49,636 nucleotides of DNA from contig NZ_AUWQ01000025.1 in the NCBI RefSeq assembly GCF_000455205.1, forward strand, positions 1-49,636, read 5' to 3'. Of the stretch, positions 1-49,636 are shown piece by piece. The translations under genes and the position numbers were made by a program. Under the pieces are notes generated by a model, which saw only the letters and a program-made list of their open reading frames with translations, was not told where the DNA came from and did no database searches. This DNA comes from Mycobacterium sp. UM_CSW. Lineage in GTDB: Bacteria; Actinomycetota; Actinomycetes; Mycobacteriales; Mycobacteriaceae. The first letter of the stretch is position 1; every line of letters begins with the position of its first letter.

Positions 1-363
1 GGCCGTCACCGCGCGCACCGGTCGCCGCTCGCCGCCGATTTGAACGGTCGTATCGGGGCTGGCGACCAGATTGCGGTACCACTGCGGATGATTCGGCAGA
101 CCACCTTGGGAGGCGACGACGACCACGTCCTGCCCATCGCGCAGATACAGCAGCGGCACCGTGTACGGCTTGCCCGTTTTGCGACTCCGGTGTTCGAGCA
201 GCAGGGTCGGTACCGGTTTGCGGAAGCCGGCGCCGATCCGCCATTTGCCCCCGATCCGCCCGTTCGTCTTCCGGTAAACCCACACCTGCGCCCTGCTCGT
301 GTGGCGGAAGATGATCGGCAGCAGCGGTGAGTCCAGCTGCTCGGGCCGCTTGGGCGCGGTCAT
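1..363 (-). CDS. F420-dependent nitroreductase family protein (3' end cut by window)
   Basis: I see the first 121 codons of a small deazaflavin-dependent (Ddn-type) nitroreductase; the C-terminus lies outside the window. The translation reads MTAPKRPEQLDSPLLPIIFR at the start. It continues with family-typical segments: RKTNGRIGGKW, PTLLLEHRSRKTGKPYTVPL and a GGLPNHPQWYRNL loop. Members usually run about 150 residues and bind reduced F420 to reduce quinones, nitro compounds or other substrates. The ATG overlaps the stop of the Rieske oxygenase gene by 4 bp (ATGA), so the two are probably co-translated and may act in one oxidative pathway. The substrate is unknown. Confidence 0.85.
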   Translation of the reverse strand, partial: MTAPKRPEQLDSPLLPIIFRHTSRAQVWVYRKTNGRIGGKWRIGAGFRKPVPTLLLEHRSRKTGKPYTVPLLYLRDGQDVVVVASQGGLPNHPQWYRNLVASPDTTVQIGGERRPVRAVTA

Positions 364-1547
364 TGCAGCGCCACCCCGAGTTCCTGGGCGAAGACGTTGA
401 TCATGTGCTGGACGCCAATCTCGTTGCGGCCGATGATCATGTGGTCGTGTTGCCCGTGCCTGACACCTTCGCCGCACTGGGGCAGCATCGCGAAGTCCTC
501 GTCGCGAACGGCCGCGTGCACCCCTTCGTAGACCGCGTCGTATCCGGCCCTCATGTCATCGTTGGTTGCCGGGATGCGGGCCATCCAGCTGTGCCGGACC
601 GTGCAGCGCGTCGGCTCGCCGTCGGGCAGGATGTCGATAATCTCCACGCCCACAGGGCTGTTGGCGAGAATGAGATTCGGATAGACCCAGTAGATCACCC
701 CCATGTTCATCAGCGGTTCCGTCGACGCGGTGGGGTCGGTCTCCACGTTGGTGATCCAGTTGAACGGGAAGCCGATGCGGTGATGCTTGCCGAACTCGTC
801 GTAGACCATCGTGTTGGCCAGGGTGTTCTGCCCGATGAGGCTCTCGCCGTGGACGTAGGGAAAGTGGTATCCCTCGGCGAACGCTTCCAGCGCGCCCTTC
901 CACGACACCTTGGACGTGAACTCGCGCTGCGTGTGGTATCCGTACGCCTCGTAGTTCCACAGCGCGAGCTCGGCGTTGAGGGCGCCGAGGTGCGCGTCGA
1001 GGTCGAGGGTCGCATCGGCGGTCAGCACCGCCCAGACGAACCCGTGGCGTTCCTCGGACGGCAGTTCCACCAACCCATATTTCTTCGGATCCATGGAATC
1101 GAAGCCGGCCTTGCCGGGAACCATGAACAGCTCGCCGGTGTTCCGGTATGTCCAGGCGTGATAGGGGCACACGAACCGCGAGGCATTGCCGGATCCGCAC
1201 GCGGGCATGGCCCCGCGGTGGCGGCAGTAGTTGAGCAAGACGTGGCTGGCGCCGGAGCGGTCACGGGTCACCAGCAGCGAATCGCCCAGCACCGAGCGGA
1301 CCACGTAATCGTTCTTCGCCGGCACCTGAGCCGACGGGACGATGGCCAACGGCACCTTGCGCAGGATCTGCGACTCCTCGATCTCGGTGATCTTCGGATC
1401 GCGGTAATAGTGCAGCGGCACCTTGAGTTCCCGCTCGGCCATGTCCGTCGTGCCGTCCAGCGCGTGGCGCAACCCTCGCCGGGTCAGGCTCTCGTCGGTG
1501 CCGTTGACTGGACTTTCGGTCGGCAGCGGCATCGTTTGACCATACAT
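360..1547 (-). CDS. Rieske [2Fe-2S] ring-hydroxylating oxygenase, alpha subunit
   Basis: This is a 395-residue oxygenase component. The Rieske cluster motif is complete (C108-x-H110 ... C127-x2-H130, around NYCRHRGA and CPYHAWTY). The mononuclear iron site is WKGALEAFAEGYHFPYVH, giving H228 and H233. The residue that is usually the bridging Asp is Glu225, as in carnitine-monooxygenase-type enzymes. No beta subunit, ferredoxin or reductase gene is visible in the window. The start ATG at 1547 has a weak AAGAG about 8 nt upstream. The gene is divergent from a TetR regulator and overlaps the downstream nitroreductase by 4 bp. The substrate cannot be told from sequence. Confidence 0.9.
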   Translation of the reverse strand: MYGQTMPLPTESPVNGTDESLTRRGLRHALDGTTDMAERELKVPLHYYRDPKITEIEESQILRKVPLAIVPSAQVPAKNDYVVRSVLGDSLLVTRDRSGASHVLLNYCRHRGAMPACGSGNASRFVCPYHAWTYRNTGELFMVPGKAGFDSMDPKKYGLVELPSEERHGFVWAVLTADATLDLDAHLGALNAELALWNYEAYGYHTQREFTSKVSWKGALEAFAEGYHFPYVHGESLIGQNTLANTMVYDEFGKHHRIGFPFNWITNVETDPTASTEPLMNMGVIYWVYPNLILANSPVGVEIIDILPDGEPTRCTVRHSWMARIPATNDDMRAGYDAVYEGVHAAVRDEDFAMLPQCGEGVRHGQHDHMIIGRNEIGVQHMINVFAQELGVALQ

Positions 1548-1552
1548 TCAGG

Positions 1553-1578
1553 ACTCTTTGTCTTGTCAAGGTTAGAGT
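1553..1578. promoter_or_regulatory. candidate TetR operator between Rieske gene and regulator
   Basis: The 54-bp divergent intergenic region holds a nested dyad. A perfect CTTG-T-CAAG core lies at 1562-1570, flanked by ACTCT (1553-1557) and AGAGT (1574-1578). Both dyads have nearly the same centre (about 1566). A TetR protein encoded next door and reading outward is the likely ligand; this is inference from position and symmetry. Confidence 0.5.
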
Positions 1579-1601
1579 GCCCTTTGTGCGACGATCACGC
1601 A

Positions 1602-2210
1602 ATGCGACGACACGGCTGGTCCGGGGACATCCCGGCGGACGACGAGGAAGCGGTCGCTCGCATCATCGACACGGCGCGCACCGCCATCGACCAACGCGGC
1701 ACCGTGAGCGTGTCCGAGGTCGCCCAGAGCCTCGGCGTGACGCGCCAAACCGTCTATCGCTACTTTCCGACCCATGAGGCACTCCTGGGCGCCACGGCGC
1801 TGTCGGCCGTCGACGCCTTCCTGAATCGGCTCGCCACCCATCTGGGGTCGATCACCGACCCCACCGAGGCCGTGGTGGAAGGCATCGCTTACACCTACGA
1901 GCAGATCGCCCACGACAAGTACCTCAGCCTGGTAGTCCAGCCGGGTAAGGCCAGCGCCCTGACCGCCGGGGTGACCTCGGACATGGCGATCTCGTTCGGC
2001 CGGTCGATCCTGGAAAGGTTCGAAGTCGACTGGGCCGCAGCGGGATTCGCCGACAGCAAGCTGGACGAGCTGGTCGAGATGATGTTGCGCATGCTGCAGT
2101 CGCTCATCGTGGACCCCGGACGCCCCGCACGCACCGGAAAGCGGCTACGCACCTTCTTGGCGGACTGGATCGCGCCGTCAGTGCGTGCGCACGCCGTCGC
2201 GCGGGGCTGA
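1602..2210 (+). CDS. TetR/AcrR family transcriptional regulator
   Basis: This 202-residue regulator starts at the ATG reading MRRHGWSGD. The N-terminal helix-turn-helix is typical: VSVSEVAQSLGVTRQTVYRYFPTHEALL, roughly residues 35-65, with the YRYF recognition-helix signature. The remainder is an all-helical ligand-binding domain without a recognisable subclass. It is transcribed away from the Rieske oxygenase gene, 54 bp apart, so it probably represses that operon and itself through the shared dyad at 1553-1578. The inducer is unknown, perhaps the oxygenase substrate. Confidence 0.9.
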   Translation: MRRHGWSGDIPADDEEAVARIIDTARTAIDQRGTVSVSEVAQSLGVTRQTVYRYFPTHEALLGATALSAVDAFLNRLATHLGSITDPTEAVVEGIAYTYEQIAHDKYLSLVVQPGKASALTAGVTSDMAISFGRSILERFEVDWAAAGFADSKLDELVEMMLRMLQSLIVDPGRPARTGKRLRTFLADWIAPSVRAHAVARG

Positions 2211-2220
2211 ATCGTCGAAT

Positions 2221-2634
2221 CTACTTCGCCGACAGTCCAATTCCGAATTTGGCGCGGGCCGCGTCGGTGACGGGCGTGAACAGGTTGACCAGATTGCCGT
2301 CGGGATCGCGGAACAACAGTGCCCGATTCCCCCACGGCATGGTCGTAGGTTCCGTCACGACTTCGGCCACGCGGTCGCGCAGCCGATCGTATTCCGCGTC
2401 CACGTCCTCGACCAGGAATTCCAGTATCGCGCTGCGGTTTGCCGCCGGCTCGGCCGATCCCTCCCCGAAGAGCGGTACCGTCTTGTCGCTGCCGATGGCC
2501 AGTGTGCCGACCGGTGTCGGGATCTCGGCGAAAAGTTCGTTCCCCCATACCGCGGAGGCTTCGGTGACCATCTCGTAGAAGCCGACCAGCCGATTGACGT
2601 CGGCGGTGATGATGCGGGTCGAAACAAACTTCAT
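2221..2634 (-). CDS. VOC-family (glyoxalase/dioxygenase fold) protein
   Basis: This 137-residue protein has the vicinal-oxygen-chelate pattern of two beta-alpha-beta-beta-beta halves. It opens MKFVSTRIITADVNRLVGFYEMV, has a central EFLVEDVDAEYDRL, and ends in PWGNRALLFRDPDGNLVNLF, the usual C-terminal strand with a metal-ligand Asp/Asn region. Such proteins include glyoxalase I, extradiol dioxygenases and bleomycin-type binding proteins; the reaction cannot be assigned. It ends 10 bp from the end of the convergent TetR gene. The ATG at 2634 has a GGAGGG-type ribosome site just upstream. Confidence 0.85.
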   Translation of the reverse strand: MKFVSTRIITADVNRLVGFYEMVTEASAVWGNELFAEIPTPVGTLAIGSDKTVPLFGEGSAEPAANRSAILEFLVEDVDAEYDRLRDRVAEVVTEPTTMPWGNRALLFRDPDGNLVNLFTPVTDAARAKFGIGLSAK

Positions 2635-2709
2635 GGAGCCCTCCCTGTGGCGGTGTCTTGCGTCGACGCAAGGCTAGGCGCGGCCACCGACAAGCTTCCG
2701 ACAAGAGCG

Positions 2710-3099
2710 CTAAACCGGGGTCCAGATCCCGTTGTTCCAGAACCCCCAGGCGTTGACCGTGGGGTTCCACATCAGCCGAGCCCCGGGCGCCCACGACGGC
2801 GGGGGTGGTTGCGGCGGCGCCCAACCCGGCGGGGGTCCCCACGGTCCCCAGCCGGCCGGACCCGGCAGGCCTTGCCAGTCGTGGCAGTGATTCCAGTCCC
2901 AGTTGTAGGCAGTACCCCAGCCGGGGTCCCATTGATCGCCGGGACACCAGTGATTGGTCGGGACGGGAGCCGCCTGCGCCGTGGGCACGGAGCCGCCGGC
3001 CAAGCCGAGGGCGAACAGGGCCAGGCCGCCCAGCACGCCCGCGGACCGGCGGACCCACGGTCTGGTTTGGTTCAGCGTCGCCAATTCACACGGATCCAC
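2710..3099 (-). CDS. secreted Trp/Pro-rich small protein, function unknown
   Basis: This is a 129-residue product. After a basic N-terminus comes a hydrophobic stretch (AGVLGGLALFALGLAGGSVP) and a likely signal-peptidase site at AQA-AP near residue 43. The mature part is unusually rich in Trp, Pro and Gly: DQWDPGWGTAYNWDWNHCHDW, then GWGPWGPPPGW, and it closes NAWGFWNNGIWTPV. Similar short exported proteins are common in mycobacteria and have no assigned function. The GTG start overlaps the stop of the upstream coiled-coil gene by one base (TAGTG), implying translational coupling. Confidence 0.7.
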   Translation of the reverse strand: MDPCELATLNQTRPWVRRSAGVLGGLALFALGLAGGSVPTAQAAPVPTNHWCPGDQWDPGWGTAYNWDWNHCHDWQGLPGPAGWGPWGPPPGWAPPQPPPPSWAPGARLMWNPTVNAWGFWNNGIWTPV

Positions 3100-3488
3100 T
3101 AGGTCGCGCTCCCCTCGTCCGGCGCCTCCGAGAGGTTTTCGAGACCTCGTCGGCTCTCGGCCACCGCGCGCCTGATTTCGGCGTTCTCCCGTTTGGCGGC
3201 TGCTTTCCTGCGCTGCACCCGTTCGTTGACGCGCCGCAGTCGCTCGCGCTCCCGCTGCGCGGTCGCACCCTCTCGGTCGTCGGCCACCTGCTCGCGGTCG
3301 TCAGCCGCCTGCTCGCGATCGTCGGCGATCCGGTCACGCTCATCCGCGACGCGTTCTCGTTCGTCGGCGACGCGCTCGCGCCTCGAGAGCTCGATCTCAC
3401 GCCGCGCGAGAGACTCCTCGCGGCTGTCCAACTCGGCATCACGCTGCGCGGGTTCGCCCTGCGTCTCGGCGCCGCCGTCAACGACCAC
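3099..3488 (-). CDS. heptad-repeat coiled-coil protein, function unknown
   Basis: This 129-residue, extremely charged protein is almost all Arg, Glu, Asp and Ala. Residues 39-80 are six consecutive seven-residue units: RVADERE, RVADERD, RIADDRE, QAADDRE, QVADDRE and GATAQRE. That predicts a single long helix forming a coiled coil. There is no signal peptide or membrane segment. The start is GTG at 3488 with AAGG upstream, and the gene runs directly into the secreted Trp-rich protein (one-base overlap), so the two are likely one operon. I do not recognise a family. Confidence 0.65.
   Translation of the reverse strand: MVVDGGAETQGEPAQRDAELDSREESLARREIELSRRERVADERERVADERDRIADDREQAADDREQVADDREGATAQRERERLRRVNERVQRRKAAAKRENAEIRRAVAESRRGLENLSEAPDEGSAT
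3249..3374 (-). repeat. 21-bp coding tandem repeat (six heptad units)
   Basis: The DNA encoding residues 39-80 of the coiled-coil protein is a degenerate 21-bp direct repeat, about six copies. Each copy encodes one heptad of the xVADxRE type. The period keeps the reading frame, so copy-number change would alter coiled-coil length without a frameshift. Confidence 0.75.
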
Positions 3489-3652
3489 GACTTACCTTAA
3501 CGCCGCGGGGCCCCCGACGTGACTCCCGAAAGGCGACATGCAAATCTGTTTCGGACTAGGATCGCTCATCGCGGCAAACCCATTCAGGGCCTGTATTTTC
3601 CGGTGACTTGGTCGTATCGTGCTGCCGGAGGGCTACCAGTTAGGAAACGCCG

Positions 3653-4132
3653 ATGCGGAAGATACCCCTGGCGACCATCGCGCTGGCCGCGATGGCTATT
3701 CCCGTCGCGGCACCGGCATCAGCCGAGCCGGTGATGGCCGCCGACGAGGTGGTGAACGGGATGTACGCCGTCCACTTCGTCGACGGAAGTATGCAGGATC
3801 TGACATTCAAGGCCACGTCGTGCGGTATTGGCTGCACCCAAGTCACTTTCGCCAACACCACCGGCCAGGCCCAGTTCTACGCTGATCACTGGCATCTGGC
3901 CCTTCCGCCGAATCCCGCGGCGTGGCGCTGCAATGACGGGACGACACATCGGGGCTTCCAAGAATGGAACTGGGACCCCGTTGCGGGGACTGGCACGATG
4001 GTGGTCGTCCGCACCGAGGCCGCTTGCGGATATTCGGATCACAGCAGCCAACCCATCGCCCATCGCTTCACCTTGACCAAGACGAGTAGCCAGTCGGGGG
4101 AGCCAAGCGTCCTTCCGCCCGCCATCGCGTAG
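3653..4132 (+). CDS. secreted protein of unknown function
   Basis: This 159-residue exported protein has a clean signal peptide: MRKIPLATIALAAMAIPVAAPASA, cleaved before EP near residue 24. The mature domain is beta-rich with four cysteines (SCGIGC, WRC, AACG), suggesting two disulfides. It contains YAVHFVDGS and the Trp-rich QEWNWDPVAGTGTM. Comparable small secreted beta proteins are widespread in mycobacteria without assigned role. An AGGAAA ribosome site precedes the ATG, and a TATCGT -10-like box lies at 3615-3620. It ends abutting the convergent SnoaL-like gene. Confidence 0.75.
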   Translation: MRKIPLATIALAAMAIPVAAPASAEPVMAADEVVNGMYAVHFVDGSMQDLTFKATSCGIGCTQVTFANTTGQAQFYADHWHLALPPNPAAWRCNDGTTHRGFQEWNWDPVAGTGTMVVVRTEAACGYSDHSSQPIAHRFTLTKTSSQSGEPSVLPPAIA

Positions 4133-4561
4133 CTACTGCTGCCCCTCCAGGAGATGGGCGTACGGGTCCGCTTCGGCGCCAACGGATTCCGGCATCGGGT
4201 AGTACGTCTTGATGAGCAGGTTGCCGTCGTCGTCCCACGCGAACGTCTCGATGCTGTAAGCCATTTGGACGTTCGGCTCGGTACCGAAGTGGTTCTCGCA
4301 CACCCAAGCCATCTCGTTTCCGTTGACCTGCACCGTGATCATCTTGATCTTCAGGATCGACTGGAACATGTCGAACGCCTCGGACGTGGCGGTGGCGAAC
4401 CCGTGCTTCTCCTCGGTGCCGACGGGGTCGAACATGCGGACCTCACCCGGGCAGATCGTGCGCCACGACGCCACCCACTCGTCCTTCTTGCCCTGATTCC
4501 ACAAGTCAGCGTGTTTGGCAGCGTGCGCCAAACGAGCCTGGCGGCTCGGAACCTTGCTCAT
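4133..4561 (-). CDS. SnoaL/NTF2-like fold protein
   Basis: This 142-residue cytosolic protein has the NTF2-like cone fold: an N-terminal helical part (ARLAHAAKHADLWNQGKKDEWVASW), then strands including KHGFATATSEAFDMF and MITVQVNGNEMAWVCENHF. The family covers polyketide cyclases, isomerases and non-catalytic binding proteins, so no reaction is assigned. I chose the ATG at 4561 because GGAGGTGGAGC lies just upstream; an in-frame start 17 codons earlier lacks this support. It ends next to the convergent secreted-protein gene. Confidence 0.75.
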   Translation of the reverse strand: MSKVPSRQARLAHAAKHADLWNQGKKDEWVASWRTICPGEVRMFDPVGTEEKHGFATATSEAFDMFQSILKIKMITVQVNGNEMAWVCENHFGTEPNVQMAYSIETFAWDDDGNLLIKTYYPMPESVGAEADPYAHLLEGQQ

Positions 4562-4650
4562 CTCAGCTCCACCTCCGGTCACGTCACCCTGATGGTCACG
4601 ATAGCTGGACACCTGTCCAGTTGGAAGCGCCTACGTCTTCGGCCGCCGAG

Positions 4651-5127
4651 TTACCCGTCCAGTGAAAGTCGCTCCATCCGGAGCAATGGATAGGGTCTCC
4701 CGTCGTCGTCGAGATCACTTCGCCCAACGACGGCGAATCCCCGGTTGCGATAAAACGCGACGGCCTCCGCGTTGTCCTCGTTGACATCCACGAAACGGAC
4801 CGAATCCACGTCGATCACATACGCCAGAAGCGCACTCCCGACTCCGCTGCCGCGGTGTCCTGCATCCACGAACAGCATTTCGAGTTTGTGGTCAGCAACG
4901 CCTGCGAAGCCGACCACCTCGTCGCCGCGTTCGGCCACAACCAGGCGAACATACGGCAGATAGTCGGAGGGCAGACGCCGCTCGATCTCGTCACGATCCG
5001 ATTCCCGCAGGAACTCATGCGTGGCGTCGACTGCACTCCGCCAGACCTCAACCAGTCGCGGATACTCGTCGCTTCGGACTCGTGCGCGGAGGCGCAGCGA
5101 GGGAGGCCGCCCGCCGCTTGTTTGCAC
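4651..5127 (-). CDS. GNAT-family N-acetyltransferase
   Basis: This 158-residue GNAT protein shows motif A, the acetyl-CoA pyrophosphate loop, as MLFVDAGHRGSGVGSALLAY. The C-terminal motif B is NEDNAEAVAFYRNRGFAVVG, where the Tyr is the usual general acid. The acceptor is not deducible. The start is a GTG at 5127, five bases after the ychF stop on the same strand, so it is probably the distal gene of a ychF operon. No better ATG exists upstream of the conserved region. Confidence 0.85.
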   Translation of the reverse strand: MQTSGGRPPSLRLRARVRSDEYPRLVEVWRSAVDATHEFLRESDRDEIERRLPSDYLPYVRLVVAERGDEVVGFAGVADHKLEMLFVDAGHRGSGVGSALLAYVIDVDSVRFVDVNEDNAEAVAFYRNRGFAVVGRSDLDDDGRPYPLLRMERLSLDG

Positions 5128-5131
5128 TCGC

Positions 5132-6205
5132 CTAGACGTTGAACCGGAACTCGACCACGTCGCCGTCGGCCATGACGTAGTCCTTGCCCTCCATGCGGAC
5201 CTTGCCGGCCGCCTTGGCCGCCGCCATGGAGCCCGCGGCGATCAGGTCGTCATACGACACGATCTCGGCCTTGATGAAGCCCTTCTCGAAGTCGGTGTGA
5301 ATCACCCCGGCGGCCTTGGGCGCGGTGTCGCCTTGATGAATTACCCACGCCCGCGCCTCTTTCGGCCCCGCCGTCAGGAACGTCTGCAGCTTGAGCGTGT
5401 GAAAACCCGCCCGGGCCAACGCGTCGAGCCCACGCTCGGTCTGCCCGATCGACTCCAGCAGTTCGGCGGCCGACTCGTCGTCGAGCTCGACCAGCTCGGA
5501 TTCGATTGCGGCGTCGAGGAATACGGCGTCGGCCGGCGCGACGAGCTCGCGCAGCTGTGCGACCCGCGCGGCATCGGTCAGCACCGCCTCGTCGGCGTTG
5601 AAGACGTACAAGAACGGCTTGATGGTCAGCAGGTTCAGTTCGCGCAGCAGCGAGACGTCACTCCCCGCGGCGAACAGCGTCTTGCCGGAGTCCAGCACCG
5701 CCTGCGCAGCGACGGCGGCGTCGTAGACGGGCTTGCGCTCCTTGTTGGTGCGCGCTTCCTTCTCCAGCCGCGGCAGCGCGCGCTCGAGCGTCTGCAGGTC
5801 GGCCAGGATCAACTCCGTCTCGACGACCTCGATGTCGGACTTGGGATCCACCTCGCCCGCGACGTGGGTCACGTCGTCGTCGGAGAACACCCGCACCACC
5901 TGGCAGATGGCGTCGCATTCGCGGATGTGGGCCAGGAACTTATTGCCCAGCCCGGCCCCCTCCGACGCGCCCTTGACCAGCCCGGCGATGTCGACGAACG
6001 TGACCGGCGCCGCAACGATGCGCTCGGAGGAGAAAAGCTCCGCCAGCTTGGCCAGCCGCGGATCCGGCAGCGAAACCACGCCCTCGTTGGGTTCGATCGT
6101 CGCGAACGGATAGTTCGCCGCCACCACGTTATTGCGGGTCAGCGCGTTGAACAGCGTCGACTTGCCGACGTTGGGCAGGCCGACGATTCCAAGGCTGAGG
6201 CTCAC
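5132..6205 (-). CDS. ychF: redox-regulated ATPase YchF (Obg-like)
   Basis: This 357-residue P-loop protein begins MSLSLGIVGLPNVGKSTLFNAL, with the Walker A at residues 8-16. The switch region includes DIAGLVKGASEGAGLGN. The base-specificity motif is NxxE (VFNADEAV) rather than NKxD, the family trait giving ATP over GTP preference. The C-terminal TGS-like domain covers residues from about 275 (LQTFLTAGPKEARAW) to the end (ADGDVVEFRFNV). YchF associates with ribosomes and modulates stress responses. It is the ortholog of M. tuberculosis Rv1112 by sequence and context. Confidence 0.97.
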   Translation of the reverse strand: MSLSLGIVGLPNVGKSTLFNALTRNNVVAANYPFATIEPNEGVVSLPDPRLAKLAELFSSERIVAAPVTFVDIAGLVKGASEGAGLGNKFLAHIRECDAICQVVRVFSDDDVTHVAGEVDPKSDIEVVETELILADLQTLERALPRLEKEARTNKERKPVYDAAVAAQAVLDSGKTLFAAGSDVSLLRELNLLTIKPFLYVFNADEAVLTDAARVAQLRELVAPADAVFLDAAIESELVELDDESAAELLESIGQTERGLDALARAGFHTLKLQTFLTAGPKEARAWVIHQGDTAPKAAGVIHTDFEKGFIKAEIVSYDDLIAAGSMAAAKAAGKVRMEGKDYVMADGDVVEFRFNV

Positions 6206-6324
6206 GGGGAACCAAGTCTAAGGGGCCGACCGCGGCGGTTCGTTCGTGCGTGCGGCTTTGTTTTTGCGGGGGCACGCCAACCGTCGCTAACGAGGTCTTT
6301 ACGGGCGTTTCGGCTCATTCCCGG

Positions 6325-6337
6325 TACGGTCTACATG
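6325..6337 (+). promoter_or_regulatory. candidate promoter -10 with leaderless GTG
   Basis: TACGGT at 6325-6330 fits the mycobacterial TANNNT -10 box and ends 6 nt before an in-frame GTG at 6337. That places the transcription start on the start codon itself. Confidence 0.5.
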
Positions 6338-7464
6338 TGTCAGCGCAGCGGGAAAGATCGGCGGTTGAGGCCAACCACCGCTCGATTCACCCCAGGATCC
6401 CAGGTGTGCCGTGGTGGGCGGCCCTGCTCATCGCGGTGTCCGCGACCGCCATCGGTTACGGCATCGACGCCGGGATGGGCCACAAGGACCTGACGCACGT
6501 CTTCGCGGGCTTCTATATAGCCGGTTGCGTGGCCGCGGTCCTGGCCGTGCGACAGGAGGGCGTGTTCACCGCGATCATTCAGCCACCGTTGATTCTTTTC
6601 TGCGCGGTCCCCGGCGCCTACTGGATGTTCCACGGACGCAAGCTCGGCAACCTCAAAGATCTCCTGATCAACTGCGGCTATCCGCTCATCGAGCGTTTCC
6701 CGCTGATGCTGGGGACCGCCGGGGGTGTGCTGCTAATCGGCCTGGTGCGCTGGTATTTCGGGAAGCCACGCGCCGCGACCCACTCCACGGAGGAGACGTC
6801 AGAGGAACCCCGTTCCGCCGGCAATGGCATTGGGGCGAAACTGAATTCGCTCCTTGGCCTCGGACCTCGCGAGGACGATGCGGAGCAAGCACCGGCTGCC
6901 CGCTCCAAACGAACCCGGACCGCCAGCCGGTCCTCGAGGGACGGCCGGACGGCGAGGGGCGAGCGGTCCGCCGCGCGTTCGAGCCGAAGCCACTCCCGCC
7001 GAGCGCGACCGCCGCTTCACGACGAGGGCGAACCCGCAACCGAGCGGCCGCGGCGCCGGCGCCCGGCGCCGCCCCGTGACTTCGACCCCGCCGAACCCCC
7101 GCCGCGGCCACGGCGCCGCCAACGGCCGCCGGGCGATCCAGACCCGCGCGAAACGCGCCGCGAGCCGCGCGCCCACCGCGATCCCTATGACCGGCCGGCT
7201 CCTCGGAGCAGCCGCTTCGACGGCTACGAGCCGTACGAGCCGCCCAGCGCGCCCGAGCGCTATGAGCGGTACGAGTCATACGAGCCCCGGCGCCGTCGCC
7301 CCGCCCCGAGCGGCAACGGCAGCTCGACCCACCACCCAATTTCGCGGGTGCGCTACCGCGGGGAAGCCCCGTTGAGCGAGCCCAGGGATCCGCGAGCCGA
7401 GCGCCGGGGTGGTTCCCGCGCGCCGCGCGGCTTCCCGGCTGAATCCTGGGAGTACGAGGGCTAG
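6337..7464 (+). CDS. four-TM membrane protein with long basic tail (DUF6542-like)
   Basis: This 375-residue protein starts at GTG 6337 (VSAQRERSAVEANHR). About residues 24-140 contain four hydrophobic segments: WWAALLIAVSATAIGYGI, FYIAGCVAAVLAV, TAIIQPPLILFCAVPGAYWM and FPLMLGTAGGVLLIGLVRWYF. The rest, about 230 residues, is a disordered Arg/Pro/Ser-rich cytoplasmic tail with YEPYEPP and YERYESYEP motifs. It matches the position and type of Rv1111c. The function is unknown; the tail could bind nucleic acid or act as a phospho-scaffold. It lies between divergent ychF and convergent ispH. Confidence 0.8.
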   Translation: MSAQRERSAVEANHRSIHPRIPGVPWWAALLIAVSATAIGYGIDAGMGHKDLTHVFAGFYIAGCVAAVLAVRQEGVFTAIIQPPLILFCAVPGAYWMFHGRKLGNLKDLLINCGYPLIERFPLMLGTAGGVLLIGLVRWYFGKPRAATHSTEETSEEPRSAGNGIGAKLNSLLGLGPREDDAEQAPAARSKRTRTASRSSRDGRTARGERSAARSSRSHSRRARPPLHDEGEPATERPRRRRPAPPRDFDPAEPPPRPRRRQRPPGDPDPRETRREPRAHRDPYDRPAPRSSRFDGYEPYEPPSAPERYERYESYEPRRRRPAPSGNGSSTHHPISRVRYRGEAPLSEPRDPRAERRGGSRAPRGFPAESWEYEG

Positions 7465-8472
7465 CTAGCGCGACGACCGGATCTCGCGGGGCAGCGCGAA
7501 CACCAGGGTCTCCTGGGCCGTCGTCACCGGCTGCACCACGTCGAAGCCGCAGTCGGCGAGGCGCTCCAGCACACCGCGCACCAGCACCTCGGGCACCGAC
7601 GCCCCCGAGGTGACGCCCACCGTCGTGACGCCCTCCAACCACGCCGGGTCGATGTCGTCGGCGCAGTCGACCAGGTGCGCGGCCGCGGTGCCGCCGCCCA
7701 GCGCCACCTCGACCAGCCGCACCGAGTTCGACGAGTTGCGCGACCCGACGACGATGACCAGCTCGCATTCGGGCGCCATCGCCTTGACCGCGACCTGGCG
7801 ATTCTGGGTCGCGTAGCAGATGTCGTCGCTGGGCGGGTCCTGCAGCTTCGGGAAGCGTTGGCGCAGCCGCTCGACGATCTCCATCGTCTCGTCGACCGAG
7901 AGCGTGGTCTGCGAGAGCCAGACCACCTTGTTCTCGTCGCGCACCGTCACGTTGTCCACCGCGGCGACGCCGTCGACCAGCTGCACGTGCTCGGGCGCCT
8001 CGCCGGCGGTCCCGATGACCTCCTCGTGCCCCTGGTGGCCGATGAGCAGGATGTCGTAGTCGTCCCGGGCGAAGCGCCTGGCCTCGTTGTGCACCTTGGT
8101 CACCAGGGGGCAGGTGGCATCGATGGTCTGCAGGTTGCGTTCGGCGGCGGCGGCGTAGACGGTCGGCGCGACGCCGTGCGCGGAGAACACCACGATGGCA
8201 CCCTCGGGCACTTCGTCGGTCTCCTGCACGAAAACGGCGCCGGCCTTCTTCAGCGTGTCGACGACGTGCCGGTTGTGCACGATCTCGTGGCGCACGTAGA
8301 CGGGGGCGCCGTGCTTCTCCAGGGCGCGCTCGACCGTCTCGACGGCCCGGTCCACCCCCGCGCAGTAGCCACGCGGCTCCGCCAGGAGCACCCTCTTGCG
8401 AGTTGGGTCGTGGGCTACCGAGCTGGCTGGTCCCACAGAGCCGGGAATTCCCATGTCAACAGTCGGCGGCAT
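7465..8472 (-). CDS. ispH: 4-hydroxy-3-methylbut-2-enyl diphosphate reductase (IspH/LytB)
   Basis: This 335-residue iron-sulfur enzyme performs the last step of the MEP pathway, converting HMBPP to IPP and DMAPP. The three cluster cysteines are in RGYCAGV (C37), IDATCPLV and [11 protein letters not shown]. Conserved HEIVHN, SAHGV and GSRNSSNS segments bind the diphosphate. I chose ATG 8472 ([11 protein letters not shown]) because it gives the 335-residue length I recall for M. tuberculosis LytB2 and sits 7 nt behind a TACCCT -10 box. The gene is divergent from the lipid-droplet protein gene. Confidence 0.96.
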
Positions 8473-8485
8473 GACATTCAGGGTA
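8472..8485 (-). promoter_or_regulatory. candidate ispH promoter -10, leaderless ATG
   Basis: On the minus strand, TACCCT (8485-8480) is followed by 7 nt and then the ispH ATG (8472-8470). No purine-rich ribosome site is present, so a leaderless transcript is predicted. Confidence 0.5.
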
Positions 8486-8537
8486 CCGGCCGGCGGTCGG
8501 CTTGGACTTATCCGTGGGTTGAGGCAGTCTTGGACCC

Positions 8538-9128
8538 ATGGCCACTGCACCGTACGGAGTTCGGCTGATAGTCGGCGCGGCGACAGTCGCTGTCGAGGAG
8601 ACCATGAAGCTGCCGAAAACCATCCTGATGTACCCCATGACGCTGGCCAGCACGGCGGCGCACATAGTGATGCGATTTCAGCAGAACCTCGCCGAGCTGG
8701 TCATCAAGGGCGACACCACCCTGGAGTCGATCTTTCCGCCCAAGGACGAGAAGCCGGAATGGGCGACCTTCGACGAGGACCTGCCCGAAGACGACGGGGT
8801 CCCAGCGGCCGACGGCGACGAAGCCGAGCGGCGGGCCGAGGGCCGGTTCGCGCTGTACTCGGTGGCCGACGCGCACGAGGACGCCAGCGCGCTCGTCAAA
8901 CCAGCCAAGCAATCCAAGAAGCCGGCGGCGAAATCGACCGTCGCGCAGCCGGCGGTGGCCACCGAACTCGACTACCCCACGCTGACGCTGGCCCAGCTGC
9001 GCGCCAGGCTGCAGCAGCTCAGCGTGGACGAGCTCGAGGCCCTGCTGGCCTACGAACAGGCCACCAAGGCCCGGGCGCCGTTCCAGACGCTCCTCGCCAA
9101 CAGGATCACCCGCGCGAACGCGAAGTGA
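8538..9128 (+). CDS. lipid droplet-associated-type protein (Rv1109c-like)
   Basis: This 196-residue protein begins [21 protein letters not shown]. It has an amphipathic/hydrophobic region [21 protein letters not shown], then an acidic linker, a Lys/Ala-rich segment ([12 protein letters not shown]), and a helical end [30 protein letters not shown]. Homologs at this locus are annotated, as I recall, as lipid droplet-associated proteins. The hydrophobic helix followed by a charged region fits a surface-binding protein. Its stop overlaps the xseA GTG start by 4 bp (GTGA). Confidence 0.75.
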
Positions 9129-10378
9129 CCCGAGCGGCCAATCCCGAACCCAACTCCGCGGAGAACCCCTTTCCGGTGCGCGCGGTGGCGGTGCGCGTCG
9201 CGGGCTGGATCGACAAGCTCGGCATCGTCTGGGTCGAGGGGCAGCTGGCCCAGATCACGATGCGCCCCGACTCCAAGACGGTGTTCATGGTGCTGCGCGA
9301 CCCGGCCGCCGACATGTCGCTGACCGTGACGTGTTCGCGTGACCTGGTGGCTAACGCGCCGGTGAAACTCGCCGAAGGCACCCAGGTGGTGGTCTGCGGC
9401 AAGCCGTCGTTCTACACCGGCCGCGGCACATTCTCGTTGCGGCTCAGTGAGATTCGCGCGGTCGGCATCGGCGAGCTGTTGGCGCGCATCGACCGGCTGC
9501 GCCGGCTGCTCGACGCCGAAGGGCTCTTCGACCCTCGGTTCAAGCGGCCAATCCCCTTCCTGCCCAACAGGATCGGGCTGATCACCGGCCGTGCCAGCGC
9601 CGCCGAACACGACGTGACGACCGTGGCCGGCGCCCGCTGGCCCGGCGTGCGTTTCGCGGTGCGCAACACGGCCGTCCAGGGGCCCAACGCGGTCGCGCAG
9701 ATCGTCGAGGCGCTGGCCGAACTCGACCGCGACCAGGACGTCGACGTGATCGTGCTGGCCCGCGGCGGGGGCAGCGTGGAAGACCTGCTGCCGTTCTCCG
9801 ACGAAACCCTGTGCCGCGCGATCGCGGCCTGCCGCACCCCGGTGATCAGCGCGATCGGGCACGAGCCCGACAACCCGCTGTGCGATCTGGTCGCCGACCT
9901 GCGCGCCGCGACCCCCACCGACGCCGCCAAGAAGGTGGTTCCCGACACCGCCGCCGAGCAGCGGCTGATCGATGATCTGCGCCGGCGCAGCGCGCAGGCC
10001 CTGCGCAACTGGGTGTCCCGCGAACAGCGCGCGCTGACCCAGCTGCGCAGCCGGCCGGTGCTGGCCGAGCCGTTGACGGCGCTGACCGCCCGCGCCGACG
10101 AGATCCACCGCGCCCGCTCGGCGGTGCGCCGCGACATCAGGCGGCTGGTTGCCGCCGAGGCCGACCGCATCGGTCACCTGAGCGCCCGGCTGGCCACCCT
10201 GGGCCCCGCGGCCACCCTGGCCCGCGGCTATGCCGTCGTGCAGACCGTTCCCGACGCGGGGCCCGCGGCGGTGCTGCGTTCGGTCGACGACGCGCCGCCG
10301 GGCACGCGGCTTCGGGTGCGGGTCGCTGACGGCGCCGTGGCGGCCGTGAGCGAGGGGGTGTCCGATGGCGGCCAATGA
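9125..10378 (+). CDS. xseA: exodeoxyribonuclease VII large subunit
   Basis: This 417-residue subunit starts at GTG 9125, overlapping the upstream stop. An N-terminal OB-fold spans about residues 15-110 ([20 protein letters not shown]). The catalytic core follows: [39 protein letters not shown] and [32 protein letters not shown] long helical arm carries XseB binding. With XseB it forms exonuclease VII, a processive single-strand exonuclease used in mismatch repair and recombination. The xseB start lies inside its 3' end. Confidence 0.96.
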
Positions 10379-10610
10379 CGAAGAATCGGGGCGGCCAATT
10401 ACGCCCATTAGTCAGCTTGGCTATGAAGCGTGCCGCGACGAGCTGATCGAAGTGGTGCGGCTGCTGGAACAGGGCGGCTTGGACCTGGATGCGTCGCTGC
10501 AGCTCTGGGAAAGAGGCGAAAAGCTGGCTAAACGGTGCGAAGAACACTTAGCTGGAGCGCGCAAGCGGGTCGAGGACGCGCTGGCTGCCGGCGAGGCGGA
10601 AGAGGGCTGA
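10365..10610 (+). CDS. xseB: exodeoxyribonuclease VII small subunit
   Basis: This 81-residue helical protein has the XseB signature: [45 protein letters not shown]. It assembles along the XseA helical arm. The ATG at 10365 is 14 bp inside xseA, a classic translationally coupled arrangement. It ends 74 bp before the hydroxysteroid dehydrogenase, whose own regulated promoter lies in that gap. Confidence 0.96.
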
Positions 10611-10656
10611 GCGCCGGCCCTGCCGCTCAATCGGCCGGCAATCACCGGTTCAATAT

Positions 10657-10670
10657 TGGAACACGTTTCA
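10657..10670. promoter_or_regulatory. KstR-type operator upstream of 3beta-HSD
   Basis: TGGAACACGTTTCA matches the published KstR consensus TNNAACNNGTTNNA at every fixed base. It sits 15 bp before the dehydrogenase ATG, directly upstream of the TAAGCT -10 box (10673-10678), a position suited to repression. KstR is the TetR-type repressor of mycobacterial cholesterol catabolism, relieved by cholesterol-derived CoA thioesters. From memory, the ortholog in M. smegmatis is KstR-controlled. Confidence 0.85.
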
Positions 10671-10672
10671 GT

Positions 10673-10685
10673 TAAGCTTTCCGCA
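10673..10685 (+). promoter_or_regulatory. 3beta-HSD promoter -10, leaderless ATG
   Basis: TAAGCT (10673-10678) lies 6 nt before the ATG at 10685; TTCAAT about 18 bp upstream could be the -35. The transcript would start at or next to the ATG. Confidence 0.6.
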
Positions 10686-11770
10686 TGGGTGATCCATCAC
10701 TGACAACCGAACTCGGGCGCGTCCTGGTCACCGGCGGCTCGGGGTTTGTCGGCGCGAACCTGGTGACCACCCTGCTCGACCGCGGATACCAGGTGCGTTC
10801 GTTCGACCGCGCCCCCTCGCCGCTGCCGGCGCATCCACAGCTGGAGGTGCTGCAGGGCGACATCACGGATGCGGGCGTCTGCGCCGCGGCGGTCGACGGC
10901 ATCGACACCGTGTTCCACACCGCCGCGCTCATCGAGCTGATGGGCGGCGCGTCGGTCACCGAGGAATACCGTCAGCGCAGCTTCGCCGTCAACGTCGGCG
11001 GCACGGAGAATCTGGTGCACGCCGGGCAGCGGGCCGGTGTGAAGCGGTTCGTCTACACCTCGTCCAACAGCGTGGTGATGGGCGGGCAGAACATCGCCGG
11101 GGGCGACGAGACGCTGCCCTATACCAACAGATTCAACGACCTCTACACCGAGACGAAGGTGGTCGCCGAACAATTTGTATTGGCGCAGAACGGTGTTCAG
11201 GGCATGCTGACGTGCGCGATCCGGCCCAGCGGCATCTGGGGCCGCGGCGATCAGACGATGTTTCGCAGGTTGTTCGAAAGCGTGATCGCCGGGCACGTCA
11301 AGGTGCTGATCGGCCGCAAGTCCGCCCGGCTCGATAACTCCTACGTGCACAACCTGATTCACGGTTTCATCCTGGCCGCCCAGCATCTGGTCCCCGGCGG
11401 CACGGCGCCCGGTCAGGCGTACTTCATCAACGACGCCGACCCGATCAACATGTTCGAGTTCGCCCGGCCGGTGGTGGAGGCCTGCGGCGTCAACTGGCCC
11501 CGGGTGCGCGTGAATGGCCCGATGGTCCGCGCGGCGATGAGCGGTTGGCAGCGGCTGCATTTCCGGTTCGGGATACCGGCGCCGCTGCTGGAGCCGCTGG
11601 CCATCGAGCGGTTGTATCTGGACAACTACTTCTCGATCGACAAGGCGCGGCGCGATCTCGGATACGAGCCGTTGTTCACCACCGACAAGGCCATGTCCGA
11701 GTGCCTGCCGTACTACGTGGACTTGTTCGGCCAGATGAAGAGTCAGGCCGCAGCCGCCCGGACGAAGTAG
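10685..11770 (+). CDS. hsd: 3beta-hydroxysteroid dehydrogenase / cholesterol oxidoreductase
   Basis: This 361-residue extended short-chain dehydrogenase oxidises 3beta-hydroxy-5-ene steroids such as cholesterol to the 3-keto-4-ene form, the first step of ring degradation. The NAD-binding loop is VLVTGGSGFVGANL (residues 13-26). The catalytic pair is Y154 and K158 in LYTETKVVAEQF. The substrate-side region contains AIRPSGIWGRGDQTMFRRL. It matches Rv1106c in sequence and position. Control by KstR is predicted from the operator at 10657-10670. It is convergent with a TetR gene 31 bp downstream. Confidence 0.93.
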   Translation: MGDPSLTTELGRVLVTGGSGFVGANLVTTLLDRGYQVRSFDRAPSPLPAHPQLEVLQGDITDAGVCAAAVDGIDTVFHTAALIELMGGASVTEEYRQRSFAVNVGGTENLVHAGQRAGVKRFVYTSSNSVVMGGQNIAGGDETLPYTNRFNDLYTETKVVAEQFVLAQNGVQGMLTCAIRPSGIWGRGDQTMFRRLFESVIAGHVKVLIGRKSARLDNSYVHNLIHGFILAAQHLVPGGTAPGQAYFINDADPINMFEFARPVVEACGVNWPRVRVNGPMVRAAMSGWQRLHFRFGIPAPLLEPLAIERLYLDNYFSIDKARRDLGYEPLFTTDKAMSECLPYYVDLFGQMKSQAAAARTK

Positions 11771-11801
11771 CGAGACAAGTTCGCTCGCATCATGACCGGC
11801 T

Positions 11802-12374
11802 TCACCGTGCGATGGCGCGCCAGACCAACTCAGAGATGATTCGGCAGTATTCGTCGTCGACCGGCTCGCCGGTGAATAGCGCGCGCATGTTGATCGGTGC
11901 GAACAGCAATTCCAGCACTGTCAGCGCGTCGACACCGTCTCGAAGTTCGCCACGCTCTCGTGCGCGGTCGACCACGACGCGATGGGTGCCCGCGCGAGCT
12001 CGCCAAATTTCCCTGCGAATTCGGGCGCTTGGCAAGTCCGGGTTGTCGATTATGTGTGTGATCTGTAAACGGCGCCCAATCTCTGAATTGACGTAGTAGG
12101 TCATCCCGGCCGCCAGAGCAAACAGGTCGGTACGGAGCGAACCCGTATCCGGCGCCGTGACTTCTCTGCTCGGCCACGCCAAGAAAACTTCGAGCATGAG
12201 GCTGTCTTCGTCGCCCCACTCTCGGCGAATCGCCACTGGGTCGAGCCGGTGCCGGTCAGCCAGCGACAGAATGCGGAAACGGTCTATGCCCCAACGAGTT
12301 AGTTCATCATAGGCGGCGGCGAGCACTCGTTCGCGGAAATCCTCCGGCATCGAGTGCTCACCCACCCCTGACAT
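11802..12374 (-). CDS. TetR/AcrR-like transcriptional regulator
   Basis: This protein of about 190 residues has an N-terminal TetR-like DNA-binding helix bundle: FRERVLAAAYDELTRWGIDRFRILSLADRHRLDPVAIRREWGDEDSLMLEVFLAW. It departs from the usual TVYRYF recognition motif. The C-terminal domain includes VDRARERGELRDGVDALTVLELLFAPINMRALFTGEP, resembling the TetR C-terminal family in which a pocket binds hydrophobic ligands. The start is uncertain: ATG 12374 has AGGCGGG nearby; GTG 12380 and ATG 12350 are alternatives. It is convergent with hsd, so regulation of hsd is possible but not shown. Confidence 0.75.
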   Translation of the reverse strand: MSGVGEHSMPEDFRERVLAAAYDELTRWGIDRFRILSLADRHRLDPVAIRREWGDEDSLMLEVFLAWPSREVTAPDTGSLRTDLFALAAGMTYYVNSEIGRRLQITHIIDNPDLPSARIRREIWRARAGTHRVVVDRARERGELRDGVDALTVLELLFAPINMRALFTGEPVDDEYCRIISELVWRAIAR

Positions 12375-12492
12375 CTCCACCCGCCTGCAAATGTGAACCC
12401 CGGTTTTAGAAATAACTTGCCCAATCTAACCATGGGCACTAAGCGATGCTGAGCTGCAGTTAATGAAGACGAGCGAGTTCAGCTTTGTGGTA

Positions 12493-14028
12493 CTAGCGGA
12501 AGCTCACCATCTGGGCGCCCCAGGCGGCCCGGATGGGCGCGTCGACGTCGTTGACGATCGTGTCGCGCTTGTCGATCAGCAGGCACGCGCGATCGGCCTC
12601 CTGGTAGGGTGTCCAATCCGGCTCGCCGGCTGGGCCCTCGGGTTTGCCATGGGTGGCGAAGTTGACCCACCTGGTGCGCACCCGTTTCGAAACCGCCTTG
12701 GCGGTCTTGGCGCCGCCCAGCTTCAGGGTCGGGTCCTTCGGCGCCCCGAGATTGCCCCAGACGTAAGGCAATTCGGTGGCGTGGGCGGCGTTGACCAGCA
12801 GCAGTTTCAGCAACGGAGTCGAGTAGTCGAACCGGTACAGATACACCGGGGCCACGTGGGAGTGCCCTTCGGCCAGCCACACCGACGGCATCCGGAAGCC
12901 CACGTCGGTGGCGATGCTCAAAGACCTTGCCTTGCGCCGCAATCCGGAGTAGGCGGACACGATCTGCTCCTGGGTGGGCAATTGCAGGTCGGGTTGTTCG
13001 GCGGCGATCTGGGTGAACATCGAAGTGATCGCGCGCGGGGTGATCGGCATCAGCGGCGAGCGCATCAGCCGGAACAGCGCCGCCTCATGCTTGTTGGTGC
13101 CGATGATCAGCGGCACCGGGTGCAAGCGACCCTCCTGCGCCAGCTTGACCGGATAGTCGTGCAGCAGCTCGCCGTCGACGATCGGGACGAACGCGAGCGT
13201 GCCCGGATTGCGCACGGGCACTTCGTCGAACACCTGCTGCGACGCGGCGAGGATCGCCGCGATCGGCGCGTCGGGCAACGTGTCCGGGTCGATTCGCAGC
13301 TTGTCGAGGAAGCTGACGGCGACGCGCTCGGCCCGCTCGCGGTCGTACACCGAAGTGGCCGGAGAACTCTGGACGATCGCACCGGCGAACAGGCCCTCGG
13401 CCGCCGGGGCGGCCAGCAGCGTCGTGACGATCCCCGCGCCGGCGGATTCGCCGAACAGCGTGACCCGTTGGGGATCGCCGCCGAACGCCGCGATGTTTTC
13501 CCGCACCCAGCGCAACGCGGCCAGCACGTCATACAGCCCGATGTTCGAGTCGAAGCGGTGCCGCGCGGTGTTGAACGACGACAGGTCGAGAAATCCCAGC
13601 GCCCCGAGCCGATAGTTGACCGTCACGACCACGACGTCACCGCTACTGACCAACCGGTGGCCCTCGTAGAGCGGCTGGCTGGCCGATCCCAGCACGTAGG
13701 CGCCGCCGTGTAGCCACACCAGCACCGGTTTGCCGTCGCCGGGCGCGGTGCCCGCCGGGGCGAAGACGTTCAGGCTCAGGCAGTCTTCACCCTGCGGCGC
13801 ACCGAGTTCCAGAGGCATGTTGGGGAAGGTGGGTTGCGGGCAGGCCGGGCCGTAGGACGTGGCGTCGGCGACCTCCGCCCACCGCTTCGGCGGCTCCGGA
13901 CGCCGGAACCGCAGGTCGCCGACGGGCGGCGCGGCGTACCGGATGCCCTTCCAGCTCCGGACGCCGCCGTCGTCGCCGCCCCGGACCGGGCCATGGGTCG
14001 TTTCGACCACGCGGTTGTCGGTCGCCAT
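12493..14028 (-). CDS. type-B carboxylesterase (para-nitrobenzyl-esterase-like), intact
   Basis: This complete 511-residue alpha/beta hydrolase has the full carboxylesterase-B layout: the N-terminal THGPVRGG and FKGIRYAAPPVG-like region, EDCLSLNVFAP, the oxyanion HGGAY loop (about 107-111), the nucleophile Ser195 in VTLFGESAGA, an acidic residue in GTNKHEAALF and a His in AAHATELPYVWGN. It hydrolyses carboxylic esters; the substrate is unknown. In M. tuberculosis the equivalent slot, as I recall, holds two fragments (Rv1104/Rv1105), so this is the unbroken form. It lies 15 bp downstream of the dienelactone hydrolase gene on the same strand. Confidence 0.92.
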   Translation of the reverse strand: MATDNRVVETTHGPVRGGDDGGVRSWKGIRYAAPPVGDLRFRRPEPPKRWAEVADATSYGPACPQPTFPNMPLELGAPQGEDCLSLNVFAPAGTAPGDGKPVLVWLHGGAYVLGSASQPLYEGHRLVSSGDVVVVTVNYRLGALGFLDLSSFNTARHRFDSNIGLYDVLAALRWVRENIAAFGGDPQRVTLFGESAGAGIVTTLLAAPAAEGLFAGAIVQSSPATSVYDRERAERVAVSFLDKLRIDPDTLPDAPIAAILAASQQVFDEVPVRNPGTLAFVPIVDGELLHDYPVKLAQEGRLHPVPLIIGTNKHEAALFRLMRSPLMPITPRAITSMFTQIAAEQPDLQLPTQEQIVSAYSGLRRKARSLSIATDVGFRMPSVWLAEGHSHVAPVYLYRFDYSTPLLKLLLVNAAHATELPYVWGNLGAPKDPTLKLGGAKTAKAVSKRVRTRWVNFATHGKPEGPAGEPDWTPYQEADRACLLIDKRDTIVNDVDAPIRAAWGAQMVSFR

Positions 14029-14043
14029 GGTTCTCCAGCTTCC

Positions 14044-14841
14044 CTAACTCAGCCGCTCGGTTAGGAATTCGACTACCCGTTTGCGCGCCTCGTAAGCCGG
14101 ATGGCCGTCGACTTCACGAACCTCGGTGGTCAGCACCGAGTGGGCTGACTTCCCGAATCCGTATTCATTGCCCTGGCTCGAGTCGATCTCTATCACCTCG
14201 AAAGCGTCGCCCAGTCGCTCCTTGAGCACCGCAAACCGTTCAGCGGGCACCACCGGGTCCTCGCTGAACCGTAAACCCAAGGCGCACAAGCCTTCGTTGG
14301 CGGCGCGGCCTGCGACGGTGGCCAGCTCCTCCTCACTCAGGCCAGGATCGCGCCGCCGCGCACGGCCCAGCGGCAGGGGCACCGACGGCTGGGAGAGCAC
14401 GGGAGCCAGGACGCTGTCGTCGACCGCGGCGGCCAACGCGAAGCCGCCGGTGAAGCACTGGCCGATCACACCGACGCCTTTGCCCGGCGTCGACGCGTTG
14501 AGATCACGAGCCAGCGCGCGTAGGAACAACGACACCGGCCGCTGCTTGTTGGTTGCAAACGCGGCGAATTCCTTTGCCACACAGGCCCGCGCGAGGCTCG
14601 TCACGATGGATCCGGTCGTCTTGGCCCTGCCCGGCTCACCGAACAGCGACGGCATGGCGACGGTGAAGCCGTTGTCCACCAGGTGATTACCCAGGCCCAG
14701 TACCTCGGGATGGATGCCGGGGATCTCGGGAATCAACACCACGCCTGGGCCGGTGCCCTTGCGGTAGACGTCGTGGGTGTAGCCGCCACCGGTGAACGGT
14801 GCCACGGACCATCCGGACAGGTCTGCTTGGGGTGCGGTCAC
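14044..14841 (-). CDS. dienelactone hydrolase family protein
   Basis: This 265-residue alpha/beta hydrolase has the dienelactone-hydrolase Cys nucleophile motif VGVIGQCFTGGFALA (Cys at about residue 129), the acidic residue in RFSEDPVVPAERF and His in FGKSAHSVLT. The N-terminus contains GPGVVLIPEIPGIHPEVLGL. The substrate is unknown. I prefer the GTG at 14841 because AGAAGG lies 6 nt upstream; a GTG five codons earlier overlaps the preceding stop by one base (TAGTG). It probably forms an operon with the esterase below and the DUF4245 gene above. Confidence 0.87.
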   Translation of the reverse strand: MTAPQADLSGWSVAPFTGGGYTHDVYRKGTGPGVVLIPEIPGIHPEVLGLGNHLVDNGFTVAMPSLFGEPGRAKTTGSIVTSLARACVAKEFAAFATNKQRPVSLFLRALARDLNASTPGKGVGVIGQCFTGGFALAAAVDDSVLAPVLSQPSVPLPLGRARRRDPGLSEEELATVAGRAANEGLCALGLRFSEDPVVPAERFAVLKERLGDAFEVIEIDSSQGNEYGFGKSAHSVLTTEVREVDGHPAYEARKRVVEFLTERLS

Positions 14842-14855
14842 GCGGTGCCTTCTCA

Positions 14856-15539
14856 CTAGCCCTCTTGAAGGGCGGGTAACGGCGACGCCGTCTGCGTCGC
14901 CGAGGCCAGCGTACGGAATTCGTCGGGGCTACCGGCACCGGTTATCGCGATCTGGGTGGCGCCGGCCGGCCCGGTCAGCCGGGTGGTCCACACCGGCTCG
15001 GTGTCGGACCCCTTCTGGCCCGCGCCGCGATAGACGACCCAGTTGACCCCGTCGACGTCGACCGCACCGGTCGGATACGCCGAGGGATGGACCGACCCGA
15101 CGAGCTTGTCCTCGTCGGCGTTGCTCTGGATCAGGCCCAGGTACATGCCCGTCGGGCTGATGTAGCCCACGGTCGAGGTGGCCGCGTGCGACCGCTGACC
15201 TGTCGAGGGGTCGGTCCGGCCGTTGTCGATGCCCCCGCGACCGCCCGAGTTGGGGTGCCATCCGGCGGGCAACTGGGGCAGCCGGATCGGAAAGCCCAGC
15301 GTCTGGGCGTCCGCCCGCAAGGCGGCCGCCGCATCGTAGGACGGGATCGCGCCCTTGTTGGTCCCGACCGGCTGAAACGAGCACATCCCGACCAGGCCGG
15401 CCAGCAGGATGCAGCCGATCACCAGCGGCATCAGCGACCAGAACATGTCGCGACCGTCCTGAAGCAACCGGGGCTTTGCCGGTTTGGGCGCCGGCGCCGG
15501 CTCGCCTAGCTCGGCGTTCGGCTGCGGCTCGTCGGTCAT
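14856..15539 (-). CDS. DUF4245 single-pass membrane protein
   Basis: This 227-residue protein starts at ATG 15539 (MTDEPQPNAELG). A Pro-rich cytoplasmic part is followed by one membrane segment (FWSLMPLVIGCILLAGLVGMC, about 30-50). The extracytoplasmic domain contains FPIRLPQLPAGWHPNSG, GYISPTGMYLGLIQSN, DGVNWVVYRG and PVWTTRLTGPAGATQIAITG, typical of DUF4245. The function is unknown and the locus corresponds to Rv1100. A GATACT -10-like box 7 nt before the ATG suggests a leaderless start. It is divergent from glpX, 56 bp apart. Confidence 0.88.
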   Translation of the reverse strand: MTDEPQPNAELGEPAPAPKPAKPRLLQDGRDMFWSLMPLVIGCILLAGLVGMCSFQPVGTNKGAIPSYDAAAALRADAQTLGFPIRLPQLPAGWHPNSGGRGGIDNGRTDPSTGQRSHAATSTVGYISPTGMYLGLIQSNADEDKLVGSVHPSAYPTGAVDVDGVNWVVYRGAGQKGSDTEPVWTTRLTGPAGATQIAITGAGSPDEFRTLASATQTASPLPALQEG

Positions 15540-15595
15540 GAGCCCGAGTATCCCAGTTCCCGCAGACCGATCCGCTTCTGGGACAATCGGCAACC

Positions 15596-16630
15596 ATGAG
15601 CGATCGCCCTCAACGCCGCGAAGCCCCCGACCGCAACCTGGCGATGGAGCTGGTCCGGGTAACCGAGGCGGGTGCCATGGCGGCCGGCCGGTGGGTGGGC
15701 CGCGGCGACAAGGAGGGCGGCGACGGCGCGGCCGTCGACGCCATCCGCGAGCTGGTCAACACCGTGTCGATGCGCGGCGTGGTGGTGATCGGCGAGGGCG
15801 AGAAGGATCAGGCGCCGATGCTCTACAACGGCGAGGAGGTCGGCAACGGGGACGGCCCGGAGTGCGACTTCGCCGTCGACCCGGTGGACGGCACCACGTT
15901 GATGAGCAAGGGCATGCCCAACGCCATCTCGGTGCTGGCGGTGGCCGACCGGGGCGCGATGTTCGACCCGTCGGCGGTGTTCTACATGAACAAGATCGCC
16001 GTCGGGCCCGAGGCCGCCAACGTGCTCGACATCACCGCGCCGATCGCCGACAACATCAAGGCCGTCGCCAAGGTCAAGGCCCTGTCGGTGCGCGACATGA
16101 CGGTGTGCATCCTGGACCGGCCGCGGCACGCGCAACTCATCGAAGACGTCCGGGCCACCGGGGCCCGGATCCGGCTGATCACCGACGGCGACGTCGCCGG
16201 CGCCATCTCCGCGTGCCGGCCGGAGTCGGGCACCGACATGCTGGCCGGCATCGGCGGCACCCCAGAGGGCATCATCGCCGCGGCGGCGATCCGCTGCATG
16301 GGCGGGGCGATCCAGGCGCAACTGGCGCCCAAGGACGACGCCGAGCGCCGCAAGGCGCTGGACGCGGGCTACGACCTGGACCAGATATTGACCACGGAGG
16401 ACCTGGTGTCCGGCGAGAACGTGTTCTTCTGCGCGACGGGGGTCACCGAGGGCGACCTGCTCAAGGGCGTGCGGTACTACCCCGGCGGCTGCACCACCCA
16501 GTCGATCGTGATGCGCTCGAAGTCGGGCACCGTGCGCCTGATCGAGGCCTACCACCGGCTGTCCAAGCTCAACGAGTACTCCTCGATCGACTTCACCGGC
16601 GACAGCTCTGCCGCCTATCCCCTGCCCTGA
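15596..16630 (+). CDS. glpX: class II fructose-1,6-bisphosphatase
   Basis: This 344-residue gluconeogenic enzyme removes the 1-phosphate of fructose 1,6-bisphosphate. Metal- and substrate-binding motifs are visible: [29 protein letters not shown] and [17 protein letters not shown]. The C-terminal part has [19 protein letters not shown]. It is the Li+-sensitive class II type and the only bisphosphatase type known in mycobacteria, needed for growth on fatty acids. It is followed 36 bp later by fumarase on the same strand, pairing two central-carbon enzymes in one likely operon. Confidence 0.97.
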
Positions 16631-16666
16631 CCGACCCGACGCGAAACGAAAGAGGAAGACCGATCT

Positions 16667-18082
16667 ATGGCCAGTGAGGACGCCGACGGCGCCGAGTACC
16701 GCATCGAGCACGACACCATGGGCGAGGTTCGGGTGCCGGCAAAAGCCCTGTGGCGCGCGCAAACTCAGCGCGCGGTCGAGAACTTCCCGATTTCGGGCCG
16801 CGGTCTGGAGCGCACCCAGATCCGGGCGCTGGGTCTGCTGAAAGGCGCCTGCGCGCAGGTGAACAAGGACCTCGGGCTGCTGGCGCCGGAGAAGGCCGAC
16901 GCGATCATCGCCGCGGCGGCCGAGATCGCCGACGGCCGCCACGACGATCAGTTCCCCATCGACGTCTTCCAAACCGGTTCGGGCACAAGCTCGAACATGA
17001 ACACCAACGAGGTGATCGCCAGCATCGCCGCCGCCAACGGGGTGACGGTGCACCCCAACGACGACGTCAACATGTCGCAGTCGTCAAACGACACCTTCCC
17101 GACCGCCACCCACATCGCGGCCACCGAGGCCGCAGTGCGTCACCTGATCCCCGCGCTCGAGGTGCTGCACGACGCGCTGGCGAGCAAGGCGCGCGAGTGG
17201 CAGACGGTGGTCAAGTCCGGGCGCACCCACCTGATGGACGCCGTCCCGGTGACGCTGGGCCAGGAGTTCAGCGGCTACGCCCGCCAGATCGAGGCCGGGA
17301 TCGAACGGGTCCGGGCCACGCTGCCGCGGCTGGGTGAGCTCGCGATCGGGGGCACCGCTGTCGGCACGGGCCTGAACGCACCCGACGGGTTCGGCGTCAA
17401 GGTGGTCGAGACGCTGGTCGCGTCCACCGGCCTGAGCGAATTGCGCCCGGCAGTCAACTCTTTCGAGGCCCAGGCCGCTCGCGACGGGCTGGTCGAGGCC
17501 TCGGGCGCGCTGCGCACCGTCGCGGTGTCGTTGACGAAGATCGCCAACGACGTCCGCTGGATGGGATCGGGCCCGCTGACCGGCCTGGCCGAGATCCAGC
17601 TGCCGGACCTGCAGCCGGGCAGTTCAATCATGCCGGGCAAGGTGAATCCCGTTCTGCCGGAGGCAGTTACGCAGGTCGCCGCGCAGGTGATCGGCAACGA
17701 CGCGGCGGTCGCCGTCGGCGGGTTGTCCGGCGCCTTCGAGCTCAACGTCTACATCCCGATGATGGCCCGCAACATCCTGGAGTCCTTCAAGCTGCTGACC
17801 AACGTTTCGCGGCTGTTCGCGGAGCGCTGCATCGTCGGGCTCAAGGCGAACGTCGATCACCTGCGCGAGCTGGCCGAATCGTCGCCGTCGATCGTGACGC
17901 CGCTGAACTCGGCCATCGGCTATGAGGAGGCCGCCGCGGTGGCCAAACAGGCGCTCAAGGAGCGCAAGACCATCCGACAGACCGTCATCGATCGTGGGCT
18001 GATCGGTGACAAGCTGTCGCTGGAAGAGCTGGACCGCCGCCTCGACGTGTTGGCGATGGCCAAGGTGAAGCCGGAGGACTAG
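16667..18082 (+). CDS. fum: class II fumarate hydratase
   Basis: This 471-residue TCA-cycle enzyme interconverts fumarate and malate. Superfamily motifs are complete: [14 protein letters not shown], the [11 protein letters not shown] region, [19 protein letters not shown], and the signature loop [17 protein letters not shown] with the catalytic Ser. It is the oxygen-stable, iron-free homotetrameric class. A GAAAGAGGAAG ribosome-site region precedes the ATG. It lies between glpX and the Pro-rich membrane protein on the same strand. Confidence 0.97.
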
Positions 18083-18099
18083 ATGAGAGCGGTTCGGCG

Positions 18100-19089
18100 A
18101 TGACGACTCCCCCCGGTCCCTACGGCCAGGATCCCTACGGCGCGAATCCCTATGGGCAGGGCCCATATTGGGGCGGCCCGCCGCAGGGCGGCCCGCCACC
18201 GGCCGGCCCACCACCGGGCGGGCCGCCACCGGGCGGCGGGTACGCGTACCCGCCGCCGGGTGGCCCGTACGCGCCGGGCCCCTACCCGCCCCAGCAGTTC
18301 CCCCCACCCGGCCAGCAGGTCCCGCCCGGCTGGCCCGGCGGGCAGTACCCACCCGGGCCGCCGCCCGGGCCACGCTCCAAGGCGCCGTGGCTGATCCTCG
18401 CCGGTGTCGCCGTGCTGGGCGTGATCATCATCGTGGTGCTCTTGGCGATCGGGCTCAACAGCGGAAGCAAGCCGAACAAGGCAGGCCCCTCGACCAACCC
18501 GTCCGTCCCCTCCTCGACGAGCGCGCCGTCGTCGCCCAACAGCGCACAGCAGACGGCGACCGGCTGCACGCCCAACGTGTCCGGCGGCGACAAGCCCTCG
18601 GGCGACACGATCAGCGCGGGCAAGCTGTCGTTCCCGGCCAGCGCGGCGCCGGGCTGGATGGGGTTCTCGGACGACCAGAGCCCGAACCTGATCGGCGCCG
18701 TCGGCGTCGGGCAGGAGGTGCCCGGCGCCAATCAGTGGATGATGCAGGCCGAGGTCGCCGTCACCAACTTCGTCAGCAGCATGGACGTCGCGGCGCAGGC
18801 GGCGAAGTTGATGGATTGTGTGGCCAACGGGCCGGGGTACGCGAACGCGACGCCGACGCTCGGGCCGCTGAAGAAGTCGTCGATCACGGTCGACGGCGTC
18901 AAGGCCGCCCGCGTCGACGCGGACATCACGATCGCCGACCCCGCGCGCAACGTCAAGGGCGACTCGGTGGTCATCATCGCGGTGGACACCAAGCCGGTGA
19001 CCGTCTTCATGGGTGCGACGCCGATCGGCGATGCGGGTTCGGCGGGCGTGATGAACGGGGTCATCGGGGCGCTAAAGGTCAAGAAGTAG
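18100..19089 (+). CDS. Pro/Gly-rich N-terminus, single-TM exported protein (Rv1097c-like)
   Basis: This 329-residue protein has a cytoplasmic part of about 95 residues made of GPP, PYG and GGPPPGG repeats. One membrane helix follows (APWLILAGVAVLGVIIIVVLLAIGL, about 95-120), then a Ser/Pro linker and a secreted domain beginning near ATGCTPNVSGGDKPSGD with LSFPASAAPGWMGFSD and VAVTNFVSSMDVAAQAAKLMDC. The function is unknown. Similar Pro-rich anchored proteins are common in mycobacterial envelopes. It is 17 bp behind fum. Its 3' end overlaps the convergent cyclase gene by 11 bp. Confidence 0.82.
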   Translation: MTTPPGPYGQDPYGANPYGQGPYWGGPPQGGPPPAGPPPGGPPPGGGYAYPPPGGPYAPGPYPPQQFPPPGQQVPPGWPGGQYPPGPPPGPRSKAPWLILAGVAVLGVIIIVVLLAIGLNSGSKPNKAGPSTNPSVPSSTSAPSSPNSAQQTATGCTPNVSGGDKPSGDTISAGKLSFPASAAPGWMGFSDDQSPNLIGAVGVGQEVPGANQWMMQAEVAVTNFVSSMDVAAQAAKLMDCVANGPGYANATPTLGPLKKSSITVDGVKAARVDADITIADPARNVKGDSVVIIAVDTKPVTVFMGATPIGDAGSAGVMNGVIGALKVKK

Positions 19090-20608
19090 CGGGGCCCGCC
19101 GGCGCGGACACGTGGGTGGCCTCCGAGCGCCCGCGTAGCACGGTGGAATAGCACTCGGCCCAGTGCGCGCACTCGGCGTCATCGGCCCGCTCGATGGCCG
19201 CCGCCGAACACAGGATTCGCCGGTCGGCGGTTTTGGCGAGGTCGGCCAGGCGCGCGGCCTCGTTGACCGCATCGCCGATAACCGTATATTCGTAACGGTT
19301 TTCGGCGCCGACGTTGCCGGCGAACACCCGGCCGGCCGAGATGCCGATGCCGAAATCGACGGGCAGCCGGCGCAGCTGGATGGCCAACGCGCGCGCCGTC
19401 GCCAGCGCCGCCGACGCCGGTTGCACGGTCCGCAGCGGGGCGCCGAAGACGGCCAATGCGGCGTCGCCGGCGAACTTGTTGATCAGCCCGTTGTGTTCGT
19501 CGACGGCGTGGACCACGATCCGAAAGAAGTCGTTGAGCACCTCGGCGACCTCTTGCGGGGGGCGGCTTTCCGCGAGTTGCGTCGACCCGACCAGGTCGAT
19601 GAAGAGCACCGCCGCCTCGACCACGTCGCCGGACAGCGACGCGCCCTCTTGAATGGCGCGCTGCGCGACGTCCGATCCGACGTGGCGCCCGAACAGGTCG
19701 CGCACCCTGTCCCGCTCGGCCAGGCCAGTCACCATTCGGTTGAATCCCGTTTGCAGACGCCCGATTTGGGAACGCTCGTAGGCGCCCACTTGGGTTTCGA
19801 TGTGACCGTGTTCGACCTCGGCCATCGCGTCGACGACCTCGCTGAGCGGATCGGAAATGGATCGCGACGTCAGGATCATCGTCGGCAGCCCGAGGACCAG
19901 CGCGGCCAGCGCCACCACCAGGATGGGCACGTCCAACGCGGCCGACTTCGCGATCAGCCAGCCATACGAGCGAAGCACCACCAGTGTCGCGATCACCCCG
20001 ATGGGAAGCGCGCTGCACATGAACCACAGCAGGACCAGCCGGGCGAAGACGCCGGGTACCGTCATCCGGGGCTCGGACCCCAGAGTGGCGGCACCCATGA
20101 TCGGGCGCAGCGTGCGTTGCCCGAGCAGCATCCCCGTGCCGGCGGCGGCCGCTCCGCCCACGAGCGTTCCGAGCACTATAGGCAGGAGAATCTGGGGCCC
20201 GCCGGCGAGATTGCGCAGCGCGAAGAACAGCCCGGCCACGCCCCAGGCCAACAGCAGGATCACCGACTGGCGGCCGGGCATTTTCATCGCGGCTGCGCGT
20301 TGCTCCTGGCTTGGCGCGTCCCCGACGACATACCAGCGCAGCGAGGGAGCCAGGTTCAGCGCGCCACCCACCGTCACGCCAACGATGCCCAGCGCGACGA
20401 GGACCATCACCACCGCGGTGTTCTTCTCCGCGAAGTCGACGTTGGCCGCGACGGATGTGCGACCCCTCAGCGGGATCAGGATAGCGGCCGTGTCGAGGAC
20501 GGCGATGAAGTAGGCGAGCGCCAGGGCGCTCACATACTCAATCGTCAGCCTGCGAGCGGATTTTCGCTGCCCAGCCGCTGGAGCCCGAAGCCAGCTCGGC
20601 TTGATCAC
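19079..20608 (-). CDS. membrane-bound class III adenylate cyclase (6 TM, HAMP)
   Basis: This 509-residue receptor-type cyclase has six hydrophobic segments over residues 25-246, a HAMP domain at about 247-300 (SRSISDPLSEVVDAMAEVEHG) and a cyclase domain at about 325-490. The metal Asp residues are D338 (VLFIDLVGSTQLAE) and D382 (NKFAGDAALAVFG). The purine-site Lys is K378; the second specificity position is Thr442 (EYTVIGDAVN), as in class IIIb, and N449/R453 are present. So it should make cAMP from ATP. It starts with GTG 20608. It is a relative of the Rv1318c-1320c group, but I recall no cyclase at this point in M. tuberculosis. Confidence 0.93.
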   Translation of the reverse strand: MIKPSWLRAPAAGQRKSARRLTIEYVSALALAYFIAVLDTAAILIPLRGRTSVAANVDFAEKNTAVVMVLVALGIVGVTVGGALNLAPSLRWYVVGDAPSQEQRAAAMKMPGRQSVILLLAWGVAGLFFALRNLAGGPQILLPIVLGTLVGGAAAAGTGMLLGQRTLRPIMGAATLGSEPRMTVPGVFARLVLLWFMCSALPIGVIATLVVLRSYGWLIAKSAALDVPILVVALAALVLGLPTMILTSRSISDPLSEVVDAMAEVEHGHIETQVGAYERSQIGRLQTGFNRMVTGLAERDRVRDLFGRHVGSDVAQRAIQEGASLSGDVVEAAVLFIDLVGSTQLAESRPPQEVAEVLNDFFRIVVHAVDEHNGLINKFAGDAALAVFGAPLRTVQPASAALATARALAIQLRRLPVDFGIGISAGRVFAGNVGAENRYEYTVIGDAVNEAARLADLAKTADRRILCSAAAIERADDAECAHWAECYSTVLRGRSEATHVSAPAGPATS

Positions 20609-20620
20609 CCTATAAAGGTA
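20608..20620 (-). promoter_or_regulatory. candidate cyclase promoter -10, leaderless GTG
   Basis: On the minus strand TACCTT (20620-20615) precedes the GTG at 20608 by 6 nt, predicting a leaderless cyclase mRNA. Confidence 0.45.
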
Positions 20621-20643
20621 GCCGCGGGTGCGCCCGAAGCTTC

Positions 20644-21519
20644 CTAGGCGCCGTTGGTCGGGCCGCCCGAATTCTGGCCCGGAATGTCGGTGATCGGGAA
20701 GTTGGGCATCGGCTTGGGTGACGACGTGTTGGGCAGCGCCGGGATCTCGCTCGGCGGAATGTCGTGCAATTGGTTGGCCGGTGGCCCGTTTTCGCGGCCG
20801 CCGTAGGTGCTGCCGGGCGCCCGCGGCCCCAGCAATTCGCTGACCGTCACCAAGCGGTAGCCGTTGGCCTTGAGCACCGGGATGAACTGGTACACCAGGT
20901 CGACGGTGCTCGAGTAGGTGTCATGGAACAGCACCACCGAGCCTGGCTTGATGTACGTCATCAGCATGTACCGCGTCGCGGCCGTGTTGGAGTCGTTGAT
21001 CCAGTCGAAAGGGATGACGTCCCAAAGGATTTCGGCCAGCCCGAACTTCCCCGCGGTTTGACGCACGACGTCGTTGGACAGCCCGCCCGCGGGACGCCAC
21101 AGCGACGGGGCCCGGCCCGTCGCGGCGGTGATCGCGTCGTTGCTGCGGGAAAACTGGCCCGCGATGTCTTCCGGCGGGATGGTGGTCATGTTGGGGTGTT
21201 CCCAGGTGTGGTTGCCGAACTCCATGCCGGCGTCGGCGACGCGTTTGGCTCCCGCCGGGTTGGCGGCGACCTTGTTGCCGATCAGGAAGAAGGTGGCCTT
21301 GGCGTCGGCGTCCTTCAGGACCTGCAGCAGCCGGTCGGTGTATGGCCCCGGCCCGTCATCAAAGGTGAACGCGACGCACTTGACGACCGAGCAGCTGAGG
21401 TTGTCGGCCCGCGTCACGTGACCGGTGAGCGCGCCGATCACCAGCACCGCGGCGGCCGCCACGACGCCCAACACGGTCCGCCAATAGCGCCAGGCCTGGC
21501 TGTCGGGTCGTTTCGGCAC
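20644..21519 (-). CDS. exported polysaccharide deacetylase (NodB homology)
   Basis: This 291-residue enzyme is anchored or secreted through an N-terminal hydrophobic helix (VLGVVAAAAVLVIGALTG, about 16-33). The NodB motifs are present: TFDDGP with D54/D55, HTWEH with metal ligands H104 and H108, and RPAGGLSND. Later segments LVYQFIPVLKANGYRLVTVSELL complete the domain, followed by a Pro-rich tail. It should remove acetyl groups from N-acetylglucosamine of peptidoglycan or related glycans outside the membrane. It corresponds to Rv1096. The GTG start at 21519 lies 6 nt after a TAGGCT -10 box. Confidence 0.93.
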   Translation of the reverse strand: MPKRPDSQAWRYWRTVLGVVAAAAVLVIGALTGHVTRADNLSCSVVKCVAFTFDDGPGPYTDRLLQVLKDADAKATFFLIGNKVAANPAGAKRVADAGMEFGNHTWEHPNMTTIPPEDIAGQFSRSNDAITAATGRAPSLWRPAGGLSNDVVRQTAGKFGLAEILWDVIPFDWINDSNTAATRYMLMTYIKPGSVVLFHDTYSSTVDLVYQFIPVLKANGYRLVTVSELLGPRAPGSTYGGRENGPPANQLHDIPPSEIPALPNTSSPKPMPNFPITDIPGQNSGGPTNGA

Positions 21520-21531
21520 GTAGAAAGCCTA
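21519..21531 (-). promoter_or_regulatory. candidate deacetylase promoter -10, leaderless GTG
   Basis: TAGGCT on the minus strand (21531-21526), a 6-nt spacer, then GTG 21519. No ribosome-binding sequence intervenes. Confidence 0.45.
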
Positions 21532-21652
21532 CCGGGGGTTGGGTGTGCAGCAGCCGCGTTGACCGTGTAACCAGGGTTTTCAGTGTTGCATCAGGGCGAC
21601 ATTTACGCGGATTTCCCGCCCTGAAGTGACAGTGAAAGCCACGGGTTCACAC

Positions 21653-22954
21653 TCACTGCGGCCCGGCGATCTCCTCGAGCATCTCGGTGACCAGCGCGGC
21701 GATCGGCGAGCGCTCGCTGCGCAGCAGCGTGATGTGGGCGAACAGGGGGTGGCCCTTGAGCTTCTCGATCACCGCCGCGACCCCGTCGTGGCGGCCGACG
21801 CGCAGGTTGTCGCGCTGGGCGATGTCGTGGGTCAGCACCACCCGCGACCCGGTGCCCAACCGCGAGAGCACGGTCAGCAGCACGTTGCGCTCCAGCGACT
21901 GCGCCTCGTCGACGATGACGAACGAGTCGTGCAGCGAGCGGCCCCGGATGTGAGTCAGCGGCAGCACCTCGAGCATGCCCCGGGACAGCACCTCCTCGAG
22001 CACCGCCGGGCTGGCCAGTCCCTCGAGCGTGTCGAACACGGCCTGCGCCCACGGGCCCATCTTTTCGCTCTCGCTGCCGGGCAGATAGCCCAGTTCCTGG
22101 CCCCCGACCGCGTAGAGCGGACGGAAGACCACCACCTTGCGGTGGGTGCGCCGTTCGAGCACCGCCTCGAGGCCCGCACACAGCGCCAGCGCCGACTTGC
22201 CGGTCCCGGCCTTGCCGCCCAGCGACACGATGCCCACCGACTCGTCCAGCAACAGGTCCAGCGCCACGCGCTGTTCGGCGGAACGGCCGCGCAGCCCGAA
22301 CACCTCGCGGTCCCCGCGAACCAGTTGCACGCGTTTCGCCGCGGTGACCCGCCCCAGCGCATGCGAGCTTCCGCCCAGCAGCCGAATTCCGGTGTGGCAC
22401 GGCAGGTCTCGCGCCTCGACCAAGTCGATCTCGCCGTCGGCGAACAGCGCGTCGATATCCTCGGTGGCGGTCTCAATCTCGTACATGCCCGACCAACCGG
22501 ACGCCACGACGTCCTGCGCGTGGTATTCGTCAGCGGACAGGCCCACCGCCGCGGCCTTCACGCGCAGCGGAATGTCCTTGCTGACCAAGGTAACTCGCTT
22601 GCCTTCGGCGGCGAGGTTGGCGGCGCAGCTCAAGATCCGGGAGTCGTTGCTGTCGGTCCGAAAGCCCGCGGGTAACACCGTGGGGTCGGTGTGATTCAGT
22701 TCGACGTGAAGTGTTCCGCCTTGTGTCCCAACGGGAATCGGCTGATCCAGCCGTCCGTGCTCGAGCCGAAGATCATCGAACAGGCGCAGTGCCTGACGGG
22801 CGAACCACCCCAGTTCGTGGTGGTGGCGTTTGGCCTCCAGCTCGCTGATCACCACCAGCGGAACCACCACCTCGTGTTCGGCGAACCGACTGCACGCCCA
22901 CGGATCGGACAGCAGCACGGAGGTGTCGAGCACATAGGTCCGGAGATCGGTCAC
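21653..22954 (-). CDS. phoH2: PhoH2: PIN ribonuclease fused to PhoH-type helicase/ATPase
   Basis: This 433-residue two-domain protein starts at GTG 22954, with GAGGAG 7 nt upstream; this gives the length I recall for Rv1095. The N-terminal PIN domain starts [17 protein letters not shown] with acidic residues D8, E35 region and beyond ([11 protein letters not shown]). The C-terminal PhoH ATPase has Walker [16 protein letters not shown] and Walker [13 protein letters not shown]. PhoH2 proteins unwind and cut RNA and are linked to a small upstream antitoxin-like gene. Here a 50-codon ORF overlaps the start by 4 bp. Confidence 0.95.
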
Positions 22955-23103
22955 GAAGCGCTCCTCGAGCGGGTAAGCCCGCGCGGACCCGCACAGGCAT
23001 GTCGGCGGGAGCCGCAGCACCAGGACCGGGGCCGGTCCTGCCTAGAACTACCGAGGTAGTGACGGAAGGTGCCGCCCTGGCAGCAGATCTTGTCGCTGGC
23101 CAT
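22951..23103 (-). CDS. candidate phoAT-like small ORF upstream of phoH2
   Basis: This 50-codon ORF begins [20 protein letters not shown] and its TGA overlaps the phoH2 GTG as GTGA, so translation is coupled. The first 13 codons are nearly all G/C-ending, as in real mycobacterial genes. It encodes two Cys-Cys pairs (7-8 and 29-30). A TAGCGT -10 box ends 8 nt before the ATG, and a terminator isolates it from desA2. Two readings are possible: the PhoAT partner described for mycobacterial phoH2, or a Cys-sensing leader peptide. The C-terminal half is less convincingly coding. Confidence 0.6.
23021..23040. other. 20-bp near-perfect inverted repeat inside the phoH2 leader ORF
   Basis: CAGGACCGG and CCGGTCCTG form 9-bp arms around a 2-bp centre. 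In RNA this makes a strong GC hairpin just after the Ser-Ser-Arg region of the 50-codon ORF. No U-tract follows, so it is not a simple terminator; it could tie translation of the ORF to phoH2 expression. Confidence 0.6.
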
Positions 23104-23111
23104 CGGGAACG

Positions 23112-23117
23112 ACGCTA
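23112..23117 (-). promoter_or_regulatory. candidate -10 box of the phoH2 transcription unit
   Basis: TAGCGT on the minus strand fits TANNNT and lies 8 nt before the small-ORF ATG at 23103. It is downstream of the desA2 terminator, so phoH2 is probably transcribed independently. Confidence 0.4.
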
Positions 23118-23170
23118 CTCTCGTGGCCGCTTCGGCGCCGCGCAGGCGCGCCGAGACCGACACGGCGACA

Positions 23171-23200
23171 CCAAAAACCGGCCGCTGACGGCGGCCGGTT
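23171..23200 (-). terminator. intrinsic terminator downstream of desA2
   Basis: A 10-bp perfect stem (AACCGGCCGC at 23176-23185, GCGGCCGGTT at 23191-23200) with a 5-nt loop is followed on the minus strand by a run of five T. It starts 16 bp beyond the desA2 stop. Confidence 0.85.
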
Positions 23201-23215
23201 CCGGTGAAGATCGGT

Positions 23216-24043
23216 TTAACTAATGACGAATTGCGCCAGCGCGGGCTCGCCCGCCACACCCCATTCGGTGATGCGGTCGGAGATCGCCTGCCGCAAATCC
23301 TGCGGAGTGAAAATGCCGGCGTCGGCGACGGCCTGCACCTTGTCCGCGTAGGCGTCGATGTCGGCCCCCACCGTCTGCAGGTCCGCTGCCCGCGCGGCGA
23401 TGGCGGCGATGGTCTCGTCGCGCGTGAACTCAAGGCAGTGCGCGACGAGGTTGGCGAAGATCCCCTCGTGCCGCGTCTCGTCGCGGGCGATGCGGTCGAT
23501 GAGGCCGGCGAGGACGGGCTCCTCGATGCGGGCCGCCAGGTTGCGGCAGAACACCGCCTGCGTGCGCTCGGTGAGCGCCATGTAGACCAACGTTTCGACC
23601 TGGGAGTAGGTGTCAGCGCGGTAGCCCTTCATCACGTACTCGACCCGGGCCTCCTCGTTGGCGGTCGGGTCGACTTCCCGCGTCACCACCAGGTACTCGC
23701 GCAGCGCGATGGCGTGCAGGTGCTCCTCGGCCGTCCACCGGCCCAACCAGCGGCCCCACCACTCCTCGAGGATGAAGTGCTCAACGAGCTCGCGGTGGTG
23801 CCCGGCGAGGTTGTCCTTGAGCAGCAGCAGGATCTCGCAGGCGTCGGTGATGTCCCTGGGCAGCGTGGTCTGCGACGGGTCCCAGTCGCGTCCGCCCAGG
23901 AAGGCGAAGTTCTCGCCCTGGTCGAAGGGCACGTAGTCGTGGGCGAACCACAGGTCCTCGGTGTTGAGGTGGTGGTCCATGAGCCGCTCGACCACGGGCT
24001 CGAGTTCGAGGGTCAGTGTGTTAGGAACAGGTTTCTGTGCCAT
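23216..24043 (-). CDS. desA2: acyl-[acyl-carrier-protein] desaturase DesA2
   Basis: This 275-residue ferritin-fold di-iron desaturase-like protein starts at ATG 24043 (MAQKPVPNTLTLELEPVVE), which fits the recalled M. tuberculosis length. Iron-ligand helices are visible: NLAGHHRELVEHFILEEWWGRW, WTAEEHLHAIALREY and LIDRIARDETRHEGIFANL. It is thought to introduce double bonds into acyl-ACP chains feeding mycolic and unsaturated fatty acids. A TACAGT -10 box within a GTTAC-A-GTAAC palindrome lies 6 nt upstream of the ATG, so the mRNA is probably leaderless and may be controlled there. Confidence 0.95.
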   Translation of the reverse strand: MAQKPVPNTLTLELEPVVERLMDHHLNTEDLWFAHDYVPFDQGENFAFLGGRDWDPSQTTLPRDITDACEILLLLKDNLAGHHRELVEHFILEEWWGRWLGRWTAEEHLHAIALREYLVVTREVDPTANEEARVEYVMKGYRADTYSQVETLVYMALTERTQAVFCRNLAARIEEPVLAGLIDRIARDETRHEGIFANLVAHCLEFTRDETIAAIAARAADLQTVGADIDAYADKVQAVADAGIFTPQDLRQAISDRITEWGVAGEPALAQFVIS

Positions 24044-24046
24044 GCG

Positions 24047-24057
24047 GTTACTGTAAC
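24047..24057. promoter_or_regulatory. palindrome over the desA2 -10 box
   Basis: GTTAC-T-GTAAC is a perfect 5+5 inverted repeat covering the -10 box (TACAGT on the minus strand, 24055-24050), 6 nt before the desA2 ATG. Such placement would let a bound dimer block RNA polymerase. Confidence 0.5.
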
Positions 24058-24128
24058 TCGTAGGTACAGGTTCGATGAAATTGTTGGGGCGTGTTGCCAC
24101 CGAATGGTGACTTTGGTCCCTTAAGCGC

Positions 24129-26464
<2,336 letters not shown>

Positions 26465-26485
26465 CGCGGAGGCCGGCGGGGAGGG

Positions 26486-26902
26486 CTAGCTCGCGAGGCG
26501 ACGCACTCCTAGGTACTGCAGACCGGCGAACGCCGCGGTGTAGACGGCGGTGGCCAGCGTGGCGGCCACTCCGGTTGCGGTCAACACGGGCACGGCTCCG
26601 GCGGCCACGATCGCGGCGAGCGTGAACACGACGTTGGCCACGATGATGCCGATCCCGACGCGGCGCAGGTTCGGCGCCGCCGCGAGGCTGAACACAACGA
26701 GGCCGGCGAGCACGAAGAACGCGCCCATCGCGTATTCCTGGCCCGACGTGAGTCCCGTCATCGACGAGATCGGGTCGGCGAAGAAGGCGACGGCCAAGCC
26801 GCACAGGCCCGTCAACGTGGCGTCGGCGCGCATGGCAAAACGCAGCAGCGAGTCGGTCGAGTCGTACAGGGGGCGGGTTGGAATCCCAGAAACGGCGGTC
26901 AT
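26486..26902 (-). CDS. small four-TM membrane protein, function unknown
   Basis: This 138-residue protein has four hydrophobic helices: LTGLCGLAVAFFA, YAMGAFFVLAGLVVFSLAAA, VGIGIIVANVVFTLAAIVAAG and GVAATLATAVYTAAFAGLQYLG. The N-terminal tail MTAVSGIPTRPLYDSTDSLLRF is cytoplasmic by charge. I do not recognise a family. AGGAG lies 8 nt before the ATG at 26902. It occupies, with the next gene, the place where M. tuberculosis carries PE/PE_PGRS and cellulase-type genes between coaA and the Z-prenyl synthase. Confidence 0.72.
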   Translation of the reverse strand: MTAVSGIPTRPLYDSTDSLLRFAMRADATLTGLCGLAVAFFADPISSMTGLTSGQEYAMGAFFVLAGLVVFSLAAAPNLRRVGIGIIVANVVFTLAAIVAAGAVPVLTATGVAATLATAVYTAAFAGLQYLGVRRLAS

Positions 26903-26940
26903 GCGATTACTCCTAGCGATGGCGAGGGGGTCGAACTGGT

Positions 26941-26957
26941 TTGAGCGTGCCGCTCAA
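26941..26957. promoter_or_regulatory. 17-bp perfect dyad upstream of the small membrane protein
   Basis: TTGAGCG-TGC-CGCTCAA is a perfect 7+7 inverted repeat 39 bp before the start of the four-TM gene. No T-run follows on either strand, so an operator is as likely as a hairpin. The surrounding 26903-27105 gap otherwise shows only scattered TGCCA repeats. Confidence 0.4.
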
Positions 26958-27105
26958 GCACTGCCACATCGATCCATGGCGCTGCCAGTTGCTGCCATGC
27001 CGAGAATGACCAGGGATTTCGACGGGCTATTCCCCACCGCGCAAACAAATTCAACAGGTGTCTCAAAATGTGGGGCCGGTGGCTTGGTTGGGGTCGGTGG
27101 CCGCG

Positions 27106-28485
27106 CTAGTCGCTGGCGACGGGCACCCGCGCGCGCAGGTCGGCGGCGATGAGCCGGGCGGCGGCGTTTTGCCAGTTGTGCAACGAACGCTGCGGCACCT
27201 CGGTCACCAGCCACTGCCAGGCCTGCCGGGCGATGGGATCCAGGCCGGCCGCGGTGGCGTTCTGCGCGTACGCGCGCACCCCGACGACGTACGGGAAGTA
27301 CAGCGAGTTGTAGTACCGCCACTCCTCGGTGGTTCCGAAATCGCCCGCGTCGCGGGGCTTGAGCCGGGCGATGCCGTCGGCGAGAACGGCCTTCAGCTCG
27401 TTGGCGCGCTCCACCGGGTGATCGGGAGCGCCGCGCGCGGCCAGCCGCTCGTCGATCACGGGCAACGCGGTCAGCGGGCTGGCGACGAGCTTGGTCAAGT
27501 CGGCATAGTGACCCAGCGCGCGGCGGGTGAGCCGGGCGAAGGTGTCGTCGTCGATGCGCCGGAGATCCTTGCGGGGATCGGCCGAGCGCAGCGGCAGTGC
27601 CGCGCCGGTGTGCCGCAACGCGGCCCGGTCGGCGCGCAGCGTCGGCGACCTGGAGAACGCCAGCCGGTCCAGCACCCCGGCCAGCGGATCGGCCAGCACC
27701 TGCACCGCGATCGCGATCGCGAGCGTGCTGAACAGCAGCACCGTGAGCACGGTCTGCGCCGTGGGCTCGCGTCGGGTCACGGCGAGGCCGATCAGCGCCT
27801 GGCCGCCGAACAGCACCGCCACGACCATCGAACCGGCGAACGAGCGCAGCATGTCGGCGCGCAGTGCCTGACCCTCGTCGAAGGCGTCCCACAGCGCCAC
27901 CGCCACGCCGAGCGTCAGGACGTCGCAACCCGTCGACGCCAGGGCCAGCCAGCTCGGCACGATGCCCAACGGGATGATCAGGATGGCGTTGGCCAGCGCG
28001 AAGAACAGCGTCGCGACCACCACGACGCCGACGACCGACGTCGGCTGCGCGGGCCGCCGCACCGCGACGACCATCGCCCCCAACGTGGACGTGGAGATGA
28101 CCGCCATCATCAGCAGGTGACCCGGCCGCAGCGGTCCTTCGACGCTGCCGGCCAGCGCCGCGCCCAGCAGGATGAGCGCGCCGACACCGCCAACGAGCAG
28201 CAACTCACCGGTGCGCGCGCGCCAGCGGTCGCCTGGCCGGGACAACTCGACGAGCACCGCGAACCACGCCACGCTGGGCACGGCGGCCAGATAGATCTCG
28301 AACCGGCTGAGCAGCGCGAGATGCGGGAAGCTCGCCGTGCGGATCGCGTCGAGCGCCACCACCAGCGCGAAGCCACACAGTCCGATCGCCGCGAGCGCGA
28401 GCACCGGCTTACGCGGGTCGCGGGCCAGCAGATACAACCCCAGCCACCCGCTCAGCGTGAACACCACCGCCGACAGCGCAGCCAT
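27106..28485 (-). CDS. polytopic membrane protein with cytosolic C-terminal domain, function unknown
   Basis: This 459-residue protein has eight or nine hydrophobic segments in the first 280 residues. They start at MAALSAVVFTLSGWLGLYLLA and run through LLLVGGVGALILLGAALAG and VVGVVVVATLFFALANAILI, to TVLTVLLFSTLAIAIAVQVLA. About 180 soluble residues follow, including AFSRSPTLRADRAALR, DFGTTEEWRYYNSLYFPYVVGVRAYA and LHNWQNAAARLIAADLRARV. The membrane half resembles sensor domains of some kinases, but no kinase, cyclase or HTH motif is visible. It begins 43 bp after the downstream prenyl-synthase gene ends, on the same strand. Confidence 0.75.
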   Translation of the reverse strand: MAALSAVVFTLSGWLGLYLLARDPRKPVLALAAIGLCGFALVVALDAIRTASFPHLALLSRFEIYLAAVPSVAWFAVLVELSRPGDRWRARTGELLLVGGVGALILLGAALAGSVEGPLRPGHLLMMAVISTSTLGAMVVAVRRPAQPTSVVGVVVVATLFFALANAILIIPLGIVPSWLALASTGCDVLTLGVAVALWDAFDEGQALRADMLRSFAGSMVVAVLFGGQALIGLAVTRREPTAQTVLTVLLFSTLAIAIAVQVLADPLAGVLDRLAFSRSPTLRADRAALRHTGAALPLRSADPRKDLRRIDDDTFARLTRRALGHYADLTKLVASPLTALPVIDERLAARGAPDHPVERANELKAVLADGIARLKPRDAGDFGTTEEWRYYNSLYFPYVVGVRAYAQNATAAGLDPIARQAWQWLVTEVPQRSLHNWQNAAARLIAADLRARVPVASD

Positions 28486-28527
28486 GTATCCAGTTTGGCA
28501 CGGGGTCTGATGAGCGCCGACCCGCTG

Positions 28528-29316
28528 CTACTTCCCGTACCTCCGATGCCGCTGGCTGTAGTCCCGCAGCGCGCGCAGGAAATCAACGCGGCGGAAGGCG
28601 GGCCAGTGCGCCTCGGTGAACCACATCTCCGAATAGGCGCTCTGCCACAGCAAAAACCCCGACAGCCGCTGTTCCCCCGAGGTGCGGATCACCAGGTCGG
28701 GGTCGGGTTGCCCAGAGGTGTAAAGGTTTTCGGAGATGCCTTCCGTGGTCACCGCGTCGATCAGCTCCTCCGCGCTGGCACCGTTGGCGAGTTCCTTGTT
28801 CAGCAGCGCGCGCACCGCGTCGACGATCTCCCGGCGGCCGCCGTAGCCGACGGCGACGTTGACGTGGAACGGCGCGACGGCCGGCGTCGACTCCACCGCG
28901 TCGCGCAGCCGGCGGGCCTGGTCCTCGCCGATCAGCCCGAGGTCGCCGACCGTGCGCACGCTCCAGCGATTGGCCGGGGCGCAGATCTCCTCGACCACGT
29001 CGGTGATGATCTCGATCAGGCCGGCCAGCTCGTCGGGATCGCGTTGCAGGTTTTCGGTGGAGAGCAGGTACACCGTCGTCATCTCGATGCCGGCCTCTTG
29101 GCACCAGCGCAGCATCTCGGCGATCTTGGCGGCGCCCATCCGGTAGCCGTAGCTGACGTCGTCGTAACCCGCGTTGCGCGCCCAGCGCCGGTTCCCGTCG
29201 CACAGCACCGCGATGTGCCGGGGAAGTTCGGACTTGGAGGCCGCCAGACCCTGCCTCAGCCGCAGCTCGTAGACGCGGTACAACGGCTCCTTGAGCCGCG
29301 GCGGGATGATCTCCAC
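28528..29316 (-). CDS. short-chain Z-isoprenyl diphosphate synthase
   Basis: This 262-residue cis-prenyltransferase of the UppS fold has the diphosphate loop HIAVLCDGNRRWAR (Asp and Asn essential), SYGYRMGAAKIAEML, LSTENLQRDPDEL, NVAVGYGGRREIVDAV and DLVIRTSGEQRLSGFLLWQSAYSEMWF. It closely resembles M. tuberculosis Rv1086, which makes (2Z,6E)-farnesyl diphosphate for decaprenyl phosphate synthesis. The start is GTG 29316, preceded by a TAGGGT box 8 nt upstream. It is divergent from the hemolysin III gene. Confidence 0.95.
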   Translation of the reverse strand: MEIIPPRLKEPLYRVYELRLRQGLAASKSELPRHIAVLCDGNRRWARNAGYDDVSYGYRMGAAKIAEMLRWCQEAGIEMTTVYLLSTENLQRDPDELAGLIEIITDVVEEICAPANRWSVRTVGDLGLIGEDQARRLRDAVESTPAVAPFHVNVAVGYGGRREIVDAVRALLNKELANGASAEELIDAVTTEGISENLYTSGQPDPDLVIRTSGEQRLSGFLLWQSAYSEMWFTEAHWPAFRRVDFLRALRDYSQRHRRYGK

Positions 29317-29423
29317 GAAGCTCTACCCTACTGTGAGCGACCACAAATTCCGTGGTGGATTTGCGCAAGCCCACCGCACGTCCAGCAGCGTGTCGTGATC
29401 ATTCGCGGTTACTGTTGGGTCTA

Positions 29424-29456
29424 ATGGCCGCACGGCGAGGCAATAGGGAGACATGA
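29424..29456 (+). CDS. candidate 10-codon upstream ORF coupled to hlyIII-like gene
   Basis: ATG 29424 opens a 10-codon ORF ([10 protein letters not shown]) whose TGA overlaps the hemolysin III ATG as ATGA. A TACTGT -10-like box lies 8 nt upstream, so this ORF may be first on a near-leaderless mRNA. The ribosome site of the main gene (AGGGAG) is inside it. Coding status is inferred. Confidence 0.35.
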
Positions 29457-30205
29457 GCAGCAAGACCAGCACGCCCACCAACCCGGAGCCCGAGGCGATC
29501 GCGCCGGGCAATCCCGTCGAACAGCTCGTCGACGGCGCCGCCGAAGCCATTTCCAAGCCCCGCATGCGTGGCTGGATCCACTTCTATTCGGCGTGGCTGG
29601 CGATCGTCTGCGGCGCATGTCTGGTCTCGGTGTCGTGGGCGGTGGCATCCACCCGCGCGGGGCTGACGACGTTCGCCTACGCCCTGGCCACCGTGGCGAT
29701 GTTCGCGGTCAGCGCCACCTACCACCGCGTCAACTGGAAATCCGACAAGAGCCGCAACCTGATGAAGCGGCTCGACCATTCGATGATCTTCCTGTTCATC
29801 GCCGGCAGCTACACGCCGTTCGCGATGCTGGCGATGCCGCCCGAGGACGGGCGAACCGTGTTGTGGATCGTATGGGGCGGCGCGCTGGCCGGAGTCGTGC
29901 TGAAGGTGTGCTGGCCGACGGCGCCGCGCTGGGTGGGCGTCCCGCTGTACCTGCTGCTCGGTTGGGTCGCGGTCTGGTACGCGCCGACCATCATCCACGT
30001 CGCCGGGGTCGCCGCGATGGTGCTGCTCGCGGTCGGCGGCGCGTTCTACAGCATCGGTGGCCTGCTCTACGGGCTGCGCTGGCCGGACCCGTGGCCAAAG
30101 ACGTTCGGCTATCACGAGTTCTTCCACGCCTTCACGGCGATCGCGGCGATCCTGCACTACATCGCGATGTGGTTCGCCGTCTTCTACGTCGGCAACCCGG
30201 CCTGA
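29453..30205 (+). CDS. hemolysin III / PAQR-like seven-TM membrane protein
   Basis: This 250-residue membrane protein has seven predicted helices. The family histidine/aspartate motifs are present: [31 protein letters not shown] and [24 protein letters not shown], which form the putative metal site shared with PAQR hydrolases. The first about 35 residues are cytoplasmic and acidic. It matches Rv1085c. The true activity is uncertain; bacterial members are named hemolysin III but may be lipid hydrolases. The adjacent Z-prenyl synthase is divergent. Confidence 0.93.
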
Positions 30206-30213
30206 CGGTCCCG

Positions 30214-30597
30214 CTAGACCTGCGTGACGTCGGCCGCCGACCAGTAGGCCTTCATCGCGGTGACCTTGCCGCGGTCATCGAAGACCATCACATCGATCGG
30301 CTCGATCACCATCCGGTGCTCCCCCGCGGTGACGGTCAGACGAAACTGGAACGCCGCCTCGTTGCCGGCCACCCGCAGTGACACCAACTCGCATTCGCGC
30401 TGCACGTCGTTGACCGCGGAGTAGAAGCCGTGGATCGCCTGGCGACCGATGTGCACCTCGCCGCCGACGGGGTCCTCAACCGTCGCGTCGTCGGCGTACA
30501 AGTCCACCAGCTCGTCGGCGCTGCCCTTGGCCACCAGCTCGATGTAGCGGTTGACGGTGTCGGTGATCGCGTGGACGCGGTCCGGGGCGTTCGGCAT
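30214..30597 (-). CDS. ketosteroid-isomerase-like protein with intact catalytic residues
   Basis: This 127-residue NTF2-fold protein is unusually close to classical delta5-3-ketosteroid isomerase. Y18 (NRYIELVAKG), D42 (YADDATVEDPVGGE) and D102 (VIEPIDVMVFDDRGKV) line up with the Tyr, general-base Asp and oxyanion Asp of the Comamonas enzyme. GNEAAFQFRLTV is also shared. It could isomerise 5-ene-3-keto steroids. ATG 30597 was chosen because TACCCT lies 7 nt upstream; an earlier in-frame start would overlap the preceding gene. It follows the thioredoxin-fold gene by 22 bp. Confidence 0.8.
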   Translation of the reverse strand: MPNAPDRVHAITDTVNRYIELVAKGSADELVDLYADDATVEDPVGGEVHIGRQAIHGFYSAVNDVQRECELVSLRVAGNEAAFQFRLTVTAGEHRMVIEPIDVMVFDDRGKVTAMKAYWSAADVTQV

Positions 30598-30610
30598 GGG
30601 ACGCAGGGTA
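30597..30610 (-). promoter_or_regulatory. candidate -10 box, leaderless KSI-like gene
   Basis: TACCCT on the minus strand (30610-30605), 7-nt spacer, then ATG 30597. It is identical in box and spacing to the ispH arrangement. Confidence 0.45.
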
Positions 30611-30619
30611 GCCTCCCGG

Positions 30620-32635
30620 CTACGGTCCCGAAACATCCAGGGCCGCGGCCAGTTCGGCCACCCCGGTCACCGGCAGGTCGCAAAGCCGGCCGCGGCACAC
30701 GTAGGCGGCGTCGGCGCCGCCGACCCGGTCCCGCCCCGCCAGCAGCGCCGACGAATCCGGCGCGCCGCCCACGACGATCGCCCCGCCGGGGGCCAGCCGG
30801 CGCGCTTCGGCCAGCAGCGCGGAATGAGACGGGTCGCAGGCGACCGCGATCTGCAGCGGCCCGCGTACCGCGGCTTCGGCGACGGCCAGCCAATGCCCGG
30901 CCGACCGCGGCGCGCGCTCCAGCAGCAGCGAGTGCGCCGCTAGGGCCTCACCCGCCGCCCGCAGGTACCGCTCCGCGCGTTCCCCGTCGACGAGGTGCGC
31001 CGCGGTGAGCAACGCTTCGGTGATCGACGACGCGCCCGACGGCGTCGCACCGTCCAGCGGGTCGGCGGGCCGCAGCACCAATTGCTCGGCGTCGTCGGCG
31101 GTGTCGAACCAGCGGCCGGGCCGCTCCGGGTCGGCGAAGTGGCGCAACGCCGTGTCCAGCAAGCCGGTCGCCGACGTCAGCCACGACGCCTCGGCGGTCA
31201 GCTGGTACACCGCGAGCAGGCCGGTGGCCAGCATCGCGTAATCCTCGAGAATGCCCGCACTGTCCCCGACCGTCCCGCCCAGGCTGGCGCGCCGCAACCG
31301 TCCGTCGACGACGTGCAGCCCCAGCAGCGAAAGGGCGCAACGCCTTGCCGCAGCGGCCAACTCGGGTTGGTCCAACGCCACGCTGGCCTCCGCCAGCGCG
31401 GTGATGGCCAGCCCGTTCCACGACGTGACGACCTTGTCGTCACGCCCGGGCTGCGCGCGGGTGAGCCGCGCGGCCAGCAGCGCGGCGCGGACCCGTTCGG
31501 CCCGTTGCACGTCGTCGGGGTCGGCGGGCAACTGCAGCACCGAGCTGCCGTTTTCGAAGGTGCCGGACGGGGTGACCGCGAAAAGCTCTGCGGCCCAAGG
31601 GCCGTCGTCGGCACCGAGCACCTCGGTCAGCTGCTCCGGTGTCCAGACGTAGGTCGAGCCCTCGCGGCCGTCGGCGTCGGCGTCCAGCGACGAGGTGAAC
31701 ATGTCGCCGTCGGCCAGCTCATCGAGCAGGAACCTCGCCGTCTGGCTGGCGACCCGGCGGGCCAACGGGTCTGCGGTGCGCCGCGCCCAATGGGCGTAGG
31801 CGCGCAGCAGCAACGCGTTGTCGTACAGCATCTTCTCGAAATGCGGTACCACCCAAGCGTTGTCGACACTGTAGCGGGCGAAGCCGCCAGCGAGTTGGTC
31901 ATAGATGCCGCCGCGGGCCATCGCGTTGGCCGTGCGGGTGACCGCCTCCAGCGCCGCCGGCGACCCGGTGCGCTCGTGGTTGCGCAGCAACGCCTCCAGA
32001 ATCGCCGACGGCGGGAATTTCGGGGCGCCGCCGAACCCGCCGTGCACGGTGTCCTGGTCGCCGAGCACGGAGGCGACGGCGTGGTCACACAGCTGCGGGG
32101 CCACGTCCGGCCCGCCGGCGGCCAGTCCACCCGCCATCTTGCGCAACTCACCCGCGATGTGGTCGGAGGCCTCCTCCACCTCGCCGCGGCGGTCCCGCCA
32201 GGTCGCAGACACAGCCGAAAGAAGCTGCAGGAAACCATCTTTCGGGTAATACGTGCCGCAGAAGAACGGTCGGCCGTCGGGTGTCAGGAAACACGTCATC
32301 GGCCACCCGCCGTGCCCGGTGAGCGCAACCGTCGCGTTCATGTACACCGCGTCGATGTCGGGCCGCTCCTCGCGGTCGACCTTGATGCAGACGAACCCCG
32401 CGTTCATCGCCGCGGCCACTTCGTCGTCCTCGAACGATTCGTGGGCCATGACGTGACACCAGTGACACGCGGCGTAGCCGATGGACAGCAGGATCGGCAC
32501 GTCGCGCGCCGCCGCGTCCGCCAGCGCTCGCGGCGTCCACTGCTGCCAATGCACCGGGTTATCGGCGTGCTGGCGCAGATACGGGCTGGTGGCCAGGCCG
32601 AGGGTGTTCGTTGCGCCGGATTCAGCCGGGCTCAT
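30620..32635 (-). CDS. DUF255 thioredoxin-fold / glycosidase-like protein (YyaL family)
   Basis: This 671-residue protein has an N-terminal thioredoxin-like DUF255 domain: LATSPYLRQHADNPVHWQQW and SIGYAACHWCHVMAHESFEDDEVA, with a CHWC active-site pair, then DREERPDIDAVYMNA and GGWPMTCFLTPDG. A long (alpha/alpha) barrel-like region follows (PKFPPSAILEALLRNHERTG, GGIYDQLAGGFARYSVDNAW, DADGREGSTYVWTPEQL, TSWNGLAITALAEASVALD). It resembles Rv1084; the function is unproven. The ATG at 32635 overlaps the preceding small gene by 14 bp. Confidence 0.93.
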   Translation of the reverse strand: MSPAESGATNTLGLATSPYLRQHADNPVHWQQWTPRALADAAARDVPILLSIGYAACHWCHVMAHESFEDDEVAAAMNAGFVCIKVDREERPDIDAVYMNATVALTGHGGWPMTCFLTPDGRPFFCGTYYPKDGFLQLLSAVSATWRDRRGEVEEASDHIAGELRKMAGGLAAGGPDVAPQLCDHAVASVLGDQDTVHGGFGGAPKFPPSAILEALLRNHERTGSPAALEAVTRTANAMARGGIYDQLAGGFARYSVDNAWVVPHFEKMLYDNALLLRAYAHWARRTADPLARRVASQTARFLLDELADGDMFTSSLDADADGREGSTYVWTPEQLTEVLGADDGPWAAELFAVTPSGTFENGSSVLQLPADPDDVQRAERVRAALLAARLTRAQPGRDDKVVTSWNGLAITALAEASVALDQPELAAAARRCALSLLGLHVVDGRLRRASLGGTVGDSAGILEDYAMLATGLLAVYQLTAEASWLTSATGLLDTALRHFADPERPGRWFDTADDAEQLVLRPADPLDGATPSGASSITEALLTAAHLVDGERAERYLRAAGEALAAHSLLLERAPRSAGHWLAVAEAAVRGPLQIAVACDPSHSALLAEARRLAPGGAIVVGGAPDSSALLAGRDRVGGADAAYVCRGRLCDLPVTGVAELAAALDVSGP

Positions 32636-32888
32636 CGCGGTGTCTCGGTTGGTCGGGGTTCTCGCCAACCGTGTCGGTGCCCTCGTCGGCGGCCTGGTCG
32701 GGCTCGGGGTGCTCCGGATCGAACGTCTTGGGGACCTTTTTCAGCTGCCGGTTCATCGATCGCAACAAGAACAGGGTCGCGATCAGCAGCAGCACGACGA
32801 CGAGCAGCCCGACCGGGCTCGCCTTGCCGAAGTCGGGCCCGTGGTTGTGCGGGGCGTCTGCAATCACCCGGAGGAGATGGTGCGTCAC
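32622..32888 (-). CDS. small single-TM protein (Rv1083-like)
   Basis: This 88-residue protein starts at GTG 32888, which overlaps the mca stop as GTGA. A short N-terminus [20 protein letters not shown] leads to one membrane helix ([19 protein letters not shown]) and a charged tail of about 45 residues ([21 protein letters not shown] onward, acidic). The function is unknown. It sits between mca and the DUF255 gene and overlaps both, so the three are surely one operon. Confidence 0.85.
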
Positions 32889-33757
32889 CCGTCGTCCTCG
32901 ATCCCGGCGAACAGGTCGTCCTCGGGAAGCTTGACCGGGACGCGGGAGCGGGCCAGCTCGAATTCCTCGGTCGGCCAGAGCCGCTGCTGCCACTCGATGG
33001 GAGCGGCGAAGAATTCGGCGTTCGGGTCGATCTGGGTGGCGTGTGCCCGCAGGGCGTCGTCGCGCTGGCTGAAATACGCCGAGCACTCGACCCGCGTCGT
33101 CACCCGGGACTCGAACGGGTCATGCTCGGGATCCCAGTGCTTGAGCCACTTTTTGAATGGCCCCTCCTGGCCGCGCTTGACGAACTCGTCGTGCAGCAGC
33201 TGCATCCGCGCCCGCAGGAAGCCGTGGTTGTAGTACAGCTTGGACACCGTCCACGGCTCGCCCGCGTCCGGGAAGCGGGCGTAGTCGCCGGCGGCCTCGA
33301 ACGCGCCGACGGAAACCTGGTGGCAGCGAATGTGGTCGGGATGGGGGTAGCCGCCGTTCTCGTCATAGGTGGTCATCACGTGCGGCCGGAACTCGCGGAC
33401 CACGCGCACCAGCGCCTCGACGGATTCCTCCAGCGGCACCAGCGCGAAGCAGCCCTCGGGCAGCGGCGGCGGCGGATCGCCCTGGGGCAGGCCGGAGTCG
33501 ACGAAGCCGAGCCACGTGTGCTCCACACCGAGGATCTCCGCCGCCTTGGCCATCTCGTCGCGCCGGATTTCGGCCATGTGTTCCAGCACATCCGGCAGGT
33601 CCATCGCCGGGTTGAGAATCTCGCCGCGCTCGCCGCCGGTCAGCGTCACCACCAAAACCCGGTGACCTTCGTCGGCGTAGCGGGCCAGGGTGGCCGCGCC
33701 CTTGCTCGACTCGTCGTCGGGGTGGGCGTGCACCGCCATCAACCGCAGTTCGCTCAC
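32885..33757 (-). CDS. mca: mycothiol S-conjugate amidase
   Basis: This 290-residue LmbE-like zinc hydrolase splits mycothiol conjugates of drugs and electrophiles into mercapturic acids and GlcN-inositol. The zinc motif is [17 protein letters not shown] (AHPDDE), with the third ligand in [24 protein letters not shown] and TYDENGG complete the site. The GTG at 33757 ([12 protein letters not shown]) has AAGGGGG a few bases upstream and gives the expected length. A TATAAG box upstream (near 33821-33826, minus strand) may be its -10. It is the ortholog of Rv1082 and a marker of actinobacterial thiol metabolism. Confidence 0.96.
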
Positions 33758-33894
33758 GTGCCCCCTTGTCCGAGTCGGTTCGCCGGTCGCCCCCGAAGGG
33801 CTAGAAGTGCTAGAAGCGACCTTATAATTCCAGTTCCGATCGTTGCATCCCGTCGGCCGGCGGCCGGCAACCACCACTGCAGGCATACCCAGGC

Positions 33895-34329
33895 ATGACC
33901 GAAACTTCCCCTCCGCGCCCCGAGGCCCGCTACGGGCGATCGCGGCTGTCGCGCGTTTCCCGGCGCCGGGTGGCCATCGGCTTGGCCGTGCTGGTCGTGG
34001 CCGTCGGCGTAATCGTCGCCGTCGTCGGCTACCAGCGGCTCGGGAACAGTGACGTCACCGGCTCGCTGGCCGGCTACCAGTTGATCGACAACGAGACGGC
34101 GTCGGTAACGATCAGCGTGACGCGATCCGACCCGTCGCGCCCGGTCGACTGCATCGTGCGGGTCCGGGCCAAGGACGGCGGCGAGACCGGCAGGCGCGAA
34201 GTGCTGGTGGGCCCGTCCGACCAGGCCACCGTGCAGGTGACGACGACGGTGAAATCCGTCCGCCCCCCGGTGATGGCCGACATCTACGGTTGCGGCACCG
34301 ATGTGCCCGCTTACCTGCGTCCGACCTGA
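33895..34329 (+). CDS. DUF4307 single-pass membrane protein
   Basis: This 144-residue protein has a basic N-terminus ([14 protein letters not shown]), one membrane helix ([21 protein letters not shown], about 26-46) and an exported beta domain with [40 protein letters not shown] and [15 protein letters not shown]. That is the DUF4307 pattern (Rv1081c). The two cysteines could form a disulfide. The function is unknown. It is divergent from mca across 137 bp. Confidence 0.88.
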
Positions 34330-34382
34330 CCGCACGATAAGACGAACAGCGAATATTGAGTCATCATCTGTTTGCGCGGTGG

Positions 34383-34550
34383 TAACATGGATGAATGCAC
34401 GGTTCCCCTAGGGACCGTGTATTGCTGCATTAAAGGCCGTCGGAAGAACGGAGCGGCGGTAACCGGGGCGGGGACCCGGATACCCCCGGCAGCGGGGTGC
34501 AAAAGCTTGCGCGAATACGCGAAACGAGAAAGAAATACGAGGACGACGAG
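34383..34550 (+). promoter_or_regulatory. greA promoter -10 and long structured 5' leader
   Basis: TAACAT (34383-34388) is a good -10 box 156 nt before greA (34539 to 34550 is the ribosome-site area, AGGACGACGAG). The leader contains a hairpin (34398-34418, CACGGT-T-CCC / GGG-ACCGTG) and GC-rich paired runs near 34456-34498. A 12-codon leaderless ORF starts at 34395. I do not recognise a known riboswitch class. Confidence 0.5.
34395..34433 (+). CDS. candidate leaderless 12-codon leader ORF of greA
   Basis: The predicted transcription start falls on ATG 34395, 6 nt after the TAACAT box. The ORF reads MHGSPRDRVLLH and stops at TAA 34431-34433. It spans the leader hairpin, so ribosomes on it would melt that structure. 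Inferred only from spacing and frame. Confidence 0.4.
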   Translation: MHGSPRDRVLLH

Positions 34551-35045
34551 ATGACGGATACTCAGGTGACCTGGCTGACCCAGGAGTCACATGACCGACT
34601 CAAGGCCGAGCTCGACCAGTTGATCGCGAATCGTCCGATCATCGCCGCGGAAATCAACGACCGCCGCGAAGAGGGCGACCTGCGCGAGAACGGCGGCTAC
34701 CACGCGGCCCGCGAAGAGCAGGGCCAGCAGGAGGCCCGCATCCGCCAACTGCAGGACCTGCTCAACAACGCCAAGGTCGGCGAGGCGCCCAAGCAGTCCG
34801 GCGTCGCGCTGCCCGGCTCGGTGGTCAAGGTCTACTACAACGGCGACAAGTCCGACAGCGAGACGTTCCTGATCGCCACCCGCCAGGAGGGCGTCAACGA
34901 CGGCAAGCTCGAGGTGTACTCGCCCAACTCACCCCTGGGCGGTGCCCTGATCGACGCCAAGGTCGGCGAGACCCGCAGCTACCAGGTGCCCAACGGCAAC
35001 ACCGTCGAGGTCACGCTAGTCAGCGCGGAGCCGTACCACTCCTAA
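34551..35045 (+). CDS. greA: transcription elongation factor GreA
   Basis: This 164-residue cleavage factor rescues back-tracked RNA polymerase by stimulating transcript cleavage. The N-terminal coiled coil contains [16 protein letters not shown] and the tip with the acidic pair in [23 protein letters not shown]. The C-terminal FKBP-like domain has [22 protein letters not shown] and [18 protein letters not shown]. The start [13 protein letters not shown] at 34551 matches the known N-terminus. It is convergent with metB, separated by an inverted repeat. Confidence 0.97.
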
Positions 35046-35059
35046 CGTTTCGCGCGAGC

Positions 35060-35109
35060 AGACGCAAAATCGCACTCAACACGCCTTCGGCGTGCGAGTT
35101 TGCGTCTGG
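35060..35109. terminator. large inverted repeat between convergent greA and metB
   Basis: CAGACGCAAA (35060-35069) pairs with TTTGCGTCTG (35100-35109), and TCGCA with TGCGA inside it after one mismatch. An alternative inner hairpin, CACGCC-TTC-GGCGTG, occupies the loop (35081-35095). It fills the 72-bp gap between the two stops and could act as a two-way terminator; the sequence type recurs between mycobacterial genes, as I recall. Confidence 0.55.
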
Positions 35110-35117
35110 TCGCCGTT

Positions 35118-36284
35118 CTAGGCGAGCGCTTGTTCGAGGTCGGCCAACAGGTCGGCCTCGTCCTCGATGCCGACCGAAAGCCGCACCAGGTCGTCGGGGA
35201 CTTCGAGTTGCGAGCCGGCCGTCGACGCGTGCGTCATGGCGCTCGGCAGCTCGATCAGCGACTCGACGCCGCCGAGCGACTCGGCCAGGATGAACACCTC
35301 GGTTCGGGCGCACAGCTGCTCGGCGGCCTGCCGGCCCCCGCGCATGCGAACCGAGACCATGCCGCCGAAGTCGCGCATCTGGCGCGCGGCGACTTCATGG
35401 CCGGGATGCCCGGGCAGACCCGGATACAGCACCGCGCTCACCGAGGGATGCCCGGCGAGGAATTCGGCTACCGCGCAAGCGTTTTCGCTGTGCCGCTGCA
35501 TCCGCAGCGCCAGGGTCTTCAGGCCGCGCATGGTCAGGTAGGCGTCGAACGGGCCCGGCACCGCGCCCGCCCCGTTCTGCAGGAAGGCGAACGCGTCGTC
35601 CAACTCCTGGTCGTTGGTGATCAGCGCCCCACCCACCACGTCAGAGTGGCCGCCGATGTATTTGGTGGTCGAGTGCAGCACCACGTCGGCGCCCAGCGTC
35701 AGCGGCTGCTGCAGCGCCGGCGACGCAAAAGTGTTGTCCACCAACAGCTTCGCGGAGTTTTGTTTGCCCAGCTCCGCGATCGCGGCGATGTCGGCGATGG
35801 TCAGCAACGGGTTGGTCGGTGTTTCCACCCAGATCAGCCGGGTGTGCGGGGTGATCGCGCCCGCGACGGCGTCCAGGTCGGAAAGCGCCACCGGCGTGTA
35901 CGAGACGTCCCACTTGGTGAACACCTTGTCGATCAACCGGAAGGTGCCGCCATAGGCGTCGTTGGGGATGACGAGGTGGTCGCCGGGCCGCAGCATCGCC
36001 CGCAGGGCGCAGTCGCCGGCCGCCATCCCGGACCCGAACGCGCGCGCGAAGGCGCCCTCCTCGACGGCCGCGAGCGAGGCCTCCAGCGCATCCCGGGTCG
36101 GGTTGCCGGTGCGCGCGTAGTCGAATCCGCCGCGCAGGCCGCCAACGCCGTCCTGGGCGAACGTGCTGCTGGCGTAGATCGGGGCGTTCACCGCCCCGGT
36201 CGCCGGATCCGGCCGGTACCCGGCATGGATGGCCTTGGTGGCCAATCCCTTGAACTTGTGGTCTGCGCTATGGTCCTCGCTCAT
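35118..36284 (-). CDS. metB: cystathionine gamma-synthase
   Basis: This 388-residue fold-type I PLP enzyme joins an activated homoserine with cysteine to give cystathionine for methionine synthesis. Motifs: APIYASSTFAQDG, YARTGNPTRDALE, LVIPNDAYGGTFRL, WVETPTNPLL, LVDNTFASP and VLHSTTKYIGGHSDVVGG with the PLP Lys. The C-terminal SLGGVESLIELPSAMTHAS is the family signature. It is the ortholog of Rv1079. The ATG at 36284 has TAGGCT 8 nt upstream. With cbs nearby, it builds the two-way cysteine-methionine link. Confidence 0.95.
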   Translation of the reverse strand: MSEDHSADHKFKGLATKAIHAGYRPDPATGAVNAPIYASSTFAQDGVGGLRGGFDYARTGNPTRDALEASLAAVEEGAFARAFGSGMAAGDCALRAMLRPGDHLVIPNDAYGGTFRLIDKVFTKWDVSYTPVALSDLDAVAGAITPHTRLIWVETPTNPLLTIADIAAIAELGKQNSAKLLVDNTFASPALQQPLTLGADVVLHSTTKYIGGHSDVVGGALITNDQELDDAFAFLQNGAGAVPGPFDAYLTMRGLKTLALRMQRHSENACAVAEFLAGHPSVSAVLYPGLPGHPGHEVAARQMRDFGGMVSVRMRGGRQAAEQLCARTEVFILAESLGGVESLIELPSAMTHASTAGSQLEVPDDLVRLSVGIEDEADLLADLEQALA

Positions 36285-36382
36285 CGACGCTCAGCCTAGT
36301 GACAGCCCCGATCGGGCATGAAAATCGGTGGCGAGGGTACTCGTCGTCGTCCCCATGCGATGACCAGCCAGGGAGAACCACC

Positions 36383-36823
36383 ATGCCCGACGACGGCGCC
36401 ACCCGGACCGAACTGTCCCTTTTCGATCGCTGCGCGACCTATACGGGCGAATGGGTTTCCAGGCCTTCGTTTTTCGCGATCTGCGTGCTGGTGGTGGTCG
36501 CGTGGATACCCACCATTTGGGCGCTGCCCACGGTCGATACCTGGCAACTGGTCATCAACACCGTCACCAACATCATCACGTTCCTGCTCGTCGCGTTGCT
36601 GCAAAACACCCAGTCGCGCAGCAATCGCGCGATGCAGCACAAGCTCAACGCGATCGCCGACGCACTGCAATACCTGACGGGTGAACTGGACGGGCAGCCA
36701 CCACGCCTTCAGCGGCACCGCGCCGCGTTGGGCGACGCGGTCGGCTCGGAAATATGGATGGGCTCCCGGTCTGACCTGGGGCGGCTCAGCCCTCTTCGAT
36801 CGGCAGGCACACGGTCGTCATGA
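36383..36823 (+). CDS. low-affinity iron permease-like membrane protein
   Basis: This 146-residue protein starts at ATG 36383, with GGGAGA upstream. Two membrane helices are visible: PSFFAICVLVVVAWIPTIWAL and LVINTVTNIITFLLVALLQNTQSRSNRAMQHKLNAIADAL. The latter stretch is the low-affinity iron permease (FTH/small permease) signature. The family name comes from weak similarity to fungal Fet4; transport by the bacterial forms is unproven. Its last about 38 bp overlap the 3' end of the convergent RDD gene, so the C-terminus may be variable. Confidence 0.75.
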   Translation: MPDDGATRTELSLFDRCATYTGEWVSRPSFFAICVLVVVAWIPTIWALPTVDTWQLVINTVTNIITFLLVALLQNTQSRSNRAMQHKLNAIADALQYLTGELDGQPPRLQRHRAALGDAVGSEIWMGSRSDLGRLSPLRSAGTRSS

Positions 36824-37439
36824 TCTTGTCCGCCAAGGTTTGCCGCTTGGCGTCCCACAGCGGGAACAGGTAGCCGAGGCCACAGATGAGCGAGTCAACG
36901 AAGTGCGCGATCTGGCGCACCACCGACATCCCGAAACCGATCGGCTGGCCGGTGACCTCGCTGACCACCTTGAACTTCATCACCGACTTGCCGATGCTCG
37001 AGCCGGTGACGCCCTGGCGGTAGCCGTAGTCCCAGACCAGGTAGGCCACCGCGGCCAGCCACGTCAACCAGAACGCCATCGTGCCGATGCCGCTGGGCTG
37101 GTTGACGCAGTACTGATTGACGCTGTACTGCGTGATGTCGCTGACGCACGACTGTTGCGTCGTGAGGGCCTGAATGAGCGCGCCGATGCCGACCAGGATG
37201 CCGGCCGGGATGTTGTCGATGAGATACGCCAGCACCCGGGTGACCCACGGGGTGTAGGACTCCGTCGGCAGGGCGCGGATCGCCGGACCGGGCGGGGGCG
37301 GCGCGTATCCGCCCGACGACGGGGGAGGCGGCGGGTAGGAACCGCCGGACGGGGGCGGCGGAGGGGGCGGAGAGGCTTGTTGGCCACCGGCCCCAGGGGG
37401 CGGCGGGTAGGACTCGCCGGGCGACGGTTGATCGGACAT
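36786..37439 (-). CDS. pra: RDD-family proline-rich antigen-type membrane protein
   Basis: This 217-residue protein starts at ATG 37439 (MSDQPSPGESYPPPPG) with GGAGG 7 nt upstream. The first about 55 residues are PPPP/GGY repeats. The RDD domain follows: TPWVTRVLAYLIDNIPAGILVGIGALI with the Arg-Asp pattern, FWLTWLAAVAYLVWDYGYRQGVTGSSIGKSVMKFKVV and FVDSLICGLGYLFPLWDAKRQTLADKIM. It corresponds to Rv1078 (Pra), a cell-surface antigen type. Transport or stress roles are suggested for RDD proteins but not shown here. It lies upstream of convergent sequence only. Confidence 0.88.
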   Translation of the reverse strand: MSDQPSPGESYPPPPGAGGQQASPPPPPPPSGGSYPPPPPSSGGYAPPPPGPAIRALPTESYTPWVTRVLAYLIDNIPAGILVGIGALIQALTTQQSCVSDITQYSVNQYCVNQPSGIGTMAFWLTWLAAVAYLVWDYGYRQGVTGSSIGKSVMKFKVVSEVTGQPIGFGMSVVRQIAHFVDSLICGLGYLFPLWDAKRQTLADKIMTTVCLPIEEG

Positions 37440-37520
37440 GGGCAACCCTCCACTGCGTTAGCTGAACCAGGCCGAATTACAGTACCTCGGGCCGGCTTGG
37501 CTAAGCGGTTTTAAGCGGCC

Positions 37521-38927
37521 CTAACGCCGGCCCGTGGATCCGCGGGGCCCCTCCGACAGGAATCCCAACAGGTCGTACCGGGTGATCACCCCGACGGGTT
37601 TGCCCTTCTCCACCACCATCAGCGCGTCCCAGTCGCGCAGGGCCTTGCCCGCAGCGCTGACCAGCTCACCGGCGCCGATCATCGGCAGCGGCGGGCTCAT
37701 GTGCTGCGCGACGGCGTCGGCCAGCTTGGCCCGGCCCTCGAAGACGGCGGACAGCAGTTCGCGCTCGGAAACGCTGCCCGCGACCTCGCCGGCCATCACC
37801 GGCGGCTCGGCGCCGACTACGGGCATCTGCGACACCCCGTACTCGCGCAGGATGCCGATGGCGTCGCGCACCGTCTCGGACGGATGGGTGTGCACCAGGT
37901 CGGGCAGCTCGCCGGACTTGCGGCGCAGCACGTCGCCGACGCTGAATTCCTCGGTCGACCCGTCGAGGCGCGCGCGCAAGAACCCGTACGACGACATCCA
38001 CGCGTCGTTGAAGATCTTCGCCATGTAGCCTCGCCCGCCGTCGGGCAACAGGACCACGACCAGCGCGTCGGGTCCGGCCTCCTCGGCCACCTTGAGCGCG
38101 GCGACCACCGCCATCCCGCACGACCCGCCGACCAGCATCGCCTCCTCGCGGGCCAGCCGCCGGGTCATGTTGAACGAGTCGGAGTCCGACACCGCGATGA
38201 TCTGGTCGGGAACGGTGCGGTCGTAGGCGTCCGGCCAGAAGTCCTCGCCGACGCCCTCGACCAGGTAGGGCCGACCGCTACCGCCCGAGTACACCGAGCC
38301 TTCCGGATCGGCTCCGATGATTTTGACGCGGCCGCCGGACACCTCCTTGAGGTAGCGGCCGGCGCCGGTGATCGTCCCGCCGGTGCCGATGCCGGCCACG
38401 AAATGGGTGATCTTGCCGTCGGTGTCGGCCCAGATCTCCGGGCCGGTGGTGGCGTAGTGGCTGGCCGGTCCCTCCGGGTTGGCGTACTGGTCGGGCTTCC
38501 AGGCCCCCTCGATTTCCCGGGTCAGCCGGTCCGAGACGCTGTAGTAGCTGTCCGGGTGGTCGGGCGGCACCGCCGTCGGGCACACGACCACCTCGGCGCC
38601 GTAGGCGAGCAGCACGTTGCGCTTGTCCTCGCCGACCTTGTCGGGGCAGACGAACACACACTTGTACCCGCGCCGCTGGGCCACCAAAGCCAGGCCGACG
38701 CCGGTATTGCCCGACGTGGGTTCGACGATGGTGCCCCCGGGCTTGAGCTGCCCGCTGGCCTCGGCGGCGTCGATCATCTTCACCGCGATCCGGTCCTTCG
38801 AGCTGCCGCCGGGATTGAGGTATTCGACCTTGGCCGCCACGGTGCCGGCGCCGTCGGGAATGACGGAGTTCAGCCGCACCAGCGGCGTTCCCCCGATGAG
38901 GTCACTGATGTGCTGCGCGATCCGCAT
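37521..38927 (-). CDS. cbs: cystathionine beta-synthase
   Basis: This 468-residue enzyme condenses serine (or O-acetylserine) with homocysteine. PLP Lys44 lies in YLNPGGSSKDRIAVK; the PLP phosphate loop GIGTGGTITGAG and the substrate loop PTSGNTGVG are present. Two C-terminal CBS domains (about 330-460: VHTHPSETVRDAIGILREYGVSQMPVV and MVVEKGKPVGVITRYDLLGFL) suggest nucleotide or SAM-type regulation. It is the ortholog of Rv1077. Its upstream region is occupied by the 57-bp tandem repeat that also carries the lipU stop codon. Confidence 0.96.
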   Translation of the reverse strand: MRIAQHISDLIGGTPLVRLNSVIPDGAGTVAAKVEYLNPGGSSKDRIAVKMIDAAEASGQLKPGGTIVEPTSGNTGVGLALVAQRRGYKCVFVCPDKVGEDKRNVLLAYGAEVVVCPTAVPPDHPDSYYSVSDRLTREIEGAWKPDQYANPEGPASHYATTGPEIWADTDGKITHFVAGIGTGGTITGAGRYLKEVSGGRVKIIGADPEGSVYSGGSGRPYLVEGVGEDFWPDAYDRTVPDQIIAVSDSDSFNMTRRLAREEAMLVGGSCGMAVVAALKVAEEAGPDALVVVLLPDGGRGYMAKIFNDAWMSSYGFLRARLDGSTEEFSVGDVLRRKSGELPDLVHTHPSETVRDAIGILREYGVSQMPVVGAEPPVMAGEVAGSVSERELLSAVFEGRAKLADAVAQHMSPPLPMIGAGELVSAAGKALRDWDALMVVEKGKPVGVITRYDLLGFLSEGPRGSTGRR

Positions 38928-38965
38928 GCGTTCATCGTCTCAGGCGCTTTCGCGCGGCGCACACT

Positions 38966-39085
38966 CGCTAGGTCCGATTGCGCGACTCCTTACTCGCGCC
39001 GTGCCGGCGCTCGCCGTCGTCGCGCTAGGTCCGATTGCGCGACTCCTTACTCGCGCCGTGCCGGCGCTCGCCGTCGTCGCGCTAG
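38966..39085. repeat. 57-bp tandem repeat, two copies plus a 6-bp partial
   Basis: Copies at 38966-39022 and 39023-39079 are identical by reading; CGCTAG at 39080-39085 begins a third. Each unit has a GCGCGA...TCGCGC inverted repeat and a CTAG. The final CTAG supplies the lipU TAG stop (39084-39082). The array fills most of the lipU-cbs gap, so it lies in the cbs promoter/leader region, and copy number may vary between strains. Confidence 0.9.
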
Positions 39086-40161
39086 CCGGTGGCCTCGCGG
39101 ATGTAGTCGCCGATCTGGCGCAGCGAACGGATCGCCTCCGGAACCAGCGGCGCGGCCAGCTGGAAGTCGTGGACCTGGCCGGGCCAGACCCGCACCTCGG
39201 CCGGCACCCCGACCGCCGCCAACCGCGAGGCCGCCAACTGCGCGTCATGCAGCAACACCTCGGATCCGGAAACGTGGATGAGCGTCCGCGGCAGGCCGGG
39301 CTTGATGTGCTCCAGGGGCTCGTAGATTTCTTCGGGTTTGCCGTCGACGATGTTCTTTTCGGCCGCGCTAGCAACCAATGCGACGAGCGCGTCAAACGCG
39401 TTCGCGGAGAACATCGCGTCGCTCTTGATGTTGGGGTGCGCCTGCTTGCATTCCTTTGCTAGCTGCAGCAGTGGCGAGATCGCCACGAGCGCCGCGGGCA
39501 TCTCGGACTCGCCGTACCCTTCCTCCTGCAGGCGTTGCGCCAGGGCCAGCGCGAGGTACCCGCCCGCCGAGTCGCCGGCGAGCACGATCTGGTCCGGCTC
39601 GTAGCCACGCTCGCGCAACCATTGGTACGCGTCGTGGCAGTCATTGAGGGCCATGCCGATCGAGTGCTTGGGCAACAGCCGGTAGTTGACGACCAGCACC
39701 GGCGAGTCAGCAAACTTCGACAGCGTCTCGACCAGCCGCCCGTGCGAGTTTGCTCCACAGGTCAGAAACGCGCCGCCGTGCAGGTAGACGATCACCCGGC
39801 GGGTGCCGTCCGCGGGCAGCACTCCGGGGGCCCGCACCAGCTGCGCGGAAGCATTGGGCAAGTTCACCGTCTCGCGGACGGTGGCGGAGACCGGGAGCAG
39901 GACCCGGGCCGCGACGTCGATGAGACCCCACGGCCACGGCAGGTTGGGAACGTGGCTGCCGACGGACAAGACCGGCCGGATGGTGAGTCGGGAGGCGAGG
40001 TTAGCTACCCGCGCAGCAACGCTGGGACCGGACTCGAGTACCTCGACCGGTGCGCCGTCGCTGATGGCAAATCTGCGAGCCTCAACTCTACGTCGCTTGA
40101 GAACCTCATGTGGCCGAACGGTATTCCGGGGGGAACCGGATACCTTGCTAGGTGCGGTCAT
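39082..40161 (-). CDS. lipU: lipase/esterase of the hormone-sensitive-lipase family (LipU-like)
   Basis: This 359-residue alpha/beta hydrolase has the HSL oxyanion motif VIVYLHGGAFLTCG and the nucleophile GDSAGG (in QIVLAGDSAGGYLALALAQRL). The acidic and His residues are HVSGSEVLLHD and VRVWPGQVHDFQL. The N-terminus (MTAPSKVSGSPRNTVRPHEVL) is longer than the recalled Rv1076 (LipU, about 297 aa), but GTAGGAAG upstream of ATG 40161 supports this start. It acts on short/medium acyl esters. Its stop codon lies in the tandem repeat. Confidence 0.88.
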   Translation of the reverse strand: MTAPSKVSGSPRNTVRPHEVLKRRRVEARRFAISDGAPVEVLESGPSVAARVANLASRLTIRPVLSVGSHVPNLPWPWGLIDVAARVLLPVSATVRETVNLPNASAQLVRAPGVLPADGTRRVIVYLHGGAFLTCGANSHGRLVETLSKFADSPVLVVNYRLLPKHSIGMALNDCHDAYQWLRERGYEPDQIVLAGDSAGGYLALALAQRLQEEGYGESEMPAALVAISPLLQLAKECKQAHPNIKSDAMFSANAFDALVALVASAAEKNIVDGKPEEIYEPLEHIKPGLPRTLIHVSGSEVLLHDAQLAASRLAAVGVPAEVRVWPGQVHDFQLAAPLVPEAIRSLRQIGDYIREATG

Positions 40162-40328
40162 GCTCAACACTTCCTACGCCCTTGTAGTCCGATACAGCAT
40201 GTGACGAGGCAGCCAAGCGTCCGGTTCAGCCCACTCTCCAGGGCGTTCAGCCAACCCTTGAAACTTAGCTTGACAGCCTTTGCTGAGTAGAACGTTTGAA
40301 GAATCTGATTCGATACCACATTTGATTC

Positions 40329-40346
40329 ACAACGTGACCACATTGT
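40329..40346. promoter_or_regulatory. 18-bp dyad between divergent lipU and SGNH esterase genes
   Basis: ACAACGTGACCACATTGT fits ACAA-N-GTG-NN-CAC-N-TTGT, 14 of 18 positions symmetric. It lies 35 bp upstream of the TAAACT -10 box of the SGNH gene and 168 bp from lipU. A dimeric regulator, possibly shared by both genes, is inferred. Confidence 0.5.
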
Positions 40347-40380
40347 TCATAAGCCGCCCGCGCAAACCCTTGAGCCGAAC

Positions 40381-40393
40381 TAAACTGGCCGTG
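40381..40393 (+). promoter_or_regulatory. SGNH-esterase promoter -10, leaderless GTG
   Basis: TAAACT (40381-40386), 6-nt spacer, then GTG 40393. This is a strong match to the mycobacterial -10 and to leaderless spacing. Confidence 0.55.
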
Positions 40394-41370
40394 TGACCAT
40401 CCGGGTGCCGCGTCGTTCGACGATCGCCCTGGCCACAGCCGGCGCGCTCGCCTCGACGGGGACTGCCTATCTCGGCGCACGCAACCTGCTGGTTGGCCAG
40501 GCGGCGCACACGCGCACCGTCATTCCGAAGGCCTGGGACATCCCGCCGCGTGCCGACGGCGTGTACACCCCCGGCGGCGGGCCGGTGCAGCGGTGGCAGC
40601 GCGGCATGACCGCCGACGTGCACCTGATGATCTTCGGCGACTCGACGGCCACCGGATACGGCTGCATGAGCGCCGAGGAAGTGCCCGGCGTGCTGATCGC
40701 CCGCGGGCTGGCCGAGCGGGCAGGCAAGGTCGTCCGGCTGAGCACCAAGGCCATCGTCGGCGCCACGTCGAAGGGTGTCGCCGGTCAGGTCGACGCGATG
40801 TTCGTGGCCGGCCCGCCGCCGGACGTGGCGGTGATGATGCTGGGGGCCAACGACGTCACGGCCCTCAACGGCATCAGCCAGTCGGCGCAACGGCTGGCCA
40901 TGACCGTGCGCAAGCTGCGCTCCCGCGGCGCGGTGGTGATCGTCGGCACCTGCCCCGATCTCGGTGTCATCAGCGCGATCCCGCAGCCGCTTCGCTCGCT
41001 GGCGCACGCGCGGACGTCGCAGCTCGCCCGCGCCCAGACCGCCGCGGTCCGGGGGGCGGGCGGCGTGCCGGTCCCGATGGCGCAGCTGTTGGCACCCCAA
41101 TTCCGGACCGCGCCCGAGCAGATGTTCTCCGCCGACGGCTTCCACCCCTCGCCGACCGCGTACGCGCTGGCCGCCGAGGCGCTGCTGGAGGCGGTGTGCG
41201 ACGCGCTGGGCATCGAGGTCGAAAGCCCGACGCCGGAGGTTTCGGTCCCCGCTCCCGCATCGAGGCTCGACGATTCTCCCGCGCGGTTGACCCTCGTGAC
41301 GCGGCTGTGGCGGCGCCCGACCGCCGCGTCCCCCGCCCCGTCTGATTCCCAGCCGGTCGGCACCGACTAG
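40393..41370 (+). CDS. exported SGNH/GDSL esterase (Rv1075c-like)
   Basis: This 325-residue protein has an N-terminal signal/anchor helix (TIALATAGALASTGTAYLGARN). SGNH blocks are visible: block I LMIFGDSTATGYG with the Ser, block III MMLGANDVTALNG, and the Asp-x-x-His pair in MFSADGFHPSPTAYALAAEAL. It should hydrolyse short acyl esters at the cell surface. The Rv1075c ortholog is described as a GDSL esterase. The C-terminal 60 residues are low-complexity. It is transcribed away from lipU. Confidence 0.93.
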   Translation: MTIRVPRRSTIALATAGALASTGTAYLGARNLLVGQAAHTRTVIPKAWDIPPRADGVYTPGGGPVQRWQRGMTADVHLMIFGDSTATGYGCMSAEEVPGVLIARGLAERAGKVVRLSTKAIVGATSKGVAGQVDAMFVAGPPPDVAVMMLGANDVTALNGISQSAQRLAMTVRKLRSRGAVVIVGTCPDLGVISAIPQPLRSLAHARTSQLARAQTAAVRGAGGVPVPMAQLLAPQFRTAPEQMFSADGFHPSPTAYALAAEALLEAVCDALGIEVESPTPEVSVPAPASRLDDSPARLTLVTRLWRRPTAASPAPSDSQPVGTD

Positions 41371-41381
41371 ATTTGTTCTAG
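41367..41381. promoter_or_regulatory. CTAGA/TCTAG dyad before fadA3
   Basis: CTAGATTTGTTCTAG is a 5+5 dyad 65 bp before the fadA3 ATG, covering the upstream stop. The right half TGTTCTA equals a KstR half-site, but the left half breaks the AAC core, so I do not call it KstR. Confidence 0.35.
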
Positions 41382-41445
41382 CCCGTCGGGGTGACAAAAC
41401 ACCCGCTTGGGAAGCGAGCCCGCGTCCGCTGGAAGGGAACAAACC

Positions 41446-42663
41446 ATGCCTGAAGCCGTCATCGTCTCAGCCGTCCGCTCGCCGATCGGCCGCGCCATGA
41501 AGGGATCGCTGGTGTCCATGCGGCCCGACGACCTGGCCGCCCAGATGGTGCGCGCCGCGCTGGACAAGGTGCCCGCGCTCAACCCGCACCAGATCGACGA
41601 CCTCATCCTGGGCTGCGGCCTGCCGGGCGGCGAATCCGGCTTCAACATGGCGCGCGTCGTCGCCGTCGAGCTGGGCTACGACTTCCTGCCGGGCACCACG
41701 GTCAACCGGTACTGCTCGTCGTCGCTGCAGACCACCCGGATGGCGTTCCACGCGATCAAGGCGGGCGAGGGCGACGCGTTCATCTCCGCGGGTGTGGAGA
41801 CCGTGTCCCGATTCGGCAAGGGCAACTCCGACTCATGGCCCGACACCAAGAACCCGCTGTTCGACGAGGCCCAGGAGCGTTCGGCCGCCGCGGCTCAGGG
41901 CGCCGACGAGTGGCACGACCCCCGCGCCGACGGGAACCTGCCCGACGTCTACATCGCGATGGGCCAGACCGCCGAAAACGTCGCCATCCTCACCGGCATC
42001 AGCCGCGAGGAGCAGGACCGCTGGGGGGTGCGCAGCCAGAACCGCGCCGAGGAGGCCATCAAGAGCGGCTTCTTCGAGCGCGAGATCACCCCGGTGACCC
42101 TGCCCGACGGCACCACCGTCACTACCGACGACGGCCCGCGCCCGGGCACCACCTACGAGAAGGTCAGCGAGCTCAAGCCGGTGTTCCGGCCCAACGGCAC
42201 CGTCACAGCGGGCAACGCGTGTCCGCTGAACGACGGCGCGGCCGCGCTGATCATCACCAGCGACACGAAGGCCAAGGAACTGGGTCTGACGCCGCTGGCC
42301 CGCATCGTGTCCACCGGGGTCAGCGGCCTGTCGCCGGAGATCATGGGCCTGGGCCCGATCGAGGCGTCCAAGAAGGCGTTGGCCAGGGCGGGCATGTCGA
42401 TCGGCGACATCGACCTGTACGAGATCAACGAGGCCTTCGCGGTGCAGGTGCTGGGTTCGGCGCGCGAGCTGGGCATGGACGAGGACAAGCTGAACGTGTC
42501 CGGCGGGGCGATCGCCCTGGGCCACCCGTTCGGCATGACCGGCGCGCGCATCGCCACCACGCTGCTCAACAACCTGCAGACGCACGACAAGACGCTGGGC
42601 CTGGAAACCATGTGTGTCGGCGGCGGCCAGGGCATGGCGATGGTGATCGAGCGGCTCAGCTAG
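41446..42663 (+). CDS. fadA3: acetyl-CoA acyltransferase (thiolase) FadA3
   Basis: This 405-residue thiolase has nucleophilic Cys90 in TTVNRYCSSSLQTT, the GGAIALGHPFGMTGAR segment with the His, and a second Cys in LETMCVGGGQGMAMVIE. It cleaves 3-ketoacyl-CoA in beta-oxidation. ATG 41446 is preceded by GGAAGGGAAC and matches the recalled Rv1074c length. It is convergent with the sigma-factor operon, separated by about 117 bp containing a GTGTGA-type near-repeat and a stem (42744-42769). Confidence 0.95.
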   Translation: MPEAVIVSAVRSPIGRAMKGSLVSMRPDDLAAQMVRAALDKVPALNPHQIDDLILGCGLPGGESGFNMARVVAVELGYDFLPGTTVNRYCSSSLQTTRMAFHAIKAGEGDAFISAGVETVSRFGKGNSDSWPDTKNPLFDEAQERSAAAAQGADEWHDPRADGNLPDVYIAMGQTAENVAILTGISREEQDRWGVRSQNRAEEAIKSGFFEREITPVTLPDGTTVTTDDGPRPGTTYEKVSELKPVFRPNGTVTAGNACPLNDGAAALIITSDTKAKELGLTPLARIVSTGVSGLSPEIMGLGPIEASKKALARAGMSIGDIDLYEINEAFAVQVLGSARELGMDEDKLNVSGGAIALGHPFGMTGARIATTLLNNLQTHDKTLGLETMCVGGGQGMAMVIERLS

Positions 42664-42743
42664 CCGCGCCGCGCGACTGCGTGTGAATCCTGGGCTTTGC
42701 GTGTGAGTCGTGGGCGGCGACACGCCGAGCGGCTGCGCCGTCA

Positions 42744-42769
42744 GTGCGCACTCAAAACCGTGAGCGCAC
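42744..42769. terminator. imperfect stem-loop between convergent fadA3 and sigma gene
   Basis: GTGCG..CTC pairs with GAG..CGCAC around an AAAACCGT loop. Upstream (42679-42716) two near-copies of GCGTGTGAnTCnTGGGC occur in tandem. It may terminate either gene; no clear T-run is present on the fadA3 strand. Confidence 0.35.
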
Positions 42770-42780
42770 AACCAAAAACG

Positions 42781-43674
42781 TTAGCCGCGCCGAACCCCGT
42801 CGGCGACGGCGCGCAGCTTGTCCGGGTTGGCCACGTTCTGAATGGTGACGATGCGCCCGTCCGCGTCGAGTTCGACTGTGAGCGTGGCGATCACGCGGCC
42901 TGAAGCCGAGAAGACAATGCCCGGTCCGCCGTTGATGTCCACGACTTCGGCTGTCATATCCGCGATTTCGACGCCTTCGTACGGGCGCTTGGTAACACCG
43001 GCGAGCCATGCCGCGACCTTGGCCATGCCCTCGACCGGGCGCAGCGCCTGGCGCACCTTTCCGCCGCCGTCCGTCCACAGCGTGACGTCGGGGGCGAGCA
43101 GCTGCATGAGGTCGTTGATGTCCCCGCCGGTCGCCGCGGAAAAGAAGCGTTCGGTGACCGCGCGCTTCTTGCCGCGGTCGGCCTCGAACCGGGGCCGGCG
43201 CGCCTGCACGTGATTGCGGGCGCGGTGGCCCGCCTGGCGCACCGCGGCCTCCGAACGCTCGACGGCCGAAGCGATTTCGGCGTAGCTGAAGTCGAACACC
43301 TCCTTGAGGACGAACACCGCGCGCTCCAAGGGGCTCAGCGTCTCGAGCACGACCAGCATCGCCATCGACACCGATTCGGCGGCCGCGACGTCCTCGGCCG
43401 TGTCTTCGCTCGTGAGGATCGGCTCGGGCAGCCACGGCCCCACGTAGGTCTCCCGCTGGCGCCGCGTCGAGCGCAGCCGTTGAATCGACAGATTCGACAC
43501 GATGCGCGATAGGTAGGCCTTGGGGTCGGCGACCTGACCCCGATCGGCCGCCGACCACTTCAGCCACGCATCCTGGACCACGTCTTCGGCGTCGGCCGCC
43601 GAGCCCAGGATGCGATAGGCGATGGCGAACAACAGTTTCCGGTGTTCGACGAACGCGTGCTCGTCGGCGCTCAT
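42781..43674 (-). CDS. ECF41-type sigma factor with SnoaL C-terminal domain (SigJ-like)
   Basis: This 297-residue ECF sigma has region 2 at about residues 8-75 (EHRKLLFAIAYRILGSAADAEDVVQDAWLKW) and region 4 at about 105-160 (LSPLERAVFVLKEVFDFSYAEIASAVERSEAAVRQAGHRARNHV). The ECF41 linker motif WLPEP is at 81-85. A fused NTF2/SnoaL domain with TDGGGK (ECF41 DGGGR-like, 202-206) regulates activity in cis instead of an anti-sigma factor. Its ATG overlaps the oxidoreductase stop by 4 bp (ATGA), so it is the second gene of an operon. Confidence 0.93.
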   Translation of the reverse strand: MSADEHAFVEHRKLLFAIAYRILGSAADAEDVVQDAWLKWSAADRGQVADPKAYLSRIVSNLSIQRLRSTRRQRETYVGPWLPEPILTSEDTAEDVAAAESVSMAMLVVLETLSPLERAVFVLKEVFDFSYAEIASAVERSEAAVRQAGHRARNHVQARRPRFEADRGKKRAVTERFFSAATGGDINDLMQLLAPDVTLWTDGGGKVRQALRPVEGMAKVAAWLAGVTKRPYEGVEIADMTAEVVDINGGPGIVFSASGRVIATLTVELDADGRIVTIQNVANPDKLRAVADGVRRG

Positions 43675-44831
43675 CGGGTGAAGCCCCCACCGCGCCGCCA
43701 TGTCACGGCCCCCAGCGCGGGCAGCAACTTGAGCAATCGGTAGGTCGTCCACGGGCTGGCGCTCACCGTCTCCTTGTACGCGACGGCCCACCGACCGGCC
43801 AGATAGAAACGCGACGGGCTGTCGTCGGGGTGGGTGAACTGGATGACGGCGTCGTGCCGGCCCAGGCTCACCGGCTGGTGGATGTAGCCGAAGCGGAATC
43901 GCTTGGTCTGCTTGCCCTTCAGCTCCCGCACGATGTTGGCCGCGGCGTGCACACCGGTCGGGATGCCGCTCTGGCAGGTGCCGTGCACGAGGCCATAGCC
44001 TTGCCGGACCGCCGCGGCGTCGCCGACGACGTACACGTCCGGGTGCGACACCGAGCGCAGCGCCGCATCGGTGACGATTCGGCCGCGGTCATCGACGCGC
44101 AGGCCCGCGGCCGCCGCCAGCGGCGACACCCGCACGCCCGTGGCCCACAGCACCGCGCGCGCCGCGACGACCTCGCCGTCGGCCAGCGCGACCCCGTCGG
44201 GCATCACCTTGACGATGTCGACGCCGGAACGCATCCGCACGCCCAACCGGTCCAACCCGGCATGCAGGCGGGCACGCGCCTTGGGGCCCATCGTTGATCC
44301 GGGTGCCTGCCGGCTCAGCAGGACCACGTCGAGTTCGGGATGCCGCTCGGCGATCTCGGCCGCCGATTCGATGCCCGTCAGGCCGCCGCCGGCGACCACG
44401 ACCGTCCCGGCGTCGAGCCGATCGAGCTGCTGGGCCAGCAACCCGGCGTCGTGGGCGCTGTTGAGCGTGTAGGCGAATTCGTCGACGCCGGGCACTACCT
44501 CGGTGTCGGCGACGGCGCCGAGCGCGTAGACCAGGGTGTCGTAGCCGATCGTGCGCTCGTCGTCGAGACGGACGGTCCGCACGTCGGCGTCGAGGCCGGT
44601 GACCCAGCCCTGGACGAACTCGACGTCGGTGCCGGCGAGCATGTCCGGGATCTCAAGGTCGGCTAGCCGCTGGCCCGAAGCAGCCTGGTGCAGGCGCAGC
44701 CGCTCGGTGAAACGAGCCTGCGGATTGACCAGGGTGACGCGCACGTCGTCGCGGCCCTTGACCCGGCGCGCCAAGCGGGTGGTGGCCGCCATGCCGGCGT
44801 AGCCGGCGCCGATGATCACGATGTGCTTCAT
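43671..44831 (-). CDS. FAD-dependent pyridine-nucleotide oxidoreductase, ECF41 partner
   Basis: This 386-residue NDH-2-like flavoprotein starts at ATG 44831 (MKHIVIIGAGYAGMAATTRLARRV, FAD dinucleotide fold). The second dinucleotide fold is TVVVAGGGLTGIESAAEIAERHP. The FAD-ribityl motif is HPDVYVVGDAAAVRQGYG, and the C-terminal LLPALGAVTWRRGG may be membrane-associated. Partners of ECF41 sigma factors are typically oxidoreductases, epimerases or carboxymuconolactone decarboxylases. Its promoter carries the ECF41 consensus. The substrate is unknown; quinone or NADH oxidation is possible. Confidence 0.9.
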   Translation of the reverse strand: MKHIVIIGAGYAGMAATTRLARRVKGRDDVRVTLVNPQARFTERLRLHQAASGQRLADLEIPDMLAGTDVEFVQGWVTGLDADVRTVRLDDERTIGYDTLVYALGAVADTEVVPGVDEFAYTLNSAHDAGLLAQQLDRLDAGTVVVAGGGLTGIESAAEIAERHPELDVVLLSRQAPGSTMGPKARARLHAGLDRLGVRMRSGVDIVKVMPDGVALADGEVVAARAVLWATGVRVSPLAAAAGLRVDDRGRIVTDAALRSVSHPDVYVVGDAAAVRQGYGLVHGTCQSGIPTGVHAAANIVRELKGKQTKRFRFGYIHQPVSLGRHDAVIQFTHPDDSPSRFYLAGRWAVAYKETVSASPWTTYRLLKLLPALGAVTWRRGGGFTR

Positions 44832-44872
44832 GATGCTGCCTTTCGCGAGCGAATGTGTGCTGACAACCAGCA

Positions 44873-44900
44873 GACGCATCCAGCGGTCGCGGATGTGACA
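44873..44900 (-). promoter_or_regulatory. ECF41-type promoter of the oxidoreductase-sigma operon
   Basis: On the minus strand, TGTCACA (44900-44894) is followed after 17 bp by CGTC (44876-44873), matching the recalled ECF41 promoter TGTCACA-n(about 16)-CGTC. The expected start near 44865 leaves a 5' UTR of about 35 nt to the ATG at 44831. It implies that the sigma factor drives its own operon. Confidence 0.75.
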
Positions 44901-44914
44901 TCGCGCGGGCGCAC

Positions 44915-44949
44915 AAAAAACCGGCACGCCTGCGGGCGTGCCGGTTTTT
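44915..44949 (-). terminator. intrinsic terminator downstream of the Bax-inhibitor gene
   Basis: CCGGCACGCC (44921-44930), loop TGCG, GGCGTGCCGG (44935-44944) forms a perfect 10-bp stem. It is flanked by A6 and T5, so it could terminate on either strand. It lies 18 bp beyond the BI-1 stop and shields the ECF41 promoter. Confidence 0.9.
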
Positions 44950-44966
44950 CCCCGTCAGAGCCGGGG

Positions 44967-45803
44967 CTAGTCGTTTTGCAGGTAGCTGAGCAGGCGCAGG
45001 ATCTCGAGGTACAGCCAGACCAGGGTCACGGTCAGGCCCAGCGCGATGCCCCACGCCGCCTTCTCCGGCGCGCCCGCCCGGATCATCTGGTCAGCCGCGT
45101 CGAAGTCGATCAGGAAGCTGAAGGCCGCGATGCCGATCATCACCAGCGAGAAGATGATGGCGATCGGTCCGCCGCTCCGCAGGCCGAGGCCTGTGCCGCC
45201 GCCGACGTGGAACATCGCCAGGATGAAGTTGCCGAGCATCAGGAACAGCGCTCCGAACAGGGCGGCGACGACCATCCGGGTGAACTTGGGCGTGACCCGG
45301 ATGGCGCCCGTCTTGTAGACGACGAGCATCCCGAAGAACACACCGACGGTGCCCAGAACGGCCTCCCCGATCAGCGCGCCGGCGTTGGCGTTGGAGACCT
45401 GGAAGTTGGCGAAGACGAACGAGACGGCGCCGAGGAAAAGGCCCTCGAGAACCGCGTAGCTGAGCACGATCGCCGGGCTGTCCTGCTTGCGCCCGAAGGT
45501 GGCGATCAGCACCAGCCCGAGGCCGCCGAGCGCGCCGATCAGGGTCAGCGGCATCGCCAGCGCCAGGTTCGAGGCCACCATGAAGTAGGACACGACCGCG
45601 GCGCCGATCAGCACGGCCAGCGTGATGCCGGTCTTGGTGACGACGTCGTCGATGGTCAGCGGCCGAGACGCCCTGGTGTCCTGGTAGGGAGCCGCGTAGG
45701 GGTCGGCCTGGTAATAGCCCTGGGCCGCGCCAGTGCCGAATTGCGCGTATCCCCCGCTCTGCCTGGGCAGCGAACGAAATACCGGGTTACTTGTCTCCCG
45801 CAC
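44967..45803 (-). CDS. Bax inhibitor-1/YccA-family membrane protein
   Basis: This 278-residue protein has seven hydrophobic helices after a soluble N-terminal region of about 55 residues (Gln/Tyr-rich: GGYAQFGTGAAQGYYQADPYAAPYQ). The helices include GITLAVLIGAAVVSYFMVA, PLTLIGALGGLGLVLIATF, VVAALFGALFLMLGNFILAMF and AFSFLIDFDAADQMI. The closing VWLYLEILRLLSYLQND is typical of the family. Such proteins form Ca2+-leak channels or protease regulators. It corresponds to Rv1072. The start is GTG 45803 with AGAGGA upstream. Confidence 0.93.
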   Translation of the reverse strand: MRETSNPVFRSLPRQSGGYAQFGTGAAQGYYQADPYAAPYQDTRASRPLTIDDVVTKTGITLAVLIGAAVVSYFMVASNLALAMPLTLIGALGGLGLVLIATFGRKQDSPAIVLSYAVLEGLFLGAVSFVFANFQVSNANAGALIGEAVLGTVGVFFGMLVVYKTGAIRVTPKFTRMVVAALFGALFLMLGNFILAMFHVGGGTGLGLRSGGPIAIIFSLVMIGIAAFSFLIDFDAADQMIRAGAPEKAAWGIALGLTVTLVWLYLEILRLLSYLQND

Positions 45804-45991
45804 CGTCGGATCCTCTCTTAATGGCTATGGGTTCGAGCTGTGCGAACACCTGCTCAACGACCAGCGGGTCGCCCTAGTTCCCAACGGACCTGCTGTTTTC
45901 TCGCTGTTTTGAGGCTATTTAACGGGCTCTGCTGTTGTCGTCCGGTCAAACATAAACCTTACCCGCGGGGATCGCTGCGGTCGTGACGATC

Positions 45992-45997
45992 TAGATT
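45992..45997 (+). promoter_or_regulatory. candidate echA9 promoter -10
   Basis: TAGATT fits TANNNT and sits 39 bp before the echA9 start, leaving a leader of about 32 nt that carries GGGAGGA. The rest of the 45804-46036 gap is AT-richer than its surroundings and holds no recognised element. Confidence 0.4.
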
Positions 45998-46036
45998 GCT
46001 GGTCGAGACCGGGCGGCGATTGGGAGGACGAGAGCG

Positions 46037-47083
46037 TTGACCGTGGCAGCTGTCGAATCCGACGAGGTCCTGACCCGGGTTGAAGGCGGCGTCGGGTTGA
46101 TCACGCTCAACCGGCCCAAGGCGATCAACTCGCTGAATCAGACGATGGTGGACGCGTTGAGCGCGGTGCTCACCCGTTGGGAAAACGACGACGCGGTGCG
46201 GGCGGTCGTGCTGTCCGGGGCGGGCGAACGCGGATTGTGCGCGGGCGGCGACTTGGTGCCGCTCTACCAAAGCATGCGCGAGGACGGGGCCCAGGCGCGG
46301 CGATTCTGGCGGGACGAGTATCTGCTCAACGGGCAGATCGGCCGGTTCGCCAAGCCGTACGTGTCGCTGATGGATGGCATCGTGATGGGCGGCGGGGTCG
46401 GCGTCAGCGCGCACGGGAGCGTACGTGTGGTGACCGAGACCTCGAAGGTCGCCATGCCCGAGGTCGGCATCGGCTTCATCCCCGACGTCGGCCAGATGTA
46501 CTTGCTGTCGCGGGCGCCCGGCGCCCTGGGCATGCACGCTGCGCTGACCGGGTCGCCGTTCACCGGCGCCGACGCCATCGCGCTGGGATTCGCCGACCAC
46601 TACGTGCCGCACAGCGAACTCGACGCGTTCACCCGAACGACCGTCGCCGATGGTGTCGAAAACGCGCTGGCGCGGCACGCGATCGAACCCCCACCCAGTG
46701 AGCTTGCCGCACAACGGGAATGGATCGACGAGTGCTATGCAAGCGACAGCGTGGTGGATATCATGGCCGCGCTTCGGGGGCATGACGCGGGACCGGCCAA
46801 TGACGCCGCGAAAGTGATCGCCATCCGCTCCCCCATCTCGCTGTCGGTGGCGTTCGAAGGGCTGCGTCGTGCGGCCACAATGGAAACGCTGGAAGATGTT
46901 CTGACCCAGGACTATCGGATGGCGTCGGCGGCATCGCGTTCACCCGACTTCGTGGAGGGCATCCGTGCGCAGATCATCGACAAGGATCGCAATCCCAAAT
47001 GGTCCCCGGCGACGCTGGCCGAGGTCACCGCGGCCGACGTGGAGGCGTATTTCGCGCCGGTCGACGACGACTTGAAATTCTAG
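46037..47083 (+). CDS. echA9: enoyl-CoA hydratase / 3-hydroxyisobutyryl-CoA hydrolase-like (EchA9)
   Basis: This 348-residue crotonase-fold protein has the hydrolase subfamily pattern: [62 protein letters not shown] and [20 protein letters not shown], plus the longer helical C-terminus ([34 protein letters not shown]). It probably hydrolyses 3-hydroxyisobutyryl-CoA in valine breakdown, or acts on acyl-CoAs. The start is TTG 46037 with GGGAGGA 8 nt upstream. It is followed by echA8 13 bp later. Confidence 0.9.
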
Positions 47084-47096
47084 AAAGGCGGTTGGC

Positions 47097-47876
47097 GTGC
47101 CAGAGAACTACGAGACCATCCTCGTCGAGCGCGATGCGCGGGTCGGGATCATCACGCTGAACCGCCCGCAGGCGCTCAACGCCCTCAACAGCCAGGTGAT
47201 GACCGAAGTCACTAGCGCGGCAACCGAATTGGACGAAGACCCCGGAATCGGTGCGATCATCATCACCGGTTCGGCCAAGGCGTTCGCGGCCGGCGCCGAC
47301 ATCAAGGAAATGTCCGCCCTGACCTTCGCCGACGCGTTCGGCGCCGACTTCTTCGCCGGCTGGGGCAAACTCGCCGCTGTCCGCACCCCGACCATCGCCG
47401 CGGTGGCCGGACATGCGCTGGGCGGCGGCTGCGAGCTCGCGATGATGTGCGACCTGCTGATCGCCGCCGACACGGCGAAGTTCGGCCAGCCGGAGATCAA
47501 ACTCGGTGTGCTGCCGGGCATGGGCGGTTCGCAGCGGCTGACGCGTGCCATCGGCAAGGCCAAGGCCATGGACCTCATCCTGACCGGGCGCACCATCGAC
47601 GCCGCCGAAGCCGAACGGAGCGGCCTGGTTTCGCGGGTGGTGCCGGTCGACGACCTGCTGACCGAGGCCAAGGCCGTCGCCACCACCATTTCGCAGATGT
47701 CGCGCTCGGCGGCGCGAATGGCCAAGGAGGCCGTCAACCGTGCCTTCGAATCCACCCTGTCCGAGGGACTTCTCTACGAGCGCAGGCTGTTTCATTCGAC
47801 GTTCGCGACCGAGGACCAGTCGGAGGGGATGGCGGCATTCATCGAGAAGCGGCCCCCCAACTTCACCCACCGATAG
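47097..47876 (+). CDS. echA8: enoyl-CoA hydratase EchA8
   Basis: This 259-residue crotonase hydrates trans-2-enoyl-CoA in beta-oxidation. The CoA/oxyanion segments are [14 protein letters not shown] and [24 protein letters not shown]. The two catalytic glutamates are E113 (GGGCELAM) and E133 ([20 protein letters not shown]). The C-terminal [10 protein letters not shown] is typical. GTG 47097 starts 13 bp after echA9, in a likely operon with it and with the following hydrolase gene. It is the ortholog of Rv1070c. Confidence 0.96.
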
Positions 47877-47885
47877 GACGCTTCG

Positions 47886-49625
47886 ATGAGCGACCCGGGT
47901 CCCGCCACGACCGCCCCCGACGACGAAGCGGTGCACGAAGCCGCGCCGGAAGCCGCTGAGGCACCCCTCAAGCACGAGGCGCATCCGCATGAAAAGCCTT
48001 GGTGGGTGCGCCACTACACCTTCATGGGCACCGCGGTCGGCCTGGTTTTCATCTGGTTCTCGATGACGCCGTCGCTGCTGCCGCGAGGCGCGGTGTTTCA
48101 GGGCCTCGTGAGTGGGTTCTCCGGCGCCATCGGCTACGGGCTGGGGGTCTTCGCCGTCTGGCTGGTCCGTTACATGCGCACCCGGAACTACAGCCCGCCG
48201 CCGCCGCGCTGGGCGTGGAAGGTGCTGATCCCGGTCGGGCTGGTCGGCATGGTCGTGATGGCCATCCGGTTCCACGTCTGGCAGGACCGCGTGCGCGACC
48301 TAATGGGCGTCGCGCACCTGAAGTGGTACGACTACCCCATCGCCGCGGTGCTGTCGATCGTGGTGCTGTTCACGCTCGTCGAAATCGGCCAATTCATCCG
48401 GTGGCTGATCAGTTTCCTGGTCGGGCTGCTGGACCGGATTGCACCGTTTCGCCTCTCGGTGACCATCGTCGTGGTCGCGCTGGTGGTGCTGAGCATCACC
48501 TTGATGAACGGCGTCGTGCTGAAGTTCGCCATGCGGACCATGAACAACACCTTCGCGTCGGCCAATGACGAGGAGAGCCCCGACACGGCGCCACCCAAAA
48601 CGCCGCTGCGGTCCGGTGGCCCGCAGTCGCTGGTGTCGTGGGAGTCGCTCGGCCGGGAGGGTCGCGTCTTCATCGAGGGTGGCCCGCGGGTCGACGAGCT
48701 GACCACGTTCAACGGATCCCCGGCCATGCAGCCGATCCGCGCCTACGCCGGGCTGAACTCCGCGGACGGCATCACCGCGACCGCCGAACTCGCGGCGCGC
48801 GAGCTGCAGCGCACTGGCGGGCTGCAGCGCGCCGTCGTCGCGGTCGCGACGACCACCGGCACCGGCTGGATCAATGAGGCGGAGGCCTCGACGCTGGAGT
48901 ACATGTACAACGGCAACACCGCGATCGTCAGCATGCAGTACTCGTTCCTGCCGAGCTGGCTTTCGTTCCTGGTGGACAAGGAAAACGCCCGCCACGCCGG
49001 CCAGGCGCTGTTCGAGGCCGTCGACCGGCTGATCCGCCAGATGCCGGAAGGGCAGCGTCCCAAGCTCGTCGTGTTCGGTGAAAGCCTGGGATCGTTCGGG
49101 GGCGAGGCGCCGTTCATGAGCCTCAACAACGTGCTGGCCCGTACCGACGGCGCACTGTTCAGCGGGCCGACGTTCAACAACACCATCTGGACGGACCTGA
49201 CCTCGACGCGCGACGCCGGCTCCCCGGAGTGGCTGCCGATCTACAACGACGGCAAGAACGTCCGATTCGTTGCTCGCGCAAGCGATCTCGGGCGTCCGGA
49301 CGCCGCATGGGACCACCCGCGGGTGGTCTATCTCCAGCACGCCTCCGACCCGATCGCCTGGTGGACCCCGGATCTACTGTTCGCCAAGCCGGACTGGCTG
49401 CGCGAGAAACGCGGCTACGACGTGCTGCCCGAGACCTACTGGATCCCGGTGGTCACGTTCCTGCAGGTCTCGGCCGACATGGCGGTCGCGGTCGACGTGC
49501 CGGACGGGCATGGGCACCACTACGTCGCCGACGTAGCCAACGGCTGGGACGCGGTGCTGTCGCCGCCCGGCTGGACGCCGGAGAAGACGGACAAACTCCG
49601 GCCGCTGCTGCACTCCAACGGCTAG
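47886..49625 (+). CDS. membrane alpha/beta-hydrolase protein (Rv1069c-like)
   Basis: This 579-residue protein has an acidic N-terminal tail and four or five membrane helices in residues 45-225 (FMGTAVGLVFIWFSMTPSLL, GAIGYGLGVFAVWLV, VLIPVGLVGMVVMAIRF, AAVLSIVVLFTLVEIG, TIVVVALVVLSITLMNGVVL). A C-terminal extracytoplasmic hydrolase domain of about 350 residues carries a nucleophile elbow, LVVFGESLGSFGG, and a late YLQHASDPIAWW with the acidic/His site. The MTPSLLPRG motif is family-typical. The substrate is unknown, perhaps an envelope lipid. It follows echA8 by 9 bp. Confidence 0.9.
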   Translation: MSDPGPATTAPDDEAVHEAAPEAAEAPLKHEAHPHEKPWWVRHYTFMGTAVGLVFIWFSMTPSLLPRGAVFQGLVSGFSGAIGYGLGVFAVWLVRYMRTRNYSPPPPRWAWKVLIPVGLVGMVVMAIRFHVWQDRVRDLMGVAHLKWYDYPIAAVLSIVVLFTLVEIGQFIRWLISFLVGLLDRIAPFRLSVTIVVVALVVLSITLMNGVVLKFAMRTMNNTFASANDEESPDTAPPKTPLRSGGPQSLVSWESLGREGRVFIEGGPRVDELTTFNGSPAMQPIRAYAGLNSADGITATAELAARELQRTGGLQRAVVAVATTTGTGWINEAEASTLEYMYNGNTAIVSMQYSFLPSWLSFLVDKENARHAGQALFEAVDRLIRQMPEGQRPKLVVFGESLGSFGGEAPFMSLNNVLARTDGALFSGPTFNNTIWTDLTSTRDAGSPEWLPIYNDGKNVRFVARASDLGRPDAAWDHPRVVYLQHASDPIAWWTPDLLFAKPDWLREKRGYDVLPETYWIPVVTFLQVSADMAVAVDVPDGHGHHYVADVANGWDAVLSPPGWTPEKTDKLRPLLHSNG

Positions 49626-49636
49626 CGGCGATCGCA

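Follow-up and report, generated by a model that had tools for sequence, protein, structure and literature searches.

An upstream open reading frame and a predicted structured leader RNA preceding phoH2 in Mycobacterium

The phoH2 locus and its upstream open reading frame

The window analysed here, a stretch of 49,636 nucleotides of DNA from Mycobacterium sp. UM_CSW, carries phoH2 on its minus strand. PhoH2 is a widespread RNase-helicase, the control of which is poorly known, and the assignment of the downstream gene as phoH2 is secure. A first-pass annotation of the DNA had claimed a hidden ORF overlapping the start of that gene. The ORF is real, and its coordinates were confirmed in a check of the ORFs of the window: it runs on the minus strand from 23103 to 22951, from ATG to TGA, encodes 50 aa, and shares a GTGA junction with phoH2, in which its TGA overlaps the GTG start codon (22954-22952). 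No match to the small ORF was found in Pfam or NCBIfam, and we agree with the annotation that such a gene is easily missed. The genes and the upstream elements are as follows.

21653-22954, minus strand: phoH2, encoding a PIN RNase and PhoH helicase (NF053827 RNA5-3helPhoH2, 809 bits; Pfam PIN_4 and PhoH)
22951-23103, minus strand: upstream ORF (uORF) of 50 codons, the site of the reported phoAT, ending as GTGA with phoH2; its peptide is not conserved
23112-23117, minus strand: -10 element TAGCGT, 8 nt upstream of the ATG
23145-23152, minus strand: palindrome GGCGCGCC followed by TG, 49 nt before the ATG, a candidate regulator site

The gene reported as phoAT is short, lies upstream of phoH2 and is described as co-transcribed with it (PMC7390352). 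Because of its position and its overlap with phoH2, the uORF of the window is probably the published PhoAT.

The uORF was also said to possess its own -10 box. TAGCGT at 23117-23112 is indeed -10-like and has no -35 partner, the sigma-70 consensus scan of positions 22900-23300 being empty. Among 116 upstream stretches the element reads TAGCGT in 104, TACCGT in 11 and TATCTT in one, 113 have a spacer of 8 nt to the ATG and three one of 9 nt, and the G immediately before the ATG is invariant (116/116); this conservation is partly by construction, because leaders were collected with a pattern that itself requires ATGG and a comparable -10 (not matched by 4 of 138 loci). Within the source genome there is a single occurrence of the promoter pattern. 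Judged by the promoter spacing, the uORF is probably leaderless or nearly so, with a predicted start. Further upstream, GGCGCGC begins at -49 in 88 of the 116 stretches and is absent in 12, although some of these positions may be other matches; the palindrome GGCGCGCC may serve the phoH2 promoter as a regulator site.

Two observations concern the neighbouring desA2-like gene. A GC-rich inverted repeat ending in TTTTT was seen by eye 3′ of it (approximately 23170-23199, minus strand) and could terminate its transcript; the consensus scan does not report this repeat. The sRNA ASdes (Rfam RF01781, 63.1 bits) lies antisense to the gene at 23658-23725 on the plus strand, and was likewise found in the L300 locus.

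The paired TGC codons of the first-pass annotation are codons 7 and 8 of the uORF. The 20-bp inverted repeat that it described does exist, as a 20-nt hairpin with 8-bp arms rather than as a 20-bp repeat (CAGGACCG GCCC CGGTCCTG, 23040-23021).

Conservation of the leader within Mycobacterium

Leaders were assembled from 80 named phoH2 loci and further genomes, giving 176 unique leaders; L026 and L028 were dropped, being without phoH2, and L259 stands outside the leader counts, yet was used with corrected ends in the alignment A3 described below. The M. tuberculosis leader was not identified among the sequences of this analysis. The promoter, G-ATGG, AGCGACATGCTCTGC or variants of it, a GCGGYACC strand and a variable stretch were seen by eye in nearly all leaders, as were AGGACCGGCCCCGGTCCT and GGTRCCGC, together with a second hairpin, AGGAGCGC and the phoH2 start. 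The RNA features predicted for the window are listed here.

22952-23103, minus strand: predicted structured phoH2 leader RNA (covariance model R1, 137 bits, E 2.2e-25, a match by construction because the window is one of the 50 rows of alignment A1; relatives outside A1 match too)
23081-23098, minus strand: helix P0, leader nt 6-9 with 20-23 (23098-23095 with 23084-23081), its 3′ strand in the Cys codons
23014-23075, minus strand: helix P1, 23075-23068 with 23021-23014, enclosing the variable arm and P3
23022-23039, minus strand: helix P3, the hairpin AGGACCG GCCC CGGTCCT, within the uORF
22977-22998, minus strand: helix P4, 22998-22989 with 22986-22977
22960-22964, minus strand: phoH2 Shine-Dalgarno (SD) GGAGC, with a conserved complement at leader nt 15-19 (23089-23085; one-base mismatch in the window)

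Codon changes were counted on the phoH2 tree for 130 of 133 leaders (114 tips), three with indels in the first 36 nt being excluded. The first 12 uORF codons have changed 62 times at position 1, 56 times at position 2 and 52 times at position 3, and thus lack a third-position excess, whereas 200 phoH2 codons on the same tree gave 774, 289 and 3924. These numbers suggest that even the most conserved part of the uORF peptide is without the usual purifying selection, and such selection in the uORF frame is not supported. The coding-like codon bias claimed for the 5′ third was recovered in terms of base composition: the G+C content at the three positions is 0.47/0.47/0.94 in the first 17 codons of the window uORF, as against 0.58/0.88/0.73 in the remaining codons and 0.73/0.44/0.88 in phoH2.

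Frameshifts and stops in relatives, which the first-pass annotation had itself named as evidence against the gene, are present. The exact GTGA overlap is found in 88 of the 176 leaders; the other 88 uORFs continue beyond the phoH2 start in a different frame (54), stop upstream of it (29) or stop on its first base (5). Leader length modulo 3 is 2 in 98 leaders, 1 in 68 and 0 in 10, and of 53 leader-length changes 21 are divisible by three, as against one third expected, so that the indel lengths reveal no conservation of frame. The uORF enters P3 in 173 of the 176 leaders and misses the CCGG core by 8 nt in the remaining three. P3 is read in different frames (RTGPGP-like in 120, GPAPV-like in 20, DRPRS-like in 19, unparsed in 17). 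The window belongs to the third, DRPRS-like class; from approximately residue 21 onward its peptide, the second Cys pair included, corresponds to nothing in most relatives, and in L062, a near relative, the hairpin is read in a different frame. By these comparisons a conserved protein product of the uORF is not supported, and the conserved part of the uORF is RNA, not protein.

Nor are the Cys codons kept as Cys. Two occur within the first 12 codons in 110 of the 176 leaders, one in 62 and none in four. Among 114 tree tips, Cys stands at codon 7 in 86 (Ser in 23) and at codon 8 in 93 (Tyr in 14); on the phoH2 tree there were 15 changes at position 1 of codon 7 and 12 at position 2 of codon 8. 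Pairing in helix P0 would account for the invariant AGC and GCT as well as for the Cys and Tyr codons: columns 6 and 23 hold C-G in 19, U-G in 19 and U-A in nine, i.e. 47 of 50 leaders.

Three alignments were used to evaluate the structure. A1, the seed, contains 50 leaders (of 57 representatives, L003, L023, L075, L120, L128, L131 and L135 were excluded); A3 contains 43 leaders outside A1 (six of 49 were excluded by eye as near A1 rows); A4, considered in the next section, derives from other genera. In A1, P1 is paired in 90.2% of cells, with three pairs changed on both sides ('both-sided'), P3 in 99.1% and P4 in 95.2%, again with three. Jointly, P1, P3 and P4 are paired in 94.7% of cells with nine both-sided pairs, a number as high in 4 of 500 shuffles; with P0 added, 94.2% of cells are paired, and the 10 both-sided pairs and 46 such cells were reached in 0 of 500. 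Versions of the structure slid along A1 paired 34.8-43.0% of cells and gave up to 9 of 31 both-sided pairs, but only 18 such cells as against 46. The count of 'further pair types' in A1 was equalled by 10 of 500 shuffles.

In A3, for which the scored structure omits the outer P4 pairs (leaving seven), 96.7% of 1187 cells are paired, in contrast to 32.6-41.7% for slid controls; there are nine both-sided pairs (as high in 1 of 500 shuffles; at most five when slid) and 32 such cells (0 of 500). Individually, P1 is paired in 93.2%, P3 in 99.0% and the inner seven P4 pairs in 97.6%, the last with four both-sided pairs. The A3 leaders are relatives of the seed, with a best identity to any seed row of at least 0.81 (median 0.89; 0.95 or higher in 5 of 43), and the shuffle statistics ignore relatedness. 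RNAalifold, run without a given structure, proposed P1, P3 and P4 on A3, placing the 5′ end on the SD in lieu of P0; on A1 it proposed P3 and P4 and neither P0 nor P1, the 5′ strand of P1 being paired with the SD. The fold energy of the window leader is not unusually low (z -1.10; mean z -0.89 over 50 leaders, 44% below -1). As a single leader is not unusually stable, the case for the RNA rests on comparison, and a structured RNA is supported by the covariation observed.

Model R1, built on P1, P3 and P4, matches 190 of 198 Mycobacterium genomes at E≤0.001, and 77 of the 81 sequences made up of the window and the named sources at E≤1.4e-10, 41 of these 77 being seed rows. Those missed, L088, L093, L100 and L103, have lost the hairpins. 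These four are neighbours in the phoH2 tree order, and the loss lies approximately 230 nt before phoH2; in L088 and L100 the ATG that is left shares the frame of phoH2, and L093 and L103 have lost theirs. When 200 genomes of the order were searched, there were 22 matches within the genus and 156 genomes without a match; outside the genus, among the matches listed, there were only two (E 0.057 and 0.062), one directly before phoH2 and the other not. Rfam 15 gave no match at the gathering score in the leader, only sub-threshold ones, and in the whole window only ASdes, in desA2.

Some leaders are unusually long. That of L071 (2780-3003) measures 221 nt, as against the usual 140, owing to an insertion of approximately 80 nt in the variable arm. 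The element is likewise carried on an extended leader in two relatives with 3.3-Mb genomes, L122 (250 nt) and L139 (of similar length as judged by eye).

Through its nt 3-5 and 15-19, the 5′ end of the leader is complementary to the SD of phoH2 in 95.7% (A1) and 98.3% (A3) of cells. An anti-SD switch was rejected as the core mechanism and is kept as possible only: the pairing lacks covariation, and the unpaired probability of the SD is 0.237, as against 0.260 in shuffles (lower in 32 of 50 leaders), so that hiding is not above chance. Masking of the first 37 nt raised SD openness only from 0.219 to 0.325 across 167 leaders. Nothing was found by a terminator scan of the leader region.

Leaders of other actinomycete genera

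The P3 hairpin is also found upstream of phoH2 outside Mycobacterium, inside a short ORF with a strong SD (for example VAELFSARGPAPGPRVI in L323). Fifty-seven loci were considered, 53 from the family and four from other families of the order; Rfam searches of four other-genus loci yielded only ASdes, in L300. In 47 of the 57, an SD-led uORF reads into P3, in three frames (33, 8 and 6 loci), and only 9 of these 47 uORFs have a Cys within their first 12 residues. Alignment A4 comprises 35 of the 46 usable leaders, and its scored structure omits P0 and P1, which the alignment did not hold. P3 and P4 together are paired in 91.7% of its cells, as against 35.8-46.3% when slid; there are 45 both-sided cells (0 of 500 shuffles; at most 21 when slid), and the 10 both-sided pairs (of 21) were equalled by slid versions.

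Elsewhere in the class, a uORF enters P3 in 14 of 20 loci; these were taken from the 30 highest-scoring of 141 matching genomes and so lean to near relatives. A strict P3 pattern, sought up to 330 nt from phoH2, was recovered at 68 of 80 named mycobacterial loci, at 27 of 37 from other genera and at 14 of 20 from the class; control windows of these loci carried it in 4 of 3142, 1 of 592 and 0 of 320 cases.

In L293-L350, a second GACCGGYCC block was seen by eye between P3 and P4. It could pair with either arm of P3, in the manner of an alternative-hairpin attenuator.

Interpretation and comparison with known systems

The fold, its linkage to phoH2, the reach of the uORF into P3 and the unkept peptide sequence are all supported by comparison. 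We consider it probable, with some reserve, that the uORF is the upstream ORF of a conserved, structured and translation-sensing leader RNA of phoH2. What persists is a hairpin ahead of phoH2, and with it a uORF by which a ribosome would be delivered there, the start being kept by two routes, SD-led and near-leaderless. Because the hairpin and the uORF are kept and the amino acids are not, the leader is better read as sensing running ribosomes than as encoding an antitoxin or an amino-acid sensor.

In mycobacteria the RNA would probably begin at the ATG or one base upstream, which would let a ribosome load without an SD. While translating the uORF it would pass through P0, P1 and P3, and its movement may decide which helices form. 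The choice of helix would in turn set the flow of transcripts into phoH2, through premature termination that is probably Rho-dependent, as well as the openness of the phoH2 SD. The leader would respond to the state of translation rather than to one amino acid. We infer this mechanism, in which control could run in either direction; candidate routes to phoH2 are premature termination, access to the SD and the RNase action of PhoH2 itself.

Independent support for this reading of the leader comes from the read density of M. tuberculosis phoH2 (Rv1095), for which a 210-nt 5′ UTR and a UTR/CDS ratio of 4.7 in exponential and 11.9 in stationary phase are given in PMC3207917; its authors treat genes with a high ratio as riboswitch candidates. 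In S. coelicolor, the PhoH-like protein SCO2532 is reported to rise with tetracycline and to be ribosome-associated (PMC7157823).

It is unlikely, though worth weighing, that the leader serves in autoregulation, with the RNase-helicase binding or cutting its own leader. PhoH2 reportedly prefers AC[A/U][A/U][G/C], a site located in loops of its target sigF mRNA (PMC7390352), and leaders hold 1.20 such sites on average, as against 0.39 in dinucleotide shuffles (maximum 0.54 in 100 rounds), an enrichment that is inflated by related sequences. The P0 loop carries the site in 88 of 167 leaders, the window included, but it is missing from the first 70 nt in 55 of 167 and has been gained or lost no fewer than 19 times on the tree, and the upstream stretch at the 3′ end of desA2 has 0.66 sites per same length.

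An improbable alternative is that the ORF encodes the PhoAT described in M. tuberculosis and M. smegmatis, a VapB-like antitoxin that binds and holds PhoH2. The first-pass annotation had raised such a partner, and the position, the 4-nt overlap and the reported co-transcription do agree with it; PhoAT is described as binding PhoH2 and easing its effect on growth (PMC7390352, PMC4826407), half of the leaders keep the exact overlap, and the first 17 codons of the window uORF have coding-like G+C. A selected protein, however, is not supported: substitutions in codons 1-12 and the lengths of indels reveal no coding constraint, the other half of the leaders lack the overlap, the C-terminal half of the window uORF is framed differently from most relatives, the peptide matches no Pfam or NCBIfam family, and the leader RNA is present where the uORF frame is lost.

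A ligand-sensing riboswitch in which the P1-P3 region is the aptamer and the uORF is incidental is very unlikely. P3 and the neighbouring strands are strongly conserved in sequence, and the high M. tuberculosis UTR/CDS ratio (PMC3207917) would suit it, but two different ways of initiation preserve the uORF, nearly all mycobacterial and most other leaders have it extending into P3, and the arm inside P1 tolerates the large insertion of L071. Least credible of all is a Cys-responsive attenuator resembling the leaderless, Cys-rich uORFs described in mycobacteria (PMC4633059), also proposed in the first pass, since at least one Cys codon among the first 12 in 172 of 176 leaders is set against only one or two Cys per uORF, many Ser or Tyr replacements, their explanation by P0 and their rarity in other genera.

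The translation-sensing leader RNA stands as the preferred reading. A broader proposition is put forward only tentatively: that an actinomycete-wide RNA controls phoH2 by sensing translation via a peptide-independent uORF leading into P3, and that the antitoxin effect reported for phoAT arises at least partly in cis, from the action of this leader on phoH2 expression. In the literature searched, which did not extend to subscription papers and supplements, a structured phoH2 leader is undescribed beyond the long UTR of PMC3207917. Neither phoH nor Rv1095 appears in the main text of PMC13236596 and PMC9094748, on mycobacterial leaders and translation, nor does phoH in PMC4633059.

A described mycobacterial toxin-antitoxin pair would then rest on a small gene that evolves like a folded leader RNA. 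If this is true, phoAT annotations and toxin-antitoxin counts need revision, and translational control of phoH2 is directly testable. The uORF would also exemplify a reading frame whose coding content is free to drift but whose placement on a hairpin is retained, whether initiation is SD-led or near-leaderless.

The Actino-pnp motif of actinobacteria likewise precedes an RNase gene as a structured leader; here the gene is different and the leader has no Rfam match. Poly-Cys leaderless attenuators of mycobacteria were reportedly treated by Canestrari in 2020. They resemble the present case as leaderless short ORFs before an operon gene (an earlier description is that of PMC4633059), but the phoH2 uORF has no poly-Cys run, its Cys codons are unkept and the downstream gene encodes an RNase-helicase. 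A further likeness is to toiL of E. coli topAI-yjhQ, a uORF in the structured leader of a toxin-antitoxin type gene, the translation state of which is reported to alter the structure of the ribosome-binding site and Rho-dependent termination (PMC12121999). The phoH2 leader, with its predicted response to translation, has no known homology to toiL, from which it differs in being near-leaderless in mycobacteria, peptide-independent and linked to PhoH2. With PhoAT-PhoH2, reported as a type II toxin-antitoxin system, the locus shares a short ORF that overlaps phoH2 and is reportedly co-transcribed with it. In contrast to that system, the peptide here appears to be without amino-acid selection and the RNA is conserved instead, the hairpin preceding phoH2 also in genera in which the uORF often stops early and reads the hairpin in other frames.
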